From Pyxidicoccus sp. MSG2 (GTDB lineage: Bacteria; Myxococcota; Myxococcia; Myxococcales; Myxococcaceae): a stretch of 64,000 bases of DNA. The notes beneath the pieces were generated by a model. It searched no databases. It was given only the letters and a program-made list of their open reading frames with translations, and was not told where the DNA came from. Of the stretch, positions 1 through 64,000 are shown one piece after another (within the stretch, counting starts at the first letter, position 1; each line of letters starts with the position of its first letter). The stretch spans positions 1,240,001 to 1,304,000 of the forward strand of contig NZ_JAPNKC010000001.1 of the NCBI RefSeq assembly GCF_026626705.1. Direction: 5' to 3'. The translations under genes were made by a program, and so were the position numbers.

Positions 1-688
1 GTCGGTGGAGATGGCCCCGGGCACGGCGGCCGTGAAGGTGCTGGGCCCGGCCGCTCCGGGCGCCGCGCCGCTGGAGTTGACGGGCACGCTGGACGTGGTG
101 GAGCCGGGCTACCCCGCGCGCGAGCTGAAGGTGTCCGGCAAGTACGTGGAGCCGCCCGCGAGCGTGAAGGCCCGCATGGCCGCGGACCGGCGCGCCTTCG
201 CGAAGGCCTTCGCCCAGCCCTTCGCCGCGCCCAGCTTCGAGCAGAACTTCGCCTGGCCGCGGCAGGACCGCATCACCGCGCCCTTCGGCGACCGCCGCAC
301 CTTCAACGGCAAGCTGTCCAGCCAGCACTTCGGCGTGGACATCGACGGGGACCCGGGCATGCCCATCCTCGCCGCCAATGACGGCGTCGTGGTGATGAGC
401 CGCGACAACTACTCCTCCGGGAAGACGGTCATCGTCCACCACGGCGCGGGCCTCTACACCTCGTACTTCCACATGTCCCGCATCGGCGTGAAGAACGGCA
501 CCCGCGTGAAGCAGGGCCAGACGCTGGGCCAGGTGGGCAGCACCGGCCGCGTCACCGGCCCGCACCTCCACTGGGGCGTGAAGGTGGATGACCTCTGGGT
601 GGACGGCGAGCAACTGCTGCGCCTGGACTTCTTCCCGCCCGCGACGCCCGGCATGGCCTCCGGGTCCACCCAGCTCGGCACGCCGTAG
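1..688 (+). CDS. M23 family metallopeptidase, 5' truncated by window edge
   Basis: C-terminal part (about 228 codons) of a secreted or periplasmic LytM/lysostaphin-like zinc peptidase that would cut peptidoglycan cross-bridges. The frame is open to the first base, so the real start lies outside the window. The M23 fold is seen in the last 130 residues: the first ligand pair HxxxD (HFGVD, about bases 325-339), the conserved glycine/valine-rich strands, and the HLHWG motif at about 563-577 that supplies the other zinc-binding histidine. The upstream 90 residues look like a linker or accessory beta domain. The gene converges on the enoyl-CoA hydratase-like gene with 12 bases between the stops. 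Target bond and regulation cannot be read from the sequence. Confidence 0.9.
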   Translation, partial: SVEMAPGTAAVKVLGPAAPGAAPLELTGTLDVVEPGYPARELKVSGKYVEPPASVKARMAADRRAFAKAFAQPFAAPSFEQNFAWPRQDRITAPFGDRRTFNGKLSSQHFGVDIDGDPGMPILAANDGVVVMSRDNYSSGKTVIVHHGAGLYTSYFHMSRIGVKNGTRVKQGQTLGQVGSTGRVTGPHLHWGVKVDDLWVDGEQLLRLDFFPPATPGMASGSTQLGTP

Positions 689-700
689 CGCGCGCTTCGC

Positions 701-1498
701 TCAGCGGTCGTTCCACTTCGGCGGGCGCTTCTCCAGGAACGCGGAGATGCCCTCGCCCGCGTCGTCCGCGAGCACGTTGAGCGACAGCTGCGAGGCCAGG
801 AACTCCAGCGCCGCGGGCAGCGGCAGGTCCTCGGCGGTGAAGAAGGCGCGGCGCCCCAGCGCCAGCACCGCCTGGCTCTTGCCGGCCAGCTTCCCCGCCA
901 GCGCCCCCACGGAGGCGTCCAGCTCCGCGGCGGGCACCACCCGGTTGACCAGTCCCAGCGCCAGCGCCTCGCGCGCCGGCAGCCTGTCACCCGTGAGCAC
1001 CAGCTCCAGCGCGCGCTTGCGGCCCACGTGCCGCTGCAGGAGCGCCATCATCATCATCGGGAACAGGCCCACGTCGATTTCGGGCGTGCCGAAGTCCGCG
1101 CCCTCCACGGCGACGGCCAAATCACACGCGAGCACCAGCCCCAGGCCGCCCGCCAGCGCGTGGCCGTTGACGCGCGCCACCGTGGGCTTGCGCGCCTCCT
1201 GGAAGCGCGAGAGGAGCCGCCCGTAGGAGCGCCGTCCCTCGTGCGTGGACAGGAAGCCCTCGTCCCCGGCCATCTGCCCCAGGTCTCCACCCGCGCAGAA
1301 CACCTTCTCGCCCGCGCCGGTGAGCACCACCACGCGCACCGCGGGGTCGGCGTCGGCGCGCTCGAGGCCCGAGATGAGCCCCCGCACCACGGAGGGCGAC
1401 AGTGCGTTGCGGGCCTTCGGCCGGTCGATGGTCAGGTGCGCTTGGGCGCCCTGGACTTCGTAGCGGACTTCTCCGGCGGACTCTCCGACGACTTCCAT
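701..1498 (-). CDS. enoyl-CoA hydratase/isomerase family protein
   Basis: 265-residue crotonase-fold protein, the usual length of a single-domain family member. The oxyanion-hole segment AGGDLGQ (about residues 68-74) and the second motif NGHALAGGLGL are present. At the position of the first catalytic glutamate of rat crotonase the sequence has glycine, whereas the second glutamate is kept in TPEIDVG. This fits an isomerase, hydrolase or other crotonase reaction better than a classical hydratase. The ATG is preceded by AGAGG at good spacing. The first 67 bases overlap, out of frame, the 3' end of the upstream TetR gene, so the two are probably cotranscribed and the TetR protein may control acyl-CoA metabolism. 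Substrate unknown. Confidence 0.85.
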   Translation of the reverse strand: MEVVGESAGEVRYEVQGAQAHLTIDRPKARNALSPSVVRGLISGLERADADPAVRVVVLTGAGEKVFCAGGDLGQMAGDEGFLSTHEGRRSYGRLLSRFQEARKPTVARVNGHALAGGLGLVLACDLAVAVEGADFGTPEIDVGLFPMMMMALLQRHVGRKRALELVLTGDRLPAREALALGLVNRVVPAAELDASVGALAGKLAGKSQAVLALGRRAFFTAEDLPLPAALEFLASQLSLNVLADDAGEGISAFLEKRPPKWNDR

Positions 1499-2148
1499 GT
1501 GGGCACCTCTTCGCCGTGGGCGCCCGTGAGGACGCCGTGGAGGAACGAGTCGGCAATCTGCGCCTTGGCCCGCTCCAGCGCGGCGCCGTCGCGCGAGTCG
1601 GTCAGCCCCACCACGAAGGCGGTGAGCCCCATCTCGATGTTGCCGAAAAGGAGCGCGGAGGCCAGCTGCGGGTCCATGTCCGCGCGCAGCTCGCCGGACG
1701 CCTGCGCCTGGGCGAACAGCCCGGAGCTCAGGCGGATGGCGTCCACGAAGGCCGTCTGCCGGTTGACGCGGGAGCCCGCCGGACTGCGGGCAATCTCCAG
1801 GATGAGGACCTTCACCGCGCGCGGGTCCACGCGGTAGGCCTCGAAGGCCACGTCGACAATGCCGCGGACCTTCTCCGCGAGCGTGCCTTCCGTCTCCACC
1901 ACCGCGCGCACGCGCGTGACGAAGCCGCTCCAGCCGGTGTCGAACACCGTCTCCAGCAGCTCGTCCTTGTTCTTGAAGTAGTGGTAGACGAGCCCGTACG
2001 CGACGCCCGCCTCCTTGGCGACGTCAGCAATCCGGCACCCGTGGTAGCCCTTGCGGGCGAACACGTCGATGGCCGCGCGCAGGATGGTGCGGCGCCGCTC
2101 GCTCTCTCGCGAGCCGTTGTCCGCCGCCGTCTTGCTCTGCTGACCCAC
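1432..2148 (-). CDS. TetR/AcrR family transcriptional regulator
   Basis: 238-residue one-component repressor. The N-terminal helix-turn-helix (about residues 15-62) has the TetR signature: RRTILRAAIDVFARKGYHG, then IADVAKEAGVAYGLVYHYF, followed by KDEL. The ligand domain has features of the FadR/YsiA-like group that bind acyl-CoAs (inference). The start is the GTG at 2148, because a strong GGGGGAGGA lies just upstream; the frame stays open further upstream to 2259 without a better ribosome site. The C-terminal tail is rich in Ser, Lys and Pro and overlaps the start of the enoyl-CoA hydratase-like gene by 67 bases. Coupling to a fatty-acid-type enzyme supports a role in acyl-CoA-responsive regulation. 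Confidence 0.88.
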   Translation of the reverse strand: MGQQSKTAADNGSRESERRRTILRAAIDVFARKGYHGCRIADVAKEAGVAYGLVYHYFKNKDELLETVFDTGWSGFVTRVRAVVETEGTLAEKVRGIVDVAFEAYRVDPRAVKVLILEIARSPAGSRVNRQTAFVDAIRLSSGLFAQAQASGELRADMDPQLASALLFGNIEMGLTAFVVGLTDSRDGAALERAKAQIADSFLHGVLTGAHGEEVPTWKSSESPPEKSATKSRAPKRT

Positions 2149-2268
2149 GACGTCCTCCCCCGGGGGTGTTGATTCGCCAATCGGCCGGGGGGCCGACCCT
2201 ACGGAGGGAGGGGCCCCGGGGTCAATGCCTTGTTGCGGCGTGCCCCGGGCCCCTTTCACACCCCGCGT

Positions 2269-3813
2269 CTACTTCACGCGGCCTTTGATGAGCGGACCGA
2301 CGATGCCCACCTTGTGACCCTCGAGCTGGGCAGCCGTGTAGTAGCAGGTCGGCGACACCTCCCAGGGCACGGGCGGGACGCTCTCCGGCGGCGCGGGGCC
2401 GTCGGCGGGCTGCTCGTGGACGTCGTCCACCGAGTAGCTCTCGAACTTGAAGGAGGGGTACGTCAGCGCGATGCCGGTGATGGTGGGCGCCACGGTGACG
2501 GGGCCGGACGCACCGCCGACGCAGCCGTCGTCCTCCGCGTTCTGGGCGATGCGGTTGTACCAGGGGTCCGACACGAGGAACTGGACCGTCTGGGAGCCGA
2601 AGTGCTCGATGACGAAGGTCGCCGGGTCCGCCTCGGGCAGCGGGCGGATCTGCCGGAAGACCTGCGGCGCGTCCAGCCCGTGCGGCCAGCCCGTCCAGAG
2701 GATGCGCTCCTGCACCCAGATGAGCGTGGAGGCGTCGAACTGGTTGTTCTTGCCATTCCACTTGCCGTCGCCGTTGGTGTCCACGTAGCGCTCGTGCGGG
2801 TCCCACGTGCCATTGTCGTTGTTGTCGACGAAGGGCTCCGTCAGGTCCACGAAGGGCTCGCCCGTGTCCCACTGGCCGTTGTTGTTGTTGTCGTCGTACG
2901 CCTCCTCGCCGCTGGTGATGGCGATGATGGAGACGAGGTTGTCGCGCGGGTTGTTGACGATGCCCGGCCGGATGGGGTCATTGCGGCGCGGCTCGGGGCG
3001 CACCTCGTAGGGACGGGGCGTCGTGCCGTAGGCCGCCAGCGGGTTCTCCTCCCAGAGGAAGGGGTGCATCCACAGCGGGGCGAGGTACTCACCGGTGTGG
3101 GTGGCGTCCTTCACCGGCTCCCAGGTGAAGCTCTCCGGGGACACGTCCTCCGGCAGGGGGAGCGAGGACTTGTAGAGGGCCTCGGCGTTGCCCACCACGT
3201 CCGTGGAGGACACCGCGCTGGGACCGATGGTGCCCGCCTCCGTGAGGAAGGACACCTGCGCCCCGGTGATGCCGTCACCATTGCGGTCACCCACGTGGGC
3301 GATGCAGCGCAGCTTGACGCCGGCAATGAGGTGGCGCGTCTCGTCCCACGCGCCGATGGCGTGGTGCAGGCCGGAGCCGGCACCGGAGAACGAGCCGCAC
3401 TGGAAGGTCAGCTGACGGGAGCTGGAGTTGGCGCCCGCGAAGCTCACCACCGGGCTCACCGCCGTCTTCGTCTCCTCGCCACCGGTGGCCGTGGCCACCA
3501 CGACGACGGAGGCTACGCGGCCACCCCGGGCCACCACCTGCACGGAGACGATGCCGTCCCCGCTGTTGGTGGTGCCCTCCTCGGGCGACAGCTCCACGCC
3601 AGGCACGTCCGACTGCAGCGTGAAGGAGACCTTCGTGCCAGCCTGGGGCTGACCACGAGAATCCACCGCTCGGAAGCGCAGCGTGGTGATTTCTCCCAGT
3701 CGCGGCTGGGCCGGTGACTGGTCCACGAACTCAAGTGTGGCGGGGGCCGGCGGCGAGCACGCCACGAACACCACGCTCGCGAAGGCCACCCATGGGGCCA
3801 GACCCGGACGCAT
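2269..3813 (-). CDS. Big_1-domain lipoprotein with Asp/Asn-rich repeats
   Basis: 514-residue predicted outer-membrane or surface lipoprotein. The start ATG follows AAGGAG by 9 bases; the signal peptide ends in a lipobox (FVAC, Cys at residue 19). About residues 25-120 look like a bacterial Ig-like (Big_1/invasin) domain, and a second similar segment follows around residues 160-230. About residues 315-375 hold repeated acidic motifs of the form DxNxNGxWDxGE (DNNNNGQWDTGE, DNNDNGTWDPHE, DTNGDGKWNG), which resemble EF-hand/dockerin calcium loops. The C-terminal part has no family I recognise. It stands alone between an XRE regulator and a TetR gene on the same strand. Adhesion or matrix function is inferred only from the domains. 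Confidence 0.75.
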   Translation of the reverse strand: MRPGLAPWVAFASVVFVACSPPAPATLEFVDQSPAQPRLGEITTLRFRAVDSRGQPQAGTKVSFTLQSDVPGVELSPEEGTTNSGDGIVSVQVVARGGRVASVVVVATATGGEETKTAVSPVVSFAGANSSSRQLTFQCGSFSGAGSGLHHAIGAWDETRHLIAGVKLRCIAHVGDRNGDGITGAQVSFLTEAGTIGPSAVSSTDVVGNAEALYKSSLPLPEDVSPESFTWEPVKDATHTGEYLAPLWMHPFLWEENPLAAYGTTPRPYEVRPEPRRNDPIRPGIVNNPRDNLVSIIAITSGEEAYDDNNNNGQWDTGEPFVDLTEPFVDNNDNGTWDPHERYVDTNGDGKWNGKNNQFDASTLIWVQERILWTGWPHGLDAPQVFRQIRPLPEADPATFVIEHFGSQTVQFLVSDPWYNRIAQNAEDDGCVGGASGPVTVAPTITGIALTYPSFKFESYSVDDVHEQPADGPAPPESVPPVPWEVSPTCYYTAAQLEGHKVGIVGPLIKGRVK

Positions 3814-3972
3814 CAGCGGAAACTCCTTGAAGATGATGAAGGAAGCACGCTGTACGAAGGCGTCGCACAGCGAATCCCCTGCATCTTCCCGGGCGACCTG
3901 CCGTCCAGTCAAGGACAGGACAGGAAGACCGGAGTCCCATTGCGAGCCGGGCCTGGCCTTGGTGGGGGGATG

Positions 3973-4323
3973 TCAGGCGGCGGAACCGCTGAACATCACC
4001 CGCGCGACCCCGAGCAGGCGGTCCACATCCCGGGCCGTGAGGCCGCGGGCACGTGCGAAGTCAGACAGGGGACGCAGCAGGTCCTCCGTCTGAGCAAGGG
4101 TCTGTTCCGTTCCAGTAAAGAGCTCACCGAGGCTCACGCCCAACGCGTTGGCCAGGGCGGCCAGCGTCTCCACGTGGGGGACACGCTCACCGCGCTCGAT
4201 CATGGAAAGGAAGGAGACGCTGATCTGGGCCCGCTCCGCGAGCTCTTCCTGCGTCCACCGCTCCGGTCGCTGCGTGCGAAGCTCGCGGATGCGTTGTCCA
4301 ATTCGTTTTCCGAGGTCCGACAC
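3973..4323 (-). CDS. XRE-family helix-turn-helix regulator
   Basis: 116-residue DNA-binding protein. About residues 5-65 form a Cro/C1-type HTH (GKRIGQRIRELR, then WTQEELAERAQISVSFLSMIE, then VPHVETLAALANALGVSLGEL). The C-terminal 45 residues are a short helical extension without a recognised ligand domain. The GTG start at 4323 is chosen because AGGAGA lies 9 bases upstream; the open frame continues to 4371 but without a ribosome site. A dyad TGGTGG-AA-CCACCA sits about 30 bases upstream and could be an autoregulatory operator. The gene lies 60 bases downstream of lptD, so it may share its transcript. Targets are unknown. Confidence 0.82.
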   Translation of the reverse strand: MSDLGKRIGQRIRELRTQRPERWTQEELAERAQISVSFLSMIERGERVPHVETLAALANALGVSLGELFTGTEQTLAQTEDLLRPLSDFARARGLTARDVDRLLGVARVMFSGSAA

Positions 4324-4352
4324 GAAATTACATCTCCTGGCTGATTCGAGGT

Positions 4353-4366
4353 TGGTGGAACCACCA
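4353..4366. promoter_or_regulatory. dyad upstream of the XRE gene, possible operator
   Basis: TGGTGG-AA-CCACCA is a perfect 6+6 dyad with a 2-base centre, located 30 bases before the chosen start of the XRE regulator. The centre is too short for a stable RNA hairpin, so a protein-binding site is more likely. Autoregulation is inferred from position only. Confidence 0.3.
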
Positions 4367-4383
4367 CGCACGGCGGGTGATTC

Positions 4384-7089
4384 CTAGCCGCCGGAACCGA
4401 AGGACCCGAACCCTGCGACGCTGAGGTTGATGCCGCCGAATTCCGGCGTCGAATCCCGGCGTAGGACCATCACCCCTTCAATCCGCCAGCAGTCACACGC
4501 CGGCCCGTACGAGAGGCCGAGAGTCTGCTGGTAGAGGGGTTTTGACTCTTTTGAGGTTGGATCTTCGTACAACGGCTGCACATAGGCTTCGTACCGCACT
4601 CCCAGCCCAAATCCGAGCTTCAAACGCGTACCCGCGATGAGGGTCTGAGCCCGTTCGGCCGGAGGGAGACCGGGCGCTTCGAACGATGCGCTGCCTACCA
4701 GGGTGTCCAGGCGCCGCCGTACGGCATCCGGCCCGACGGCGAGCGGATCAGCGCCCGCGTTGATGGCCGCCCCCGAGGAGGTGAGGTAGTCGTCGAACCG
4801 GGCGTACAGGCCGGAGCCCTTCCCGTTGTCGATGTTGAAGTCCGCGCTGAGCTGGGTGATGCGGCCCGTGTTCGGGTCCATGCGGATCTGCCCGCCCGCC
4901 GTGAGGACGCCCGCCCCGGCGCTCAGGCGCGCGAAGGTGTCCCGCAGCAGGGGGCCCTTCTCGTCGGGGTTTGCGGGGTTGGAGCCCTGACGGGTCAGGT
5001 CGAACCCCTGGCCGATGCGCAGGCGCACGGGCTCCTGCGTGTTCGTGCCCCGCTTGAAGCGCAGCGTCTGGTCCACGGCGAGCACGGCGTGCAGGAAGCC
5101 GCGCGTCCGGCCGTCCGGATGCAGGGGCACCGCGGCGTCCACCTCGTCGTAGAGCTGCGGCGGGCCGTCCTCGGAGCCGCCCACCGTGGGCACCCGCCCC
5201 CACCCACCGGGGACGTAGCGCACCTCCAGCGAGGGGGAGATGGCGTGCCGGTACTTCGCGTCCGCCCTGCCCGACCAGGTGGTGGCGACCTGCGAGTCCA
5301 CCAGCAGTCCGGCAATGGGGTAGCCGCGCTGGAAGGTCCTCCCGGAGACCTCCCCCTTCCAGAGGTCCTGCCGGAGCCCGAGCGAGGGCGTCACGCGCGC
5401 GTAGGAGCCCAGGCCGAAGGAGGTGGACAGCCGGGGGGAGAAGTCCACGCGGTCTCTCGCCTCGCGGTCCGCCGCGTTGAAGAGGCCGTCGGACTGCTGC
5501 GGGTCCTCGGGCCGGGTCCCCGCCTCGGGCGAGGTCCAGGTGGGCGTGTACCTCGCGTCCGGCTGGAAGATGCCGTCGAGGCCTTCATCCCCCAGGCGGC
5601 TGAGGAACGGGGCCAGGCGCGAGTACTCCATCCGCAGTCCGCCCGTGAGCCGGCCCAGCAGCGGGCGCTCGGGCAGGGCGAAGGTGATGCCGGGAAGGCG
5701 CTGGAAGGTGTTGGGGCCCTTCAGCACCGTGCCCGGAGGGGCCTCGAGTGCGAGCGTGGTCGTGGTGGCGTTGTCCGGGATGCGGTCGGTCTGGAAGAAC
5801 CGGTAGCCCCAGCGGATGTCCTGCCGCAGCGACACGTCCATGCCGGCGTAGAGCTCGTCCTCGCGCTTGTAGAGGGCGGCGGTGCTGCGCAGGTACTGGA
5901 ACTCACGAGCGATGATGTCCGCGGTGAGGTCGCGCGTGTAGAAACCATCCGAGACGAACGACGCGTCGACCCGGTCGTACCAGCCGCTGCCCAGCTCCTG
6001 GGTGTGCTGCCAGGACGCCTCGCCGCGCAGGCCGCGCGGCTCGGTGTAGAGGAGCGGGGTCCGCTGTCCATCCACCAGCTGCCGGTAGAACCACGCGTCG
6101 CGAGGATCTCTGACGGGCCGGCTGTCGTAGAGCACGCCCAGCGTGACGCGGCCCCGGGAGTGCTCGCTGGGCACGTAGCGGAACTCGGTGAGCAGGCGCG
6201 GGCCCTCCACGCCGAAGGGGCGCGGCTCCTTGAGGAGCACGTTGCCGCCCTGCGTCCCGTCCGCGTTCTGCAGGCTCGGGTCGTAGATGGCATGGTCCTC
6301 CTGCCCGCCGCCGGTGAAGTAGCCCGGGGTGAGGGTCGTGTCGTAGCTGCGGCCCAGGGTGAAGAAGACGGGCTGCTCCAGGGCGAAGCCGTTGAGGCTG
6401 GAGGTGCTGGGCTTGGGGATGAGCAGGCCCGAGCGCCGCTCCGCCAGCGGCAGGTAGAGCCAGGGCAGCGCGAAGACGGGCACGGAGCGCACATAGACGA
6501 CGGGCCAGCTCAGCGTGGCGCGCTCGCCGAGGACGACGTTGGCGGCGCTGGCCTCCACGCGCCAGCTGGGCTCGCCGGGCCCGCACTCGCACGGGGTGAA
6601 GGCCAGGTCGTCCACGACGAAGGAGTTGGGCCCGGTACGGCGGATGCGCGTCCCGCTGATGATGACGGGCGTCTCCCCCATGGCGCGCAGCTCCTGCGGC
6701 GTCTTCGCCGAGAGCATGGCCTCCAGGGTGACGCCCCGCTTCTGCATGAAGAGGCCGCCCTGGAGGTTGGCCTCGAAGGAGCGGATGTCCACGCGCACGG
6801 AGTCGGCGACGGCGGCCATGCCGCCGGGGCCCACGAACATGACGTTGCCGGAGGCGGTGGCCACCTGGCCGGCCTCGTCGTACGTCACCTCGTCGGCGCG
6901 CAGCAGCATGTCCCCGGTGCGCAGCTCACAGTGGCCGCGCGCGGTGAGGACCTGCTTGTCGGCCTCGTAGGTGACGAAGTCCGCCGCCAGCTCCACCGTC
7001 TCACCGGTGGGCAGCTGCACCTGCGTGGCGAGCGGAATCTGCGCCGACGACACGAGCAGCGCGGCAGCGAGCGGGACGAGGATGCTCAT
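4384..7089 (-). CDS. lptD: LPS-assembly outer membrane protein LptD
   Basis: 901-residue outer-membrane translocon that inserts lipopolysaccharide into the outer leaflet. It begins with a signal peptide ending near ATQVQLP. About residues 25-130 form the periplasmic LptA-like OstA domain (ELAADFVTYEADKQVLTARG). A cysteine pair (PCECGPGE, near residue 168) and a C-terminal pair (PACDCWRIEG) match the disulfide pairs that link the two parts of LptD. The middle and C-terminal parts are the beta-barrel, including the conserved LPWLYLPLAERRSGLLIP segment. It is longer than E. coli LptD (784). No strong Shine-Dalgarno precedes the ATG. The AMIN protein gene lies 45 bases upstream on the same strand, so an envelope operon is likely. 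Confidence 0.92.
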   Translation of the reverse strand: MSILVPLAAALLVSSAQIPLATQVQLPTGETVELAADFVTYEADKQVLTARGHCELRTGDMLLRADEVTYDEAGQVATASGNVMFVGPGGMAAVADSVRVDIRSFEANLQGGLFMQKRGVTLEAMLSAKTPQELRAMGETPVIISGTRIRRTGPNSFVVDDLAFTPCECGPGEPSWRVEASAANVVLGERATLSWPVVYVRSVPVFALPWLYLPLAERRSGLLIPKPSTSSLNGFALEQPVFFTLGRSYDTTLTPGYFTGGGQEDHAIYDPSLQNADGTQGGNVLLKEPRPFGVEGPRLLTEFRYVPSEHSRGRVTLGVLYDSRPVRDPRDAWFYRQLVDGQRTPLLYTEPRGLRGEASWQHTQELGSGWYDRVDASFVSDGFYTRDLTADIIAREFQYLRSTAALYKREDELYAGMDVSLRQDIRWGYRFFQTDRIPDNATTTTLALEAPPGTVLKGPNTFQRLPGITFALPERPLLGRLTGGLRMEYSRLAPFLSRLGDEGLDGIFQPDARYTPTWTSPEAGTRPEDPQQSDGLFNAADREARDRVDFSPRLSTSFGLGSYARVTPSLGLRQDLWKGEVSGRTFQRGYPIAGLLVDSQVATTWSGRADAKYRHAISPSLEVRYVPGGWGRVPTVGGSEDGPPQLYDEVDAAVPLHPDGRTRGFLHAVLAVDQTLRFKRGTNTQEPVRLRIGQGFDLTRQGSNPANPDEKGPLLRDTFARLSAGAGVLTAGGQIRMDPNTGRITQLSADFNIDNGKGSGLYARFDDYLTSSGAAINAGADPLAVGPDAVRRRLDTLVGSASFEAPGLPPAERAQTLIAGTRLKLGFGLGVRYEAYVQPLYEDPTSKESKPLYQQTLGLSYGPACDCWRIEGVMVLRRDSTPEFGGINLSVAGFGSFGSGG

Positions 7090-7134
7090 TCAGGGGCAGG
7101 GTATGCCGCGCCCGGGCCGCGCGGCGTGCCCTTT

Positions 7135-8607
7135 TCAGCGCCCCGTGCGCTGGAAGTCCAACGAAATGACATTGCCCTCCTGGCGGGCCTGGAAGGGCAC
7201 CTGCCCCCGGAGGTTGATGGTGACGCGCACCGCGCGGCCGGACGAGTCCGCCTCCACCCGAGTCACGGGGGAGTTGAAGAAGGACGTGTCCAGCGGGCGG
7301 GTGTTGTTGCTCAGGTCGATGCGGGTGTTCTCCAGCTCCACCACCACCGAGCGGCCATCCTCGCTCGCCGTGTAGCGCACCGGCTCGTTGGTGCGGATGA
7401 ACACGCGGGACACGCCGGACTGCTGCTGGAAGCCGACCAGCGTCATCGTCTTGCGGCGCGAGGACACCTCCACCGAGGCGTCGGAGCCACTGGAGACCTC
7501 GCGGGGGGTCCGCGCGCGCGGCTCCGCCATGGCGAGCTTCTCCTGCTTCGTGCTCTCGCGGGAGGCACGGGCCTGCTCCTGGCGCTGGCGGCGCTCCTCG
7601 GCGGCGGCCTCCTGCTGGGCGCGGCGCTCGTCCGCGGCGGCCTGGGCCGCGGCCTGACGCTCCTCGGCGGCGGCCTGCGCCTGACGCTTCTTCTCGTCGG
7701 CGGCGGCCTGGGCGGCGGCGCGGCGCTCCTCGTCCGTGCTCTTCGCGGCGGCCCGGGCCTCCTCCTGCTGGCGCTTCTTCTCGTCGGCGGCGGCCTGGGC
7801 GGTGGCGCGGGCTTCCTCTTCCTGGCGCTTCTTCTCGTCGGCGGCGGCCTGGGCGGTGGCGCGGGCCTGCTCCTCCTGACGCTTCTTCGCGGCGTCGGCG
7901 TCCGCCTGGGCGGAGGCGCGGGCCTCCTCCTCCTGGCGCTGGGACGCGGCGCGGGCCTCTTCCTGGCGCTTCTTCTCCGCGTCGGCGTCCGCCTGGGCGC
8001 GGGCGGCGGCCTCGGCGGCGGCCTTCTCCTGGGCCTGGCGATCGGCGACAGCCGCGGCGGCGGCCTGGGCAGCGGCCTTCTCCTGGGCCTGACGCTCGGC
8101 CTCGGCGGCCGCGGCGGCCTGGGCGGCGGTGCCGTCCGTGGCGGGCTGCGCGGCGGGCTCGGCGGCGGCGGTCGGCTGGGCGGCCGGGGTCTCCGCGGGC
8201 GCCTGCGCGACGGCCTGGCCGCCCCCGCCCGCCACCTTCACGACGAGCTGGTTGCCGTTGGCCTGGATGTCCGTCTCCACCTCGCGCTCGTAGCCGATGA
8301 GCACGCGGGCGATGGCGGACGCGTCCGAGCCGTAGCTGGCCGTGCGGATGCCCGTCACGGTGCCATTGCCCACCTGGACCTCTTCCGGGACGCCGGAGAA
8401 GACGGCCTCGGAGATGTCGATGACGAGCCGCGGCGGGTCCGTCATGGTGAAGGTGGTGAAGTTGGGCTTCTTCGTGCCGGTGATGGACACGGTGCCGCCA
8501 TTCACCTGCACGGCGGTGATGGTGTTCACGTCCGCCGCCGGAGCTTGCGCGAGCGCCATCACTGGCACGAGCACGACACCGAGCAGCCACACCGCAGAGG
8601 CCTTCAT
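7135..8607 (-). CDS. periplasmic AMIN-domain protein with long Ala-rich coiled coil
   Basis: 490-residue exported protein, start ATG preceded by GGGAGTAGG. Signal peptide about residues 1-20 (VVLVPVMALAQA). About residues 25-125 resemble an AMIN domain, the module that places amidases and PilQ-type secretins at peptidoglycan. Residues about 135-365 are a highly charged A/E/K/R/Q coiled coil made of near-repeats such as ADEKKRQEEEARATAQ. About residues 380-490 form a second AMIN-like beta domain ending in NVISLDFQRTGR. The architecture (AMIN, helical rod, AMIN) suggests a spacer tethering two wall- or membrane-bound sites. It resembles TolA-type rods but has no membrane anchor apart from the signal peptide. 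Exact role unknown; the neighbouring lptD places it in envelope biology. Confidence 0.75.
   Translation of the reverse strand: MKASAVWLLGVVLVPVMALAQAPAADVNTITAVQVNGGTVSITGTKKPNFTTFTMTDPPRLVIDISEAVFSGVPEEVQVGNGTVTGIRTASYGSDASAIARVLIGYEREVETDIQANGNQLVVKVAGGGGQAVAQAPAETPAAQPTAAAEPAAQPATDGTAAQAAAAAEAERQAQEKAAAQAAAAAVADRQAQEKAAAEAAARAQADADAEKKRQEEARAASQRQEEEARASAQADADAAKKRQEEQARATAQAAADEKKRQEEEARATAQAAADEKKRQQEEARAAAKSTDEERRAAAQAAADEKKRQAQAAAEERQAAAQAAADERRAQQEAAAEERRQRQEQARASRESTKQEKLAMAEPRARTPREVSSGSDASVEVSSRRKTMTLVGFQQQSGVSRVFIRTNEPVRYTASEDGRSVVVELENTRIDLSNNTRPLDTSFFNSPVTRVEADSSGRAVRVTINLRGQVPFQARQEGNVISLDFQRTGR
7560..8110. repeat. imperfect repeats coding the Ala/Glu/Lys coiled coil
   Basis: Within the AMIN gene the DNA repeats an alanine- and glutamate-rich unit. 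The clearest tandem copies, around 7769-7876, repeat with a 54-base (18-codon) period, and weaker copies extend on both sides. Translation gives ADEKKRQEEEAR-like units. This is coding repetition, not a CRISPR or insertion sequence. Confidence 0.7.
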
Positions 8608-8707
8608 CGCCTACTCCCGTTCACGTTGACAGAGCCCGGGGATGCTAGCACGCGTCCCCTTCCCTCCAACTTTCCGTCCGGACGGTGCGTCGGCCCCACG
8701 AAGCCCG

Positions 8708-9982
8708 CTACTTCCGCAGGCGCGGGAGGCTGGGCGCGCGACTGCGATGCGTCCGGGCGTACTCGATGAGGTTCTTGATGTCGTAGCAGATCTGCCGGAT
8801 GTCGTGGCCCATCGTCAGCTCGATGTGGCTGTTTCCCTTCACCGGCCGCCAGAGGAGGTACTCGCTCTTCGCCGCGCGGTACACGCTCCGGGTGGACTCC
8901 AGCGAGGCGAGCGGGTCCAGGTCCCCGAAGATGATGGCCATGGGCACTTCGATGCGGCCGAAGCCGCGCTTGAAGTCGAAGCCCGTCCGATAGCAGACCA
9001 TTTCGCCGCGGCGAATCCACCGTGCGAACTGCTCCAGCACCTTGCGCGGCTCGCGCTCGCCACCCTCGCGGAGCAGCCAGCGGATGTCCTCCGCGCTCAC
9101 CCGCTCCGGGTTGATGAGCCGGTTCAGCCGGGTGGTCAGTTGCTGGTAGAGGGGCGAGTCCTCCGCCTTGCCGAGCTGCCGCTCCAGGAACTTGAGGACG
9201 AGGTCCACCGGCATCGCGTTGAAGCGAAGCGTCCGCCGCTCCTGGGGCTGCAGCTTGCGGCCCAACCCCGCGTGCAGGGCCCCCACCCCTCGCGCCAGCA
9301 GCCTGCGGCCGGCGCCTTCCACCTTGCCGCTCACGTTCAGCCCGGCGAGCGTCAGGTCAATCATGCCGCCCAGGAGCGGCGTGCCGTGCGCCAGCAGGCG
9401 CAGCAGCATGAAGCCCCGGCCCAGGTCCGCCGGGGAGCCGATGGTCATCAGCCCTTCGAAGTCGTTGTGGATGCCGGCGTAGCCGTAGCCCAGCATGCCG
9501 CCCATCGAGTGGCCGCAGTAGAAGATGCGCTCGCGGCGGGTGATGCGCTTCACCCCGGAGACGGCCGCCGGCAGGTCGTAGAGGAAGTAGCTGTCGATGT
9601 CCCAGCCGTAGTCCAGGTCCGGAGGCAGGGGGCGCTTGAAGCGCTCGGCGCGCTCCCGCTGGAAGGCGATGGAGCTCTTGCCGTGGCCGCGCAGTTCCAG
9701 GATGTGGATGTCCACCCCGAAGAAGAGCAGGTTCTTCACGAACTGGCCGCTCGTCCACGTGTGCCGGTTCTGCGAGAAGCCGTGCACCAGCAGCAGCGGC
9801 TCACCGAACAGCGGCTGCGGGAAGGGCTGCTTCACCGGACGGTAGCGGGTGATGACCAGCGACCAGCCGTCCGCCGTCTCCACGACGTACTTCGTCTTCG
9901 AGTAAAGCGCCCGGAAGTCGACTTCGTCGATGGTGGGGAAGTGCGGCCCTGGGGTCGCGGCTCTCCAGTCCGGCAGGCGCAT
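8708..9982 (-). CDS. alpha/beta-fold hydrolase
   Basis: 424-residue hydrolase of the lipase/esterase superfamily. Visible motifs are the oxyanion-hole HGFSQN (about residue 66), LRGHGKS, the nucleophile elbow GHSMGG (about residue 157), the acid FGDLDPLA and the catalytic-histidine region GNSHIEL near the C-terminus. A helical insertion of about 130 residues separates the nucleophile from the acid, which makes the protein longer than a minimal esterase. No signal peptide is evident, so it is probably cytoplasmic. It follows folC by 39 bases on the same strand, which may be chance cotranscription. Substrate not inferable; a lipid ester or polyester is possible. Confidence 0.82.
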   Translation of the reverse strand: MRLPDWRAATPGPHFPTIDEVDFRALYSKTKYVVETADGWSLVITRYRPVKQPFPQPLFGEPLLLVHGFSQNRHTWTSGQFVKNLLFFGVDIHILELRGHGKSSIAFQRERAERFKRPLPPDLDYGWDIDSYFLYDLPAAVSGVKRITRRERIFYCGHSMGGMLGYGYAGIHNDFEGLMTIGSPADLGRGFMLLRLLAHGTPLLGGMIDLTLAGLNVSGKVEGAGRRLLARGVGALHAGLGRKLQPQERRTLRFNAMPVDLVLKFLERQLGKAEDSPLYQQLTTRLNRLINPERVSAEDIRWLLREGGEREPRKVLEQFARWIRRGEMVCYRTGFDFKRGFGRIEVPMAIIFGDLDPLASLESTRSVYRAAKSEYLLWRPVKGNSHIELTMGHDIRQICYDIKNLIEYARTHRSRAPSLPRLRK

Positions 9983-10021
9983 GCCTTGAATCTACGGCCG
10001 CTGATGCATTGCGCCAAGGTT

Positions 10022-11299
10022 TCAGACCAGGCGGGCCTTCACCATGCCCACCAGGAACAGTGAGCCTGTGCAGAGCACGACGTCCCCCTGCCCTGCCTTC
10101 CGTCGCGCGGCGGCCAGCGCCGAGTCCAGGTCAGACCAGGCGGCCACGTCCGCGCAGAGCGCGCGAGCCTCGTCCACGTAGGCCGCGGGCGCGAGCGAGC
10201 GAGGCGTGTCGAGCGGCGTGAGTTGCACCGAGGCGCACTTCGGGAACAGCGCCCGCATCATCGGTCCCCGGTCCTTGTCCCCCACCACGCCGAACACGAG
10301 GTGGATGCGGCGGTCCGGATACAGCGCGCGCAGCGAGGCGAGGAGCACCTCCACCCCCGCCGGGTTGTGGGCGCCGTCGAGCAGGACGGGCGGCTGCCCG
10401 GCCACCTCCTCCAGGCGCCCCGGCCAGCGCGCCGAGGCCAGCCCCGCCCGCGCCGCCTCCAGGGGAACGGCCACGCCATGCGCGTGGAGGGCTTCCAGGC
10501 AGGCGAGCGCCACCGCGGCGTTCTGCCGCTGGTGGGGGCCGCGCAGGGATACCGCCAGCCCCTCCAGCGACCAGGAGGGCCCCCGGTAGGACAGGGTTCC
10601 ATCCGGGTGCGGCTCGCCCACGAAGTCCCGCCCCTCCACCCACAGGGGGACGCCGAGCGCCCCGGCCTTCCGGGCAATCGCCTCCAGGGCCTCCGGCTCC
10701 TGCCGGGACACGACGCAGGGGATGCCGGGCTTGAGGATGCCGGCCTTCTCCCCGGCGATGGCCCCGAGCGTGTGGCCCAGGTACTCCATGTGGTCGAAGG
10801 ACACGGGCGTAATCGCCGTCACCACGGGGCTGGCGGCGGTGGTGGCATCCAGCCGGCCGCCGAGGCCCGTCTCCAGCACGGCCACGTCCACGCCCACCCG
10901 GGCGAAGTGCCAGAGGGCCACCACGGTGCCGAACTCGAAGTACGTCATCGGCTCGGTGACGGCGGACGGGTAGCGCTCCAGCACCTCGAGGATGGCGCGG
11001 CCGAAGTCCTCGTCGGAGATGTCCTCTCCGTCCACGCGGATGCGCTCGTTGATGCGCACCAGGTGGGGCGACGTGTAGAGCCCCACATGGTGCCCGGCGG
11101 CCTGGAGCGCGGCGGCGGTGAAGGCGCAGGTGCTGCCCTTGCCGTTGGTGCCCGCCACGTGCAGCGCCGGGTAGCGCTGCTCCGGGTGGCCCAGCGCCTC
11201 CAGGGCCTCGCGCACGCGCTCCAGCCCCAGCTTGATGCCGGAGGGGTTGAGCCTCGTGAAGAAGGCCAGCGCCTCCTGTGGCGTCCGCGGGGCGCTCAT
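10022..11299 (-). CDS. folC: bifunctional folylpolyglutamate/dihydrofolate synthase
   Basis: 425 residues, the normal FolC length. It adds glutamate to dihydropteroate and to reduced folates using ATP, in the cytoplasm. The P-loop GTNGKGST (about residue 50), the YTSPHL segment, the SFDHMEYLGHTL loop and GEKAGILKPG, which carries the usually carbamylated lysine, are all present. The C-terminal ligase domain contains LLDGAHNPAG. It starts 24 bases after the stop of accD. The accD-folC pairing is known from E. coli and other proteobacteria and supports both assignments. Confidence 0.95.
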   Translation of the reverse strand: MSAPRTPQEALAFFTRLNPSGIKLGLERVREALEALGHPEQRYPALHVAGTNGKGSTCAFTAAALQAAGHHVGLYTSPHLVRINERIRVDGEDISDEDFGRAILEVLERYPSAVTEPMTYFEFGTVVALWHFARVGVDVAVLETGLGGRLDATTAASPVVTAITPVSFDHMEYLGHTLGAIAGEKAGILKPGIPCVVSRQEPEALEAIARKAGALGVPLWVEGRDFVGEPHPDGTLSYRGPSWSLEGLAVSLRGPHQRQNAAVALACLEALHAHGVAVPLEAARAGLASARWPGRLEEVAGQPPVLLDGAHNPAGVEVLLASLRALYPDRRIHLVFGVVGDKDRGPMMRALFPKCASVQLTPLDTPRSLAPAAYVDEARALCADVAAWSDLDSALAAARRKAGQGDVVLCTGSLFLVGMVKARLV

Positions 11300-11323
11300 G
11301 CCGGTGGAAGCCCTCCAGCGCGC

Positions 11324-12181
11324 TCAGCCCAGCAGGCCGAGAATCGTCCCCAGCTTCGTGCGCAGGTCCTTGCGGTGGACGATGCTGTCGATCATCCCGT
11401 GCTCCAGCAGGAACTCCGAGCGCTGGAAGCCCTCGGGCAGCTTCTGGCGGATGGTCTGCTCAATCACGCGCGGGCCGGCGAAGCCGATGAGGGCCTTGGG
11501 CTCGGCGAGCATGACGTCGCCCAGCCACGAGAAGGACGCGGCGACGCCGCCGGTGGTGGGGTTGAGCAGCACGGAGACGTAGGGCCGCGTGCCGGTGCGG
11601 AAGCGCGCAATGGCCGCGGACGTCTTCGCCATCTGCATGAGGGAGAAGATGCCCTCCTGCATGCGCGCGCCGCCGGACGCGGAGAAGATGATGGCGGAGC
11701 ACTTCAGCTCGTGCGCCCGCTCGAAGACGCGCGCCACCTTCTCGCCCACCACCGAGCCCATGGAGCCGCCCATGAACTCGAAGACGAAGCAGCCCACGGA
11801 GACCTGGTGGCCTTCGATGCGGCCCATGCCGGAGACGAAGGCATCCGGCTCACCCAGGCTCTTGCGCGTGGACTTGATGCGGTCCTTGTACTTCTTCGAG
11901 TCGCTGAACCCGAGCGGGTCCTGCGGCTCCAGCTCCTTGTCGAACTCCTCGAAGCTGTCCGGATCCAGCAGCGCGGCCAGACGGGCGCGGGCCGGCCAGT
12001 AGTGGTGGTGCTCGCAGTGCGGGCACACCATCCAGTTCTTCTCCAGGTCCTGCCGATAGAGGATTTCGTCGCAGGTCTCGCACTTCGCCCACAGCCCTTC
12101 CATGCGGGACGGGCGGGACTCGGTTGGCTGCTCGGCTTCGGAGGGGGTGGAGATGCGGGGCTTCTTGGAGAACCAGGCCAT
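11324..12181 (-). CDS. accD: acetyl-CoA carboxylase carboxyltransferase subunit beta
   Basis: 285-residue beta subunit of the carboxyltransferase, which transfers carboxyl from biotin to acetyl-CoA to make malonyl-CoA for fatty-acid synthesis. The N-terminal zinc ribbon (CETC then CPHC, about residues 34-58) marks the bacterial AccD type. The crotonase-like body includes the SASGGARMQEG oxyanion region and the PTTGGVAASF segment. The alpha subunit is not in the window. An inverted repeat AGGCGGG/CCCGCCT lies directly before the start codon, leaving no obvious Shine-Dalgarno. It is followed by folC and preceded by the cAMP phosphodiesterase gene, 68 bases away. Confidence 0.95.
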   Translation of the reverse strand: MAWFSKKPRISTPSEAEQPTESRPSRMEGLWAKCETCDEILYRQDLEKNWMVCPHCEHHHYWPARARLAALLDPDSFEEFDKELEPQDPLGFSDSKKYKDRIKSTRKSLGEPDAFVSGMGRIEGHQVSVGCFVFEFMGGSMGSVVGEKVARVFERAHELKCSAIIFSASGGARMQEGIFSLMQMAKTSAAIARFRTGTRPYVSVLLNPTTGGVAASFSWLGDVMLAEPKALIGFAGPRVIEQTIRQKLPEGFQRSEFLLEHGMIDSIVHRKDLRTKLGTILGLLG

Positions 12182-12185
12182 GACG

Positions 12186-12205
12186 AGGCGGGGTTAATCC
12201 CGCCT
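12186..12205 (-). promoter_or_regulatory. inverted repeat in the accD leader
   Basis: A perfect 7-base stem AGGCGGG/CCCGCCT with a 6-base loop ends 5 bases before the accD start. It could be the end of the phosphodiesterase transcript or a hairpin masking the accD initiation region. There is no run of T after it in either direction. Confidence 0.4.
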
Positions 12206-12249
12206 GCCCCCAGCCGTCAACCGTTCCGTGTAGCGCGGCGCGTTGCGAG

Positions 12250-13005
12250 CTACAGCTCGAAGGTGTCACCGAGCTCGAGCACGTCCACCGGCAGCGGCGC
12301 CAGCTCCTTCTTGAGCTGCGCCACGAAGGCCGGCTTGAGGTGGTAGAGCATCACCGAGGCCCCGTTGCGGCGGAACTTCTTCAGCTCCAGCTCCAGCGTG
12401 TGGGGCGTCAGGTGGCCGGAGATGTCCGCGAGCGACTGGAGCTTGTTGGGGAACGAGGTCTCCAGCAGCAACGCCTTGAGGTTCTCCGTCTCGTTGAGCG
12501 CCTTCCAGAGCTTGTCGGTGGGCCCGGTGTCGCCGCTCATGGCGAGGGTGGTCTTCCCGTTGGAGATGATGAAGCCGCAGGACTCCACCGGGTGGCTCAC
12601 CGGCACGCTGCGCACTTTGTAGGGGCCCACCTGGAAGGTGCTGCCCGCGCGGAAGGGCTTGATCTGGAGGACGGGGTTGGCGCGCGTGGGGATGCGCGTG
12701 AAGTCCGGCCACAGCGCGTTGTTGAACATGTTGTCGCGCAGCGCCTTGGTGCACTCGCGCGACGCGTGGATGGTGACCGGCTTTTCCCTGCGGCCGATGA
12801 CCAGGTCCGCCATCAGCGGCAGGTCCTTCACGTGGTCGAAGTGGCTATGGCCCACGAGGATGTGGTCCACGCGGCACAGCTCCTCGAGCGTGAGCGAGCC
12901 CGTCAGCGCACCCGCGTCGAGCGCGAGCACGTCATCGACGAGGAAGCACGTGCTCTTGCACGTGGGAAGCTCGCCGCCGTGGCACCCGAGGACTCGCAGC
13001 TTCAC
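12250..13005 (-). CDS. class II 3',5'-cyclic nucleotide phosphodiesterase (MBL fold)
   Basis: 251-residue metallo-beta-lactamase-fold enzyme of the PDE1/class II cNMP phosphodiesterase type, which hydrolyses cAMP or cGMP to the 5' monophosphate. The di-metal motif HSHFDHVKDLP (HxHxDH, about residue 53) is diagnostic of this class; further ligands are in VSHPVESCGF, MSGDTGPTD and SGHLTP. The length fits family members. The GTG start has GGAG 9 bases upstream and lies one base after the stop of the Crp-like gene, so the two are cotranscribed. Together with the CHASE2 adenylate cyclase gene just upstream this gives cAMP synthesis, binding and removal in one cluster. Cyclic AMP as substrate is inferred from that context. 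Confidence 0.85.
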   Translation of the reverse strand: MKLRVLGCHGGELPTCKSTCFLVDDVLALDAGALTGSLTLEELCRVDHILVGHSHFDHVKDLPLMADLVIGRREKPVTIHASRECTKALRDNMFNNALWPDFTRIPTRANPVLQIKPFRAGSTFQVGPYKVRSVPVSHPVESCGFIISNGKTTLAMSGDTGPTDKLWKALNETENLKALLLETSFPNKLQSLADISGHLTPHTLELELKKFRRNGASVMLYHLKPAFVAQLKKELAPLPVDVLELGDTFEL

Positions 13006-13006
13006 G

Positions 13007-13657
13007 CTAGAGGTCTCCGAACTTCCACTTCATCTCCAGGTATTGGAGATAGTCGTGGAGTCTGGCCGTGTCATACACGGTCAGTCTGTCAGGGCCGCGC
13101 TCGATGAGCCCGGCCCGCTCCAGCTTGTCCAACATGCTTCGCACCGCGGGCTCCCCCACGCCGAGCTGCCGGGGCATCTCGCGCACCATGAAGTCGATCT
13201 CCACGCCCTCGTCCGTGGGGCGGCCGCGCGTCAGGGCGGCCTGGAGGATCTGGTGCACGACGCGGCTGGCGGGGTCGTGGTGGAGCAGGTTCTCGATCTG
13301 CGCGTCGGCCTCGGAGAGGCGCTCGGCCAGCTTCTTGATCATCCGGACGGCGATTTCGGCGTTGCCGCGGATCATCCCCTCGAACGTCTTGGGGTCGATG
13401 ACCAGCAGGCGCGCGTCGTCCTGGACCATGGCGGACGCGTTGCGGGGCTTGTTGGAGATGATGGCCATCTCCCCGAAGAACTCGCCGGGGCCGAGCACCG
13501 CGAGGACCTTCTCCACGTCGCGCACGCGCTTGGAGATGGACACCCTGCCCGCCTGGATGACGTACATTTCCTTCCCGGTCTCTCCCTCGCGGAAGAGCTC
13601 GGTACCTTTGGGGAATTCCTTCCCGAAGCGTTGAAAGAGTGTTTCCTCGGCGCCCAT
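13007..13657 (-). CDS. Crp/Fnr-family cyclic-nucleotide-binding regulator
   Basis: 216-residue regulator. About residues 5-125 are a cNMP-binding domain with the phosphate-binding cassette FGEMAIISNKPRNASA, which keeps the E and R that contact the cyclic phosphate and ribose. About residues 145-212 form the winged HTH, with a recognition helix in the QLGVGEPAVRSMLDKLERAGLI segment. The ATG at 13657 is chosen; an in-frame TTG 15 bases upstream is an alternative. The position between an adenylate cyclase and a cAMP phosphodiesterase makes cAMP the likely ligand. No palindromic Crp-type site is obvious nearby. The DNA targets are unknown. Confidence 0.88.
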   Translation of the reverse strand: MGAEETLFQRFGKEFPKGTELFREGETGKEMYVIQAGRVSISKRVRDVEKVLAVLGPGEFFGEMAIISNKPRNASAMVQDDARLLVIDPKTFEGMIRGNAEIAVRMIKKLAERLSEADAQIENLLHHDPASRVVHQILQAALTRGRPTDEGVEIDFMVREMPRQLGVGEPAVRSMLDKLERAGLIERGPDRLTVYDTARLHDYLQYLEMKWKFGDL

Positions 13658-13736
13658 CCTGCGAGGAGTCAATCAGCCCCCACCCCCCCGGTCAAATATC
13701 CTTGCTGTGAGCCGCGTGTGGGACAGCGCGTACGAC

Positions 13737-16115
13737 CTATTTGGTCGTGGCGGTGAAGACGCCGTCCCAGTCCGGTCCCGGGGGCAGCATGCGGTAGGCG
13801 GCGGCGGCCTCCGCGTAGCGCAGCGAGGGAACATCTTCCGGCCAGAGCTCGAGCGTGCGGCGGAAGAGGACCTGCGCGGTCTCCCAGTCGCGCGCGATGA
13901 AGCGGTCCACCCCTTCTTCGAAGAGCCGGATGGCCTCCGCGTCCGTGCCGGTAGCGCGGCCCATGGCGCGCAATTCGTAGATGGCGCCGGGCTCCTGTTT
14001 GCCCTTCACGCGCACGGCGCCGAGGCGGCGGGCGATGACGTGCTCCTTCACCTGGAGGTACGTGCCCTCGGAGACGAGGACGCGGGTGCCGTACTCCTTG
14101 TTGAGCCCCTCCAGTCGCGAGGCGAGATTCACCGCGTCGCCCATGACGGTGTAGTTGAAGCGCGACTCGGTGCCCATGTGGCCCACGTTCATCGGGCCGG
14201 TGTTGATGCCCACGCCGATGTCGACCTCGGGCAGGCCCTCGGCGCGCCAGCGGACCTTGAGCGCCTGGAGTTTGTCGAGGAAGCCCAGCGCCGCGCGGCA
14301 GGCGCGCAGCGCGTGGTCCGGCTGGTCCACCGGCGCGCCCCAGAAGCACATGATGGCGTCACCGATGTACTTGTCGAGCGTGCCCCCGTGCGCGAACACC
14401 ACGCCCGTCATCGGCGTGAGGTACTGGTTGATGAAGGTGACCAGCCCCTCGGGGGACATGCGCTCGGACAGCGAGGTGAAGCCTCGGATGTCGGAGAAGA
14501 GGACGGTGAGCTCCTTGCGCTCACCGCCCAGCTTGAGGCGCTCGGGGTGCTCCAGCACCTGCTCCATGACGCTGGCGTCCAGGTAGTGCTGGAAGGTGTG
14601 GCGCAGGCGCCCCTTCTCCTGGTCCACGGTGCGGTAGCCCAGGAAGAGCACGCCGAACGCGGACGTGAAGAGCGACAGCATGGGCACCACGGTGGCCACC
14701 TGGATGCCCCGGACGAAGAGGACCTGGTCCACGGTGAGCCACGCGGCGGCCAATAGCGCCACCGTGCCCAGCTTCCACGTGTAGCGCACGCGAGGCAGCA
14801 GCCGGGCCAGCAGCACCGCCGTGCCCACCATGAAGAGCAGCTCCAGGCTGATGAGCCCCTCGGGCCTCGTGAGGTAGTCCTCGGAGAGGATGTTGGAGAG
14901 GAACGCGGCGTGGGCGTAGACGCCGGGCTCGAACTCCTTGAAGGGCGTGACGCGCTGGTCGTAGTTGCCCAGCAGGGTGATGCCCACCAGCACCGCCCTG
15001 CCCTCCACGCGCGCCTTCAGGTCCTCGGACTTGAACTTCTCCTTCAGCACGTCCGCGATGCTCAGCCGGTCGAAGGCGCTGCCGGGGCCGGGGTAGTTGA
15101 TGAGCGTGAAGGGCTCCGCCAGGGGAATGGGCACGAAGCGCTGCACGCCCCCGGCCGAGCGCAGGCGGGCCCCGGAGAGGTGGCCCGAGTCCGGGTCGAA
15201 CACCGGCTCCACCTCCGCATTCAGCGCCGCCGCCGCGGTCTGCACGCTGAGGGACGGCAGGAAGCCACCGGGGCCCTCCAGCTTCGCGAAGACGGGCAGC
15301 CGGCGGAGGATGCCGTCCGGGTCCATGGCCGCGCTGAAGTGGCCGAGCCGCCGGCTGGCCCGGGCCAGCTCCGACAGCGGGAGCTGGGCGGAGTAGTTGC
15401 GCCAGCCGGGCACGTTGGCGGGCTTCACCTCGAAGAAGGCGCCGGGCGCGGTCCCGGGGAAGCGGCGCAGGAGGTGGGGCTCCAGCAGCGCGGCCCACTC
15501 GGCCTCGCGGGGGGCGAACTGCTTCTGCTCCTTGTCGGTGTAGACCATGACGCCCTGGACCACGCCGGGAGAGCCGGCGAGGACGGCGGCCAGGGACTCG
15601 TCGCGAGAGGACGCGGCCCGGGCGGACAGCTCGGCCCGGTAGCCCTCGAGCGCGGGGGCCAGCTGCGGCGACTCCGCCAGGGTGCGGTCGAGGGCGCCCA
15701 GGGCCTCTGCCCACACGCGGGTGTCCTCCTCGCGGGCCTCGTCGGTGAAGATGATGTCCAGGCCCACGGCGGCGGCGCCCGCCTGCTGGAGCCGGGCCAC
15801 GGCGAGCGCCACGGTGTCCCGGGGCCACGGCCAACGCCCGTGGGCCTGGGCGCTCTTCTCGTCCACCTCCACCACGAGCACCCTGGAATTGGGGGCGCGT
15901 GTGCCCCGCAGGAGGAACTGGAGGTCGGTGGCCTTGCCCTCCAGCAAGTGGATGCCCCGGATGAGCAGCGGGGCGTCTTCTTCACTTCCCGCCACGAGCC
16001 CCACGACGGGCGTGCGTTCCACCCACACGTGGAGGGCGCAGGAGGCGGCGGCGAGCGCCAGGGCGAGCAGCTCGAAGCGGCGGCGCGAGAGGAAGGAGGT
16101 CATCCCGGAGGGCAT
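13737..16115 (-). CDS. CHASE2-domain membrane adenylate cyclase (class III)
   Basis: 792-residue membrane sensor-cyclase. TM1 is near residues 10-30, a periplasmic CHASE2 sensor domain follows to about 400, then three membrane helices at about 422-492. The class III cyclase domain covers about 530-710. It has both metal aspartates (FSDIRGF and [10 protein letters not shown]), the adenine-selecting Lys in GTLDKYIGD with its Asp partner in TVMGDAVN, and the transition-state Asn/Arg in NLASRLEG, so ATP rather than GTP is the expected substrate. A C-terminal helical TPR-like tail follows. Start codon uncertain (16115 or 16103). It is transcribed toward the Crp-like and phosphodiesterase genes. 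The signal sensed is unknown. The divergent purM starts 72 bases away. Confidence 0.9.
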
Positions 16116-16187
16116 CGTAGCCGCAAAGACGACACCCCCGCTTCGAGGCCCGAGACACCAGCGCTCCGGCCGGGTAGAAGGCCGCCC

Positions 16188-17225
16188 GTGGGAACGACCT
16201 ACAAGCAGTCCGGAGTGGACATCGAGGCCGGCGACGCGTTCGTCGAGCGAATCAAACCCCATGCCGCGCGCACCATGCGCCCCGAGGTGTTGGCCGGGGT
16301 GGGTGGCTTCGGTGGCCTGTTCGCCCTGCCACCGGGCAAGTACAAGGAACCGGTGCTGGTGGCCGGCACGGACGGGGTGGGCACCAAGCTGAAGGTGGCC
16401 TTCGCCGCGGGGCGCCACGGCACGGTGGGCATCGACCTCGTCGCCATGTCGGTGAACGACATCCTCACCTGCGGCGCCGAGCCCCTGTTCTTCCTCGACT
16501 ACTTCGCCACCGGCCGCCTGGAGGTGGACGCGGCCGCCGAGGTGGTGAAGGGCATCGCCCTGGGCTGCGAGCAGGCCGGGTGCGCGCTGCTGGGTGGCGA
16601 GACGGCGGAGATGCCGGGCTTCTACGCGCGGGGCGAGTACGACCTGGCGGGCTTCTGCGTGGGCGTGGTGGAGCGCTCGGCCATCATCGACGGCAAGAGC
16701 GTGAAGCCCGGTGACGCACTCATCGGCCTCACCTCCTCCGGCCTGCACAGCAACGGCTACTCGCTGGCGCGCAAGGTGCTGCTGGACGACGCGAAGCTGT
16801 CGCTGGACTCGACGCCCGAGGGACTCGACAGGCCGCTCGGCGACGCGCTGCTGGAGCCCACGCGCATCTACGTGAAGGACGCGCTGGCGCTGTGCCAGGC
16901 GGTGAAGGTGAAGGGCATGGCCCACATCACCGGCAGCGGCATTCCAGGCAACCTGCCCCGGTGCATGCCGGACGGCACGCGCGCGGTGCTGAGCGAGAAG
17001 GCGTGGACGAAGCCGCCCATCTTCGACCTCATCGCGAAGCGCGGAGGCGTGGCCCGGGACGAGATGTTCAACACGTTCAACATGGGCCTGGGCCTCATCG
17101 TCGTGGTGGCGAAGGAGGACGTGGCGCAGGCGCTGAGCGTGCTGAAGGCGCGCGGCGTGGAGGCCACCGAGGTGGGCCGCATTGAGGCCGGTGAGGGCGA
17201 GGCCACGGCGGTCATCGAGCCATGA
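16188..17225 (+). CDS. purM: phosphoribosylformylglycinamidine cyclo-ligase (AIR synthetase)
   Basis: 345 residues, matching the standard PurM length when the GTG at 16188 is used; AGAAGG stands 6 bases before it. PurM closes FGAM to aminoimidazole ribotide with ATP in purine synthesis. Motifs visible are the N-terminal [12 protein letters not shown], the conserved GTDGVGTKL loop, [20 protein letters not shown], the [16 protein letters not shown] segment and GLIVVV near the C-terminus. The frame is open far upstream but that part is antisense to the cyclase gene. The stop overlaps purN by ATGA, so the two are coupled. Confidence 0.96.
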
Positions 17226-17887
17226 GCGCCACGCGGGCGCGGCTGGGAATCCTCGTCAGCGGCAGCGGGAGCAACCTGCAGGCGTTGCTGGACGCATGCG
17301 CGCAGGACGGCTTCCCGGCCGAGGTCGCCTGCGTGGTGTCCAACGTGCCCACGGCCTTCGCGCTGGAGCGGGCGCGCAAGGCCGGCGTGCCCGCGGTGGT
17401 GGTGGACCACAAGGCGCACGCATCGAAGGCGGACTTCGAGAAGGCGCTGCTCGCGGCGCTGCGAGAGGCGGGCGTGGAGTGGGTGTGCCTGGCGGGGTTC
17501 ATGCGCCTCTTGAGCGCGGACTTCCTGGGGCACTACGCGGGGCGGGTGCTGAACATCCACCCTTCCCTGCTCCCGTCCTTCCCCGGGCTGCATGCGCAGC
17601 GGCAGGCGCTGGAGCGCGGGGTGAAGGTCGCCGGCTGCACCGTGCACTTCGTGGACGCGGGCACGGACACGGGCCCCATCATCGCGCAGGCCGCGGTGCC
17701 GGTGCTTCCGGACGATGACGAGAAGAGCCTGAGCGCGCGCATCCTCACCGAGGAGCACCGGCTCTACCCGCTGGCCGTGCGGCTGGCGGTGACGGGCAAG
17801 GTGGCGCTGGACGGGGCGCGCACCCGCGTGGACGCCCAGGTCACGGTGGGTGAGTCGTCCCTGCGCAGCCCGGGAGCGTCACGGTGA
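17222..17887 (+). CDS. purN: phosphoribosylglycinamide formyltransferase
   Basis: 221-residue GAR transformylase using 10-formyl-tetrahydrofolate. Seen are the N-terminal phosphate-binding [10 protein letters not shown], the catalytic triad region [12 protein letters not shown] (Asn and His) and the Asp in DTGPIIAQA. It is slightly longer than E. coli PurN (212) through a C-terminal tail. The start overlaps the purM stop (ATGA) and its own stop overlaps the DUF523 start (GTGA), giving a three-gene coupled operon. Its cofactor ties it functionally to folate metabolism, and folC is in the same window. Confidence 0.96.
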
Positions 17888-18378
17888 CAACGGAAGCGGT
17901 GTCGCGTGAGGAACGCGTCGCCGCGCTGCGCGAGGCCCGCGTGGTGCTGGTGAGCGCGTGCCTGATTGGCGAGGCGTGCCGCTTCGACGGCCGCTCCAAG
18001 CGCTCCGAGCGGGTGCTGGAGGCCCTGGAGGGCAAGGAAGTCGTCCCTGTGTGTCCGGAGGTGGGCGGAGGGATGCCGATACCACGTGCCCCCGTGGAAT
18101 TGAGCGGCGGCACGGGCGTGGACGTCTGGGCGGGCCGGGCGCGGGCGCTGGAGCGCGAGGCCGGCGTGGACCGGACGGACGCCTTCCTGCGCGGCGCGCG
18201 GCTGGCGCTGGAGGCGGCACGGAAGTTCGGCGCGACGGTGGCCCTGCTGAAGGAGAAGAGCCCTTCGTGCGGAACCCAACGCGTGTACGAGGCCGGAGTG
18301 CTGCGGCCCGGTGAAGGCATCACCGCCGCGCTGCTGCGCGCTGAAGGAATGACCGTCCTCAGCGACGAGGACCTCTGA
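17884..18378 (+). CDS. DUF523 family protein
   Basis: 164-residue protein of the DUF523 family. Typical family motifs are visible: SACLIGEACRFDG (about residues 25-37), VPVCPEVGGGMPIPRAPVE (about 55-73) and LLKEKSPSCG (about 119-128). The conserved cysteines suggest a metal or redox centre, but no activity is established for the family that I can cite. The GTG start overlaps the purN stop by four bases, so it is translated from the purine operon. A link to purine or thiol metabolism is only contextual. Confidence 0.85.
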   Translation: MTTEAVSREERVAALREARVVLVSACLIGEACRFDGRSKRSERVLEALEGKEVVPVCPEVGGGMPIPRAPVELSGGTGVDVWAGRARALEREAGVDRTDAFLRGARLALEAARKFGATVALLKEKSPSCGTQRVYEAGVLRPGEGITAALLRAEGMTVLSDEDL

Positions 18379-18609
18379 TTCCCCACAACCCGCGCGGGCG
18401 GGTGTCGCGTTGACTCGCGGACGGCGACCCCGGCCTCGAGTCTATTGATAGACATCCTCCGGACGGCGGCGCTGCCAGGGACCGCTCGTTCTCACAATCC
18501 GAGACATTCCCAGACATCGTTCAACGGGGGCTTCTTGCTTCGCCCTTGAATCACAGACAGGCTTCAACACTACAGCCCGGCTCAATGAGGCTGCCGTGGG
18601 GAGTCGCGA

Positions 18610-19035
18610 ATGATTGATTTCAGATACGACCTGGTGAACGACATCGTCATCGCGAATGTTCAATGGACGCTGTGTACCCGGGAGGACGTGCTCGCCTGGC
18701 ACCAGGAGTGGAGACACGGGCTCAAGCAATACACACTGGAGCGAAAACCAGACGTCATCATCGTGCTCGATGACTTTCATGTCCGGGACGAAGCCCTGTC
18801 CCTCTGGGGTGAGTACCGGGCCGACCTCACCAATAAATACATGGGTATCAACTACCGCGTCCGGGGGGATACCGCCGTGCGCGTCACCATCATCACCAGC
18901 GGCGTGCGCTTCAATGCCTCGACGGCCGAGGCCAACAGCGTGGAAGAGGCCGTCGAGTGCATCAAGGCCATCCGCCGCCGCGCCCAACTCTCACAGCGAC
19001 GCGTCATGGCCTCCCTGGGCCTGGGCCTGGGGTGA
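18610..19035 (+). CDS. hypothetical protein, AT-richer than neighbours
   Basis: 141-residue protein that I do not recognise. It has no signal peptide or membrane helix. The pattern MIDFRYDLVNDIVIANVQW, then alternating strands and helices and a VEEAVECIKAIRRRA helix, suggests a small alpha/beta fold, perhaps STAS- or SpoIIAA-like (weak inference). Codon use in the first half is noticeably less GC3-biased than in flanking genes (for example AAT, AAA, CAA and TTT codons), and the 230-base upstream region is also AT-richer. This could mean recent acquisition or a lineage-specific gene. It converges on the 3-hydroxyisobutyryl-CoA hydrolase gene. Confidence 0.7.
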   Translation: MIDFRYDLVNDIVIANVQWTLCTREDVLAWHQEWRHGLKQYTLERKPDVIIVLDDFHVRDEALSLWGEYRADLTNKYMGINYRVRGDTAVRVTIITSGVRFNASTAEANSVEEAVECIKAIRRRAQLSQRRVMASLGLGLG

Positions 19036-19048
19036 GGGCCCCACGGCG

Positions 19049-20119
19049 CTACGCGCGGGGCGTCCAGTCGTCCCCGGCCAGCGGAGCGAAGCACGCCTCC
19101 ACGTCCACGTCGGACACCTCGGACAGGGTGGCCGGCTGCCAGCGCGGCTTGTTGTCCTTGTCCACCAGCACCGCGCGGATGCCCTCACGGAAGTCCGCGC
19201 GGGCCGTCATCGACTGGCTCAGCCGGTACTCCACCCTCACCATCTCGTCGTAGTCGCGCGTGCGGCCCATGCGCAGTTGGTGCAGCGTCACCTTGAGGCT
19301 CATGGGGCACATGCGCATCAGCGTGGCCCAGGTCTCCTGGGCCCACGGCGTGCCCTCCATCTCGAGCGCCTGCAGGATGTCGTCCACCCGCTCGGCCGCG
19401 AAGCACCGGTCGATGCCGGCGTGCTGCACCGCCAGCGCGGACGTCCCGGGGTCCGCGTGGAAGCCCGCGAGCACGCGCTCCACCACCGCGCTCGCGGGGC
19501 CGCTTCCCCACTCCGCGCCGACCAGCGCCTCCAGCACCGCGTCCAGCCGCGCGGACTCCACGTGGTGCGTCGCATAGCCGAGCCACAGGGCATCCGCCGC
19601 GCTGACCCGCGCGCCCGTGAGCCCCAGGTACGTGCCCGACTCGCCGGGGAAGCGCGGGAGGAACCAGCCTCCGCCCACGTCGGGGAACAGGCCAATCGCC
19701 GTCTCGGGCATGGCCAGCACCAGCTTCTCGGTGACGACGCGGTACGCGCCGTGGATGGACAGCCCCAGCCCGCCGCCCATGCAGATGCCATCCACCAGCG
19801 CGATGAACGGCTTGCCGAAGTGGTGGATGCGGTGGTTCAGCGCGTACTCGGCGCGGAAGAACTCCCGCGAGAGACGCTCCCCGCCCGTCGCGGTGCCCAC
19901 CGAGGCGGCGACCGCGCGCACGTCGCCTCCCGCGCAGAAGGCCCGCCCTCCCGCGCCCCGGATGACCACCGCCTTCACCGCCGGGTCCGCCGCCCAGACA
20001 TCGAGCCGGGGGTGCAGCGCACGACACATCCCCAGGTCCAGCGCGTTCAGGGCCTTCGGACGGTTCAGCGTCACCACGCCCACCGCCCCCCGCATCTCCA
20101 GGAGCACGTCATCACTCAT
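19049..20119 (-). CDS. 3-hydroxyisobutyryl-CoA hydrolase-type crotonase
   Basis: 356-residue crotonase-family enzyme; the length and motifs fit 3-hydroxyisobutyryl-CoA hydrolase of valine breakdown. AFCAGGDVRAV, DGICMGGGLGLS and the PETAIGLFPDVGGGWFLPRFPG segment closely follow the HIBCH pattern, including the catalytic Glu in PETAIG and the downstream Asp. The longer C-terminal half, absent in plain hydratases, is present. It is divergent from the HAD gene with 71 bases between starts. The first gene block holds another crotonase (701-1498), but the two are not close paralogs. Branched-chain amino-acid catabolism matters for myxobacterial lipids, though no other pathway gene lies adjacent. 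Confidence 0.85.
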   Translation of the reverse strand: MSDDVLLEMRGAVGVVTLNRPKALNALDLGMCRALHPRLDVWAADPAVKAVVIRGAGGRAFCAGGDVRAVAASVGTATGGERLSREFFRAEYALNHRIHHFGKPFIALVDGICMGGGLGLSIHGAYRVVTEKLVLAMPETAIGLFPDVGGGWFLPRFPGESGTYLGLTGARVSAADALWLGYATHHVESARLDAVLEALVGAEWGSGPASAVVERVLAGFHADPGTSALAVQHAGIDRCFAAERVDDILQALEMEGTPWAQETWATLMRMCPMSLKVTLHQLRMGRTRDYDEMVRVEYRLSQSMTARADFREGIRAVLVDKDNKPRWQPATLSEVSDVDVEACFAPLAGDDWTPRA

Positions 20120-20190
20120 GCTCGGAGGGGATATCAGGCAGACGCCCGCCGTGCGCGGATTCCGTGGCCCACCGCGCGGTCGGAAGCGCT

Positions 20191-20889
20191 ATGGGGGACA
20201 GCATGACTTCCTCCATGGCTCCCCTGCGCGCGGTCGTCTTCGACATGGACGGCACGCTCGTCGACAACATGGTGTTCCACAACCAGGCCTGGGTGGCGCT
20301 CGCCCGGAAGCTCGGGCTGTCGCTGACGGCCGACGACTTCCAGACGCACTTCGCGGGCAAGAAGAACGAGGAGATCCTCCCCGCGCTGCTGGGCCGGCCC
20401 CTGGACTCCGAGGAACTGCACCGGCTCGCCGAGGAGAAGGAGAATCACTACCGCACCCTCTACCGGCCCCACCTGCGGCTGCACCGTGGCGCGGAGGCGT
20501 TCATCGCCCGCCTGCGCGAGGCCCGTATCGCCACCGCCATCGCCACCGCCGCGCCGCAGGGGAATCGCGAATTGGTGCTCGACGGGCTCGGCATCCGCCC
20601 CCTGTTCAACCGCGTGGTGGGCGCCGAGGAGGTGACGCGTGGCAAGCCTTCGCCCGACATCTTCCTCGCCGCCGCGAAGGCGCTGGGGGTGGAGCCCTCG
20701 GCGTGCCTCGCGTTCGAGGACGCGGTGCTCGGCGTCATGTCCGCGAGGGACGCGGGCATGACGGTGGTGGGTATCACCACCGCGGCCCCCGCCGACCAAT
20801 TGCGCGAGGCCGGTGCCGGGTGGACCGTCCCGGACTTCATGATGCTGCCGCCCGAGGTGGAGGCGCGCCTCTTCGGCGTCCGCGGTTGA
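20191..20889 (+). CDS. HAD-superfamily phosphatase/phosphoglucomutase-like protein
   Basis: 232-residue HAD subfamily IA protein. Motif I VVFDMDGTLVDN supplies the nucleophilic and acid/base Asp pair; the helical cap follows with HNQAW and FAGKKNEEILP; motif II is in TAAPQG, motif III Lys in GKPSPDIF, motif IV in FEDAVLGV. It resembles beta-phosphoglucomutase and related sugar phosphatases, and the second Asp of motif I is compatible with either. The ATG at 20191 is used; another ATG four codons later is possible. Substrate not inferable. Confidence 0.85.
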   Translation: MGDSMTSSMAPLRAVVFDMDGTLVDNMVFHNQAWVALARKLGLSLTADDFQTHFAGKKNEEILPALLGRPLDSEELHRLAEEKENHYRTLYRPHLRLHRGAEAFIARLREARIATAIATAAPQGNRELVLDGLGIRPLFNRVVGAEEVTRGKPSPDIFLAAAKALGVEPSACLAFEDAVLGVMSARDAGMTVVGITTAAPADQLREAGAGWTVPDFMMLPPEVEARLFGVRG

Positions 20890-20956
20890 GACCGCGTAGG
20901 CTCACGGGCTCGGCAAGGCGCCCTCTCACGGACACCTCACGACAAGGCCCACCCGC

Positions 20957-21496
20957 ATGAGCATCCTCCGACGGCTGCTGACCTCCCCGCCGAAGCCCAT
21001 CCTGCTGGCCCTGACGGTGGCGGCGGGCCTCGGCGGCCTCCTCATCGGCGGGCAGATGTCGGTCCGGGGCGGTGACATCCTCGCCCTCGAGCTCGTCTGG
21101 ACGCCCGAGCGGGCCCGGGCGCTGCTCGACTCCTGGGGCCCGGTGAAGAGCTCGGCCGCGTGGGACTCGGTGGTCCTCGACTTCGCGTTCATCCCGGCCT
21201 ACGCGGCGCTGCTGATGGGGCTGGTGCTGCTCGTCGCGCGTGGGAGCAGCGCCCGGCTCCAGCGGCTGGGACTGGGGCTCGCGCTCTTGCCCTGGGTGGC
21301 GGGGCTGTTCGACGTCGTGGAGAACCTCTGCCTCCTGCGCATCCTCGACGTCCCCATCAGCCGGCTTCCCAGTGCGTCCCTGACCGTCACGGCGGGGGTG
21401 TGCGCCACGCTCAAGTTCGCCCTCCTCATCGCGTGCACGCTCTACGTGCTCTGGGGCGGGGCCGCCTGGGCCGTGGGGCGCATCCGGGGGAGATAG
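20957..21496 (+). CDS. hypothetical integral membrane protein
   Basis: 179-residue protein with four likely membrane helices at about residues 15-32, 75-95, 102-122 and 145-170. A loop of about 40 residues between the first two, holding the WTPERARALLDSW segment, would face the outside or periplasm. No family motif is recognised. It is 67 bases after the HAD gene and may be cotranscribed with it. Function unknown. Confidence 0.75.
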   Translation: MSILRRLLTSPPKPILLALTVAAGLGGLLIGGQMSVRGGDILALELVWTPERARALLDSWGPVKSSAAWDSVVLDFAFIPAYAALLMGLVLLVARGSSARLQRLGLGLALLPWVAGLFDVVENLCLLRILDVPISRLPSASLTVTAGVCATLKFALLIACTLYVLWGGAAWAVGRIRGR

Positions 21497-21632
21497 TCGC
21501 CGGCCCCTCGGGGGGCGCCCCGTGCGCCCTGGTAGGTACCGGGCACACGCGCCCGGGGTCCGACCGCACCGGTGCGGCTCCATGCGCCAAAAGGGCGCCA
21601 GCGGCGAGCGCGTTGTGTAGTGTTGCGCGCCC

Positions 21633-23162
21633 ATGGCGACGTCCTCAGCCAAACTCAAGCTTCCTTCGGGCCCGTCCCGGCACGTGTATGACGTCATCGT
21701 GCTCGGCAGTCAGCTGGGCGGTGCGCTCGCGGCCGCGCTTCTCGCGAAGCGCAACCACCGCGTCCTGCTGGTGGAGCACGACGGCATGGGCCCCGGCTAC
21801 GAGCACGAAGGCTACGTGCTCCCCTACGCCCCGTTCGTCGCGCCCCCGCTGAAGACGATGCCCGTGGTGGAGGAGGCCCTCACCGAGCTGGGCCTCACCG
21901 CCACCGTGCAGCGCTCCCTGCGGCCCCACGCCCCGGAGCTGCAGCTGCTCCTCCCGAAGAACCGCATGGACCTGCACGCCGACGCCGCCCGCCGCAAGGC
22001 GGAGGCCACGCGCGAGCTGGGCGAAGAGGGAGAGGCGCTCCTGGGCGCCCTGGCCGGCGCCGCCGCCCAGCACGAGTCCACCGACGCCTTCTTCAAGGAA
22101 GTGCCCGCCCTGCCCCCGGACGGCTTCTTCGAGAAGTGGGGCCTGAACAAGCTCATCAAGGCCCACCCCGGCCTGGACGCCCCGCCCCGTCTGGCCGGGG
22201 ACTCCCCCGCGCAGAAGCTGGTGCGAGGGCTGCTGCCCTTCGTCAGCCACCTGGAGACCCCCGAGTCACCGCTGGCCCGCTCGCGCACCCTCTCCCAGGT
22301 GCTGTCGTCCCCCTCCACCTTCAACGGCGGCCGCGAGGGCATGCGCGAGCTGCTCACCCGGCGCGTCATGGAGCTGGGCGGCGACGTGCTCGGCCGCGAC
22401 AGCCCGGCGGGCTTCATCGTCGAGGAGCTCACCTTCGACGGCAGCAAGTTCGCGGGCATGAAGCTGTTGCGCTCGGATACCGTGTACCGGGCCGCGTGCC
22501 TCGTGGCGGCCACGGACGCCGGCGCGCTGCGGCGGCTGGTGACGGACAAGAAGCACAACCGCGGCCTGCTGGAGCACCTGGACCAGTCCTCCACGAAGTC
22601 CCTCCTCTTCACCGTGAACTGGGTGGTACCGGAGGCGGCCCTGCCGCGCGGCCTGGGCGAGCTGGCCCTGGTGGACACCGGGGACCAGGAGCTGGGCCCG
22701 CTGCTGGTGCAGGTGCACCAGGCGCGCACCGCCCCGGGCCCCGGCGGCAAGGAGGGCAAGGAGGTGGAGGGGCTGCGCGTGGTGTGCGTGGGCGCCTTCG
22801 TCCCCGCCTCGTACCGCGACCTCGGCGAGGAGCACCTCCAGGGTGTCGCCAACCGCATCGACGAGCACCTGGACGCGCTGATGCCCTTCACCGCGCAGCA
22901 CCGCCTGCTGCGCTCGGCGCCCTACCTGGATGCCGGAGGAGTGCGCGGCAGCCGGCTCATGCCCCATCCGCTCTACAGCTTCGAGTCGGAAGCCTTCCTG
23001 GGTGTCACGGGTTTGAGCCAGCGCACGCCGGCGAAGAACATCCTCCTCGCCGGGCGTGAGGTGCTCCCCGGCCTCGGACTGGAGGGCGAACTGCTCGCCG
23101 GAATCCGGTCGGCGCGGATGGTTCAGGACATGTTGAAGAAGAAGGATCCGCTCAAGGGCTGA
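21633..23162 (+). CDS. NAD(P)/FAD-dependent oxidoreductase-like protein
   Basis: 509-residue protein of the phytoene-dehydrogenase/amine-oxidase-like fold. The N-terminal beta-alpha-beta unit reads DVIVLGSQLGGALAAALL and ends with the acidic HRVLLVEHD strand that would bind ribose. The usual GxGxxG is altered to GSQLGG, so dinucleotide binding may be modified. About residues 225-235 (FNGGREGMRELLTRR) match the conserved substrate-domain strand of such enzymes, and the C-terminus has the NILLAGREVLPGLGLEGELLAG segment typical of the second FAD contact. No carotenoid genes are near. Substrate unknown; a flavoprotein assignment is likely but not certain. Confidence 0.78.
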   Translation: MATSSAKLKLPSGPSRHVYDVIVLGSQLGGALAAALLAKRNHRVLLVEHDGMGPGYEHEGYVLPYAPFVAPPLKTMPVVEEALTELGLTATVQRSLRPHAPELQLLLPKNRMDLHADAARRKAEATRELGEEGEALLGALAGAAAQHESTDAFFKEVPALPPDGFFEKWGLNKLIKAHPGLDAPPRLAGDSPAQKLVRGLLPFVSHLETPESPLARSRTLSQVLSSPSTFNGGREGMRELLTRRVMELGGDVLGRDSPAGFIVEELTFDGSKFAGMKLLRSDTVYRAACLVAATDAGALRRLVTDKKHNRGLLEHLDQSSTKSLLFTVNWVVPEAALPRGLGELALVDTGDQELGPLLVQVHQARTAPGPGGKEGKEVEGLRVVCVGAFVPASYRDLGEEHLQGVANRIDEHLDALMPFTAQHRLLRSAPYLDAGGVRGSRLMPHPLYSFESEAFLGVTGLSQRTPAKNILLAGREVLPGLGLEGELLAGIRSARMVQDMLKKKDPLKG

Positions 23163-23229
23163 TCCTCCGGCGGTATGGGCTGGATTTCCTGCGCGGCTTC
23201 TGGCAGGTTCCGCCGCTCTTTTAATGGCA

Positions 23230-23242
23230 GGCGTCCGACGCC
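23230..23242 (+). promoter_or_regulatory. short perfect dyad in the rpmB leader
   Basis: GGCGTC-C-GACGCC lies 24 bases before the rpmB start and just upstream of its AAGGAG ribosome site. The single-base centre disfavours an RNA hairpin; it may be a protein site or chance in GC-rich DNA. Confidence 0.2.
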
Positions 23243-23266
23243 CCAGTTTTCAAGGAGTTAGAAGTC

Positions 23267-23458
23267 ATGGCGTGGAAGTGTGACATCTGTGGGAAGCGTC
23301 CGCTGGTGGGTAACAACGTCAGCCACGCGAACAACAAGACCAAGAAGCGCACCCTCCCGAACCTCCAGAAGGTTCGCGCGAATGTCGAGGGGACCACCAC
23401 GCGCGTGCTGGCGTGCACCCGCTGCATCAAGGCGGGCAAGGTGACCAAGGCCGCCTGA
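23267..23458 (+). CDS. rpmB: 50S ribosomal protein L28
   Basis: 63-residue L28 of the large ribosomal subunit, with an excellent AAGGAG 9 bases before the ATG. It has two CxxC pairs (CDIC at residues 5-8 and CTRC near 50-53), so it is the zinc-binding form of L28 rather than the cysteine-free type used under zinc limitation. [14 protein letters not shown] is the typical core. It stands alone: no rpmG (L33) follows, unlike in many bacteria, and murQ begins 18 bases later. Confidence 0.96.
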
Positions 23459-23475
23459 GGCCTGGGCGCTCGAGG

Positions 23476-24414
23476 GTGGGCACGTCACGCGCCTCACCGC
23501 CGTTACTGCCCCCCACCGAGCGGCTTCATCCCCGCGCGGACGACCTGGATCTGCTTTCCATCAGGTCGGTCGTCCGCCGGTTGCATGACGAAGACCTGAC
23601 CGCCGTCCGTGCGGTTCGTGCCGCGCTTCCTGCCATCTCGGAAGCGGCGCGGGCCGTCGCGGATGCGTTGCGGACAGGAGGCCGGCTCCTCTACGTCGGG
23701 GCCGGTACCAGCGGGCGGCTCGGCGTGCTGGACGCGAGCGAGTGCCCACCCACCTTCGGAGTCCCTCCGTCCCAGGTCCGCGCCGCCATCGCCGGTGGCC
23801 GCCGGGCGCTGACACATGCCGTGGAGGGCGCCGAGGACGACCTCGCCGCCGGAGCCACCGCGGTGCGCGCCTTCCGGGCGGGCCCGAAGGACGTGGTGTG
23901 CGGCATCTCCGCCAGTGCCTCCACGCCGTACGTCCTGGGCGCGCTGCGCGAGGCGAAGCAGCGCGGCGCCCATACGGTGCTGGTGTGCTGCAACCCTCCC
24001 GGCCCCAGGGTCAACGCCGTGGACACGGTGGTGCTGGCGCGCACGGGGCCGGAGTTGGTGGCGGGCTCCACCCGGCTGAAGGCCGGCACCGCGACGAAGC
24101 TCATCCTCAACGCGGTGACGACGGCGGCCTTCGTCTCCCTGGGCAAGGTGTACCGGGGGCGCATGGTGGACGTGCGCCCGGCCAACGCAAAGCTGCGCAC
24201 GCGCGCGGCGCGCATGGTGGCGGAGTTGACGGACCTGCCCGCGGCCCGGGCCTCGAAGCTGCTGCGAGCCGCCGGTGGCGAGGTGAAGCTGGCGCTGGCC
24301 ATGCACTTCACGGGACTGGACGCCGGGGCGGCCCGGAAGCGGCTCCAAACGGAGGGCCTGCGTGCCCTGTCGCCGGGCGGGCGGAGGGGCTCGAAGCCCC
24401 GGAAGCCCCGGTGA
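23476..24414 (+). CDS. murQ: N-acetylmuramic acid 6-phosphate etherase
   Basis: 312-residue SIS-fold enzyme that removes the lactyl ether from MurNAc-6-phosphate, giving GlcNAc-6-phosphate, in peptidoglycan recycling. The GAGTSGRLGVLDASECPPTFG region (about residues 75-95) carries the sugar-phosphate loop and the catalytic Glu; EGAEDD, SASASTPYVLGA and STRLKAGTATKL are also conserved. The GTG at 23476 is chosen because it keeps the protein at family length; the ribosome site is weak. It is followed 37 bases later by anmK, the kinase that makes its substrate, so the pair forms one pathway. Confidence 0.93.
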   Translation: MGTSRASPPLLPPTERLHPRADDLDLLSIRSVVRRLHDEDLTAVRAVRAALPAISEAARAVADALRTGGRLLYVGAGTSGRLGVLDASECPPTFGVPPSQVRAAIAGGRRALTHAVEGAEDDLAAGATAVRAFRAGPKDVVCGISASASTPYVLGALREAKQRGAHTVLVCCNPPGPRVNAVDTVVLARTGPELVAGSTRLKAGTATKLILNAVTTAAFVSLGKVYRGRMVDVRPANAKLRTRAARMVAELTDLPAARASKLLRAAGGEVKLALAMHFTGLDAGAARKRLQTEGLRALSPGGRRGSKPRKPR

Positions 24415-24451
24415 GGAGCGGGGCGTGGCCCCCGGGGCTTACACTCCCGGT

Positions 24452-25606
24452 ATGCGCCTGCACCCACCCCTCTCCGACGCGCGCCAGCCCCGCCTCTGCG
24501 TGGGCCTGCTGTCCGGCACCAGCGTGGACGCCGTGGAGGCGGCCCTGTGCGAGGTGACGGGGACGGGTGAGGACGTGCGGCTGAAGCTCCTGGCCCATGT
24601 GTCCGTGCCCTTCCCTCGCGAGTTGGTGACGCGGGTGCTGGGGCCGCAGGACGCGGGCTCGCTGAGCCGGCTCAACTTCGAACTGGCCGAGCACTTCGCG
24701 GACGCCGCCCGGCAGGTCATGGCGCGCGCCGGGGTGTCACCAGAGCAGGTGGCCGCCATCGGCTCGCACGGCCAGACGATGGCGCACGTGCCGCCGGGCG
24801 CGGACGGGACGCCCTCCACCCTGCAGATTGGCGAGCCCGCCGTCATCGCCGAGCGCACCGGCGTGCCCGTCATCAGCGACTTCCGCACGCGGGACGTGGC
24901 CGCCGGAGGCCATGGCGCGCCGCTGGTGCCCTACCTCGACTGGGCCGTCTTCCGCGGCCGCGGCGCCCCGCGCGCCCTCCTCAACCTCGGCGGCATCGGC
25001 AATGTCAGCGTCGTCGGCGCGCGGCTCGAGGACACCGTCGCCTTCGATACCGGCCCCGGCAACATGGTGCTGGACGGGCTGGCCCGGCATGTCACACAGG
25101 GGCGGCTGACCTGCGACCTGGACGGCACCCTGTCACGGCGGGGCCACGTGATTCCGGAGGTGCTCGCGGAACTGCTGGCGCACCCCTTCCTGGCCCTGCC
25201 CCCGCCCCGGAGCGCCGGTCGCGAGAGCTTCGGCGCGGTGCTGGTGGACCGGCTCTGGGCGCGGCACGCGCAGCGGCCCTACGACTTGATGGCCACGGCG
25301 CTGGAGCTCACCGTGGAGAGCATCGCCCGGGCCTGCGAGACGTGGCTCCTCCCGCGCTTCCCGGGGATGGAGGGGATGTATGCCTCGGGGGGAGGAACGC
25401 GGAATCCGGCGCTGATGGAGCGGCTTCGCGCCCGGCTGGCTCCCCTGCCCGTCCACATGCTGGAAGCTCTCGGTTTCCCGGAAGGGGCGAAGGAGGCAGC
25501 CCTCTTCGCCCTCCTGGCGGCCGAGCACCTGGTGGGGACGGCGGCGAATGTTCCGTCCGCAACTGGCGCGAGGCGTCGAGTCGTTCTAGGTAAGCTGACA
25601 CCGTGA
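24452..25606 (+). CDS. anmK: anhydro-N-acetylmuramic acid kinase
   Basis: 384-residue ASKHA-fold kinase that phosphorylates 1,6-anhydro-MurNAc from cell-wall turnover to MurNAc-6-phosphate, the MurQ substrate. The N-terminal GLLSGTSVDAVEAAL phosphate loop, GSHGQTMAHVP, the catalytic SDFRTRDVAAGGHGAPL stretch, LNLGGIGNVS and DTGPGNMVLD are all characteristic. A weak TACACT lies 6 bases before the ATG and there is no Shine-Dalgarno, so initiation may be near-leaderless or coupled to murQ. The TGA stop overlaps the GTG start of the MglA-like GTPase gene by four bases. Confidence 0.94.
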   Translation: MRLHPPLSDARQPRLCVGLLSGTSVDAVEAALCEVTGTGEDVRLKLLAHVSVPFPRELVTRVLGPQDAGSLSRLNFELAEHFADAARQVMARAGVSPEQVAAIGSHGQTMAHVPPGADGTPSTLQIGEPAVIAERTGVPVISDFRTRDVAAGGHGAPLVPYLDWAVFRGRGAPRALLNLGGIGNVSVVGARLEDTVAFDTGPGNMVLDGLARHVTQGRLTCDLDGTLSRRGHVIPEVLAELLAHPFLALPPPRSAGRESFGAVLVDRLWARHAQRPYDLMATALELTVESIARACETWLLPRFPGMEGMYASGGGTRNPALMERLRARLAPLPVHMLEALGFPEGAKEAALFALLAAEHLVGTAANVPSATGARRRVVLGKLTP

Positions 25607-26763
25607 GCAGCGTGAACCTGATGGCCCGCGAGGTGGCCGCGAAGATTGTCTTCTACGGGCCTGGCCTGTCGGGGAAGACGACCACCTTGCGGAAGATCTA
25701 CGAGACGGTCCGCCCCGCGCACCGTGGCGAGATGATGTCCATCGCCACGGAGGGAGACCGGACCCTCTTCTTCGACTTCCTCCCCGTGAAGGTGGAGCGC
25801 GTGGGCGACTGCTCCGTGCGGCTCGCGCTCTACACCGTGCCGGGCCAGGTCTTCTACAACGCCACCCGCAAGCTGGTGCTCCAGGGCGCCGACGGCGTGG
25901 TGTTCGTGGCGGACTCGCAGCCGGAGGCGATGGACGCCAACCGCGAGTCCCTCGCCAACCTGGAGGAGAACCTCTTCGAGCACGGCATCCGCCTGGACCG
26001 CTTCCCGCTGGTGATGCAGTGGAACAAGCGGGATTTGGAAGGCGTGCTGCCGGTGGAAGAGCTCCGCAAGGAGCTCAACCCGCGCGGCGTGCCCGAGTTC
26101 GAGACCGCCGCCGCCAACGGGCGCGGGGTGCTGGACACGCTGAAGGCGATTACGCGGCTGGTCATCAAGGACCTGCGCTCCAAGCGCATCGTTCCGCCGC
26201 CGCGCCCCGCGGCTCCGGCCGGAGGGCCGCAGCCCGCGGGCCTGGAGGCGCAGCTCACCCAGCACCTTCAAAACCGGCAGCAGCCGCAGCACCCCGGGCA
26301 GCCGCAGCACCCGTCCATGGCCTTCGGCGGAGGCCCCGCGCCCGCCCTGGCCCCGACGCCGGTGCCGCGCGTGGCGCCCGTGGCCGTGGCGGCGCCGCGA
26401 ATCGAACCGGCCTCCGTCGTCGCGCCCCAGACGGGCCCGAAGCTCCTGGGCGCGGCGAGCGCACTGGCCTCGGGGGACATGTTCGACCATGCCCGCGCCG
26501 CCGAGGCCGCGTTCATGTCGGGCGACTACACGACGTGCGTCACCGCGTGCACGGACGCCATCCGTCGCGCGCTGGCCTACGCCGGTGAGGGCCCGCTGGC
26601 GCAGCAGGCGTTCCTGCTCCGCGTGGACGGGGCGGACCTGCTCCGGTTCCAGGGGATGGCCACGCAGCAGCACATCCGCGTGGATGATGCCGCCTTCGCC
26701 CTCTACGTGCTGATGCAGGTGTTCGTCCGGCTCAACGCCGTGGGGCTGCCGAACGCGGAGTAG
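25603..26763 (+). CDS. MglA-family small GTPase with C-terminal extension
   Basis: 386-residue protein whose first 195 residues follow MglA, the Ras-like polarity GTPase of myxobacterial gliding. The P-loop is YGPGLSGKTT, switch II has the MglA-type TVPGQ in place of the Ras DxxG, G4 is NKRD, and the DRTLFFDFLPV and GADGVVFVADSQPE segments match closely. MglA itself is about 195 residues; here a Pro/Ala/Gln-rich linker (about 200-285) and a roughly 95-residue helical C-terminal domain of no recognised family follow. The GTG start overlaps the anmK stop (GTGA), so it is cotranslated with murein-recycling genes. Likely a GTPase switch; partners unknown. Confidence 0.88.
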   Translation: MSSVNLMAREVAAKIVFYGPGLSGKTTTLRKIYETVRPAHRGEMMSIATEGDRTLFFDFLPVKVERVGDCSVRLALYTVPGQVFYNATRKLVLQGADGVVFVADSQPEAMDANRESLANLEENLFEHGIRLDRFPLVMQWNKRDLEGVLPVEELRKELNPRGVPEFETAAANGRGVLDTLKAITRLVIKDLRSKRIVPPPRPAAPAGGPQPAGLEAQLTQHLQNRQQPQHPGQPQHPSMAFGGGPAPALAPTPVPRVAPVAVAAPRIEPASVVAPQTGPKLLGAASALASGDMFDHARAAEAAFMSGDYTTCVTACTDAIRRALAYAGEGPLAQQAFLLRVDGADLLRFQGMATQQHIRVDDAAFALYVLMQVFVRLNAVGLPNAE

Positions 26764-26769
26764 CGCGCC

Positions 26770-26793
26770 TCCGCGCTGAAGTCTCAGCGCGGA
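26770..26793. terminator. hairpin between convergent genes
   Basis: TCCGCGCTGA-AGTC-TCAGCGCGGA is a perfect 10-base stem with a 4-base loop. It lies just after the GTPase stop and includes the stop codon of the convergent DUF4388 gene, so it could end both transcripts. There is no T-run, so it may work with Rho. Confidence 0.5.
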
Positions 26794-27869
26794 TACGTGA
26801 GCCGCAGCAGCCCCATCCGCAAGAGCTTCGCCAGCGTCTTGAGCGTCTCCAATTCGCGCGCGGGGCTCGCCAGTACGAGCGTGGACACGTCCCACGTCCC
26901 GCTCACGAGCCCGACAATCTGCCGCTCCTCCGGCTTGAGCATGGAGAAGCCCTGCGGGTCATGCATCAGCACCGGCACCACCAGCGGCGGCATGTCCGTA
27001 TAGAGCGCCGCCACGTGCTCGCGCTGCACCAGCCGGGCGAACTCGCGCACGCGCCGGTCCGCGGGGTCGCTGGCCAGCAGGGACGCGCAGACGATGCCCG
27101 CCGCGTCGAACTGGCCCTCGCGCATCAGCACCGCGCCCTTCTCCAGCATCTCCGCCACCGGGTCCGCCTCCACCTGCGGCGCCCCGTCCACCTCCACCAG
27201 CTTCGCCCGCAGCAACTCGTACACCCGCCGCGTCGCCGACGAGCGCGACACGCCCATCGACAGACGCAGCCGCCCCAGGTTCTGCGGTGACGAGCACAGC
27301 CCCAGGATGAGCCGGTGCATCAGCGGCTGGCTCGCGCTCGGCGGCGCCAGCGCCTTCACGCTCAACGCATCAATCGGCAGCGCCTTGTCCACGTCCGGCT
27401 GCTCATCCACCCAGCGCAGCGACTCGAAGAGCAGCTCGCGGATGCTCATGTCCGACGGCACCCAGTCCTCGCCCGAGCGGTCCGCGTCCTCCGTCCAGTG
27501 GAACGTGCCCCGCGCGGCGATGGTCAGGTCCGTCATCGCCGCGAACAATTCCTCGCGGCCCAGGTCCCGAATCCACCGCGCCTGCAGGCCATGCGAGTCG
27601 AACGCCGCATCCACGTCCGGGTTGCGCGCCAGTTCGTCGAAGGCCGCCAGCACCTTCGTCCCCGACGCCAGCTTCCCCAGTGTGAGGAGCCTCGCCACCC
27701 TCCCCCGAAGTCCCTCGGAGGCCGTGGCACTGACCTGCCCGGAGAGCACGAAGAGCTTCCGCTCGCCGGCCTCCCAGGAGAGCTGGAGCGTTCCCGTCTT
27801 GCGGGAGCCGTCCAACCATTGAAGGAACTCGGGAAGCGGATAGCTGAAGAGGTCGCCGTGGAGGGCCAT
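26784..27869 (-). CDS. DUF4388 domain protein
   Basis: 361-residue cytoplasmic protein. The N-terminal 100 residues (HGDLFSYPLPEFLQWLDGSR, KTGTLQL, LFVLSGQVSATASE) are a clear DUF4388/PATAN-like domain, a family expanded in myxobacteria and linked with signalling. A central winged-helix-like part (RLRLSMGVSRSSATRRVYELLRAKLV) and a C-terminal part (LKPEERQIVGLVSGTWDVSTL, then LLRMGLLRLTYPR) suggest another DUF4388-type repeat or DNA-binding fold. The start at 27869 lies almost on top of the divergent metalloenzyme gene. It may act with nearby signalling genes; output unknown. Confidence 0.78.
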   Translation of the reverse strand: MALHGDLFSYPLPEFLQWLDGSRKTGTLQLSWEAGERKLFVLSGQVSATASEGLRGRVARLLTLGKLASGTKVLAAFDELARNPDVDAAFDSHGLQARWIRDLGREELFAAMTDLTIAARGTFHWTEDADRSGEDWVPSDMSIRELLFESLRWVDEQPDVDKALPIDALSVKALAPPSASQPLMHRLILGLCSSPQNLGRLRLSMGVSRSSATRRVYELLRAKLVEVDGAPQVEADPVAEMLEKGAVLMREGQFDAAGIVCASLLASDPADRRVREFARLVQREHVAALYTDMPPLVVPVLMHDPQGFSMLKPEERQIVGLVSGTWDVSTLVLASPARELETLKTLAKLLRMGLLRLTYPR

Positions 27870-27900
27870 GCTGTCAGGTTCGAGGATACAGTCGACTTCA

Positions 27901-28836
27901 GTGCGCGTCGCGGTCCTGTTCATCGATGGCGTGGGCATCGGCCGGAAGGACCCGGCCATCAACCCGCTTGCCCACCGGGACCACCTGCTTTCCTGCTTCC
28001 AGGACGCCCCGGGCCCCTCGCTCCCCGAGGGCGGCCGTTACATCCCCGTGGACACCACCTTCGGCGTGGCCGGCCGGCCGCAGTCGGCCTCCAATCAGAC
28101 GGCCATCCTCACCGGAGACCCCGCCCCCGCCCTGCTCGGCAGCCACGTCCTCGGCTACCCCAACGCCCCCCTGCGTGGGCTGATGGCGGACCGCTCCATC
28201 GTGAAGCGCCTGGGGGCCGCCGGCCGCACCGCCACCTTCGCCAACGCCTACCCCGCCCCGTACCTGGACGCGATGGGCGTGCCCCGCCGCGAGAGCACCT
28301 CGCCGCCCGAGTTCACCATCGCCCCCGAGGCCCGGCGCAAGGTGAAGCCCTCCGCCGCCAAGCTGGCCTTCACCGCCGGCGGCGTACTCCTGCGGACACT
28401 GGACGACGCGCGCGCCGGGGACGGCCTCACCCCCGACATCACCGGCGCCGCCGCCCGCGCCCACGGCCTGTCCGTGCCCGAGCGCACGCCCGAGGAGGCC
28501 GCCCACGTCTTCTGGCACGTCGCCTCCGGCGCGGACTTCACCTACTTCGAACACTATCTGGCGGATGAGGCCGGACATGCCCAGGACCTGACAGCCGCCC
28601 TGTCCGCGCTGGACACCTTCGACGCCTTCGCCCGGGCCGTGGTGGCCACCCGCCCGGCGGACGCTCGCGTGCTCGTCTGTAGTGACCACGGCAATGTGGA
28701 GGACCTCTCCACGCGAGGCCACACCCTCCACCTCGTGCCCGTGCTCTACTTCGGGCCTCCCGCGCCGGAGGTGGAGGCCTTCTCCACCGTGGCCGACGTG
28801 GGGCGCGCGGTGCTGCGCTGGCTCGGGGCGGAGTGA
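27901..28836 (+). CDS. alkaline-phosphatase-superfamily metalloenzyme
   Basis: 311 residues from the GTG at 27901; an ATG at 27868 with GGAGGG upstream would add 11 residues and overlap the divergent start. The fold resembles phosphopentomutase and cofactor-independent phosphoglycerate mutase: metal Asp in LFIDGVGIG, the substrate region QTAILTGD, then CSDHGNVED and GHTLHLVPVLYF carrying metal Asp/His residues. It is shorter than iPGM (about 510) and lacks that enzyme's large inserted domain. Phosphatase or phosphomutase activity is likely, substrate unknown. It is followed closely by the gluzincin lipoprotein gene. Confidence 0.78.
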   Translation: MRVAVLFIDGVGIGRKDPAINPLAHRDHLLSCFQDAPGPSLPEGGRYIPVDTTFGVAGRPQSASNQTAILTGDPAPALLGSHVLGYPNAPLRGLMADRSIVKRLGAAGRTATFANAYPAPYLDAMGVPRRESTSPPEFTIAPEARRKVKPSAAKLAFTAGGVLLRTLDDARAGDGLTPDITGAAARAHGLSVPERTPEEAAHVFWHVASGADFTYFEHYLADEAGHAQDLTAALSALDTFDAFARAVVATRPADARVLVCSDHGNVEDLSTRGHTLHLVPVLYFGPPAPEVEAFSTVADVGRAVLRWLGAE

Positions 28837-28841
28837 GACAC

Positions 28842-29765
28842 GTGAAGCGGGGAAGGACGCAGCGCGGGTGGAGTCCCGGCCGGGTGGCGGCGCTGCTCGT
28901 CGCCGGCTGGCTCACGGGCTGCGCCAGCACCCGCAGCACCAGCGTGCCCGCCGAGGCCCCCTCCACCCAGGCTGACGGCAACGTGGCCATGAAGACGCCC
29001 ACCGCCGGCGCCCGCATCGAAGTCGAGTACCGCGAGAAGGACACCACCGCCGCCAGCCAGGTGCGGCTCGCCGTGGAGCGCGCCCTCCCGAAGCTGGCCC
29101 GCTGGGGCACCTTCGACGACTCCGTCACCATCGTCGTCCACCCCAACCACGCCGCCCTCGAGCGCGCCGCCAACCGCTCCGGCTACGACTTCCTCCGCGC
29201 CTGGGCCCGCTACGAGCAGATAGAGCTCCAGAGCCCCAGCACCTGGACGCTGCTCGGCGCCAGCCAGTCCCAGGTGGACGAGCTGCTGCTGCACGAGCTC
29301 ACCCACAGCCTCATGTACCAGGTGGCCTCCGACCGGATGGGTTGGACGCGCAAGGGCATCCCCCTCTGGTTCCGCGAGGGCATGGCCTCGTACACCGCCG
29401 AGCAGGGCTACCGCGTCCCCAGCCTGGATGATTTGGAGCGCTACTGGCGCACCCACCCCACCGCGGACCCGCTGTCCCAGGCGGACACGCTGTACCAGGG
29501 CGAGAGCGACATCGTGTACGCCGCCGCCCACCACGCCTTCACCTTCCTGGTGCGCCGCTACGGCGAGCCCACCGTGCGCGGCGTCCTCCACGCCATGAGC
29601 CGCGGCCCCGACTTCTCCACCGCCTTCGCCGAGGCCGTGGGCCTGAAGCCCGAACTCTTCCTCCAGGATTTCCGGAACTACGTCCGCTGGCGCGGCTTCA
29701 AGGGCGGCCGGAAGCTCGCCCCCCAGCGCCCGGCCCCCTCCGCCCCGCCTCCCACCGCCCCCTGA
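28842..29765 (+). CDS. gluzincin (peptidase MA-like) lipoprotein
   Basis: 307-residue lipoprotein with a signal peptide ending at LTGCAS (Cys near residue 25). The metal site is HELTH with the third ligand in the downstream EGMASY, the gluzincin pattern of peptidase MA-like proteins. GTG at 28842 is preferred because GGAG lies 8 bases upstream; another GTG nine bases earlier exists. The C-terminal tail is Pro/Ala-rich. It is five bases after the metalloenzyme stop, so the two are one operon. A periplasmic or outer-membrane protease acting on an unknown target. Confidence 0.82.
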   Translation: MKRGRTQRGWSPGRVAALLVAGWLTGCASTRSTSVPAEAPSTQADGNVAMKTPTAGARIEVEYREKDTTAASQVRLAVERALPKLARWGTFDDSVTIVVHPNHAALERAANRSGYDFLRAWARYEQIELQSPSTWTLLGASQSQVDELLLHELTHSLMYQVASDRMGWTRKGIPLWFREGMASYTAEQGYRVPSLDDLERYWRTHPTADPLSQADTLYQGESDIVYAAAHHAFTFLVRRYGEPTVRGVLHAMSRGPDFSTAFAEAVGLKPELFLQDFRNYVRWRGFKGGRKLAPQRPAPSAPPPTAP

Positions 29766-29778
29766 GTTTTCGGCCGCT

Positions 29779-29797
29779 TGCACTTTTTAAAAGTGCA
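29779..29797. promoter_or_regulatory. perfect AT-rich palindrome before the hybrid kinase
   Basis: TGCACTTTT-T-AAAAGTGCA is a perfect 9+9 inverted repeat, strikingly AT-rich for this DNA, 14 bases after the lipoprotein stop and 98 bases before the kinase start. As RNA it could act as a weak terminator; as DNA it has the form of a dimeric-regulator operator. Confidence 0.5.
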
Positions 29798-29894
29798 CAC
29801 TGGATGCACCTAACAAGTTAATGACATTATTCTCGCCGCGTTGGAATCCGGGTGACACTTGGGGAAGTGCCGCCCGGACCCGAGGGGTGAGTTC

Positions 29895-31754
29895 ATGGTC
29901 GAGCAGCCAGGCGCACGGCAGGACGCGTCCAGCGAGGTCTCTGAATCGCGGACACTGCTGGAGCGCCTCCAGCAGTCGGAGGCGGTTCTGGAGCGCCTGT
30001 GCGCGCCGGACGCCTCCGGCGTGGGTGAGGAGGCCCACCTCGCCCTGCGGCGGGAGGTGGACGCGCTCCGGCAGATGCGCGGCGAGCTGGGGCTGCTGCT
30101 GGAGCGCAGCGCGCTGATCGCCGACACCACCCACCGGCTGCTCAACCTTCCGCCCGAGGAGATGGAGTCGGGCATCCGCGCCGCGCTCGAGTTGCTCGGC
30201 CAGCACGTGCGCGCACAGCGCTGCTACGTGGGCCTGCTGTCCGAGGACGCGGCCCAGGTGACGGACGCGTACGAGTGGTGCGCGCCGGGCACGGAGCCCT
30301 TTGGCCTGGAGGGCTTCCGCGGCGGCTCCACCGCCGACCTCTCGTGGACGATGCAACAGTTCCAGGCGGGCCGGACGGTGACTGTCTCGGACCCGTCCAT
30401 GCTCCCGCCCGAGGCCGCCGCCGACCGTGGCGCCTTCGCCGCGAGGCGCGTGCGCGCCTACGTCAACGCGCCCCTGTCGCTCGGGGGCCGGCTCGTCGGG
30501 TGGATGGGCTTCGACTCGGTGGGCGCGCCCCGCAACTGGACGCCGGAGGAGCTGCACCTGCTGGGGCTGACGGGCAGCGCGCTGGTGACGGCGCTGGAGC
30601 GCAAGCGGCGCGACGCGCTGCTGCTCCAGGAGAAGGAGGGGGAGCAGCGTGCCCGCTCGCTGGGCATCATCGCCGCGGGGCTCGCGCACGAAATCAACAA
30701 CCCGCTCGCGTACACGACGGGCAACCTGGAGTTCCTGAAGCAGCAGCTGCCCTCTCCCCAGACGCCGGACGGCGTGGACGAGTGCCACCAGGTGCTGGAC
30801 GAGGCGCTGGAGGGCGCGCGGCGCATCCGGCGCATCGTCGCGGACCTCGGGGCCTTCTCGCGCGGGGACACCGGCGAGGAAGAGGCGGTGGACCTCAAGG
30901 CCGTCGTCGAGAGCACCCTGCGCATGGCCGCCAACCAGCTCCGCCACCGCGCGCAGGTGGTGCGCGAGTACGACGCGGAGCTTCCCCGCGTGCGCGGCAC
31001 CACGACGAAGCTGGGCCAGGTGGTGCTCAACCTCGTGCTCAACGCGGCGCAGGCCATCCCCGAGGGGCGCTACTCGGAGAACCGGCTCACCGTTTCGCTG
31101 CGCAGCTCGGTGGCGGGGGTGGTGCTCGCCATCACCGACACGGGCCGCGGCATTGCCCCGGAGGTGCTTCCCCGCATCTTCGACCCCTTCTTCACCACGC
31201 GCCGCATGGGTGGGGGCATGGGCCTGGGCCTGGCCATCTGCCGGGACATCGTCAACGCGCTGGGCGGCGGGATGATGGTGAGCAGCGAGCCCGGCCAGGG
31301 CACCACCGTGGAGGTGCGCCTGCCGCGCCTCGAGCTCGCCCCGACGAAGGACGCTGTCGAGGAGCGGGTGCCGCCGTCCAGCGGCCGGCGCGTGCTGGCG
31401 GTGGACGACGAGCCGCGTGTGCTGGACCTGCTGCGCCGGATGCTGCGCGGGCACGAGCTGGTCACCGCCGCCAATGGCCGCGAGGCCCTGGAGTGGCTGC
31501 GCACCGACCGCGCCTTCGACCTCATCCTCTGCGACTTGATGATGCCGGAGCTGACCGGCATCGACGTGTACAAGGCCGTCCGTGAGTCCTGGCCGGGCCT
31601 GCACGAGCGCATCGCCTTCATCACCGGCGGCGTCTTCACTCCCGACACGCAGCGCTTCGTCGAGCAGGTGGGAAACCCGCTGCTCACCAAGCCCTTCCAG
31701 CCCGCGCACGTCCACGGCCTGCTCGCCGCCTCTGGCGCGCGCTTCCAGAACTGA
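29895..31754 (+). CDS. GAF-domain hybrid sensor histidine kinase/response regulator
   Basis: 619-residue soluble kinase. About residues 10-90 are coiled coil; a GAF-like sensor domain covers about 95-240; HisKA has the phosphoacceptor in GLAHEINNPLAY (about 270). The ATP-binding domain is complete: N box VLNAAQAIPEG, G1 TDTGRGIAPE, F box FDPFFTT, G2 GMGLGLAICRD. A receiver (about 495-610) carries the acidic pair VDDEPR, the phosphorylated Asp in LCDLMMPELTG and the Lys in LTKPF. ATG at 29895 is chosen with GAGGGGTGA upstream. No membrane segment, so it senses a cytoplasmic cue. Phosphorelay partner not adjacent. Confidence 0.9.
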   Translation: MVEQPGARQDASSEVSESRTLLERLQQSEAVLERLCAPDASGVGEEAHLALRREVDALRQMRGELGLLLERSALIADTTHRLLNLPPEEMESGIRAALELLGQHVRAQRCYVGLLSEDAAQVTDAYEWCAPGTEPFGLEGFRGGSTADLSWTMQQFQAGRTVTVSDPSMLPPEAAADRGAFAARRVRAYVNAPLSLGGRLVGWMGFDSVGAPRNWTPEELHLLGLTGSALVTALERKRRDALLLQEKEGEQRARSLGIIAAGLAHEINNPLAYTTGNLEFLKQQLPSPQTPDGVDECHQVLDEALEGARRIRRIVADLGAFSRGDTGEEEAVDLKAVVESTLRMAANQLRHRAQVVREYDAELPRVRGTTTKLGQVVLNLVLNAAQAIPEGRYSENRLTVSLRSSVAGVVLAITDTGRGIAPEVLPRIFDPFFTTRRMGGGMGLGLAICRDIVNALGGGMMVSSEPGQGTTVEVRLPRLELAPTKDAVEERVPPSSGRRVLAVDDEPRVLDLLRRMLRGHELVTAANGREALEWLRTDRAFDLILCDLMMPELTGIDVYKAVRESWPGLHERIAFITGGVFTPDTQRFVEQVGNPLLTKPFQPAHVHGLLAASGARFQN

Positions 31755-31761
31755 AGCCGCC

Positions 31762-32682
31762 TCAGGGGCCCGACGGCTCCGCGACCAGCTCCACGCGGCG
31801 GCTCTTCGCGAAGCACTCGGGCGAGTGCTCCGTGCACGGCGGCCGTGCATCTCCCTGCGACTCCAGCACCAGCCGCGCGCCCTCCACGCCAAGAGACAAG
31901 AGGTACGCGGCCACGGACTGCGCGCGGCCCTGGCCCAGCGACGCGTTGACGGACTCGAGCCCGCTCGCGTCGGCGTGCCCTTGCAGGCGCACGCGCAGCG
32001 CCGGCTGCTGGAGCAGGCACGCCGCCGAGCGCCGCAGCACGGCCTCCGCCTCGGGGCTGAGCCGCGAGTCGAAGTGACGGAAGAAGACGGGCTCGAGCGC
32101 GCACGAGGCGGACACCTCCGCGCGAGCCAGGGACTCGGGCACGCGGCGCCGGGCCTCGGCGAGCACCTCGTCCACCGCGCGCAGGGCGGCGGCCTCCGCG
32201 AGCGGCAGGTTCTCCACCGGCCCGTATTCGATTCCCACCACGGCCTCTCGCGGCAGGCCCGCGAGCACGAAGGCCGGGCGCTGCTGCCACTGCACCGTGA
32301 CGCCCTCGCGCGCGAAGGAGGTGGAGGTGATTCGCACCACCTCGCCGGGGCGCGCGTCCAGCGTGACGCGGCCGCGCATCACGAAGCGGTAGCCGTCTAC
32401 GTAGGAGAAGACCGGCGAGCGCCCCTCATACACCGCTCGCACGTCCAGCTCGTGCATGCCGGGCGCGAGCGGCGACCGCCCACCTTCCGCCTGCGCTGCC
32501 AGGGGCTGGCCATCCAGCACGTACTCCACCGAGCGCAGCTCGAAGCCCCCTTCCGTCCCCAACCGGTCCTCATGGCCCAGCTCCAGCGAGGCCGGCACGG
32601 AGGACGCGGGCTGGGCGACCGCGGCAGTGGCCACGGTGAGCACGAGCAGCGCGAGGAAGCGGACGGAGCGCATCGCCTTCAT
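31762..32682 (-). CDS. exported OmpA-family protein
   Basis: 306-residue protein with a signal peptide (FLALLVLTVATAAVAQ). The N-terminal 180 residues are a beta-rich domain without recognised family (EHDRLG-like, then repeated strands). The C-terminal 110 residues resemble the peptidoglycan-binding OmpA domain: FFRHFDSRLSPEAEAVLRR, then LQGHADASGLESVNASLGQGRA with the usual Asp and Arg, and SRRVEL. No lipobox cysteine is seen. It probably attaches to the wall in the periplasm. It is divergent from nothing close and lies downstream of the tldD-like gene on the same strand. Start at 32682 has no strong ribosome site; 32673 is an alternative. Confidence 0.75.
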   Translation of the reverse strand: MKAMRSVRFLALLVLTVATAAVAQPASSVPASLELGHEDRLGTEGGFELRSVEYVLDGQPLAAQAEGGRSPLAPGMHELDVRAVYEGRSPVFSYVDGYRFVMRGRVTLDARPGEVVRITSTSFAREGVTVQWQQRPAFVLAGLPREAVVGIEYGPVENLPLAEAAALRAVDEVLAEARRRVPESLARAEVSASCALEPVFFRHFDSRLSPEAEAVLRRSAACLLQQPALRVRLQGHADASGLESVNASLGQGRAQSVAAYLLSLGVEGARLVLESQGDARPPCTEHSPECFAKSRRVELVAEPSGP

Positions 32683-32844
32683 GAGACGCAAGTCACGGGG
32701 GCACAAGCAAGTGCCCCCGAGCGCAGGTACGGCCACACCACCCGCCAGGGCGGAGGACGCCCCCAAGCGCAGGTGCGGGCACACCGTGAGCCCGCTGGAG
32801 GACGACCCCTCCACCGGAGCCACGGCCACGCCCGCGCACGGAAA

Positions 32845-34578
32845 CTACGGTGAGACCTTCTGCACCGCCGGCTCCTTCAGGGCCGCGGGGCTGGCGAGGA
32901 TGGGCGGACGGTCCTTGCCCTCCATGGCCCGCTGCAGCTCCATCTCCTGGAGGAGAATCGCGGGCGCCACGGTGGACACCGGCACGTTGCCGCTCTCCGC
33001 GCCGCAGAAGCCGTTGAAGATGCCCTGCTTCTGCCCGGACGCGAGGATGCGGTTCACCGCCGACAGCGGCGTGCCGACGATTTCCACGCCGCGCACCAGC
33101 GACTCCTGGCCCGTCTTCACGTCCACCCGGTACACCATGCGCGGCACGCCCTTGAAGGCCTGGTAGCCGTAGTTGGACGTATTGGTGTTGCCCCCGGTGA
33201 TGTCGCGGATGATGAGGCCATAGGGCTTGCCCTGCCGCTTCGCCTCGTTGATGAGCAGCTTCTTCAGCTCCGCGTCGCTCACCGCCTTCGTGCTGTCCAC
33301 GATGAGGTTCGCCATGCGCGCCACGGGCTTCAGCGTGCCCTGGCTGCGCCCGTGCCCGTTGGACTGGAGGAACCCTTCCGCGGGCCGGCGTCCCAGCAGG
33401 TAATTGCGCAGCACGCCCTTCTCCACCAGCGTCACGCGCTGCCCCTTCACGCCTTCTTCGTCGAACTGGTAGTAGCCGTTGAGCGGCTCCCCGTTGAGCA
33501 CCTTCAGCGACGGGTCGTCGTGGATGGAGAGGAACGTGGGCAGCACCGCCTTGCCCACCTGGCCCTTGAACGTCTTGCCCTCGTTGTCCCCGTCCTGCCT
33601 GTCGCCCTCCAGCCGGTGCCCCACCGCCTCGTGGAAGAGCACGCCGGAGGCCTCGGGCGCGAGGATGGCCGGGCCCGTGTACGGGTCGATGGCCGGCGCC
33701 GCGCGCAGCGCGAGCAGCTCCTCGATGACCTTCGCCGCCGCCTCGCGCACCTTCGCGTCGTCCGGCAGCCCCACCTCCGTGGGCGAGTAGAAGTCGCGCG
33801 AGTCGTCCAAGAGCTGCCCGTCCGGCGCCCGCGTCACCGCGGAGACGTGCAGGCCGTACAGCACCTCCTCGGAGATGATGCGGCTGCCCTCGGTGGACAC
33901 GAACAGCCGCGTCACCTTGTCCGCGGTGACGCGCACCTCCGAGTCGAACAACTCCGGGTGGGCGTTGAACAGGCCGGACACCTCGCGCGACAGCTTCACC
34001 CAGCGCTCCCGGTTGAACGGGGCGGGCACGGCTGGCTGCACGAGGGTGCTCGGCTTCTCCTTCGTGAAGGACGGAGGCCGCTTCGGGTCCTCCACCGAGT
34101 AGACGTCCTCGCCCTTCTTCTTCAGGTACTGGAAGAGCGCCGACTTGTACTTCTCGTCGGTGATGAGCCACAGCGCGGTGCGCAGCGCCAGCGGCGAGTC
34201 ATCCAGCGGCCCTTCCTTGCGCGAGATGTAGCTGGTGCCCTTGGTGGAGAAGCTGAACTCGAAGCCCTCCGGCACGGAGCTGTCGAAGTCGTAGCTGCCC
34301 ACCCGCACGTCGACATACAGCTTCCGCTCACGGTAGCTGTCGTCCATGAAGATGGCGCCATAGCGCGCCGCGACAGCGGTCTGCTCGTAGTCCTTGAGCT
34401 GATAGCTCATGAAGTACGGCGGCTCATGGCTCTGCATCTTCAATTGCTGCTGGTTGCGCGCCAGCTCGCTCGCCATGGCGTCGAGCAGCGTCACGCGGGC
34501 ATCCGGCGCGGGCGCCGCCGCCATCAGCACCGCCGAGGCCACCAGCAGGGGGAGTACGGGACGAAGGAAGGTTCGCAC
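32845..34578 (-). CDS. exported TldD/PmbA-family metalloprotease
   Basis: 577-residue TldD-family protein. The zinc motif HEAVGHRLEGD (HExxxH, about residue 318) is intact, as are PEASGVLFHE, the GRSQGT segment and the C-terminal VEIVGTPLSAVNRI and GFCGAESG regions. E. coli TldD is about 481 residues and cytoplasmic, acting with its partner PmbA/TldE. Here the N-terminus is a signal peptide (RTFLRPVLPLLVASAVLMAAA) followed by about 100 extra residues, so this form should be exported. No PmbA gene is adjacent. The start GTG abuts GGGGAG without normal spacing. Possible roles are peptide or peptidoglycan-linked protein processing. Confidence 0.85.
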   Translation of the reverse strand: MRTFLRPVLPLLVASAVLMAAAPAPDARVTLLDAMASELARNQQQLKMQSHEPPYFMSYQLKDYEQTAVAARYGAIFMDDSYRERKLYVDVRVGSYDFDSSVPEGFEFSFSTKGTSYISRKEGPLDDSPLALRTALWLITDEKYKSALFQYLKKKGEDVYSVEDPKRPPSFTKEKPSTLVQPAVPAPFNRERWVKLSREVSGLFNAHPELFDSEVRVTADKVTRLFVSTEGSRIISEEVLYGLHVSAVTRAPDGQLLDDSRDFYSPTEVGLPDDAKVREAAAKVIEELLALRAAPAIDPYTGPAILAPEASGVLFHEAVGHRLEGDRQDGDNEGKTFKGQVGKAVLPTFLSIHDDPSLKVLNGEPLNGYYQFDEEGVKGQRVTLVEKGVLRNYLLGRRPAEGFLQSNGHGRSQGTLKPVARMANLIVDSTKAVSDAELKKLLINEAKRQGKPYGLIIRDITGGNTNTSNYGYQAFKGVPRMVYRVDVKTGQESLVRGVEIVGTPLSAVNRILASGQKQGIFNGFCGAESGNVPVSTVAPAILLQEMELQRAMEGKDRPPILASPAALKEPAVQKVSP

Positions 34579-34615
34579 CTCCCCACTCTATCCAACCCCT
34601 GACACAACACGAGCA

Positions 34616-34662
34616 GGTCCTCGCCTCCAGACGCCCCTCCCGACGTCCGGCAGGCGAGGACC
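34616..34662. terminator. large inverted repeat downstream of the UDP-sugar dehydrogenase
   Basis: GGTCCTCGCCT and AGGCGAGGACC are perfect 11-base arms separated by 25 bases. It lies after the dehydrogenase stop (minus strand) and before the tldD-like gene, so it is well placed to end the polysaccharide transcript. No T-run. Confidence 0.45.
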
Positions 34663-34663
34663 C

Positions 34664-34690
34664 TTGCCCGGAGGGTCGGTATCCGGGCAA
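34664..34690. terminator. second hairpin downstream of the UDP-sugar dehydrogenase
   Basis: TTGCCCGGA and TCCGGGCAA form a perfect 9-base stem with a 9-base loop, 16 bases after the dehydrogenase stop. With the adjacent larger repeat it forms a double hairpin. No T-run follows on the minus strand. Confidence 0.45.
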
Positions 34691-34705
34691 CTCCTCGTCA
34701 GAAGC

Positions 34706-36034
34706 TCAGGCCTTCGTCACCTTCTCGCGGCCCTTGCTGACGTTCTTCGTCGCGTTGCGGGTGTCGATGACGATGTTCGCGTTCGCCACCACCGCGCTGT
34801 AGTCGATGTTCGAGTGGTCCGTGAGGATGAGGACCGCGTCGTACTCGCCGAGCTTCTCGGTGTTCAGCGGCACCGACTTCATCTCCATGTTGAAGCCATG
34901 GCCCTTGTGGAGCTCGGGGACGTACGGGTCGTGGTACTCGAGCTCCGCGCCCTTCTCCTTGAGCAGGGTCATGATGCGCAGAGACGGACTCTCGCGCATG
35001 TCGTCGATGTCCTTCTTGTACGCCGCGCCGATGCAGAGGACCCTGGCGCCGTTGAGCGTCTTCTTGTTGTTGTTGAGCGCCTCCATGGTGCGCTGCACCA
35101 CGTAGTAGGGCATCTGCCAGTTCACCTCGCCGGCCAGCTCGATGAACTTGGTGTGGAACTCGAACTCGCGCGCCTTCCACGTCAGGTAGAACGGGTCGAT
35201 GGGGATGCAGTGCCCACCGAGGCCGGGGCCCGGGAAGAAGGGCATGAAGCCGAAGGGCTTGGTGCTGGCGGCCTGGATGACCTCCCACACGTCCACGTTC
35301 ATGCGGTCGCAGAGCATCTTCATCTCGTTGACCATGGCGATGTTGACGCAGCGGAAGATGTTCTCCAGCAGCTTGGACAGCTCCGCCACGCGGGTGGAGG
35401 AGACCGGCACCACTTCCTTCAGCGCGCTGCCGTAGAGGGCGCAGGCCACCTCGGCGCACTCGGGAGAGTAGCCGCCGACGATCTTCGGAATCGTCTTGGT
35501 GTTGAAGTTCTTGTTGCCCGGATCTTCACGCTCGGGGCTGAAGGCCAGGTAGAAGTCCACGCCCGCCTTGAGGCCGTTCTTCTCGAGCAGGGGCTTGAGC
35601 ACTTCCTCGGTCGTCCCAGGGTAGGTGGTGGACTCGAGGATGAAGAGCTGGCCGCGGCGCACGTACGGAGCCAGGGCCTCACCCGTCTGGATGATGTAGC
35701 TCATGTCCGGCTCGCGCGAGGCCGTGAGCGGCGTCGGGACGCAGATGATGACGCAGTCCATGTCCTTCGACTTCGCGAAGTCCGACGTCGCCTTCAGCTT
35801 GCCCGACTTGCTCAGCTCCGCCAGCGGCGCGCTGGGGATGTGCTTGATGTAGCTCTCGCCCTTTTCAATCTTGTCGATCTTCCGCTTGTCGATGTCGAGC
35901 CCCATCACCGGGAAGCCCGCCTCGGCGAAAGCCATGCCCAGCGGAAGACCGACGTAACCCAGACCCACGACCCCGACCTTCGCGTCCCGCGCCTTGATGC
36001 GATCCAGCAGCGGGCTGCCAACCATCACCCTCAT
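34706..36034 (-). CDS. nucleotide-sugar (UDP-sugar) dehydrogenase
   Basis: 442-residue UDP-glucose/UDP-HexNAc dehydrogenase. The NAD-binding motif is VGVVGLGYVGLPLG, the catalytic cysteine is in GPGLGGHCIPIDPFYL, and the oxidation domain includes ESTTYPGTTEE and FSPEREDPGN. The VipA/WbpA-like motifs suggest oxidation of a UDP-N-acetylhexosamine rather than UDP-glucose, though this cannot be settled by eye. The ATG at 36034 is preferred with AGGAGAGGTGAGG upstream. It follows the heparinase-type gene on the same strand (59 bases). The product would be a UDP-uronic acid for capsule, O-antigen or exopolysaccharide. Confidence 0.93.
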   Translation of the reverse strand: MRVMVGSPLLDRIKARDAKVGVVGLGYVGLPLGMAFAEAGFPVMGLDIDKRKIDKIEKGESYIKHIPSAPLAELSKSGKLKATSDFAKSKDMDCVIICVPTPLTASREPDMSYIIQTGEALAPYVRRGQLFILESTTYPGTTEEVLKPLLEKNGLKAGVDFYLAFSPEREDPGNKNFNTKTIPKIVGGYSPECAEVACALYGSALKEVVPVSSTRVAELSKLLENIFRCVNIAMVNEMKMLCDRMNVDVWEVIQAASTKPFGFMPFFPGPGLGGHCIPIDPFYLTWKAREFEFHTKFIELAGEVNWQMPYYVVQRTMEALNNNKKTLNGARVLCIGAAYKKDIDDMRESPSLRIMTLLKEKGAELEYHDPYVPELHKGHGFNMEMKSVPLNTEKLGEYDAVLILTDHSNIDYSAVVANANIVIDTRNATKNVSKGREKVTKA

Positions 36035-36093
36035 CGTCCTCACCTCTCCTGATGCGACGTGCCGTCAATGACGGTCACGCCCCGACCCAACAC

Positions 36094-38169
36094 TCACCTG
36101 AAGACAACCACCCATCTCAGCCACACCGGAGGAGTCACCTGCCCCCGGAACTCCACCGCCAGCGCCGACACCACCCGGCCATACCCTGGCGAATACCGCG
36201 ACGGCGCCAGCTTCAGCGCCAGACCCTTCTCCACCACCACCCACGCGTGGGGAGCCCCTTGTGGGCCCAGCTCCACCGCGAGCGACTCGAACTCGACCGG
36301 CCCTTCCGCCACCCGGCACGCGCGGGCCAGCACTTGCACATCCGGCGCCACCATCCGCGCCTGCTCGTCCGGCAGGTGGAACCGGCCGACCACGTCGTGC
36401 CGGCCCATGCCAATGAACCTGTCGCGCCCCGACAACGCGCGCTCGAACCTGTCGAGCCGGAACGTGCGCTCGATGCCCACCGGCGCCGGCAGCATGCGGT
36501 AGCCGTCGTGGCGGACCAGCAGCCTGTCCACGGTGCCCCCGGGAAGGAAGGCCACCACGCGAGCCCGCGCCTCTTCCGGCAGCGCGAACAGCCGCGCCGG
36601 GTCGACGGTGGACTGCTCCGCGCCATCCACCTGCACCGTGTTGTGCGCCGAAGTGCCGCGGAACCAGTTCCGCGTGGCCGGGTCTCGCGTGTACGTGCCC
36701 GTGCCCGGATCCACGATGACGGGACGCCCGTCGAGGTGGAGCTCGAAAGAAAGTTTGTCGTTGTGGCTGTGGCCCCCGACTCCGCCCTGCCCCTGCTTGC
36801 CCGCGCAGACAGTGATAACGGCACCCGCGCCGCGCAAGATGTGAAAACCACCTTCCGGAAAACTCACCGACACCGGCGCGGGCGCGACGGGAAGCGCGCG
36901 GAAGCGCTCCACGCCCGCACGGCCCAGCAGCCACGCCGCCTCGTCCGGAAGCTCGCCACCGCCCAGGCCGGCGTCGCCGAAGAGCGCCGCGCCCAGTCCC
37001 ACCAGGTAGCCGTGCGCGTTGTCCTCGCGCTCACACAGCGGGAAGACGCGGCCGGAGTCGTTGTCACCAATCTGCGGCGCCAGCCCCTGCTCCGAGCACC
37101 ACGCGCGCATGGCGTGGAACATGCGGCGCAGCCGTGACTCGTACGCCGGCCCCAGCGGCACGCCCGCGCCTCGCGCCGCGAGGTACGCCAGGGCGAACAG
37201 CTCCACCGAGAGCCGGTGATAGGGAATGGAGCCCTCGAAGGACGTGCCCTCGAGGTGCACCTGCGCCACCATCTGCTCGCGCAGGCCCCCCACCGCGAGC
37301 GCCACCTGCTGCGGCGCGCCCGGCAGCTCCGGGAAGAGCAGCCCCACCACCAGCAGTCCCACGTAGTTCGAGACCAGGTGGTTGTTGGGCACCGCGCCCT
37401 TGTCCTCGAGGTGGGCCTCCACCCACGCGGTGTGCTCGGCGAGCGCGCCCAGCACCGGCACCAGGAACTCCGGCCGGCGCACCTGGGGCGCGTCGGAGAA
37501 CATGGCCAGCGCCTGCGCGAGGTTCGCCGCGCGCAGGGCAATCTCCATGGCGCACGTCCAGTGGACGCCCATGCCCACGGGGTTGGCCTGCAGGAAGTCC
37601 AGCGTCTGCGCCACGAAGGCGGTGGCGAAGCGCGAGCGCTCCTCGCGCGTCGTCGAAATCCAATACCCCTGCGCCAGCGCCACCGCGCTGTCGAGCCGGC
37701 CCATCACCCACGGGTACTTCGGGTCCTTCCCCGTCGAGTGCAGCGGCATCCGCTCCACCGGCTCCACCGGATAGCGGTGGCCGCTGATGGGGTCCAGGGA
37801 CCAGTCCACCGGACGGCCCTCACCAAAAGACAAACGCGTGCCGAAGAGGTCCCACTCCTGACGGAGCGCGGCGTGCGCGTGGGCCCGGGCGCGCTCGGTG
37901 GCACCAGGCAGCGCGGCGAGCGCCTCGAGCACCGAGGCCCGATGAGAGATTTCGCACCAGATGCGCGAGGAGCGCTGGCCCAGGGCCAGGTCCGCCAGCT
38001 CGTCGGCGCCCGTCGCGCCGAAGGCCTGGAGGAGCTGGACCTCGTCGGCGCGCTCTCGCCGGCGATACAGCGCCTGCCTGGCCACGCCTTGAACCCGCCG
38101 CACCGCGCTCCGCGCAAGCCCTGCCGGGGCCAGTCGTGCGATCGCCGCGTAGTAGTCGAGAGTCCCCAT
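36094..38169 (-). CDS. heparinase II/III or alginate-lyase family protein
   Basis: 691-residue protein. The first 400 residues form an (alpha/alpha) toroid with WTCAMEIALRAANLAQA and NNHLVSNYVGLLVVG; the C-terminal part (about 420-690) is the heparinase II/III beta-sandwich with GGHSHNDKLSFELHLDGRP, VDPGTGTYT and RNWFRGTSAHNTVQVDG, the last being the conserved catalytic/metal region. There is no signal peptide, so it may act on a lipid-linked or cytoplasmic saccharide, or be exported otherwise. Such proteins often sit in exopolysaccharide loci and modify or depolymerise the glycan. It is transcribed ahead of the UDP-sugar dehydrogenase. Confidence 0.85.
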   Translation of the reverse strand: MGTLDYYAAIARLAPAGLARSAVRRVQGVARQALYRRRERADEVQLLQAFGATGADELADLALGQRSSRIWCEISHRASVLEALAALPGATERARAHAHAALRQEWDLFGTRLSFGEGRPVDWSLDPISGHRYPVEPVERMPLHSTGKDPKYPWVMGRLDSAVALAQGYWISTTREERSRFATAFVAQTLDFLQANPVGMGVHWTCAMEIALRAANLAQALAMFSDAPQVRRPEFLVPVLGALAEHTAWVEAHLEDKGAVPNNHLVSNYVGLLVVGLLFPELPGAPQQVALAVGGLREQMVAQVHLEGTSFEGSIPYHRLSVELFALAYLAARGAGVPLGPAYESRLRRMFHAMRAWCSEQGLAPQIGDNDSGRVFPLCEREDNAHGYLVGLGAALFGDAGLGGGELPDEAAWLLGRAGVERFRALPVAPAPVSVSFPEGGFHILRGAGAVITVCAGKQGQGGVGGHSHNDKLSFELHLDGRPVIVDPGTGTYTRDPATRNWFRGTSAHNTVQVDGAEQSTVDPARLFALPEEARARVVAFLPGGTVDRLLVRHDGYRMLPAPVGIERTFRLDRFERALSGRDRFIGMGRHDVVGRFHLPDEQARMVAPDVQVLARACRVAEGPVEFESLAVELGPQGAPHAWVVVEKGLALKLAPSRYSPGYGRVVSALAVEFRGQVTPPVWLRWVVVFR

Positions 38170-38373
38170 CCGTCCCTTCCGCCGCCCGTCGCGATGCCTG
38201 TTAGCAAACGCCCGGCCAGTGGGTACTTCCGAGGAGTTGAAGGGGTTTGCGCGATCACCCTGCCCCCAAGGGCAGTAAAAATTCGGGAGGAACAGGGTGC
38301 AGCGTGGGTAAAGGATTTCCGATCCACGCCCTTCCGCTTCTCAAGGTGGGCAGTGTTGCGTCCCGGCCGCACC

Positions 38374-39405
38374 ATGCCCATACCTTGGCGCGTGCTGGCG
38401 GGTGCTTGGAGTGGGCGGCGCGTCGGGGACAACCCCGACGCAAGGGTGGAGAGGGTGCTCGCGGCGGTGGCCGAGCGGGCGCTGCGGTGTGGCACGCGCG
38501 CGGGGCTGGAGGCCCTGGTGCGCGAGGCACTGCGGCTGACCGGCGCGTCCGGGGCGGCTCTCTATGATGGGCGCACGTGTGTCGCGAGGGCCGGCCGTGC
38601 CGCCCCCGCGAGGGCGTGTGCCACGACGGCGCGGCGGCAGGCGCTGGTGGTGTGGCCCGAGCCTCTCGGTGCCACGGACCAGGAGGTGATTGCCCGGCTC
38701 GCGCGCTTCGGGGGCTCATTGATGGCCGCGTACGCGCGGGAGGTGGACGCGGGAGCGCGGCAGGCGCGGCTGCTGGAAGCCAAGCAGCGGCTGGAACGCG
38801 CGGTGTCCCAGGCGGAGCGGCGGCGCTCCCGGGCGTCGCACGATTTGCGCACGCCGCTGATGGTGATGAAGGGCTACGTGGAGATGATGGTGAAGGGCAC
38901 CGCGGGCCCGCTGACGCCAGCCATGCAGCGCTACCTGGACCGGATGCAGCGCGTGGCGAACGACCAGGGCGCCCTCATCGAGCGGCGACTGGCGAAGGGG
39001 GTGGACGAGGGCGTGGACGACCTTCGTCCGCTCCTGCGCTCCGCCTTCCTCTCGTCGGCGCGCGGAGGCCGTGCGGCGGACGTGACGATGACGCTGCCGG
39101 ACCGGCCCGTGGCGCTGAAGGGCCCGAGGACCTCGGTGGACCTGCTGGTGCGCACGCTGGCGCGGGCCGTGGCGGCGTCCGGCGCGGCGGTGACGGTACG
39201 CGTGGAGCCCGCGGAAGACCCGGACATGTGGCGGCTGCGCGTGGACGCGCGCGGAGGCAGGGCGCTGCCGGAGAAGACGGCGGCCGTGCTGCGGCACCTC
39301 GCACAGCGGCTGCGCGGTGGGCTGTCACTGCCCACCGTGGACGAAGACGGGCTCGTGGTGCACCTGCCCGCGGACGACACCGTGCCCGCGGCGCACGGTG
39401 GGTGA
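38374..39405 (+). CDS. sensor kinase-like protein with degenerate ATPase domain
   Basis: 343 residues from the ATG at 38374 (a GTG at 38353 is also possible). About residues 50-130 could be a small GAF-like sensor; about 165-235 is a HisKA dimerisation helix with an intact phosphoacceptor motif RRSRASHDLRTPLMVMKGYVE. The following 100 residues sit where the ATPase domain belongs, but I find no N-box asparagine (LLVRTLARAVAASG instead) and no DxGxG loop (VDARGGRALPEK). It may therefore bind no ATP and serve as a phosphotransfer or scaffold. It converges on the chemosensory operon, 6 bases between stops. Confidence 0.75.
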   Translation: MPIPWRVLAGAWSGRRVGDNPDARVERVLAAVAERALRCGTRAGLEALVREALRLTGASGAALYDGRTCVARAGRAAPARACATTARRQALVVWPEPLGATDQEVIARLARFGGSLMAAYAREVDAGARQARLLEAKQRLERAVSQAERRRSRASHDLRTPLMVMKGYVEMMVKGTAGPLTPAMQRYLDRMQRVANDQGALIERRLAKGVDEGVDDLRPLLRSAFLSSARGGRAADVTMTLPDRPVALKGPRTSVDLLVRTLARAVAASGAAVTVRVEPAEDPDMWRLRVDARGGRALPEKTAAVLRHLAQRLRGGLSLPTVDEDGLVVHLPADDTVPAAHGG

Positions 39406-39411
39406 GCCACG

Positions 39412-41952
39412 TCAGGAGGCGGGCAGGAGCTGCCGCACCAACTCCAGCAGCTTCCCGCGTTCCACCTCGCGCTTGACGAGGTAGCCGTCCGCGCCCGCCT
39501 CCAGGCCCGCGGCCCGGTCCTCCGGGCTGTCGAGCGAGGTGACGAGGATGACGGGCGTGCGGTGCAGCGTCGGGTGCGCCTTGATGCGCCGGGCCAGCCC
39601 CACGCCGTCCAGCCGGGGCATCTGCCAGTCACTCACCACGAGCTGGCAGGGCGAGCGCTCCAGCACGCCCCACGCCTCCTCGCCATCCGCCGCCGTCACC
39701 ACCGGATAGCCGGCGATTTCGAGCAGCGACTTCATGGCGAAGCGCGTGGTGAGCGCGTCGTCGCACACCAGGATGCGAGGCCGCGTGGCCTGCGTCCCCG
39801 GCGAGGAGCGCGTCTCCGGCCGGGCCGCCCGCACCAGCTCCGTCGCGTTGAGCACCGGCACCACGCGGCCGTCGTCCAGCACCGCCGCGCCCGCCAGGTG
39901 CCGCACGCCCTGCACGTGCCGCCCGAGCGAGCGGACGACGATTTCCTGCTGCCCCACCACCTCGTCGATGGCGAACAGCACCTTGTCGTCGCCCACGGAC
40001 AGGAGCGCCGCCGTCTGCAGCTTCCCCGTGTCCAGCGCCATGGGCAGCCGCGGCAGGCCGATGGACTCCGCCAGCGGCAGGAAGGTGAGCTGCTCGCCAT
40101 CCACGCGCGCCACCACGCGGCCCGCCACCGTGCCCACGTCCTGGGGCGACAGGCGCAGCACGCGCTTCACGCTGTCGGAGGGAATCGCGGACACCGTCGT
40201 GCCCGTGCGCACCAGCAGCCCCAGCGCCGCGGCCAGCGTCAGCGGCAGGTCCACCGTGAAGCGCGTCCCCTTCCCCGCCGTGAAGTCCACGTCCACCGAG
40301 CCCTGCAGCCGCTGTGCGGTGGCCTGCACCACGTCCAGCCCCACGCCTCGCCCGGAGGTGGCCGTCACCTGCTCGCGCGTGGAGAAGCCGGGCTGGAACA
40401 CCAACCGCGCCGCCTGCGCATCCGTCAGCTTCTCAGCGGCCTCCGCGGTGAGCAGCCCCCGGCGCACCGCCGTGGACCGCACCCGCTCCGGAGACAGGCC
40501 CGCGCCGTCGTCCTCCACCACCACCGCGATGCGCGTGCCCCGGGGCTCCACCCGCACCCACAGCCGCCCCGTCTCCGACTTGCCCGCCGCGCGGCGATCC
40601 GCCGTGGACTCGAGCCCGTGGTCGATGGCGTTGCGCACCAGGTGCAGCAGCGGGTCCTTCAGCGCGTCGAGGATGCGCCGGTCCAACCGCACGTCCCCGC
40701 CCACCAGGTCCAGCGACACGTCCTTGTTCAGCCGCGCGGATACCTCGCGCACCGTGCGCCGCAGCGGCTCCAGCACCGTCGACGCCGGCACCATGCGCAA
40801 GTCCCGTAGGTCATCGCGCGCCACCTGCACCACCAGCGAGAGCTGCTCGCCGTCGCGGTGCGACTCCTTCGTCAGCTCCAGCAGGCGCTTCTGCAGCCCC
40901 CGCATCAGCGTCACGCCCGAGCGCAGCGGCTCCAGCGCCGGCCCGCCGCCCGCCATGGTGAGCTGCGACGACGCGCGCTCCAGGTGCAGCAGCACCTCGT
41001 GCATGCCGTCCATCAGCACGCGGTGCGCCTCGCCGCGCCGGGTCTGCTGCGCCCGGCCCGCCATCAGCAGCTCCACCTGCAGCGCGAGCGACTCCAGCGT
41101 CTTCACCGACACGCGCACCGTGCGGTCCGCCGCGCCGCCCACCGCCTGCGAGGCCCCGGCCGCCGCCTGCACGCCCGAGCCCTCCGCCGACGCGGGCGTC
41201 GGCACCGAGCGCAGCGCCTCCACGGCGCGCTCCACCGCGCCCGCGCCGCCCGAGGCCTCCAGCGCGGCCCGCAGGTCCACCAGCGTGCCCGCCACGTCGG
41301 ACGCGGCCATGCCCGCGGCGTCGCCGCCGGGCTCCATGCGCGTGAAGGCCAGCGCCGCGGCCTCCGCCAGCGAGGCCACCTTCTCCGCCCCGGACTCCTC
41401 GGCCGTGCCCCTCAGCGCGCGCGCCCGCTCCACCGCCGTGCGCACCACCGCCGCGCGGTCCGGCACGTCCGGCGAGCACAGCGCGCCCAGCGCCGCCTCC
41501 AGCGACTCCAGCGCGTCCAGCCCCTTCGCCACGCCGCTCGCGCCACCCGCGGGCGCCGTCACCGCGCCCTCGCGTCCCAGTGCCGACAGCACCGCGCCCA
41601 GCCCGTCCACCACGGGCGCCTGGCCCGCGTCGCCGCGGCCCATGGCGGTCTCAATCGCGGACAGGCCGCGCAGCATGGACTCCACCGCGTCGCGCGGCAG
41701 CCGCTCCTCCGGCTTGAAGGTGGAGAGCCCGTCCTCGATGGCGTGCACCACCTGTTCGATGTCGTCCAACCCCAGGCTGGCCGCCGAGCCCTTGAGGCTG
41801 TGCACCAGGCGCTTGAGGGACGGCAGCAGGTCCGCCTCACGCTCCTGCGCGGGGCCCTCCAGGCCCAGCACCTTCGACCCGATGGCCTGGATCTGCTCGC
41901 GCGTCTCCGCGGAGAACACCGGCCAGATGCTGCGCAAGAGCTGTGCGTCCAT
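39412..41952 (-). CDS. cheA: chemosensory histidine kinase CheA with C-terminal receiver
   Basis: 846-residue cytoplasmic hybrid kinase. Hpt domain: LVHSLKGSAASLG with phosphoacceptor His51. A long Ala/Ser-rich linker (about 130-270) has no clear CheY/CheB-docking P2 domain. P3 and ATP-binding P4 follow: HLVRNAIDHGLE, VVVEDDGAGLS and GRGVGLDVVQ. The P5 CheW-like domain covers about 580-720. The C-terminal receiver has ILVCDDALTTR, the acceptor in VVSDWQMPRLDG and Lys in GYLVKR. This Hpt-kinase-CheW-REC order is that of myxobacterial FrzE. Ribosome site AGAGG. Last gene of a six-gene operon, 9 bases after cheW. Confidence 0.93.
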   Translation of the reverse strand: MDAQLLRSIWPVFSAETREQIQAIGSKVLGLEGPAQEREADLLPSLKRLVHSLKGSAASLGLDDIEQVVHAIEDGLSTFKPEERLPRDAVESMLRGLSAIETAMGRGDAGQAPVVDGLGAVLSALGREGAVTAPAGGASGVAKGLDALESLEAALGALCSPDVPDRAAVVRTAVERARALRGTAEESGAEKVASLAEAAALAFTRMEPGGDAAGMAASDVAGTLVDLRAALEASGGAGAVERAVEALRSVPTPASAEGSGVQAAAGASQAVGGAADRTVRVSVKTLESLALQVELLMAGRAQQTRRGEAHRVLMDGMHEVLLHLERASSQLTMAGGGPALEPLRSGVTLMRGLQKRLLELTKESHRDGEQLSLVVQVARDDLRDLRMVPASTVLEPLRRTVREVSARLNKDVSLDLVGGDVRLDRRILDALKDPLLHLVRNAIDHGLESTADRRAAGKSETGRLWVRVEPRGTRIAVVVEDDGAGLSPERVRSTAVRRGLLTAEAAEKLTDAQAARLVFQPGFSTREQVTATSGRGVGLDVVQATAQRLQGSVDVDFTAGKGTRFTVDLPLTLAAALGLLVRTGTTVSAIPSDSVKRVLRLSPQDVGTVAGRVVARVDGEQLTFLPLAESIGLPRLPMALDTGKLQTAALLSVGDDKVLFAIDEVVGQQEIVVRSLGRHVQGVRHLAGAAVLDDGRVVPVLNATELVRAARPETRSSPGTQATRPRILVCDDALTTRFAMKSLLEIAGYPVVTAADGEEAWGVLERSPCQLVVSDWQMPRLDGVGLARRIKAHPTLHRTPVILVTSLDSPEDRAAGLEAGADGYLVKREVERGKLLELVRQLLPAS

Positions 41953-41961
41953 GGCGCGCCT

Positions 41962-42546
41962 CTATTCCCCCTCTGGCAGCGCGCCCGAGGGCCCCCCGAG
42001 CTGCTCCAGGTCCAGCACCGTCAACCTGTCTTGCGTGAGGAACAGGAAGGGCCCCGGCGGCGGCTGCGACAGCTCCGTCCTCGGCAGCTCCTTGCGCCCC
42101 TCCACGCCTTCCGCGGCCAGCCCGAAGCACTCTTCGCCCAGTTCCACCACCACCACCTTGCCCAGGTCCGACATGCCGCCGCCCTCCAACCCCAGCAACT
42201 GGCGCAGGTCCAGCACCGGCACCACGCGCGAGCGGCTCACCAGCGCGCCCAGCACGTGCCCCGGCGCCCCCGGCAGGGCCGCGATTCCGCGCGCCTCCAG
42301 CACGTGGTCCACGTGCTCGATGCGTACCGCGTAGCGCTCGCCGCCCACCTGGAAGGCCAGCACCGAGAGCACCTCCTGGCGCTCCTCGTGGCGCGACTCG
42401 GCCAGCGCCCGGGCGCGCGCGCCGAGCACCTCGCGCCGCCGCTCCGGACTCACCTTCTGCGTGCCCTCGAGCAGGGCGTTCGCCTCGTCGAGCTGCCGCC
42501 GCAGCGCGGAATAGTCGATCTCCACCTTCGCGTCGTCGCCGGGCAT
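41962..42546 (-). CDS. cheW: CheW-like coupling protein, second of the operon
   Basis: 194-residue protein with an N-terminal helical extension of about 60 residues (ALRRQLDEANALLEG) before a CheW domain (LSVLAFQVGGERYAVRIEHVDHVLEA, LPGAPGHVLGALVSRSRVVPVLDLRQLLGL). It would bridge the MCP and CheA in an array. The extension is not found in E. coli CheW. It lies 9 bases before cheA and 4 bases after the receiver gene. The protein differs clearly from the other CheW of the operon (45946-46521), so the two may have separate receptor or kinase contacts. Confidence 0.9.
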   Translation of the reverse strand: MPGDDAKVEIDYSALRRQLDEANALLEGTQKVSPERRREVLGARARALAESRHEERQEVLSVLAFQVGGERYAVRIEHVDHVLEARGIAALPGAPGHVLGALVSRSRVVPVLDLRQLLGLEGGGMSDLGKVVVVELGEECFGLAAEGVEGRKELPRTELSQPPPGPFLFLTQDRLTVLDLEQLGGPSGALPEGE

Positions 42547-42550
42547 GGGC

Positions 42551-42928
42551 CTAGTACCGGGTGGCGGGCAGCTTCAGGATGTCGCGCACCTTCGAGCGCA
42601 GGTCATCCACGGAGACCGGCTTGTTGAGGAACGCGCTCGCACCCACCAGCTTGCCCTTCTGCCGGCTCGCGTCGTCCTTCAGCGAGGTGAGCATCATGAA
42701 GGGCGTGCCGTGGAGGTTCGGGTCCGCCCGCACCGCCGCACAGAGGGCGAAGCCGTCCATCTCCGGCATCTGCACGTCGGAGATGATGAGGTCCGGCTTC
42801 AAGTCACGCGCCCGCGTGAGCCCCAGCGCGCCGTTGGGAGCGTCGAAGAACTCCAGGCCCCACCCCATCAGGTACACCTGGAGCAGGTTGGTGATGGTCT
42901 TCGTGTCCTCGACGATGAGCACCTTCAT
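42551..42928 (-). CDS. single-domain response regulator (CheY-like)
   Basis: 125-residue receiver without output domain: acidic pair VEDTKT, phosphoacceptor in IISDVQMPEMDG, Thr in MMLTSLKDD and Lys in FLNKPVS. As the only stand-alone receiver of the operon it is the probable CheY. The start at ATG 42928 (AGGA 9 bases upstream) gives the standard N-terminus; an ATG at 42961 overlapping the MCP stop (ATGA) would add 11 residues and couple it to the MCP. Output target, probably a motility or gene-expression component, is unknown. Confidence 0.88.
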   Translation of the reverse strand: MKVLIVEDTKTITNLLQVYLMGWGLEFFDAPNGALGLTRARDLKPDLIISDVQMPEMDGFALCAAVRADPNLHGTPFMMLTSLKDDASRQKGKLVGASAFLNKPVSVDDLRSKVRDILKLPATRY

Positions 42929-42957
42929 GGCTCGCCGTCCTGCCGCCACCGTATTGG

Positions 42958-44571
42958 TCATAACTGGTACCTACCCACCAGGTCCGAGAACCGCCTGGAA
43001 AGATTCGTCAGGTTGCCGGCCACCTGCTCGATGCGCCGGGTCTGCTCCACCGCGTCTCCCATGGCCGAGGTCAGCTCGCCCATGGCCGCGGAGATCTGCT
43101 CCACGCCGATGGTCTGCTGGCGCGTGTTGCCGGCAATCTGCCGCGCCGCGCCCGAGGACTCCCGGATGACCTCCGACAGGCCGAGGATGGTGTTGCCCGC
43201 GCCTCGCGCCAGTTCCATGGCCGCCTGCGCACGCCGGCTGCCCTCCTCGGTGGCGCTGACGGCCGCGCGAGTGCCCTTCTGCACCTCGTTGAGCAGGCCG
43301 CGCACCTGGTCCGCGGCGATGCGCGACTGCTCCGCCAGCGTGCGCATCTCCGTGGCCACCACCGCGAAGCCGCGGCCGTGCTCGCCCGCCTTGGCCGCCT
43401 CGATGGAGGCGTTGAGCGCCAGCAGGTTCGACTGCTCGGCCACGTCCTTCACCGTGCTGATGATGTCGCCAATCTGCAGCGTGCGCTCGCTCAGGTCCGT
43501 GATTGCCAGGGCAATGGCCTTCACCTGGTCGCCCAGCTTCTCCATGCCGGACACGCTCTCCGCGACGACCTTCTGGCCCTCCGCGCTGAGCGACTCCGAC
43601 TTCTGCGTCTGGGAGATGACCGAGTCCGCATACGCGGTGGCCTGCTTGGACGTCTGGGCAATCTCCGCCACCGTGGTGCTGGTCTCGTTGATGGCGGAGG
43701 CCTGCTGGTGCGCCATGGCCGACTGCTGGGTGGAGGTGGCCAGCACGCCCGTGGCCTCGCGCTCCATCTCCGACGCGGCGCCGCGCAAATCCTGGAGCAG
43801 GTGCGCGAGCGCGTCCGCCATGACCGCGAAGCTGCGCGCCACGTCGCCAATCTCGTCCCGGCCCCGGGTGTCGACCTCCTGGCGCAGGTTGCCCGCGGCG
43901 ATGCCGGCGGCCGCGTGCGCCAGCCGGTCCAGCGGCACGATGAGCAGCCCCGACATCAGCCAGGCCCCCAGGAGGCAGCCCGCGAGGATGAGCACACCGA
44001 GCAGCAGCGTGAAGCGCGTGGTGTCGCGCAACGCGTCGGCCAGCGCCTCCTCGTGGAGCGCCACCTGCACCGTGCCCACCCGCTGGGGCGCGGCGCCCGC
44101 CGTGGCGGATGGCGCGAGGATGGGTGTCGTGGACTCCACCACGTTCTGTCCGTTGACGCTCAGTCGGCGGTCCACCGGCTCGTCGCCCTCGGGCGCCGCC
44201 GTGTCCTCGCCCGCGAAGCGCTCGGCGGCGACCTCGGCCACCAGCTCTCCCCGCGCGTCGCGCACCAGCACGTAGGCCACGTCCGGCACGTGGCGCAGCA
44301 CACCGTGCGCCGAGGCCTGGAGCTTCCCCGGGTCGGAGCTCGTCACCAGCATGGGCGTGAGCGTCTTCGCCAGCTCCGCGCTCACCATGTGGGAGCGGCG
44401 GGACAGGTCATCGCGCTGCGCGGCGCCCATCTGCAGCCAGAACGCCAGGATGAGGATGCCGGCCACCAGCAGCCCCGTCACCCCGGTGACGGCAAGGATT
44501 TTGACCCTCAGGCTGAGCCGTCCCACCGCGCCCTGTCCCGGCAGTGTCAGCTTCGTCCCTTTGACGTCCAC
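42958..44571 (-). CDS. methyl-accepting chemotaxis protein
   Basis: 537-residue receptor. TM1 about residues 23-45, a short periplasmic sensor of about 130 residues, TM2 about 180-205, then HAMP and the cytoplasmic signalling domain with the hairpin tip [31 protein letters not shown] near 370-400. No C-terminal NWETF-type pentapeptide for CheR/CheB tethering. GTG at 44571 is chosen because GGGAGG lies 4 bases upstream; 44583 is the other candidate. It lies 22 bases after cheR in the same operon, so it is the dedicated receptor of this system. The ligand is unknown. Confidence 0.92.
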
Positions 44572-44605
44572 GTTGCCTCCCACCTACACGCGGGCGCGAG
44601 CCACT

Positions 44606-45949
44606 TCAGCGCGCGCCCTGCCATCCGGTCTGCGTCCTCGGCACCAGGGCCTGCCGCAGGCCTCCGGCGGTCATCGTCTCCACCCCGCGCAGCGGCTGCT
44701 CGTCGTCCAGCCCGTCCAGCGCGCGCAGGGCGTTCTGCCTCGCCCGCTCGGCGTCCTCGCGCCGATCCATCCGCCCGTACAGTGCCACCAGCGTCGCGTG
44801 CCCGAGCGCCAGTTGCGGCTCCAGGTACAGCGCCTTGCGCACCGCCTCCACCGCCCCGTTCAGGTCTCCCCGCCCCTCCGCCACCATCGCCAGCAGCAGG
44901 TACGCCTCGGGCACCAGCCCCTTCGCCGCCTCGCGCGCCAGCGCCTCGGCCTCCTCGAAGCGGCCGGCGCGAGCGGCGTCCAGCGCGCGCGCCAGCGGAT
45001 CCGGCGAGGCAGGCTCTTCCACGCGCGCGACGGGCGGCGCGGGCGCGGGCTCCGGCACGGGCAGCACGGAGATGATCCGCCGCGGCGGCGCGGACACGGG
45101 ACGCGGGCGCTCCAGCCGGGCGACGGCCGCGGCGGCGGGGCGCGTCACCCCCGGCATCGGCACGCGCAGCGCCACGCTGCCCTCGGCGTCCACCGTCTCC
45201 AGGCCCAGGCCGTTGGTGAGGGGCACCTCGGCGGGCGACACGAAGAGCATCCCGCCCGGGGCGAGCGCCTCGATGAAGCGCACCAGCACGTCGCGCACCA
45301 GCTCCGGCGGGAAGTAGATGAGGACGTTGCGGCAGAAGATGGCGGCGAGCCCCTGCACGGGCGGCACGTCCACCGCGAGGTTGTGGCGCCGGAAGTCCAC
45401 GGTGCGCCGCACCAGCGGCACCACGGAGAGCTGGTCGCCCCGAGCCACGAGGAAGCGCTTCTCCAATTCCGGCTCGATGCGGCGCAAGGACCACGTCCCG
45501 TAGGCGCCCTCGCGCGCTCGCTGCAGCGCCCGGCCGGACACGTCGGTGGCCAGCACGCGGAAGCGCCCCTCCGGCATGCCCGACGCCAGGAGCGCCATGG
45601 CGATGCTGTAGGGTTCCTCGCCGCTCGCGCAGCCCGCGCTCCACACGTGGAAGAAGGGGCCGGCATGAGCCTGCGCCAGCCGCGCCAGGGCGCGCAGTTG
45701 CTCCGGGTGACGGAAGAAGTACGTCTCGCCGATGACGGCGTGCTCGATGAAGCTCTCCACCGCCGCGGACTCGCGCAGCAGGAGGTTTCGCAGGAAGGCG
45801 TCCGGCTCCAACCCGCTCGCCTCGGAGGCCCGCGTCAGCGCCGTCTCCAGCGAGCGGCGCAGGCTGCGCGCCAGCGTCAGGCCACAGGCCGCCCGGAGCA
45901 CCTCCTCGACGCGGACGAGCGTCGCATCGTCGAGCACCGCCTCGCTCAC
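44606..45949 (-). CDS. cheR: CheR methyltransferase with TPR-like C-terminus
   Basis: 447-residue MCP glutamate O-methyltransferase. CheR N-terminal helical domain about 1-75; SAM-binding domain with WSAGCASGEEPYSIAM (about 110) and the conserved FCRNVLIYF (about 215). A Pro-rich linker and a C-terminal helical TPR-like domain (about 330-420: AREAAKGLVPEAYLLLAMVAE, ALYLEPQLALGHATLVALY) extend beyond E. coli CheR (286). The GTG at 45949 has CGGAGGG upstream and overlaps the preceding cheW stop by four bases. No cheB partner is encoded in this operon. Confidence 0.92.
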   Translation of the reverse strand: MSEAVLDDATLVRVEEVLRAACGLTLARSLRRSLETALTRASEASGLEPDAFLRNLLLRESAAVESFIEHAVIGETYFFRHPEQLRALARLAQAHAGPFFHVWSAGCASGEEPYSIAMALLASGMPEGRFRVLATDVSGRALQRAREGAYGTWSLRRIEPELEKRFLVARGDQLSVVPLVRRTVDFRRHNLAVDVPPVQGLAAIFCRNVLIYFPPELVRDVLVRFIEALAPGGMLFVSPAEVPLTNGLGLETVDAEGSVALRVPMPGVTRPAAAAVARLERPRPVSAPPRRIISVLPVPEPAPAPPVARVEEPASPDPLARALDAARAGRFEEAEALAREAAKGLVPEAYLLLAMVAEGRGDLNGAVEAVRKALYLEPQLALGHATLVALYGRMDRREDAERARQNALRALDGLDDEQPLRGVETMTAGGLRQALVPRTQTGWQGAR

Positions 45950-46521
45950 GAGCCCTCCGACCCCACCAGCACCGCCGAGGTGCGCAGCAACGGGCGCACC
46001 CCTTCCGGAGTGCGGCACAGCCCCGCCATCAGCCCCGTCGCATCCCAGGGCAGGGCTTCCGTCCCGTCGAGCGTCCCGTCCACCAGCACGGGCGACTCCA
46101 CCAGGTCGCGCACCCGGTCCACCAGCACCGCCACCGTGCGCGCGCCCTTGCAGATGACCAGGTGCGCGTCCAGATCCGGCACGCGGCGCACGCCCATCAG
46201 CGCCGCCAGGTCCACCACCACCGCCGGGCTGCCCCGGTAGACGAACGTCCCCGCGATGTGCGGCGGCGCGCCCGGCAGCGGCTCCATCTCCACGAGCCGC
46301 ACCACCTCCTGCACCGAGTCCGCGGCCAGCAGCGCGCTGGTGCTCGCCGCGTCGATGGTGAGGTACATGCCCGGCAGGCGCAGCTCGCCCGCGAGCGACA
46401 CGAGTTCACGGCGCAGCCGGGCCTGCTCGGCCTCCAGCTCGCTCAGCCGCTCCTGGACCGAGAGCCGGCGCACCTGGGCGTTGGAATGGTTGGGGGTGTC
46501 GGACATCTGCGCTTCCGGCAT
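45946..46521 (-). CDS. cheW: CheW-like coupling protein, first of the operon
   Basis: 191-residue protein, first gene of the chemosensory operon. An N-terminal coiled coil (ERLSELEAEQARLRREL) precedes a CheW domain (MYLTIDAASTSALLAADSVQEVVRLVEM, PGAPPHIAGTFVYRGSPAVVVDLAALMG). Its N-terminal helix and divergent sequence suggest a role distinct from the second CheW. Start at 46521 with AGGG upstream; 46506, with GGAAG just before it, is equally plausible. The stop overlaps the cheR start (GTGA). The operon's promoter should lie in the 233 bases shared with the divergent kinase gene. Confidence 0.85.
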   Translation of the reverse strand: MPEAQMSDTPNHSNAQVRRLSVQERLSELEAEQARLRRELVSLAGELRLPGMYLTIDAASTSALLAADSVQEVVRLVEMEPLPGAPPHIAGTFVYRGSPAVVVDLAALMGVRRVPDLDAHLVICKGARTVAVLVDRVRDLVESPVLVDGTLDGTEALPWDATGLMAGLCRTPEGVRPLLRTSAVLVGSEGS

Positions 46522-46754
46522 GCTTCAGCCCTGAAGCGCCGGACGCATCACGCTAGTCCGGAGGGCAAAGAAGCGTCAAAGGGGGCCGCGCCCTCCATCC
46601 GCCCACACCCCCCTCCAGGGTTGGGCCGCCGCGGCAAGCAACCAGACGTGCTGAAGCAGACATCCCAGGGGTGCGTCTCGTCGGGAATTTGTGGTTTGAT
46701 GCGGACTCGCCACACTCCTGGAGAATCCATGTTGCTTGCTGTCAGGGGCTACGA

Positions 46755-48803
46755 ATGATCAAGGGCGACGCGTCGAACCCCGAGGCACCAGCTGGCACGG
46801 GCGCTGATCCGCTCATCGGACGGACCCTCAACGGACGCTTCAGCATCCTGGAGCCACTTGGCGTCGGAGGCATGGGCAAGGTGTACCGCGCCCTGCAGTC
46901 CCAGCTGGAGCGCGTGGTGGCGCTCAAGGTGCTCAACCCCAGCTTCCAGAGCAGCAAGGACCCGGGGTTCCAGAAGCGCTTCCTGCGCGAGGCCTCGCTC
47001 ACCTCCAAGCTGCGCCACCCCAACACCGTCACCGTCATCGACTACGGGCAGACGGACGACGGCATCTACTACATCGCCATGGAGTACCTGGACGGCCGCA
47101 CGCTGGCCCAGGTGCTCGGCCAGGCGGGGCCGCTGACATGGCAGCGCGCCATCTCCGTGGCGCAGCAGATCTGCCGCTCGCTGCGCGAGGCGCACAGCCT
47201 GGGCATCGTCCACCGTGACCTGAAGCCCGCCAACATCATGCTCCTGAACGAGTCGGATCAGGACCTGGTGAAGGTGCTGGACTTCGGCCTCGTGAAGTCG
47301 GTGGCCGCGCCGCAGGAGGGGCAGATCTCCCCGGAGATCACCCAGAACGGCACCTTCCTCGGCTCGCCGCAGTACATGGCGCCCGAGCAGGCGCGCAACG
47401 TCACCGACGCGCGCAGCGACGTGTACTCGCTGGGCATCGTCCTCTTCCAGATGCTGATGGGCCGCCCGCCGTTCATCGCGAGAGACCACATCGAGCTCAT
47501 CTTCGCCCATTACAAGGAGGCCCCGCCCACCTTCCAGCAGGTGCGGCCGGACCTCAACGTGCCGCCGGAAATCGAGGCGGTGGTGCGCCGCTGCCTGGAG
47601 AAGGACCCGGCGAGGCGCTACCAGACGATGGACGAGGTGCTGGAGGGGCTGCGCGACGCCAGCATGGCCGCGGGCGGCAACAGCGGCATCTTCAAGCGCC
47701 CGGGTGGCGCGACGACGACGGGCCCCTACCCGTCTCCCGCGCTGTTCGCCAGCGCGGGCAACACGCAGGAGTCCTCCGGCGACACGCTGGCGGTGGACAT
47801 CAGCGTGGAGGTGCCCCGCGAGGTGAAGCGTGCCCGGCAGCGCACGCTGCTGACCGGAGGCCTGGTCGGCATCGTGGTGGCGGGCCTCATCGCCGGTGGC
47901 GCGGTGCTCTTCATGATGAAGGGCAAGGCCGACGAGCCGAAGCCGGAGCCGGTGGCCCAGGCGCCCGCCGCCCCGGCCGCGCCCGTCGCCGCCGCCGCGC
48001 AGGAGCCGGCCGCGACGCCCGGCAACGGCAAGGTGCGCTTCAAGCTGATGAGCCAGCCGAGCGGCGCGCGCGTCTTCTACCGGGGCAAGGAGCGGGGCAC
48101 CACGCCCTTCACCCTGGAGATTCCCCCGGGCCAGGACGGCTCCGTCACGGTGGAGCTCACCTTCGCGCTGGAGGGCTACCAGATGGAGACCGTCGTCGCG
48201 GGCGGCTCCGGCGAGGTGGTCCTCTCGCAGAAGCTGCAGAAGCGCCGTGGTGGTGGCCGCGGAGGCAACGTCGAGGTGGCCTCGGCCGCCTCCTCCGCCA
48301 CGGACGAGGTGGAGGCCGCCGAGCCGGTGGCCACGCCCGGCGGCATGTCCGCCCCGGTGATGCTGGCCCCCTCGGCTCCGCCCCCTCCCGAGCCCCCGCC
48401 CGCCGCCGCGGTGGGCGCCACCGCGGCGGCCACGCCGGCCAAGGCGGTGTCCGGCGGGCTGGCGGTGCCGGTGCTGCCCACGGCGGCCCTGGCCTCCGCG
48501 CGCGGCGACGTGCTGCCCTACAACGACGACATGGCCCGCCCGGAGATGATCGACCAGACGAAGGACATCATCTACACGCGCGAGGCGATGGCCGCGAAGT
48601 CCCAGGGCGCGATGATCGTCCGCTGCACCATCACCCAGAAGGGCCGCGTGCAGAACTGCCGCATCCTCAAGGCAGTGAAGTACATGGAAACGGCGGTGGT
48701 GGAGGCCATCCAGTCGCGCACCTACAAGCCCATTCTCTACCAGGGCCACCCGGTGAACGTGGACTACACCTTCAGCATGCAGTTGGTGGCGCCCAGGCGC
48801 TGA
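46755..48803 (+). CDS. Ser/Thr protein kinase fused to PEGA and TonB C-terminal domains
   Basis: 682-residue membrane kinase. The Hanks-type kinase domain (about residues 40-310) is complete: LGVGGMGKVY, VALKVL, HRDLKPANIML, VLDFGLVKS, YMAPEQ. A transmembrane helix lies near 363-388 (LLTGGLVGIVVAGLIAGGAV). Outside the membrane are a PEGA domain (SQPSGARVFYRGKERGTTPF, about 428-480), a Pro/Ala-rich stretch and a TonB C-terminal domain (AMIVRCTITQKGRVQNCRILK then SRTYKPILYQGHPVNVDYTF, about 590-680). There is no PASTA domain. Start ATG 46755 is preceded by AGGGG. Kinase output may be controlled by envelope state through the TonB-like part, or the reverse (inference). Confidence 0.92.
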   Translation: MIKGDASNPEAPAGTGADPLIGRTLNGRFSILEPLGVGGMGKVYRALQSQLERVVALKVLNPSFQSSKDPGFQKRFLREASLTSKLRHPNTVTVIDYGQTDDGIYYIAMEYLDGRTLAQVLGQAGPLTWQRAISVAQQICRSLREAHSLGIVHRDLKPANIMLLNESDQDLVKVLDFGLVKSVAAPQEGQISPEITQNGTFLGSPQYMAPEQARNVTDARSDVYSLGIVLFQMLMGRPPFIARDHIELIFAHYKEAPPTFQQVRPDLNVPPEIEAVVRRCLEKDPARRYQTMDEVLEGLRDASMAAGGNSGIFKRPGGATTTGPYPSPALFASAGNTQESSGDTLAVDISVEVPREVKRARQRTLLTGGLVGIVVAGLIAGGAVLFMMKGKADEPKPEPVAQAPAAPAAPVAAAAQEPAATPGNGKVRFKLMSQPSGARVFYRGKERGTTPFTLEIPPGQDGSVTVELTFALEGYQMETVVAGGSGEVVLSQKLQKRRGGGRGGNVEVASAASSATDEVEAAEPVATPGGMSAPVMLAPSAPPPPEPPPAAAVGATAAATPAKAVSGGLAVPVLPTAALASARGDVLPYNDDMARPEMIDQTKDIIYTREAMAAKSQGAMIVRCTITQKGRVQNCRILKAVKYMETAVVEAIQSRTYKPILYQGHPVNVDYTFSMQLVAPRR

Positions 48804-48814
48804 AAGCGGTTCCC

Positions 48815-48845
48815 GCCGCCGGGCCTTCGACGCCCGGCGGCTTCT
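48815..48845. terminator. hairpin between convergent kinase and HAD genes
   Basis: GCCGCCGGGC and GCCCGGCGGC form a perfect 10-base stem with a 7-base loop (CTTCGAC), followed by TTCT. Located between the stops of the convergent kinase and HAD-IB genes, so it can act for either. Weak T-run. Confidence 0.55.
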
Positions 48846-48857
48846 CCCCCGCTGACG

Positions 48858-49574
48858 TCAGGGCCCCGTGGAGGGGACCACCGGCGGCGCGGGCGGTGCG
48901 GCGGGGGTGCCGCCCGGGGGTACGCCCCAGCTCACCACTGGCCAGCCACGCCTTCGGGCCTCGCGCTTGAGCCGGTGGTCCGGGTGCACGGCCACCGGCC
49001 GCCCCACCACCTCCATCACCGGCAGGTCCGAGTACGAGTCCGTGTAGAAGGTGCACGTGGACAGCGCCACGCCGGCCTCGCGCGCGTAGGCCTCGGCGAC
49101 GGTGCGCTTGCCCTCGCCGAAGCAGATGACGCCCAGCGGGCGGCCGGTGTGCCGCCCCTCGCCGTCCACCTCGAAGCGGTTGCACAGCACCGCGTCCAGC
49201 CCCAGCTCCCGCGCCACCAGTTCCGACAGGTAGCCCGAGGACGACGTGAGCAGCACCCGCCGGTCTCCCGCCTGGCGGTGCTCCTCCAGCGCCATCAGGC
49301 CGCCGGGCCGGTAGAGGGGGCGCACCTGCTCCTCGTAGAAGACGGCGGTGCGCTCGCGGATGGGCTCCGCCAGCGAGCCCGCGAGCTGGGCGATGGCGCG
49401 CGCCACCGCGTCCTGCATGGAAACGAAGCCCAGGTGGTAGCGCGCTATCCACAGACTGGCGCGCAGCGCCTGGAGCCGGGTGATGTGCCCCAACTCCAGC
49501 TCGCGGCGCACCCACAGCGACCCGGAGTTGGCCGCGATGAGCGTCTTGTCCAGGTCGAAGAAGGCGACGGCCAC
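48858..49574 (-). CDS. HAD-IB family phosphatase (SerB-like)
   Basis: 238-residue HAD subfamily IB hydrolase. Motif I FFDLDKTLIAANSG with both Asp, motif II LTSSSGY, a basic stretch near GEGKRTVAEA, and motif III TDSYSDLPVMEVVG. Length and cap match phosphoserine phosphatase-like proteins, including the family that acts on phospholipids or nucleotides. GTG at 49574 has AGAGG 8 bases upstream and lies 11 bases after the metzincin stop. It is therefore the last gene of the metzincin operon. The C-terminal Pro/Ala tail is unusual. Substrate unknown. Confidence 0.82.
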   Translation of the reverse strand: MAVAFFDLDKTLIAANSGSLWVRRELELGHITRLQALRASLWIARYHLGFVSMQDAVARAIAQLAGSLAEPIRERTAVFYEEQVRPLYRPGGLMALEEHRQAGDRRVLLTSSSGYLSELVARELGLDAVLCNRFEVDGEGRHTGRPLGVICFGEGKRTVAEAYAREAGVALSTCTFYTDSYSDLPVMEVVGRPVAVHPDHRLKREARRRGWPVVSWGVPPGGTPAAPPAPPVVPSTGP

Positions 49575-49585
49575 GCGGTGGACCT

Positions 49586-50539
49586 CTAACCCTGCCCGCG
49601 CGGGGCCGCGGCACCGTCCCGCGCCACCCTGCGCCGCGCCAGCACCAGGGCGGCGAGCACCGCGCCCAGCGCCAGCGGGCCGGGCGCCGCCGCACAGCCG
49701 GTGCCGCGGCCGTCGGCCTGCAGCGTGAGGCCCGCGCCCGGACGGACGAAGCACTGGTTGGGTGGCAGGCCGCGCGGGTAGATGGAGCAGAAGCCGGCGC
49801 CGGAGCCGGGGTCGATGACGCGCTTGCCCGTCTCCCCCGGCGGCGCGGTGGCCTCCATGGTGGAGCCCGTGGTGAAGACGTGGTCCAGCCCCACCACGTG
49901 GCCAATCTCGTGCGTCATCGTGTTCTGCAGGTCTATCGCCACGCAGTCCGTCGCGGGCTCGAAGTCGCACACCGGGGCGTCCACCGTGGTGAAGAGGAAG
50001 CCCACGCGGCCGCCGGGCCGCGAGCCGTTCAGCTCGATGTCCGCGTCCAGCACGCGCCCGTCACGGAAGCTGAAGGTGGAGGTGGTGAGGCCGATGGTGC
50101 CCTCGCCGTGCTCCCAGCACTTGTAGACGTTGCCGCACGTCTCCTCGGCCCAGCACGGGTCCTCCGAGGGGACCACGTCCGGGCACGCCGTCTCCCGGAA
50201 GGTGACGATGTTGTAGTTGTTATACGGTTGCTCCTGGTCGTAGCCCACCTTCACCGGCAGGCTCCAGTCCTCGCCTCGGCGGAAGCTGTACTCGCTGCAC
50301 GTCTTCGACAGCGTGCGCCAGGACTCGAAGGAGGCTTCGATGGCGGCCACCTCGGTGTCGCCCGGCGTGCGCGCGCTGCCGGCCGCGTCCAGGTGGTAGA
50401 CGTAGTCGCGCCCCGGCCACAGCAGGCACAGCGGCCGCCCCGGCACCACGGTGCGCCGGAAGGGCACGTCCTCGTCCTGCGCCAGCGCGGGAGCGGCCCC
50501 GAGCAGCGTGGCCGCGAGCACCAGGAGCGCCCTGCTCAC
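49586..50539 (-). CDS. MYXO-CTERM metzincin metalloprotease (copy 2)
   Basis: 317-residue exported protease. Signal peptide (LLVLAATLLGAAPALAQ). The metzincin zinc site HEIGHVVGLDH (HExxHxxGxxH) is followed by the Met-turn region GSTMEA, as in astacin/matrixin-type enzymes. The Cys-rich part before it (CPDVVPSEDPCWAEETCGNVYKC, shortened here) is shared with copy 1. The C-terminus has TGCAA, a hydrophobic helix and RRR, the MYXO-CTERM sorting signal, processed by a myxosortase and lipid-anchored at the Cys (family knowledge). GTG start overlaps the stop of copy 1 (GTGA). A surface protease, perhaps for predation or development. Confidence 0.88.
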   Translation of the reverse strand: MSRALLVLAATLLGAAPALAQDEDVPFRRTVVPGRPLCLLWPGRDYVYHLDAAGSARTPGDTEVAAIEASFESWRTLSKTCSEYSFRRGEDWSLPVKVGYDQEQPYNNYNIVTFRETACPDVVPSEDPCWAEETCGNVYKCWEHGEGTIGLTTSTFSFRDGRVLDADIELNGSRPGGRVGFLFTTVDAPVCDFEPATDCVAIDLQNTMTHEIGHVVGLDHVFTTGSTMEATAPPGETGKRVIDPGSGAGFCSIYPRGLPPNQCFVRPGAGLTLQADGRGTGCAAAPGPLALGAVLAALVLARRRVARDGAAAPRGQG

Positions 50540-51423
50540 CGGGACACCTCTTCGCGGCGGCGGCGCACCAGCCACAGCGCCCACGCGGCCAGCGCGGGCA
50601 GTAGAGCGCCCGGGCCGGTGGCGGCACAGCCGGTGCTCGCCTTGGGCCCCAGTTCCCGCTCGACGGCGGGGTGCAGGCACGCCTGGCTCGCCCGGCCCTT
50701 GGGGTACGCCGCGCAGACGAAGTCGTGCGAGCCGGTGTCGATGGTGCGCTTGGACACCTCGCCCGGAGGAGCGCTCGGGTTCATGGTGGAGCCCGTCGCG
50801 CGCGTGTGGTCCAGCCCGATGAAGTGGCCAATCTCGTGTGTGGCCGTGTTCTGCACGTCCGTGGCCACGCAGTTGGTCGTCACCGGCGGGAAGCAGGGGC
50901 TTCCGTCCGCGGTGGTGAACGCGAAGCGCGCCGCGTTGAAGGAGATGTCCGAGTCGTAGATGATGCCCGAACGCTCGTCGTACGTGGTGAGGGTGATGGC
51001 GATGGTGTTGTCGTCATCCTCCCAGCAGTCGAACTTGTTGGCGCAGGTGTCGTCGGCCCAGCACGCGTCCGTCGAGGACACCACCGCGTTGCAGTCCCTG
51101 TCGCGGAAGAGCACCAGGTTGCGGTTCTCCCCCTCCCGCTTGTAGCCGACCTCGCGGTCCGCGACGCGGGGGCCCTCTTCCAGGACCAGGTTGCCGCACT
51201 GGGAGAAGATGTCCTGCCAGCTCTGGAAGGAGCGGCGCATCGCATCGAACTCCGACTCACCTGGCGTGGCCGGATTGCCGTAGGTGCTCTGCTGCCAGGT
51301 GACGCGTGTGGCCGTCCAGAAGAGGCACTGGGTGTTCGTGTCGCCCGCGTCCACGCGGCTGCGCACGTACGGGTCCGTCTGGCCCAGCGCCAGGGCCAGC
51401 ATCAGGGGAGCGAGCGAAATCAC
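50536..51423 (-). CDS. MYXO-CTERM metzincin metalloprotease (copy 1)
   Basis: 295-residue paralog of the next gene. A short N-terminal signal (SLAPLMLALALG) is followed by a Cys-rich domain; the active site is HEIGHFIGLDH with the Met-turn GSTMNP. The cysteine pattern (QCLFW, CNAVVSSTDACWADDTC, DCWEDDDNT) mirrors copy 2, so both arose by duplication. The C-terminus has TGCAATG, a hydrophobic helix and VRRRREE, the MYXO-CTERM sorting signal. The GTG start at 51423 has AAGGGA upstream and overlaps the preceding gene's stop by four bases. Substrate specificity is unknown. Confidence 0.88.
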   Translation of the reverse strand: MISLAPLMLALALGQTDPYVRSRVDAGDTNTQCLFWTATRVTWQQSTYGNPATPGESEFDAMRRSFQSWQDIFSQCGNLVLEEGPRVADREVGYKREGENRNLVLFRDRDCNAVVSSTDACWADDTCANKFDCWEDDDNTIAITLTTYDERSGIIYDSDISFNAARFAFTTADGSPCFPPVTTNCVATDVQNTATHEIGHFIGLDHTRATGSTMNPSAPPGEVSKRTIDTGSHDFVCAAYPKGRASQACLHPAVERELGPKASTGCAATGPGALLPALAAWALWLVRRRREEVSR

Positions 51424-51992
51424 GGCGTCTGTCCCTTCGGCGCGGACTCCAGCGCGGCGCGGACGGCGGCCTTGAGCGCCTCCAGCGTCAGCGGCTGGAG
51501 CGCGCTCGCGGTGGGCTTGCGGGTGACGGGGTCCAGCAGCAGGGCCTCCGAGGGCTCCGGCACCGCGAGGGCCGTCTTCCCGTCGGCGTCTCGCTTCACC
51601 TGGTACTTGCCCTGGGCCATCGAGGACACGCGGAAGGCGCGCGCGCCGCGCTTCTCCAGGAACACCACCACCTCCTCGCCCGCGGCGAAGGAGGCCAGGC
51701 CGTGCACCACCTGCCCCACGTCGTCCACGCGGCCACCGGGCTGGGTGACGAGCACCGTGCCGCCCGGCTGCCCCTTGAGGGACTCCGTCACCTGGATTTC
51801 CACGTCGGTGACGATGCGCATCTTGTCCCCACTCCAGCGGCTCTCCACCCGCCGGACGACGCCATGGACGACGGCGTCCGCGCCGCGCGCGAGCTCGGAC
51901 AGCCCCACCTTGAGCTGGGTGGTGGCGGTCGCCGGAACGGCGCCCAGGAAGGCCGCCAGCAGCAACGTGCGAAATACCTGACGAATCGACAT
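51420..51992 (-). CDS. exported protein of the metzincin operon
   Basis: 190-residue protein with a signal peptide (TLLLAAFLGAVPATA). The mature part has a KVGLSELARGADAVVHGVV strand-helix and VEIQVTESLKGQPGGTVLVTQPGG, resembling a beta-sandwich that I do not recognise as an established family. There is no membrane anchor or MYXO-CTERM signal. It is the first gene of a four-gene operon in which each start overlaps or nearly touches the preceding stop. It may be an inhibitor, chaperone or partner of the two proteases (context only). Confidence 0.75.
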   Translation of the reverse strand: MSIRQVFRTLLLAAFLGAVPATATTQLKVGLSELARGADAVVHGVVRRVESRWSGDKMRIVTDVEIQVTESLKGQPGGTVLVTQPGGRVDDVGQVVHGLASFAAGEEVVVFLEKRGARAFRVSSMAQGKYQVKRDADGKTALAVPEPSEALLLDPVTRKPTASALQPLTLEALKAAVRAALESAPKGQTP

Positions 51993-52064
51993 ACGTGTTC
52001 TCCCTGGCGCACGAGCTTACCCCAGCGGCCCCGGGCCGTATGGCTTCTGGAACGGCCGTGCGCG

Positions 52065-52093
52065 TTGACCCCCCAACCTCCACCTGCTAATCC
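52065..52093 (+). promoter_or_regulatory. possible gltX promoter
   Basis: TTGACC, a 17-base spacer and TAATCC; the -35 matches 5 of 6 of the consensus but the -10 is weak. The -10 ends 10 bases before the gltX ATG, so the leader would be only a few bases. gltX has no Shine-Dalgarno, which fits near-leaderless initiation. Confidence 0.35.
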
Positions 52094-52103
52094 GCGCGCC
52101 CGT

Positions 52104-53543
52104 ATGCCCTCCGCCCCTCGCGTCCGCTTCGCTCCCTCGCCTACCGGCTACCTCCACATCGGCGGTGCCCGCACGGCGCTGATGAACTACCTCCAGGCCC
52201 GGCGCCAGGGCGGCACCTTCATCCTGCGCGTCGAGGACACGGACCAGGGCCGCTCCACGCCTGAGTCGGTGCAGGCCATCTTCGACGGCCTCAACTGGCT
52301 GGGCCTGGAGTGGGACGAGGGCCCGGGCAAGGAGGGCCCCTACGCGCCCTACTTCCAGATGCAGCGGCTGGACACCTACCGCGAGCACGCGGACAAGCTC
52401 ATCGCCGACGGCAAGGCGTATCGCTGCTACTGCACCCGCGAGGAGCTGGACGTGCAGCGCCAGGCCGCGGAGAAGACGGGCGGCGCCTTCAAGTACCCGG
52501 GCACCTGCCGCGAGCTGAAGGCCCCGCCGGCGGGCAAGCGCGCGGAGGACGCGGTCCTCCGCTTCAAGATGCCGTCGGGCGAGGGCAGCGTCTCCTTCGA
52601 CGACAAGGCGCTGGGCGTCATCACCAAGCCGTACTCGGACCTGGACGACTGGGTCATGATGCGCGCGGACGGCATCCCCCTCTACAACTACGGCTGCGTC
52701 ATCGACGACCACCTGATGGACATCACCCTGGTGGCGCGCGGGCAGGAGCACGTCAACTCCACCTTCCCGCAGCTGATGCTCTACAAGGCGCTGGGCTGGC
52801 AGCCGCCGGACTTCGCCCACCTGCCGCTCATCCTCGGGCCGGACCGCGAGAAGCTGTCCAAGCGCAAGCATCCGGAAGCGGACGTGATGCTGCACAAGCG
52901 CAACGGCATCCTCCCGGAGGCGCTGCTCAACTTCGTCATCCGCCTGGGCTGGAGCCACGGCAACGACGAGGTCATCTCCCGCGAGCAGATGCTCCAGTGG
53001 TTCGACTTCTCCGACGTGGGCACCACCTCCGGCGTGTGGAACCCGGAGAAGCTGCTGTGGCTCAACCAGCAGTGGATGAAGCTGCTCCCGGAGTCCGTCA
53101 TCGCCGAGCGGCTCCTGCCCTTCCTCGAGGCCAAGGGCGTCCATGTGAAGGGCGACGCGCGCCTGGAGCCGCTGGTGCGCGCCCTGCGCGAGCGCTCCAA
53201 CACGCTCGAGGAGATGGCCACCACGGCGGCCAACGTCTACTTCCGCTCCGGCGTCACCCTGGACGAGAAGGCCGCGGCCAAGCACCTCGCCGGTGACTCG
53301 CTCAACCTGCTGCGCAAGGCGCGCGAGGCGCTCGCCGCCCTGCCCGAGTGGAAGGTGGAGGTGCTGGACGGCGTGGTGAAGACGGTGAGCGAGGCCGCGA
53401 GCGTGGGCATGGGGAAGATTGCGCAGCCCATCCGCGTGGCCGTCACCGGCAACACCACCAGCCCCGGCATCGGCGAGACGCTGCTCCTGGTGGGCCGCGA
53501 CGAGGCCCTGCGGCGCATCGACGCGGCACTCGCTCGCGGCTGA
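52104..53543 (+). CDS. gltX: glutamyl-tRNA synthetase
   Basis: 479-residue class I synthetase that charges tRNA-Glu. The HIGH motif appears as SPTGYLHIGGARTAL (about residue 12) and the KMSKS-equivalent is KLSKRKHPE (about 252). A zinc-type cluster is suggested by CYCTREEL and YPGTC. The full anticodon-binding C-terminal region is present, so this is not the truncated GluQ (YadB). The ATG at 52104 gives the conserved N-terminus. The only glutamyl-type synthetase in the window; a tRNA-Gln and a tRNA-Glu gene lie 0.6-0.8 kb downstream. Whether it discriminates Glu from Gln tRNA cannot be told by eye. Confidence 0.96.
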   Translation: MPSAPRVRFAPSPTGYLHIGGARTALMNYLQARRQGGTFILRVEDTDQGRSTPESVQAIFDGLNWLGLEWDEGPGKEGPYAPYFQMQRLDTYREHADKLIADGKAYRCYCTREELDVQRQAAEKTGGAFKYPGTCRELKAPPAGKRAEDAVLRFKMPSGEGSVSFDDKALGVITKPYSDLDDWVMMRADGIPLYNYGCVIDDHLMDITLVARGQEHVNSTFPQLMLYKALGWQPPDFAHLPLILGPDREKLSKRKHPEADVMLHKRNGILPEALLNFVIRLGWSHGNDEVISREQMLQWFDFSDVGTTSGVWNPEKLLWLNQQWMKLLPESVIAERLLPFLEAKGVHVKGDARLEPLVRALRERSNTLEEMATTAANVYFRSGVTLDEKAAAKHLAGDSLNLLRKAREALAALPEWKVEVLDGVVKTVSEAASVGMGKIAQPIRVAVTGNTTSPGIGETLLLVGRDEALRRIDAALARG

Positions 53544-53599
53544 ACGTCAGGACCTGGAATCGGTGGACGTCTGCGGAAGCGAAACCTATCCTGGGCACC

Positions 53600-54010
53600 A
53601 TGACGCGAGCGCTTGACAGCCTGAAACGCCATTTCTATAAGGCGCGCCCGCTCGGGACGGCGCTGTTCGCCCTCTGGGCAACCGTGGCGGGCGCCGACGT
53701 GGTCAGCGGCGCGCAGCTCCCGGACGGCTCGCAGAAGGTCGGCGAGAATCGCTACCGGGCGCCCAGGGATTTCGAGGCGACGGTCGACTACTACAAGTCG
53801 GTGTATTCGACCTCGAACTACCCTCGCCGGCAGATCGTCAACCAGCCGGGCGTGAAGGCGGTCCACATCGTCAATCCCTCGGGGAAGAACTTCGCGGGCT
53901 TGAACATTTACGAGGCGAACGACGAGGTTCGCATCTACATCGTCCCGACGCAGCAGGCGGCCAGGACGGTGAAGAAGCCGGAGAATCCGAAGCCGGCGAA
54001 GAAGAAGTAG
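53600..54010 (+). CDS. small exported protein, basic C-terminus
   Basis: 136-residue hypothetical protein. The N-terminus (LGTALFALWATVAGADV) is a signal peptide or membrane anchor after a basic stretch; the mature domain has NRYRAPRDFEATVDYYK and GVKAVHIVNPSGKNFAGLNIYEAND, which suggests a compact alpha/beta domain. The tail (KKPENPKPAKKK) is highly basic and may contact nucleic acid or polyanions. It follows gltX by 57 bases. No family recognised. Confidence 0.7.
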   Translation: MTRALDSLKRHFYKARPLGTALFALWATVAGADVVSGAQLPDGSQKVGENRYRAPRDFEATVDYYKSVYSTSNYPRRQIVNQPGVKAVHIVNPSGKNFAGLNIYEANDEVRIYIVPTQQAARTVKKPENPKPAKKK

Positions 54011-54047
54011 CAGCAGGCAGGCAGCAGCAACCACCGCCTCTAAGTTG

Positions 54048-54076
54048 TTGCAGTCGAGAGGCGGTGTTGGTAGAGA
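54048..54076 (+). promoter_or_regulatory. possible tRNA-Gln promoter
   Basis: TTGCAG, a 17-base spacer and TAGAGA, ending 19 bases before the tRNA. The -10 and downstream region (TAGAGAAGCGCCGCAGTTGG) closely resembles that in front of the following tRNA-Glu, which argues for function. Confidence 0.45.
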
Positions 54077-54095
54077 AGCGCCGCAGTTGGGTCCT

Positions 54096-54166
54096 TGGGG
54101 AATCGTCTAACGGCAGGACAGCAGACTCTGACTCTGCTTATCTAGGTTCGAATCCTAGTTCCCCAG
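54096..54166 (+). tRNA. tRNA-Gln (anticodon CTG)
   Basis: Cloverleaf folds by eye: acceptor stem TGGGGAA/TTCCCCA, anticodon stem GCAGA/TCTGC with loop CTCTGAC (anticodon at 54128-54130), and a T-arm TAGG-TTCGAAT-CCTA. Discriminator G; 3' CCA is not encoded. Reads CAG. Confidence 0.93.
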
Positions 54167-54213
54167 CTCGCAGCACCCGGCAGTCCGAAGCAACCAGCAG
54201 CACGAAGGAATGG

Positions 54214-54242
54214 TTGACGAGGGCGGACGGAAAATGTAGGAA
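54214..54242 (+). promoter_or_regulatory. possible tRNA-Glu promoter
   Basis: TTGACG, a 17-base spacer and TAGGAA, 34 bases before the tRNA. The stretch TAGGAAGCAGCCGCAGTTAG is nearly the same as that before tRNA-Gln, which suggests the same promoter class. Confidence 0.5.
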
Positions 54243-54276
54243 GCAGCCGCAGTTAGCACCGGTTGAAACAGTGTCT

Positions 54277-54348
54277 GGCCCTGTCGTCTAGTGGTTAGGA
54301 CGGAGCCCTCTCACGGCTCAAACTCGGGTTCGAATCCCGGCAGGGTCA
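54277..54348 (+). tRNA. tRNA-Glu (anticodon CTC)
   Basis: Acceptor stem GGCCCTG/CAGGGTC (one G-T pair), D-arm with GTCTAGTGGTTAGGAC, anticodon stem GAGCC/GGCTC with loop CTCTCAC (anticodon at 54310-54312), T-arm CGGGTTCGAATCCCG. Discriminator A; CCA not encoded. Reads GAG. Confidence 0.95.
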
Positions 54349-54354
54349 CTGAGA

Positions 54355-54386
54355 CGCCCACCTTCTGAAAAGAAGGTGGGCGTTTT
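54355..54386 (+). terminator. intrinsic terminator after tRNA-Glu
   Basis: CGCCCACCTTCT-GAAA-AGAAGGTGGGCG is a perfect 12-base stem with a GAAA tetraloop followed by TTTTGCTTTG. It begins 6 bases after the tRNA and is the best intrinsic terminator in the window. Confidence 0.92.
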
Positions 54387-54472
54387 GCTTTGCGGGCCAT
54401 GGCGATCCGGCGCCCCCCGCTTGGGAGCGCCAGCGCCGCCACGTCGTGAGCCCCGCTGCCCTGCCCCGGACT

Positions 54473-55462
54473 TCAGGCGGGCGGCGTGGGAATGCTCTGA
54501 CGGAAGGCGGCGAGCGCGGAGGCGAGCCGGTCCTGCGCCCGCTCGACACCCCGGCGCAGGAGCAGCATCCGCACCTTCTCCGGTAGCGCGCTGGCGCCAT
54601 GGGTGCTGCCGAAGCCCACCAGGTCCATGCGGAGCGTAATCGCCTCCAGCAGGTCTCCCAGGTCGGCCTGGGGGCTGGCCAGCAGCAGCACGTCCGGAGG
54701 CCGGCGCTGGAGCCGCTCGGCCAGGGTGCGCCACTGCGGGTCGCCCGTCTCCACCACGACGACGTCCACGCTCTGCAGCTCGGGTGCGTAGGGCGCCAGC
54801 TCCAGCGTCTCGAAGCCGTGCTCCCTCAGCACGGCCACCGCCTCGGCGCTGCCCACCACCGCCACCCGGCCGTTGAGGCCCACGCGCACGGACTCCTCGT
54901 AGTTGCGCAGCTCCTCCTCCAGCGCCTCGTGGGCGGGCTCGGGCGCGTCCTGCCCGGCGGCCAGCAGCACGGCGGCCTCGCGGGCCACCTCCCGCGACTG
55001 CTCGCGCACGCGCACGCCGGAGCTGCCGCGCTCCAGGGCCGCGCGCACCTTGGCGCGCAGCACGCGCAAATCATCGAAGGGCTTGAGGATGTAGTCGCTG
55101 GCGCCGGCCGCGAAGGCGGCGATGACGGACTCGGAGCTGGCGTAGGCGGTAATCATCAGCGCCTCCAGCGAGGGTTGCAGGCGCCGCGCCTCGGCGATGA
55201 GCTCCACCCCGCCCAGGCCGGGCAGGTTCTTGTCCGTCACCAGCACGTCGAAGCGCTGCTCCGCCAGCAGCGGCAGCGCCTCCTCGGCGCTCTGGGCCAG
55301 CGTCACCGCCAGGTCCGGCTCGCGCTCCAGCAGGCGCGCGCAGATGTCCAGGACGACGGGCTCGTCGTCCACCACCAACACCGTCGAGGCGAGTGTTCCC
55401 CCCTCGCCACCCTCGCCGTCCCCGGTCTCGAACGGGAGATCCATATGCGCGGAGATTCTCAC
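54473..55462 (-). CDS. receiver-domain response regulator with C-terminal pseudo-receiver
   Basis: 329 residues from the GTG at 55462; an ATG at 55444 would drop six residues. The receiver (about 25-145) has VVDDEPVVLD, acceptor Asp in LVTDKNLPGLGG and Lys in ILKPFDD. A charged helical stretch (about 155-190) follows, then about 200-290 folds like a receiver (GRVAVVGSAEAVAVLREHGFE, VDVVVVETGDPQW) but lacks the standard acidic pocket, so it may be a pseudo-receiver. The ATG of the divergent membrane protein gene is immediately adjacent (CATATG). No output DNA-binding domain is seen. Confidence 0.8.
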   Translation of the reverse strand: MRISAHMDLPFETGDGEGGEGGTLASTVLVVDDEPVVLDICARLLEREPDLAVTLAQSAEEALPLLAEQRFDVLVTDKNLPGLGGVELIAEARRLQPSLEALMITAYASSESVIAAFAAGASDYILKPFDDLRVLRAKVRAALERGSSGVRVREQSREVAREAAVLLAAGQDAPEPAHEALEEELRNYEESVRVGLNGRVAVVGSAEAVAVLREHGFETLELAPYAPELQSVDVVVVETGDPQWRTLAERLQRRPPDVLLLASPQADLGDLLEAITLRMDLVGFGSTHGASALPEKVRMLLLRRGVERAQDRLASALAAFRQSIPTPPA

Positions 55463-56101
55463 AGCTCTGTTCCAACTTCGAGGCTCGCCTTCGAGGCCCG
55501 CTATGCTGCCTGCGTGGCGAGCTTCGAGGACGCGTTGCTGGACAACCGGGTGCCCGCCCTGCTGGGCGACGTGAGGCTGCGCTATGACGGCGGCCGCCTG
55601 GTGGGCGAGTCACTGCCTCCCCCGTGGGACAGGCGCATCCTGCCGGGACTGTGCGTGGGGGTGGCACTGGGGTGCACCGTTGGCGCCGCGGTACTCGTGG
55701 GGTTGGAGGGCGGCACGCTGCCGGCCGCGTCGCTGGCGCTGGCCGTCGCCGCCGCGGTGCTGGTGGGCCTGGCGCTGCGGCTGGAGTCGCGGCTGGGCCG
55801 GCGGCGCTTCGTGCTGCACTTCCGCTCGGAGTCCTTGCGCGTGGAGCATCTGGCGTGGACGCCCGGGGCCACGCGCGCGGAGCTGGTGCCCTTCGACGCG
55901 GTGAAGGCCGTGCACATGGTGGAGCGGCCCGGCCCGCGCTACGCGCTGGTGGTGGAGTACGTGCTGGAGGACGACGAGCAGCCGCGCCGCGCGGTGCTGG
56001 TGGAGGGCGTGCGTCCCGCCGAGGGCGAGACGCTGCACCGCGTGTGGCGCATGCTGAGCAACGCCTTCGGGCTCAGGGGTGCTGGGCTCGCCGGAGGGTG
56101 A
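55445..56101 (+). CDS. hypothetical two-helix membrane protein
   Basis: 218-residue protein with two membrane helices (GLCVGVALGCTVGAAVLVGL and SLALAVAAAVLVGLAL, about residues 75-95 and 102-118) and a C-terminal soluble part (RFVLHFRSESLRVEHLAW, FDAVKAVHMVE, EYVLEDDEQPRRAVLVEG) resembling a PH- or DUF2244-like beta domain (weak). GGGAGA lies 5 bases before the ATG. It sits between two two-component genes; its 3' end overlaps the following convergent kinase gene by 29 bases. Function unknown. Confidence 0.75.
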   Translation: MRGDSHSSVPTSRLAFEARYAACVASFEDALLDNRVPALLGDVRLRYDGGRLVGESLPPPWDRRILPGLCVGVALGCTVGAAVLVGLEGGTLPAASLALAVAAAVLVGLALRLESRLGRRRFVLHFRSESLRVEHLAWTPGATRAELVPFDAVKAVHMVERPGPRYALVVEYVLEDDEQPRRAVLVEGVRPAEGETLHRVWRMLSNAFGLRGAGLAGG

Positions 56102-57230
56102 TTTCGATTTCCGTCCCCTCGCCCGGCGTGGAGGCCAGGCGCAGGTTGCCTCCGAACTGCGTCACCAGCTCCTTGCAGATGGACAGCCCCAGCCCGGTGC
56201 CGATGCCCACCGGCTTGGTGGTGAAGAGCGGCTGGAAGACGCGCTCCTGCAGCTCCAGGGGAATGCCGCAGCCGTTGTCCGCCACGGTGAGCACCACGTC
56301 CTCGGCGCGCGCCGCCCACCGCACCTCGATGCGGCCCTGCCGGCCCGTGCCCGTCATGGCCTGCGACGCGTTGACGATGAGGTTGAGCACCACCTGGCAC
56401 AGCTTCACCGGCCCGAAGGTGACGCGCACCGGCTCGCCGTTGCTCGTCAGCCGCGCCTTGTCCCGCACCTCCGCGCGCGCCAGCTTCACCGCGAAGGACA
56501 CGACTTCGGCCACGTCCGCCGTCGCCTCGTGGTCCTCGCCTCGCGCCTGCGCGCGCAGGCCCAGCGCCACCTGCCGCAGGTGCTCGGCGCCGTCCGCCAG
56601 GTCCTTGATGAGCGCGGGCAGATCCTCCACCGTCTCCGCCACCTGCGCGTTCGGGTCCGCCGGCAGGTGCCGCGACACGTACTGGATGACGCTCGCGAGA
56701 TCTCTCTGCAGCGACACCACGTTCTGCGAGAGGTAGCCCACCGGGCCCATCAGCTCGTGGGCGATGCCCGCCGTCACCTGCCCCAGCGTGGCGAGGCGCT
56801 CGGACTTCAGCATCCGCCCCTCCACCTCGCGGATGCGCAGCTCCAGCCGGGCAATCTTCAGCGCGTCATCCAGCGCCGACTGCAGCTCCGCGCGGTCCCA
56901 CGGCTTGACGAAGTAGCGCGTCACCTGGCCGCGGTTCACCGCGTCGATGACGGCCTGCATGTCCGCGTACGCCGTGACGAGCATGCGCTTGGCGTCGGGC
57001 GCAATCGTGCGCGCACGCTCCAGCAACTCCACGCCCGTCATGCCCGGCATCCGCTGGTCGGAGAGGATGACGCCAATCTCGCCCCGCCGCTGCTCCAGCA
57101 GCGCCAGCGCCTCGTTGGGCGAGGAGCTGCGGAAGATGCGGAAGCGCTGCCCGAAGTTCGCGTCGAAGACCCGCAGGTTCAGGGCGTCGTCATCGACGTA
57201 CAGCACCGCGGGGAGTTCAGACGGGTTCAT
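56073..57230 (-). CDS. receiver-histidine kinase hybrid (REC-HisKA-HATPase)
   Basis: 385-residue cytoplasmic kinase. N-terminal receiver: YVDDDALN, acceptor in LSDQRMPGMTG (about residue 57), Lys in FVKPWD. HisKA has GQVTAGIAHELMGPVGYLS with the phosphoacceptor His followed by ELMGP in place of the common EINNP. ATPase: VLNLIVNASQAM, ADNGCGIPLE, FQPLFTT and GIGTGLGLSICKE. An N-terminal receiver suggests it accepts phosphate from another kinase and then regulates its own activity. The nearby receiver protein (54473-55462) is a possible partner. Its 3' end overlaps the membrane protein gene. Confidence 0.88.
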   Translation of the reverse strand: MNPSELPAVLYVDDDALNLRVFDANFGQRFRIFRSSSPNEALALLEQRRGEIGVILSDQRMPGMTGVELLERARTIAPDAKRMLVTAYADMQAVIDAVNRGQVTRYFVKPWDRAELQSALDDALKIARLELRIREVEGRMLKSERLATLGQVTAGIAHELMGPVGYLSQNVVSLQRDLASVIQYVSRHLPADPNAQVAETVEDLPALIKDLADGAEHLRQVALGLRAQARGEDHEATADVAEVVSFAVKLARAEVRDKARLTSNGEPVRVTFGPVKLCQVVLNLIVNASQAMTGTGRQGRIEVRWAARAEDVVLTVADNGCGIPLELQERVFQPLFTTKPVGIGTGLGLSICKELVTQFGGNLRLASTPGEGTEIEITLRRAQHP

Positions 57231-57492
57231 GACGCTCCTCCTGGCCGGGTGTCCCGAAGGGGGGCCAGGCTGGTAGGGCCTAGGATAGCGCCTCCTCCCG
57301 CTTGGGTTCTCCGGGTGCGGCGCGCACCAGGCAGCATACGAGGAGACCCTGACGCGTCACATCCCCCCAGGCCCTCTTCCCCCTCCAGGGGGTTCCCGAG
57401 GAAATCCTGCAGTGACAGTGAAGGCGGCGGCAATCGTGGGGATTGCGAGCCTGTCCGCATCACCTGGCGTGCCGCACGGTGGAGAGCGTGGC

Positions 57493-57801
57493 TCAGCGCG
57501 TGGGCGTGACGGGGGGCTGCGAGTCGGAGGCCTCGTCGCCGGACAACGCGCCCTCCAGCGACACCGCCACCGCGTCCGCGGAGGCGAAGTGGCCGCGAGG
57601 AAGACCGCCCAGCAGCGAGAGCACCACGGGTGGGGCCTCGTTCTCCCGGGCCACCAGGGACAGTTCCTCGGCGGTGAGAGGGAATACCGCGCCGAGGAGG
57701 GCCTCGTGCAGTGCTCGAGCAAGTGGCAGCGGCTGTCCCACGCGCGCCTCCAACTCCGACACACCCTGGGCAAGCCGTTCGCGTGTCATGTCGTCGTTCA
57801 T
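57493..57801 (-). CDS. DUF2795-type small protein
   Basis: 102-residue hydrophilic protein. The segment LHEALLGAVFPLTAEELSLVA, PPVVLSLLGGLPRGHFASADAVAVSL matches the DUF2795 pattern, small helical proteins with no known activity. An Asp/Ser/Pro-rich tail follows. The ATG at 57801 is chosen; no strong ribosome site. It stands alone between a kinase gene and a divergent small gene. Confidence 0.7.
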   Translation of the reverse strand: MNDDMTRERLAQGVSELEARVGQPLPLARALHEALLGAVFPLTAEELSLVARENEAPPVVLSLLGGLPRGHFASADAVAVSLEGALSGDEASDSQPPVTPTR

Positions 57802-57975
57802 TGAAGCGAAGTTAAGCAGCGAACGCGCCCGGCTGCCGGCCTTTTTTCCATGCCTGCCCAGCAGGCGGGGAAGCAAGCCATTCCGCCTGCTCGCGGGTGG
57901 TCAGCCCGCCTGGGGCGTCCCACCGTTACCGCCACGGAGCACCTCTGGGTCATTCCAACGAGGGAGGACAGCGAG

Positions 57976-58221
57976 ATGGCGAAGAAGGACAAGTCGGACG
58001 AGAACAAGCGCAATGCGGGCGGCGAGAAGGGCTACGCCGAGCACATCGAACACGTGCAGGCCACGCGGCCGGAGCCCTGGCCCGGAATCGAGGGCCGCTC
58101 GCGGGGCGAGGAGCATGACCTGCCCACCGGCACCCCGCGCGAGCAGCAGGCGAGCGTGACGGACGCCCAGCGCAAGCTCGAAGAGGAGATGGAGGGCACG
58201 AAGGAGCCGACGCGCGAGTAG
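57976..58221 (+). CDS. small hydrophilic charged protein
   Basis: 81-residue Lys/Glu-rich protein (MAKKDKSDENKRNAGGEKG, then AEHIEHVQATRPEPWPGIEG and ALRKLEEEMEG-like helix) without membrane segment. GGGAGGACAGCGAG before the ATG gives a clear start. Its composition resembles small stress or spore-associated proteins, but no family is recognised. It converges on pdhC; function unknown. Confidence 0.6.
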   Translation: MAKKDKSDENKRNAGGEKGYAEHIEHVQATRPEPWPGIEGRSRGEEHDLPTGTPREQQASVTDAQRKLEEEMEGTKEPTRE

Positions 58222-58235
58222 CGCGCCGGCCCAGC

Positions 58236-58274
58236 CCCGCCTCCGTGCGCCCTGGCGAGGGAGCACGGGGCGGG
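58236..58274. terminator. bulged hairpin between convergent genes
   Basis: CCCGCCTCCGTGC and GCACGGGGCGGG pair over 12 bases with one bulged base and a 14-base loop. It lies between the stop of the small charged protein and the convergent pdhC stop. No T-run. Confidence 0.4.
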
Positions 58275-58287
58275 TACAGCCCGCGGG

Positions 58288-59910
58288 CTAGAAGAGCAGC
58301 CGCGTGGGGTGCTCCAGGAGGCCGCGCAGCTCGCGCAGGAACTCCGCGCCGATGGCGCCGTCGATGACGCGGTGGTCACACGACAGCGTGGCCGTCATCA
58401 TCTTGCGCACCGCGAGCTGCCCGTTGATGACCACCGCCTTGTCGGCCACCGCGCCCACCGCGAGGATGGACGCCTGCGGCGGGTTGATGACGGCGACGAA
58501 CTGGTCGATGCCGTACATGCCCAGGTTGCTGACGGTGATGGAGCCGCCGGTGTACTCGTCCGGCTTGAGGGCGCGCTTGCGGGCGCGCTCGGCCAGCTCC
58601 CGCACCTCGGTGGCAATGGCCTGCAGGCCCTTCTGGTCCGCGTCACGGAGGATGGGGGTAATCAGCCCCTCCTCCAGCGCCACGGCGATGCCCACGTCCA
58701 CGGTGTTGAACTGGACCACCTGGTCGCCCTGGAGCGACACGTTGATCTTCGGGTAGCGGCGCACCGCCATGGCCACGGCCTTCACGATGAGGTCGTTGAC
58801 GGAGACCTTGAGCTCCATCGCCTTCGCCTCTTCGCGGACCTTCACCGCGGCGTCCATGTCCACCTCGATGGTGAGGTAGAAGTGCGGGACGCCGGGCTTC
58901 ACCTCCGACATCCGCTGCGCGATGACCTTGCGCATGGACGTGAGGGGCACCACGGTCGGCTCGGGCCGGACTCCCGCCGCCGGACGCACGCCGGGCGCCG
59001 GGGCCTTCTTCGCCGCGGCCGCCGGAGCCGCCACGCCCTTCGCCAGCGCCTCCTCGATGTCGCGCTTCACGATGCGACCCGAGGGACCGGAGCCCTGCAC
59101 CTGGTGGATGTCCAGGCCGCGCTCGCGGGCAATCTTCTTCGCCAGGGGGCTGGCGCGCAGGCGCCGTCCACCGGCGGCCGGCTCCTCGCGGCGCGTCGCC
59201 TGGCCCCCGGCCGGAGCCTGGGGCGCGGCGGAGACCGGAGCCGAGGGAGCGGACGGAGCCGCGGCCGGCTTCGGGGCCGGAGCGGACGGGGCCGCCTTGG
59301 CGCCCTTGCCGGTGAGGTACGCGATGGGCGCGCCCACGGCGGCCGACTGGTTCTCACCGACGACGATTTCGGCCAGCGTGCCGTCGTCGTAGGCCTCGAT
59401 TTCGAGGTTGGACTTGTCCGTCTCCAGCTCGGCGATGGCGTCGCCGGAGGAGACCTTGTCGCCCACCTTCTTCATCCACTTGACGATCTTCCCCTCCTTC
59501 ATCGTCGGGGAAAGGCTCGGCATCACCACGGCAATGCGGTTCGCACCCCCACCACCGCTGGCGGCGGGCGGGGCGGCGGGAGGCGGGGCGGTGGGAGCCT
59601 TCGCGGCGGCCGGGGCCTCGGCGGGCTTCACGGCGGGCGCGGCGGCGGCCTTGCCGGCCTCCACCTTCTCGCCCCTGGCGCCGACGAAGGCGATGGGGGC
59701 GCCGACGGCGGCCGACTGGTTCTCGCCGACGACAATCTGCAGGAGGTAGCCGTCGTCGAAGGCTTCAATCTCGAGGTTGGACTTGTCCGTCTCCACCTCG
59801 GCGACAGCCTCGCCGGAGGAGACCTTGTCGCCCACCTTCTTGAGCCACTTGACGATCTTTCCCTCCTTCATGGTGGGGGAAAGGCTGGGCATCTGGATGG
59901 GAGTGGCCAT
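58288..59910 (-). CDS. pdhC: pyruvate dehydrogenase E2 (dihydrolipoamide acetyltransferase)
   Basis: 540-residue E2 core with two lipoyl domains: one with lipoyl Lys in ETDKSNLEI (about residue 43) and a second with the same ETDKSNLEI (about 168), joined by Ala/Pro linkers. A peripheral subunit-binding domain (SPLAKKIARERGLDIHQVQGSGPSGR, about 255-290, given in part) and the catalytic acyltransferase domain with SCDHRVIDGAIG (His and Asp) follow. It receives acetyl from E1 and passes it to CoA. Six bases after pdhB on the same transcript. E3 (dihydrolipoamide dehydrogenase) is not in the window. Confidence 0.95.
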   Translation of the reverse strand: MATPIQMPSLSPTMKEGKIVKWLKKVGDKVSSGEAVAEVETDKSNLEIEAFDDGYLLQIVVGENQSAAVGAPIAFVGARGEKVEAGKAAAAPAVKPAEAPAAAKAPTAPPPAAPPAASGGGGANRIAVVMPSLSPTMKEGKIVKWMKKVGDKVSSGDAIAELETDKSNLEIEAYDDGTLAEIVVGENQSAAVGAPIAYLTGKGAKAAPSAPAPKPAAAPSAPSAPVSAAPQAPAGGQATRREEPAAGGRRLRASPLAKKIARERGLDIHQVQGSGPSGRIVKRDIEEALAKGVAAPAAAAKKAPAPGVRPAAGVRPEPTVVPLTSMRKVIAQRMSEVKPGVPHFYLTIEVDMDAAVKVREEAKAMELKVSVNDLIVKAVAMAVRRYPKINVSLQGDQVVQFNTVDVGIAVALEEGLITPILRDADQKGLQAIATEVRELAERARKRALKPDEYTGGSITVSNLGMYGIDQFVAVINPPQASILAVGAVADKAVVINGQLAVRKMMTATLSCDHRVIDGAIGAEFLRELRGLLEHPTRLLF

Positions 59911-59916
59911 ACGCGT

Positions 59917-60903
59917 TCAGGCTCCCTCGCGGTACAGCACCTTCTTCACCGCGTCGATGATCTTGGTCGCGTCCGGCTGGGTCGCGTTCTCGAGATTCGC
60001 CGCGTAGGACATGTTCACGTCGAGACCCGTCACGCGCGCCACCGGCGCGTCCAGGTCGTCGAACGCCTTCGACTGGATGATGTCCACCACCGAGGCGCCC
60101 ACGCCCGCCAGCGCCCAACCCTCCTCGACGATGACGACACGGTTCGTCTTCCGCACGCTGGCGAGGATGGCTTCCTCGTCCAGCGGCCGGAGCGTGCGCA
60201 GGTCCAGCACCTCCGCGGAGATGCCCTCCTTCGCCAGCTGCTCGGCCGCCTCCATGCAGAAGTAATACATGCGGCTCCAGGTGATGATGGTGACGTCCGA
60301 GCCCTCGCGCTTGACGTCCGCCTTGCCCAGCGGCACCACGTGCTCGCCCTCGGGCACCTCACCCTTGAGGGCGTACAGGCGCTCGCCCTCGAACATGATG
60401 ACCGGGTTCTCGTCCCGGATGGCCGCCTTGAGCATGCCCTTGGCGTCGGCCGGGGTGGCCGGGGCAATCACCTTCAGGCCCGGGAAGTGCGCGTAGTTGG
60501 CCTCGAGCGCCTGGCTGTGCTGGCTGGACAGCCGGCCGCCGGCGCCACCGGGGCCGCGGAAGACAATCGGGCAGCGCAGCTGGCCGCCGGACATGTGCCG
60601 CAGCTTGGCCGCGTTGTTGACAATCTGGTCCATCGCGAGAATCGCGAAGTTCCAGGTCATCATCTCCACCACGGGGCGCAGGCCCACCATGGCGGCGCCC
60701 ACGCTCATGCCGGTGAAGCCCAGCTCGGAGATGGGCGCGTCGATGATGCGCGCGCTCCCGAACTTGTCCAGCAGGCCCTGCGACACCTTGAAGGCGCCGT
60801 TGTAGCGGCCCACCTCCTCGCCAATCAGGAAGACGTTGGCGTCGCGCTCCATCTCCTCGGCGAGCGCCTGGTTCAGCGCCTCGCGGTACATCAACTCGGG
60901 CAT
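59917..60903 (-). CDS. pdhB: pyruvate dehydrogenase E1 component subunit beta
   Basis: 328-residue E1 beta subunit, normal length. The N-terminal YREALNQALAEEMERD, the FLIGEEVGRYNGAFKVSQGL loop with the thiamine-diphosphate-contacting Glu, and the GRLSSQHSQALEA segment are characteristic. With E1 alpha it decarboxylates pyruvate and acetylates lipoate. The gene starts 53 bases after the pdhA stop and is followed at 6 bases by pdhC. Confidence 0.95.
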   Translation of the reverse strand: MPELMYREALNQALAEEMERDANVFLIGEEVGRYNGAFKVSQGLLDKFGSARIIDAPISELGFTGMSVGAAMVGLRPVVEMMTWNFAILAMDQIVNNAAKLRHMSGGQLRCPIVFRGPGGAGGRLSSQHSQALEANYAHFPGLKVIAPATPADAKGMLKAAIRDENPVIMFEGERLYALKGEVPEGEHVVPLGKADVKREGSDVTIITWSRMYYFCMEAAEQLAKEGISAEVLDLRTLRPLDEEAILASVRKTNRVVIVEEGWALAGVGASVVDIIQSKAFDDLDAPVARVTGLDVNMSYAANLENATQPDATKIIDAVKKVLYREGA

Positions 60904-60956
60904 CGTCAGCTCCGAAGGGAATCGAAAAAGGGTTGGGTGGAGGGGCTCTTGGCGCG

Positions 60957-62096
60957 CTAGCGGCTCAGGCCCGCCTTCTTGTCAGCCTGCTCGGCCTGCT
61001 CGCGGGGCTCGAGGTCCCACGTCACCTTCAACTCCTGGCCGCTCGGGTACTTCGGCCAGTTGGTCACCTTCACGCCCAGCACGCGCTCGCGGGGGCGCAC
61101 GTCCTGCTCACCCTCGTCCACGATGGTGTCCCGCCACAGCTCGTCCAGGGCCGGCTCCGGGGACTCGTCCGCGAACTTCACCGCCGCGTCCACCTGCGAC
61201 TTCACTTCCTCTTCGATGGCCTCGAAGTCGGAGTCCACCGCCAGCTTGTTCTTGATGGCGTAGTCACGCAGCTTGGGGATGGGGTCGTTCTTCCGCTCAT
61301 CCTCCACCTCCTGCTTGGAGCGGTAGGTGGCGGGGTCCGCCACGGAGTGGCCACGGAAGCGGTAGGTGTTGGCCTCCAGCAGCACGGGGCCCTTGCCCGC
61401 GCGGCAGTACGCGGCGGCGTCCTTCACCGCCTCGTACATCTTCAGGCAGTCCATGCCGTCCACCGGCTCGCCGCGCATGCCGTAGGCCGCCGCGCGCTTG
61501 TAGATTTCAGGCACCGCGGACGTGCGGGCAATGGCCGTGCCCATGCCGTAGCGGTTGTTCTCGCAGATGTAGATGACCGGCAGCTTCCACTTGGACGCCA
61601 TGTTGAGCGTCTCGTGGAACGCGCCCTGGTTGGCCGCCGCGTCGCCGAAGTAGCAGACCGTGACGCGGTCCTCGTTGCGGTAGCGGCTGGCGAAGGCCAT
61701 GCCCGCCGCGAGCGGAATCTGCGCGCCGACGATGCCGTAGCCCCCGTAGAAGTGGTGCTCGATGTCGAAGATGTGCATCGAGCCGCCCTTGCCCTTGCTG
61801 TAGCCGGTGCCGCGGCCGAACAGCTCCGCCATCACCATGCCCGCGTCCGAGCCACGCGCCAGCGGCTGGCCGTGGTCGCGGTACGCGCTCAGCATGTAGT
61901 CGTCCGGACGGATGGCCTCGTTGGGACCCACCGCGACGGCTTCCTGGCCGATGTAGAGGTGGCAGAAGCCGGCGATCTTCCCCAGCGTGTACTGCTGACC
62001 CGTCCGCTCCTCGAAGCGACGGATGAGGTACATCTTCCGGTACATCGTCAACAGCTGTTCCTTCGAGTACGGGCTGGCCACCGCGGGTGCCTCCAT
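60957..62096 (-). CDS. pdhA: pyruvate dehydrogenase E1 component subunit alpha
   Basis: 379-residue E1 alpha subunit. The thiamine-diphosphate motif reads GDAAANQG, 26 residues before ENN, with Ala in place of the second Gly of the usual GDG. HFYGGYGIVGAQIPLAAG, YICENNRYGMGT and the phosphorylation-loop-like RFRGHSVADPATYR are present. The ATG at 62096 is chosen with AGGGA 8 bases upstream; a longer frame upstream lacks support. First gene of pdhA-pdhB-pdhC, so the operon promoter lies in the 119 bases before it. Confidence 0.94.
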   Translation of the reverse strand: MEAPAVASPYSKEQLLTMYRKMYLIRRFEERTGQQYTLGKIAGFCHLYIGQEAVAVGPNEAIRPDDYMLSAYRDHGQPLARGSDAGMVMAELFGRGTGYSKGKGGSMHIFDIEHHFYGGYGIVGAQIPLAAGMAFASRYRNEDRVTVCYFGDAAANQGAFHETLNMASKWKLPVIYICENNRYGMGTAIARTSAVPEIYKRAAAYGMRGEPVDGMDCLKMYEAVKDAAAYCRAGKGPVLLEANTYRFRGHSVADPATYRSKQEVEDERKNDPIPKLRDYAIKNKLAVDSDFEAIEEEVKSQVDAAVKFADESPEPALDELWRDTIVDEGEQDVRPRERVLGVKVTNWPKYPSGQELKVTWDLEPREQAEQADKKAGLSR

Positions 62097-62188
62097 GCAG
62101 GCCGTCCCTGACTCTTGCGGGACGGCGGACGCCGAGCGCCTCATAGCGCGCGGCAGGGGGACTTCAAAGCGCTACAAACCGTTCTGTG

Positions 62189-62211
62189 CCACGCCTGTCT
62201 TTCAGGCGCGG
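62189..62211 (-). terminator. hairpin downstream of the HAD gene
   Basis: On the minus strand CCGCGCCTG-AAAGA-CAGGCGTGG forms a 9-base stem with one G-T pair, 5 bases after the HAD stop and about 90 bases before pdhA. T-rich tail is weak (GTTTG). Confidence 0.5.
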
Positions 62212-62215
62212 TGCG

Positions 62216-62977
62216 TCACGAATCGAGTGCGAAGTGCGGGACGGAGACGACGCCCTCCAGCAACTCCACGGGCCGGCCCGAGTGGTCCGTGGCCAGATGG
62301 ATGACGGTGGCCTCGGGGAACTTGCGCCGGTAGTCATTGGCGTGGGTGGGCTCGTTGTCGAAGGCGGCCACCACGGTGCCCAGCCGGCCCAGCTTCGCGT
62401 GGGCCTCCCGCTTGAAGGCGTCGTCGTCCTCCTGGAGCGTGGGCTTCATGAAGAGCTGGACCTGCTGCTCGTCCGGAATGGCCAGCCCATGCTGGCGCAT
62501 GCAGGAGACGGAGCCCTGGCGCATGCCCTCGTGCCGGCCGGTGACGTAGACGAGCAGCGCGCCCGTCGCCACCACGGCATGGGTGAAGGCGGCCGCGCCT
62601 TCAATGGCCACGTCGTCCGCGCAGTAGTCGCTGGTGAAGAAGCGCTCCACCCAGAAGCGGCGGGCCTCCGGGAAGTGGGCCTCCACCTGGGCGGCCTCCA
62701 GGCCGCAGGCCTTCATGGCCTCGCGCATGTCCCAGCCCGTCACCCAGTGGTGGGGCGCGCAGGCGGCCAGGGCGGAGAGCGAGCGCGTGGCACCGAACTC
62801 GCGGAGGATGCGGGCCTGCCGGGGCCGGTTGTCGAAGAGGGTGGAGTCCAGGTCGAACGCCAGCACCGCCCGGGGACCGAGCGAGCGGGCGCGCGTCAGG
62901 ATGCCCCGCAGGGTGTCCCGCCAGTCGTCGCGGATGCGTTTCTTGAAGTCGTCGTAGGCCATGAGCGCGGGGGACAT
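62216..62977 (-). CDS. HAD-superfamily hydrolase-like protein
   Basis: 253-residue protein. Motif I LAFDLDSTLFDN (both Asp), motif II VTGRHEGMR with the Thr, a basic region KPTLQEDDDAFKREAHA, and motif III/IV AAFDNEPTHAND. The cap is between motifs I and II. It resembles acid-phosphatase-like or nucleotidase HAD proteins but the exact subfamily is unclear. Start at 62977 or 62962; neither has a strong ribosome site. It lies between the convergent-strand partial membrane gene (same strand, upstream) and pdhA. Confidence 0.75.
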   Translation of the reverse strand: MSPALMAYDDFKKRIRDDWRDTLRGILTRARSLGPRAVLAFDLDSTLFDNRPRQARILREFGATRSLSALAACAPHHWVTGWDMREAMKACGLEAAQVEAHFPEARRFWVERFFTSDYCADDVAIEGAAAFTHAVVATGALLVYVTGRHEGMRQGSVSCMRQHGLAIPDEQQVQLFMKPTLQEDDDAFKREAHAKLGRLGTVVAAFDNEPTHANDYRRKFPEATVIHLATDHSGRPVELLEGVVSVPHFALDS

Positions 62978-63017
62978 TACCCGCGCCAGCGCGATGGCGC
63001 CGCCGAAACCGTGCCGC

Positions 63018-64000
63018 TCAGGCGGCCGACTGCCAGGGCACGGTGCCGGAGGGCGTCCCGGGAGACGAGGGCTCCGGGAAGCGCTGCATGCGCTGGATTC
63101 CGTTGCGGTCCAGCACCAGCCGGACGAACTGCGTCGTCTCCTCGCGCCGGTCCGTCTCCTCCTCCTCCACGGTGAAGCGGAACACCACGTCCACCGGGTA
63201 GCGCTTGGCGCCGCGGATGTGACCCACGGACAGGTCCGCCAGGTCCACGTACTCCAGCGCCAGCTCCGGCTCGTCCATGTCGCGCAGGAAGCGCTCCACG
63301 TTGAGCCGGAGGATGTCGGTGACACCCGTCAGGCCCCGCTCCGTGCGCGGCATCAGGCGCGCGTCCAGGTCGATGTGCTTGCGGTAGCGGATGACCGTCT
63401 CGGACAGCTCGCCCTGGGACGCGGTGAGGAAGTCATCGCGGTGGCGCAGCGCGGACACGGCCGGCGGCACCTTCAGGGACGGACCGTAGTCCACCCGCTC
63501 CTCACACGTCCCAATCGAGCGCCCGGTGACGGGGTCCACCAGGTCCGCCGTCCGGTCCGCCAGGTGCGTGGCCGCCACGCGGCTGAGCATCTTGCGCAGG
63601 CCTTCCTTGATGCGGTCCTTCACCATGTAGCCGACGACGAGGATGAGGAAGAAGTTGAGGCTCGCCTGCGCGAAGCGCGCCTGCGCCCAGAAGGCCACCG
63701 CGGTGGCGAACGTCATCGCCACGCCCGCCGCCAGCGCGAAGAGCATCTCCTCGAAGCCCTGCCGCTTCTGCTTCCGCTTCGAGGACAGGAAGAGCACGTT
63801 CATGCAGAACTTCTTCAGGAAGCCCAGCCGCTGGATGTACTCCTCGTTGTCCCCGGTGGGGCTCAGCACGCTGCGCAGCCGGTGCTCCTTGCGGTACGCC
63901 TCCTCGCGCAGCACCGCCTCCATCAGCCCCTTGCGCAGCCCCACCCACGGCTCCGTGCGCGGCAGCGCCTTCATGTCCGCCACCGAGCGCCGGAAGCCGC
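63018..64000 (-). CDS. hypothetical membrane protein, 5' end beyond window
   Basis: At least 326 residues; the frame is open to the last base, and in-frame codons before the GTG at 63983 suggest the gene begins outside. Two membrane helices near residues 80-98 and 107-125 (FALAAGVAMTFATAVAFWAQA, LNFFLILVVGYMV) are followed by a cytoplasmic or periplasmic domain with IRLNVERFLRDMDEPE-like helix and strand-rich C-terminus ending VVFRFTVEEEETDRRE. No known family recognised. It lies 40 bases upstream of the HAD gene on the same strand. Confidence 0.7.
   Translation of the reverse strand, partial: GFRRSVADMKALPRTEPWVGLRKGLMEAVLREEAYRKEHRLRSVLSPTGDNEEYIQRLGFLKKFCMNVLFLSSKRKQKRQGFEEMLFALAAGVAMTFATAVAFWAQARFAQASLNFFLILVVGYMVKDRIKEGLRKMLSRVAATHLADRTADLVDPVTGRSIGTCEERVDYGPSLKVPPAVSALRHRDDFLTASQGELSETVIRYRKHIDLDARLMPRTERGLTGVTDILRLNVERFLRDMDEPELALEYVDLADLSVGHIRGAKRYPVDVVFRFTVEEEETDRREETTQFVRLVLDRNGIQRMQRFPEPSSPGTPSGTVPWQSAA

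Follow-up and report, generated by a model that had tools for sequence, protein, structure and literature searches.

Among the closest described arrangements is cyaD1-clr-spdA of Sinorhizobium meliloti, a locus with a CHASE2 cyclase, a Crp-like receptor and a phosphodiesterase-like gene (PMC4222275, PMC13001267). The same three kinds of gene lie at one locus in a 64,000-nucleotide stretch of the Pyxidicoccus sp. MSG2 genome (the window). In contrast, the S. meliloti enzyme belongs to class III and is reported to have no detectable 3',5'-cAMP activity, and Clr acts as a transcription factor at a cognate site, whereas the Pyxidicoccus enzyme belongs, by sequence, to class II and its Crp-like neighbor is without a canonical recognition helix.

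The individual proteins have other relatives. Yeast PDE1 and the Pyxidicoccus phosphodiesterase have FN..WPD and GHL.P segments in common in a profile alignment, but the yeast enzyme is longer (369 vs. 251 residues), and its bacterial counterpart, encoded beside a Crp-like receptor, has HSHFDH in place of HXHLDH. Rv1339 and YhfI are described as atypical class II phosphodiesterases (PMC9293780). The Crp-like protein shares its cNMP domain, dimer helix and winged helix with M. tuberculosis CRP, GlxR and E. coli CRP, and differs from them in a weakly conserved recognition helix without the R, E, R residues and in an extra C-terminal helix. Coupling of Crp-type proteins to phosphodiesterases is also known. 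Bd1971 of Bdellovibrio has a Crp-type cNMP domain that switches a phosphodiesterase (PMC6717892), but as a single protein with an EAL c-di-GMP target; in Pyxidicoccus the proposed control of the enzyme would involve two proteins. In Lysobacter, binding of the Crp-like protein Clp stimulates the phosphodiesterase LchP (PMC11139211); there the nucleotide is c-di-GMP, and Clp doubles as a transcription factor. A literature search, with most subscription literature outside its coverage, returned no paper on the Crp-like/phosphodiesterase pair among the matches listed.

We favor, at a probability of roughly one half, the reading that the pair is a two-gene module, comprising a Crp-fold cyclic-nucleotide receptor that does not read DNA and a class II phosphodiesterase, often beside a CHASE2 cyclase that feeds it. 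Offered more tentatively, at somewhat below even odds, is a more specific version: that these are phylum-wide Crp-fold cAMP receptors that have lost DNA recognition and make contacts through the C-terminal helix in the manner of a PKA regulatory subunit, acting as a switch for the phosphodiesterase and for one or more other partners. Should the Crp-like protein turn out not to read DNA, its annotation as a transcription factor conceals a cAMP effector that is widespread in bacteria, and Crp regulons alone are insufficient for reading the cAMP output of these bacteria. The clean pair, together with natural relatives that are cyclase-less or phosphodiesterase-less, makes the question directly testable.

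Layout of the locus and the promoter-like element

Open reading frames of the 64-kb window place the cyclase, Crp-like and phosphodiesterase genes consecutively on the minus strand. The features are:

13737..16115, minus strand: membrane-bound CHASE2 plus class III nucleotide cyclase, 792 aa (PF05226 and PF00211 matches; catalytic residues intact)
13667..13695, minus strand: promoter-like element immediately 5' of the Crp-like gene (sequence and conservation)
13007..13657, minus strand: predicted Crp-like cyclic-nucleotide-binding protein, 216 aa (cNMP domain, winged helix)
13010..13072, minus strand: conserved C-terminal segment of the Crp-like protein, residues 196-216 (structure model, conservation)
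12250..13005, minus strand: class II (metallo-beta-lactamase-fold) cyclic-nucleotide phosphodiesterase, 251 aa, GTG start (PF02112; closest structure yeast PDE1)
11324..12181, minus strand: accD, outside the proposed module (TIGR00515, 396.6 bits; cut-off 317.45)

The three genes thus stand in a row on one strand (16115-12250), as an earlier note on this DNA had described. The same note placed the last two genes one base apart, and this is correct: the stop codon of the Crp-like gene ends at 13007 and the phosphodiesterase GTG is at 13005. The cyclase gene runs from an ATG at 16115 to a stop at 13737. The Crp-like gene has two potential starts, TTG at 13672 and ATG at 13657, the latter being more likely. 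The interval separating it from the cyclase stop (64 bp for the TTG, 79 bp for the ATG) contains the conserved promoter-like element, which consists of TTGACC (13695-13690), 17 nt ending in TGA, and TTGACT (13672-13667); the second hexamer is far from TATAAT, and the element is for this reason absent from a consensus scan. TTGAC occurs between -80 and -20 of the Crp-like start in 85 of 101 distinct loci, compared with 3.1% of random 60-bp windows, and in 5 of 108 before the phosphodiesterase. The Crp-like/phosphodiesterase pair has its own candidate promoter-like element, from which it would be transcribed in most lineages.

Linkage of the pair and variable presence of the cyclase

A phosphodiesterase match was found in 152 genomes, and loci were read in 108 of them. 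The resulting 110 loci (30 plus 80 chosen) contain two repeats (L091 and L092, from the genomes of L030 and L029), which were kept in the counts of linkage, residue conservation, recognition-helix residues and charge, and Crp-type sites, and were left out of the tree and the promoter count. The Crp-like gene is directly upstream of the phosphodiesterase gene in 101 of the 108 distinct genomes; in 103 of the 110 loci it precedes it on the same strand within 1.2 kb, and the distance from stop to start is -4 to +4 in 71 of these 103. Both genes are found in 147 of 195 Myxococcota genomes, one only in 14 and neither in 34 (the phosphodiesterase matches of G143-G145, with 34% identity, are counted as present and are probably not orthologs). 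Crp-phosphodiesterase fusions were suggested by open frames of 405-520 aa; frame and stop analysis found none in the 110 loci.

The cyclase matches CHASE2 (PF05226, E 1.6e-50) and Guanylate_cyc (PF00211, E 8.9e-26) and has all six class III catalytic positions: D542, K582, D586, T656, N663 and R667. These matches and residues place it in the class to which it had been assigned. Among 59 cyclase rows (taken from the loci read, with one genome counted twice, and including L067, L073, L074 and L080, in which the cyclase is 1.8-3.2 kb from the Crp-like gene), D542, K582, D586 and T656 are identical in 58, the remaining row being gapped; N663 is present in 58 (one H) and R667 in all 59.

At E<=1e-85 a match to the cyclase is present in 93 of the 195 Myxococcota genomes and absent from 102. 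Within the genus it is present in 5 of 27 genomes and missing from 22, whereas the Crp-like protein and the phosphodiesterase are found in 27 of 27. Presence of the cyclase changes at least five times on a family tree of 54 (with G109, which lies outside the E<=1e-85 set, scored as positive from a partial match at a contig edge, L087). Two Nitrospirae contigs have the same trio in another order: Crp-like gene, CHASE2 cyclase, phosphodiesterase, accD. Linkage of the Crp-like and phosphodiesterase genes is real and old, and association of the trio is conserved in Myxococcota and beyond, with the cyclase as an optional member.

Joint conservation across Myxococcota, which the note had proposed to check, holds for the pair and only in part for the cyclase. 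The idea of a self-contained unit forming a single local circuit fails, because the cyclase is optional, the genome encodes 18 other class III cyclase domains (19 in all, alongside 28 cNMP-binding domains) and a promoter-like element separate from the cyclase precedes the pair. In our preferred reading the adjoining membrane cyclase would feed the module in many lineages, making cAMP in response to a periplasmic cue that its domains suggest; where it is absent, other cyclases would supply the signal, and the phosphodiesterase would remove it.

The phosphodiesterase might instead be a housekeeping hydrolase functionally associated with accD-folC, its nearness to the Crp-like gene and cyclase being stable but incidental. 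The accD gene is 68 bp downstream of the phosphodiesterase gene and adjoins it in several phyla, and the two occur without a detected Crp-like gene in eight Zetaproteobacteria/Bacteriovoracia records (L149, L172, L184, L185, L159, L164, L179, L188). Moreover, the phosphodiesterase-like enzyme of the S. meliloti cyclase-Clr locus is described in PMC4222275 as having activity on 2',3'-cAMP but none on 3',5'-cAMP. The recurrence of the trio in another order in Nitrospirae speaks against an incidental association, as does the joint presence of the Crp-like and phosphodiesterase genes at loci with no accD detected in the vicinity (L064, L065 and L069 among them), and we regard this explanation as very improbable.

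The Crp-like protein: nucleotide-binding domain, winged helix and tail

Matches to solved Crp proteins cover the cNMP domain, dimer helix and winged helix (the structure model itself has a low pTM, 0.54). The nucleotide-binding domain matches cNMP_binding (E 1.1e-23), and its phosphate-binding cassette, FGEMAI..KPRNAS, is intact, as previously claimed, and near-invariant: G62, E63 and A74 are present in 103 of 103 Crp-like rows and R72 in 102.

The winged helix behaves differently. HTH_Crp_2 scores 24.8 bits in the window's protein, under its curated cut-off of 27, and is matched (E<=0.01) by 18 of 20 orthologs, the best at 3.2e-10; in a Crp-like protein from Nitrospirae no HTH is matched at this threshold. 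Among 51 mostly distant sequences (L031-L090, 50 rows of more than 190 aa, plus the window's protein), pairwise identity falls from 63% in the cNMP domain to 33% in the HTH core and 29% across the whole winged helix; without the four rows of the protein's own family (L087-L090) the values are little changed (63, 70, 30, 35 and 54%). Two control regulators from the same genome (each with 20 fetched rows plus the query, of which five and one, respectively, are from its own family) show the opposite: 64% in the cNMP domain vs. 95% in the HTH core for the first, and 61% vs. 68% for the second, whose distant members are 37-45% identical to the query and may not be strict orthologs. The recognition helix, strongly conserved in the controls, is among the least conserved parts of the Crp-like protein. 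Its canonical columns are R in 21, E in 21 and R in 19 (K in 2) of 21 rows of the second control; in the 103 Crp-like rows the same columns are mainly E (57), P (55) and E (30). These missing residues alone prove nothing, since the canonical Glu and the second Arg are missing from the first control too (SRSFVST), whose HTH core is nevertheless 95% conserved. pN/pS, computed on the 27 of 30 loci (L001-L030) with 216 codons, is 0.51 in the winged helix vs. 0.14 in the cNMP domain. Net charge of the winged helix (-0.2, vs. -1.0 and +1.7 in the controls) is not decisive as a sign of lost DNA binding.

The earlier note called this protein a Crp-like regulator. Crp-like it is, with a cNMP domain; a role as transcription factor is doubtful because the recognition helix is weakly conserved and without canonical residues. 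Judged by its sequence, the protein probably no longer recognizes DNA sequence. A version of the circuit that the note proposed would make it a cAMP-dependent transcription factor of lineage-variable DNA specificity, controlling the cluster or other genes, with the cAMP level set by cyclase and phosphodiesterase. The Crp fold and the HTH_Crp_2 matches favor this, as does conservation of sequence 5' of the gene among close relatives; inside the protein's own family the HTH core is 69% conserved, so that DNA may still be bound in a lineage-specific way. However, within the family too the winged helix (64%) falls behind the cNMP domain (85%), and autoregulation through a Crp-type palindrome finds no counterpart there, sites resembling TGTGA-N6-TCACA (at least 8/10) being absent from all 54 loci (two duplicates included). 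Together with the divergence of HTH core and winged helix relative to the two controls, this leaves the transcription-factor reading unlikely.

Crp-type sites of this quality, found in 1.4% of random windows, do precede the Crp-like gene in related families (7 of 9 loci in f2, 4 of 15 in f3, 1 of 1 in f7). SRETV(S/N)R is present in nine f2 copies fetched for the second control, six of them from genomes with a Crp-type site. Transcriptional feedback in two or three of the related families appears to be exerted by a different, canonical Crp, whose kind of site lies before the pair's promoter.

The C-terminal tail is a further conserved feature. The structure model has an extra helix at residues 197-213, largely past the end of alignments with solved Crp proteins (the full-length matches listed stop at residues 189-202). 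L204 and L207 are each present in 98, F213 in 92 and G214 in 96 of 103 Crp-like rows. For the tail, pN/pS is 0.21, a value that depends on an unusually low pS (0.15 vs. about 0.34). In the favored module the Crp-like protein would bind the nucleotide, its winged helix now serving as a scaffold, and relay the signal through protein contacts of this helix. The phosphodiesterase, usually co-encoded, would be a likely but not exclusive partner: the tail is kept in L206, L207 and L208, whose genomes gave no phosphodiesterase match at E<=1e-15, which weakens the case for it as sole partner and implies that it is not the only one, if a partner at all. The Crp-like gene is also kept in genomes of 2.1-2.7 Mb, at a locus without cyclase and phosphodiesterase.

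The phosphodiesterase and the ligand

Assignment to the class II cAMP phosphodiesterase family, also made in the earlier note, is supported by PDEase_II (PF02112) at 52.0 bits against a curated cut-off of 23.7; at E<=0.01 this is the only PF02112 match in the genome. The nearest fold to the model (pLDDT 97.9) is that of a class II enzyme, yeast PDE1 (4ojv; E 1.1e-16, TM 0.83 on the query), which is also the best sequence-profile match (E 2e-15); YhfI (6kns) is second by both profile and fold. Class II motifs are given as HXHLDH (typical) and [T/S]HXHXDH (atypical) in PMC9293780. The window's enzyme has GHSHFDH, of which H53 and H55 are present in 109 and D57 and H58 in all 110 phosphodiesterase rows. 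The L position of the typical motif is F in the window (F in 74 and L in 22 of 110 rows), and the T/S position of the atypical motif is G (T 46, G 39, S 25). The enzyme is not M. xanthus PdeA or PdeB, which PMC4222275 treats as class III.

Receptor and phosphodiesterase might handle a cyclic nucleotide other than, or besides, cAMP, in which case the cyclase would be a partner of convenience in certain lineages. Caution over the ligand is called for by seven genomes in which no class III cyclase was detected: all seven retain the Crp-like protein, and five also have the phosphodiesterase. Both genes are present, without a PF00211 match at E<=1e-5, in G042 and G045 (99% complete); G031 and G032 (100% complete) have the Crp-like gene and no such match at E<=0.001. 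E. coli CRP contacts adenine through Thr-Ser, which by our own pairing would fall at Ala117-Asp118 of the Crp-like protein, themselves near-invariant (100 and 94 of 103 rows). The phosphodiesterase fold is also near that of Apyc1 (rank 18 among its fold matches), an enzyme of the MBL fold that breaks down several cyclic nucleotides. On the other side, the phosphodiesterase is commoner, phylogeny not corrected, in genomes with a class III cyclase (147 of 178 vs. 5 of 17; Fisher 9e-6). A different or additional ligand is in our estimate improbable, the more so as the ATP-type Lys and Thr are found in every ungapped locus cyclase row.

The receptor-phosphodiesterase pair and its optional cyclase

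An earlier note read three genes in a row on one strand as a self-contained cAMP circuit of cyclase, Crp-like sensor and phosphodiesterase. All three are found where that note had placed them, and their described features are borne out:

16115-13737 (-), cyclase; CHASE2 sensor and class III catalytic domain, the six expected residues present
13657-13007 (-), Crp-like gene, ATG start; phosphate-binding cassette intact
13005-12250 (-), phosphodiesterase gene, GTG start, 1 base beyond the Crp-like gene; matching PF02112 (class II phosphodiesterases) above the curated score
11324-12181 (-), accD, followed by a folC-like gene (Mur ligase domains) and an alpha/beta hydrolase gene
16188, GTG start of a purM-like gene upstream of the cyclase and divergent from it

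(The neighbour-gene names purM and purN are presumptive.) Elsewhere in the window, tRNA-Gln(ctg) and tRNA-Glu(ctc) genes lie in tandem at 54096-54349 (+).

The three-gene observation is real and conserved, and it was partly misread: what is conserved is a module of two genes, receptor and phosphodiesterase, to which the cyclase is an optional addition. Of 195 genomes searched across the phylum, 152 have the phosphodiesterase (E<=1e-15) and 156 the Crp-like protein (E<=1e-30); the pair is complete in 147, one member stands alone in 14, and 34 have neither. The proposed conservation of all three genes across Myxococcota holds for the pair and only in part for the cyclase, which is found in 93 (E<=1e-85). 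Around the phosphodiesterase matches, 110 loci were read (L001-L110, from 108 of the 152 genomes). The Crp-like gene lies on the same strand within 1.2 kb upstream in 103 of them, with a stop-to-start distance of -4 to +4 bp in 71, and is absent from that interval in seven (L038, L047, L058, L071, L079, L083, L084).

A scan of named genomes yields at least 556 phosphodiesterase relatives. Among the best 80, two Nitrospirae contigs (L138, L154) carry the order Crp-like, CHASE2-cyclase, phosphodiesterase, accD, with Pfam confirming the cyclase in both and the other two proteins in L138; recurrence of the trio in another order makes chance retention unlikely. Among the matches listed, eight records of Zetaproteobacteria and Bacteriovoracia have phosphodiesterase-accD with no Crp-like gene detected beside it. 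A locus titled Comamonas sp. KCTC 72670 (L118, BNCN01000003.1) encodes Crp-like and phosphodiesterase proteins with 87-90% identity to those of the window, and its label is probably wrong. In six loci of another family, f2 (L047, L048, L049, L050, L056, L061), phosphodiesterase and accD are separated by a further Crp-type gene that has diverged (25-27% identity).

Within the genus, only 5 of 27 genomes have the cyclase, and cyclase-negative genomes have no match anywhere at E<=1e-85. By match coordinates, the best cyclase match adjoins the Crp-like gene in 38 of the 39 cyclase-positive genomes of the family; in the exception (G154) the two are split between contigs, with the Crp-like gene at the edge of its own. 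Among the matches listed, Pyxidicoccus fallax, P. caerfyrddinensis, Citreicoccus inhibens and Hyalangium versicolor have a cyclase at the locus, and the upstream stretch read contains none in Myxococcus llanfair..., Archangium lansinium and Corallococcus carmarthensis. On a tree of 54 Crp-like and phosphodiesterase sequences, at least five changes in cyclase presence are forced by starred branches; the tree itself does not separate gain from loss, and repeated loss is the simpler reading because both outgroup rows carry the cyclase. In one locus (L201) purM and the Crp-like gene are only ~120 bp apart, and another (L203) keeps a 23-residue cyclase remnant. (In L203 and L204, from close relatives without cyclase, ~4 kb separate purM from the Crp-like gene; open frames of 466 and 769 aa at L204:5840-9486 gave no likeness to cyclase in the search made.)

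A conserved pocket and a drifting winged helix

Across 103 Crp-like orthologs, G62, E63 and A74 are invariant and R72 is found in 102. The winged-helix domain is the least conserved part of the protein, as comparison with two other Crp-family regulators of the same genome and their relatives brings out.

Pairwise identity (%): nucleotide domain, dimer helix, winged helix, HTH core
Crp-like protein (51 mostly distant sequences): 63, 70, 29, 33; conserved C-terminal tail (residues 196-216), 52
First control (MrpC-like): 64, 70, 76, 95
Second control (relatives mostly SRETVSR; distant members, 37-45% identical to the query by domain, may not be strict orthologs): 61, 71, 61, 68

Within the family, the Crp-like values are 85% (nucleotide domain), 64% (winged helix) and 85% (tail) for 52 sequences, and those of the first control 74% (nucleotide domain) and 89% (winged helix) for six. 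Among 27 close relatives, pN/pS is 0.51 in the winged helix, 0.14 in the nucleotide domain, 0.07 in the dimer helix and 0.21 in the tail, where pS is itself low. Where the canonical recognition helix has Arg, Glu and Arg, the Crp-like columns show mainly Glu, Pro and Glu. The first control (SRSFVST) keeps only the first Arg, so lost conservation counts for more than lost residues. The model (mean pLDDT 85.7, pTM 0.54) still has a winged helix, followed by an extra helix at 197-213; in the full-length matches listed, the alignment with solved Crp proteins stops at residue 189-202. Of the regulator claimed earlier, the intact cassette stands and the transcription-factor role is doubtful because the recognition helix is unconserved: judged from sequence, this is probably not a DNA-reading transcription factor. 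Residues 117-118 (window 13304-13309), where we place the adenine-contacting Thr-Ser of E. coli CRP, are Ala (100/103) and Asp (94/103), and ligand choice may differ from that of E. coli CRP.

Promoter-like elements and Crp-type sites

Self-containment does not survive: the cyclase is optional, the genome encodes 19 class III cyclase domains (together with 28 cNMP-binding domains and a single PF02112 match), and the pair has a promoter-like element of its own. Of 101 distinct loci, 85 have a TTGAC element at -80 to -20 relative to the Crp-like gene; the figure is 5/108 before the phosphodiesterase and 3.1% for random windows. The element occurs irrespective of the cyclase (43/48 with an adjacent cyclase, 42/48 without) and is missing from the five loci where the cyclase ends <45 bp from the Crp-like gene. 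By this distribution, most lineages seem to transcribe the pair from a promoter of its own, and in a few it is probably read through from the cyclase. The window's element (TTGACC, 17 nt, TTGACT, with TGA preceding the second hexamer) is not a textbook promoter, and a consensus promoter scan does not list it.

Sites resembling TGTGA-N6-TCACA (at least 8/10 positions) precede the Crp-like gene in 7/9 f2 loci (one, L050, poorly symmetric), 4/15 of f3 and the single f7 locus, against 1.4% of random windows; there are none in 54 loci of the own family, and two in the remaining 24 look unrelated. Exact TGTGA-N6-TCACG occurs 10 times in one 5.2-Mb f2 genome (G023), once before the pair, versus 0 for the reversed control pattern, and 56 versus 8 times across 12 f2 genomes; some individual genomes, G021 and G025 among them, show no excess over the control. 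SRETV(S/N)R is carried by nine retrieved f2 copies of the second control, six of which come from site-bearing genomes. The natural reading is that canonical Crp would control the pair in site-bearing families, in which case a feedback loop would run through another protein.

Phosphodiesterase, ligand and reduced lineages

Yeast PDE1 ranks first for the phosphodiesterase by profile (E 2e-15, with FN..WPD and GHL.P segments aligned) and by fold (model pLDDT 97.9; E 1.1e-16, TM 0.83). Its HSHFDH matches exactly neither the typical nor the atypical signature given in PMC9293780. A locus of this type is already known in S. meliloti, where the phosphodiesterase-like protein encoded beside cyaD1 and clr is active on 2',3'-cAMP with undetectable 3',5'-cAMP activity (PMC4222275); location beside cyclase and clr is thus no proof of 3',5'-cAMP hydrolysis. 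The present locus is set apart by having a class II enzyme, a broad distribution and a recognition helix that is not conserved. A literature search, with most subscription papers outside its reach, found no publication on the pair.

Class III cyclase is undetected (E<=1e-5) in 17 genomes, of which five (G042, G043, G045, G051, G052) have the complete pair and another two (G031, G032) only the Crp-like gene; there, a different class of cyclase may make the ligand, or the ligand may be a different nucleotide. Three genomes of 2.1-2.7 Mb placed in the same family (G143-G145) keep the Crp-like gene and have three class III cyclase domains each. At the two of these loci read (L197, L198; a purN-like gene is near in L197), no cyclase or phosphodiesterase is detected beside it, so in these reduced lineages the receptor has persisted longer than the other members of the circuit.

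The window's own genome has a second cyclic-nucleotide cluster (L191, G000:C1:11756531-11759981). It combines the genome's best-scoring class III cyclase domain with a same-strand gene whose product has a cNMP domain at its C-terminus; a Crp-like gene that matches HTH_Crp_2 well runs divergently.
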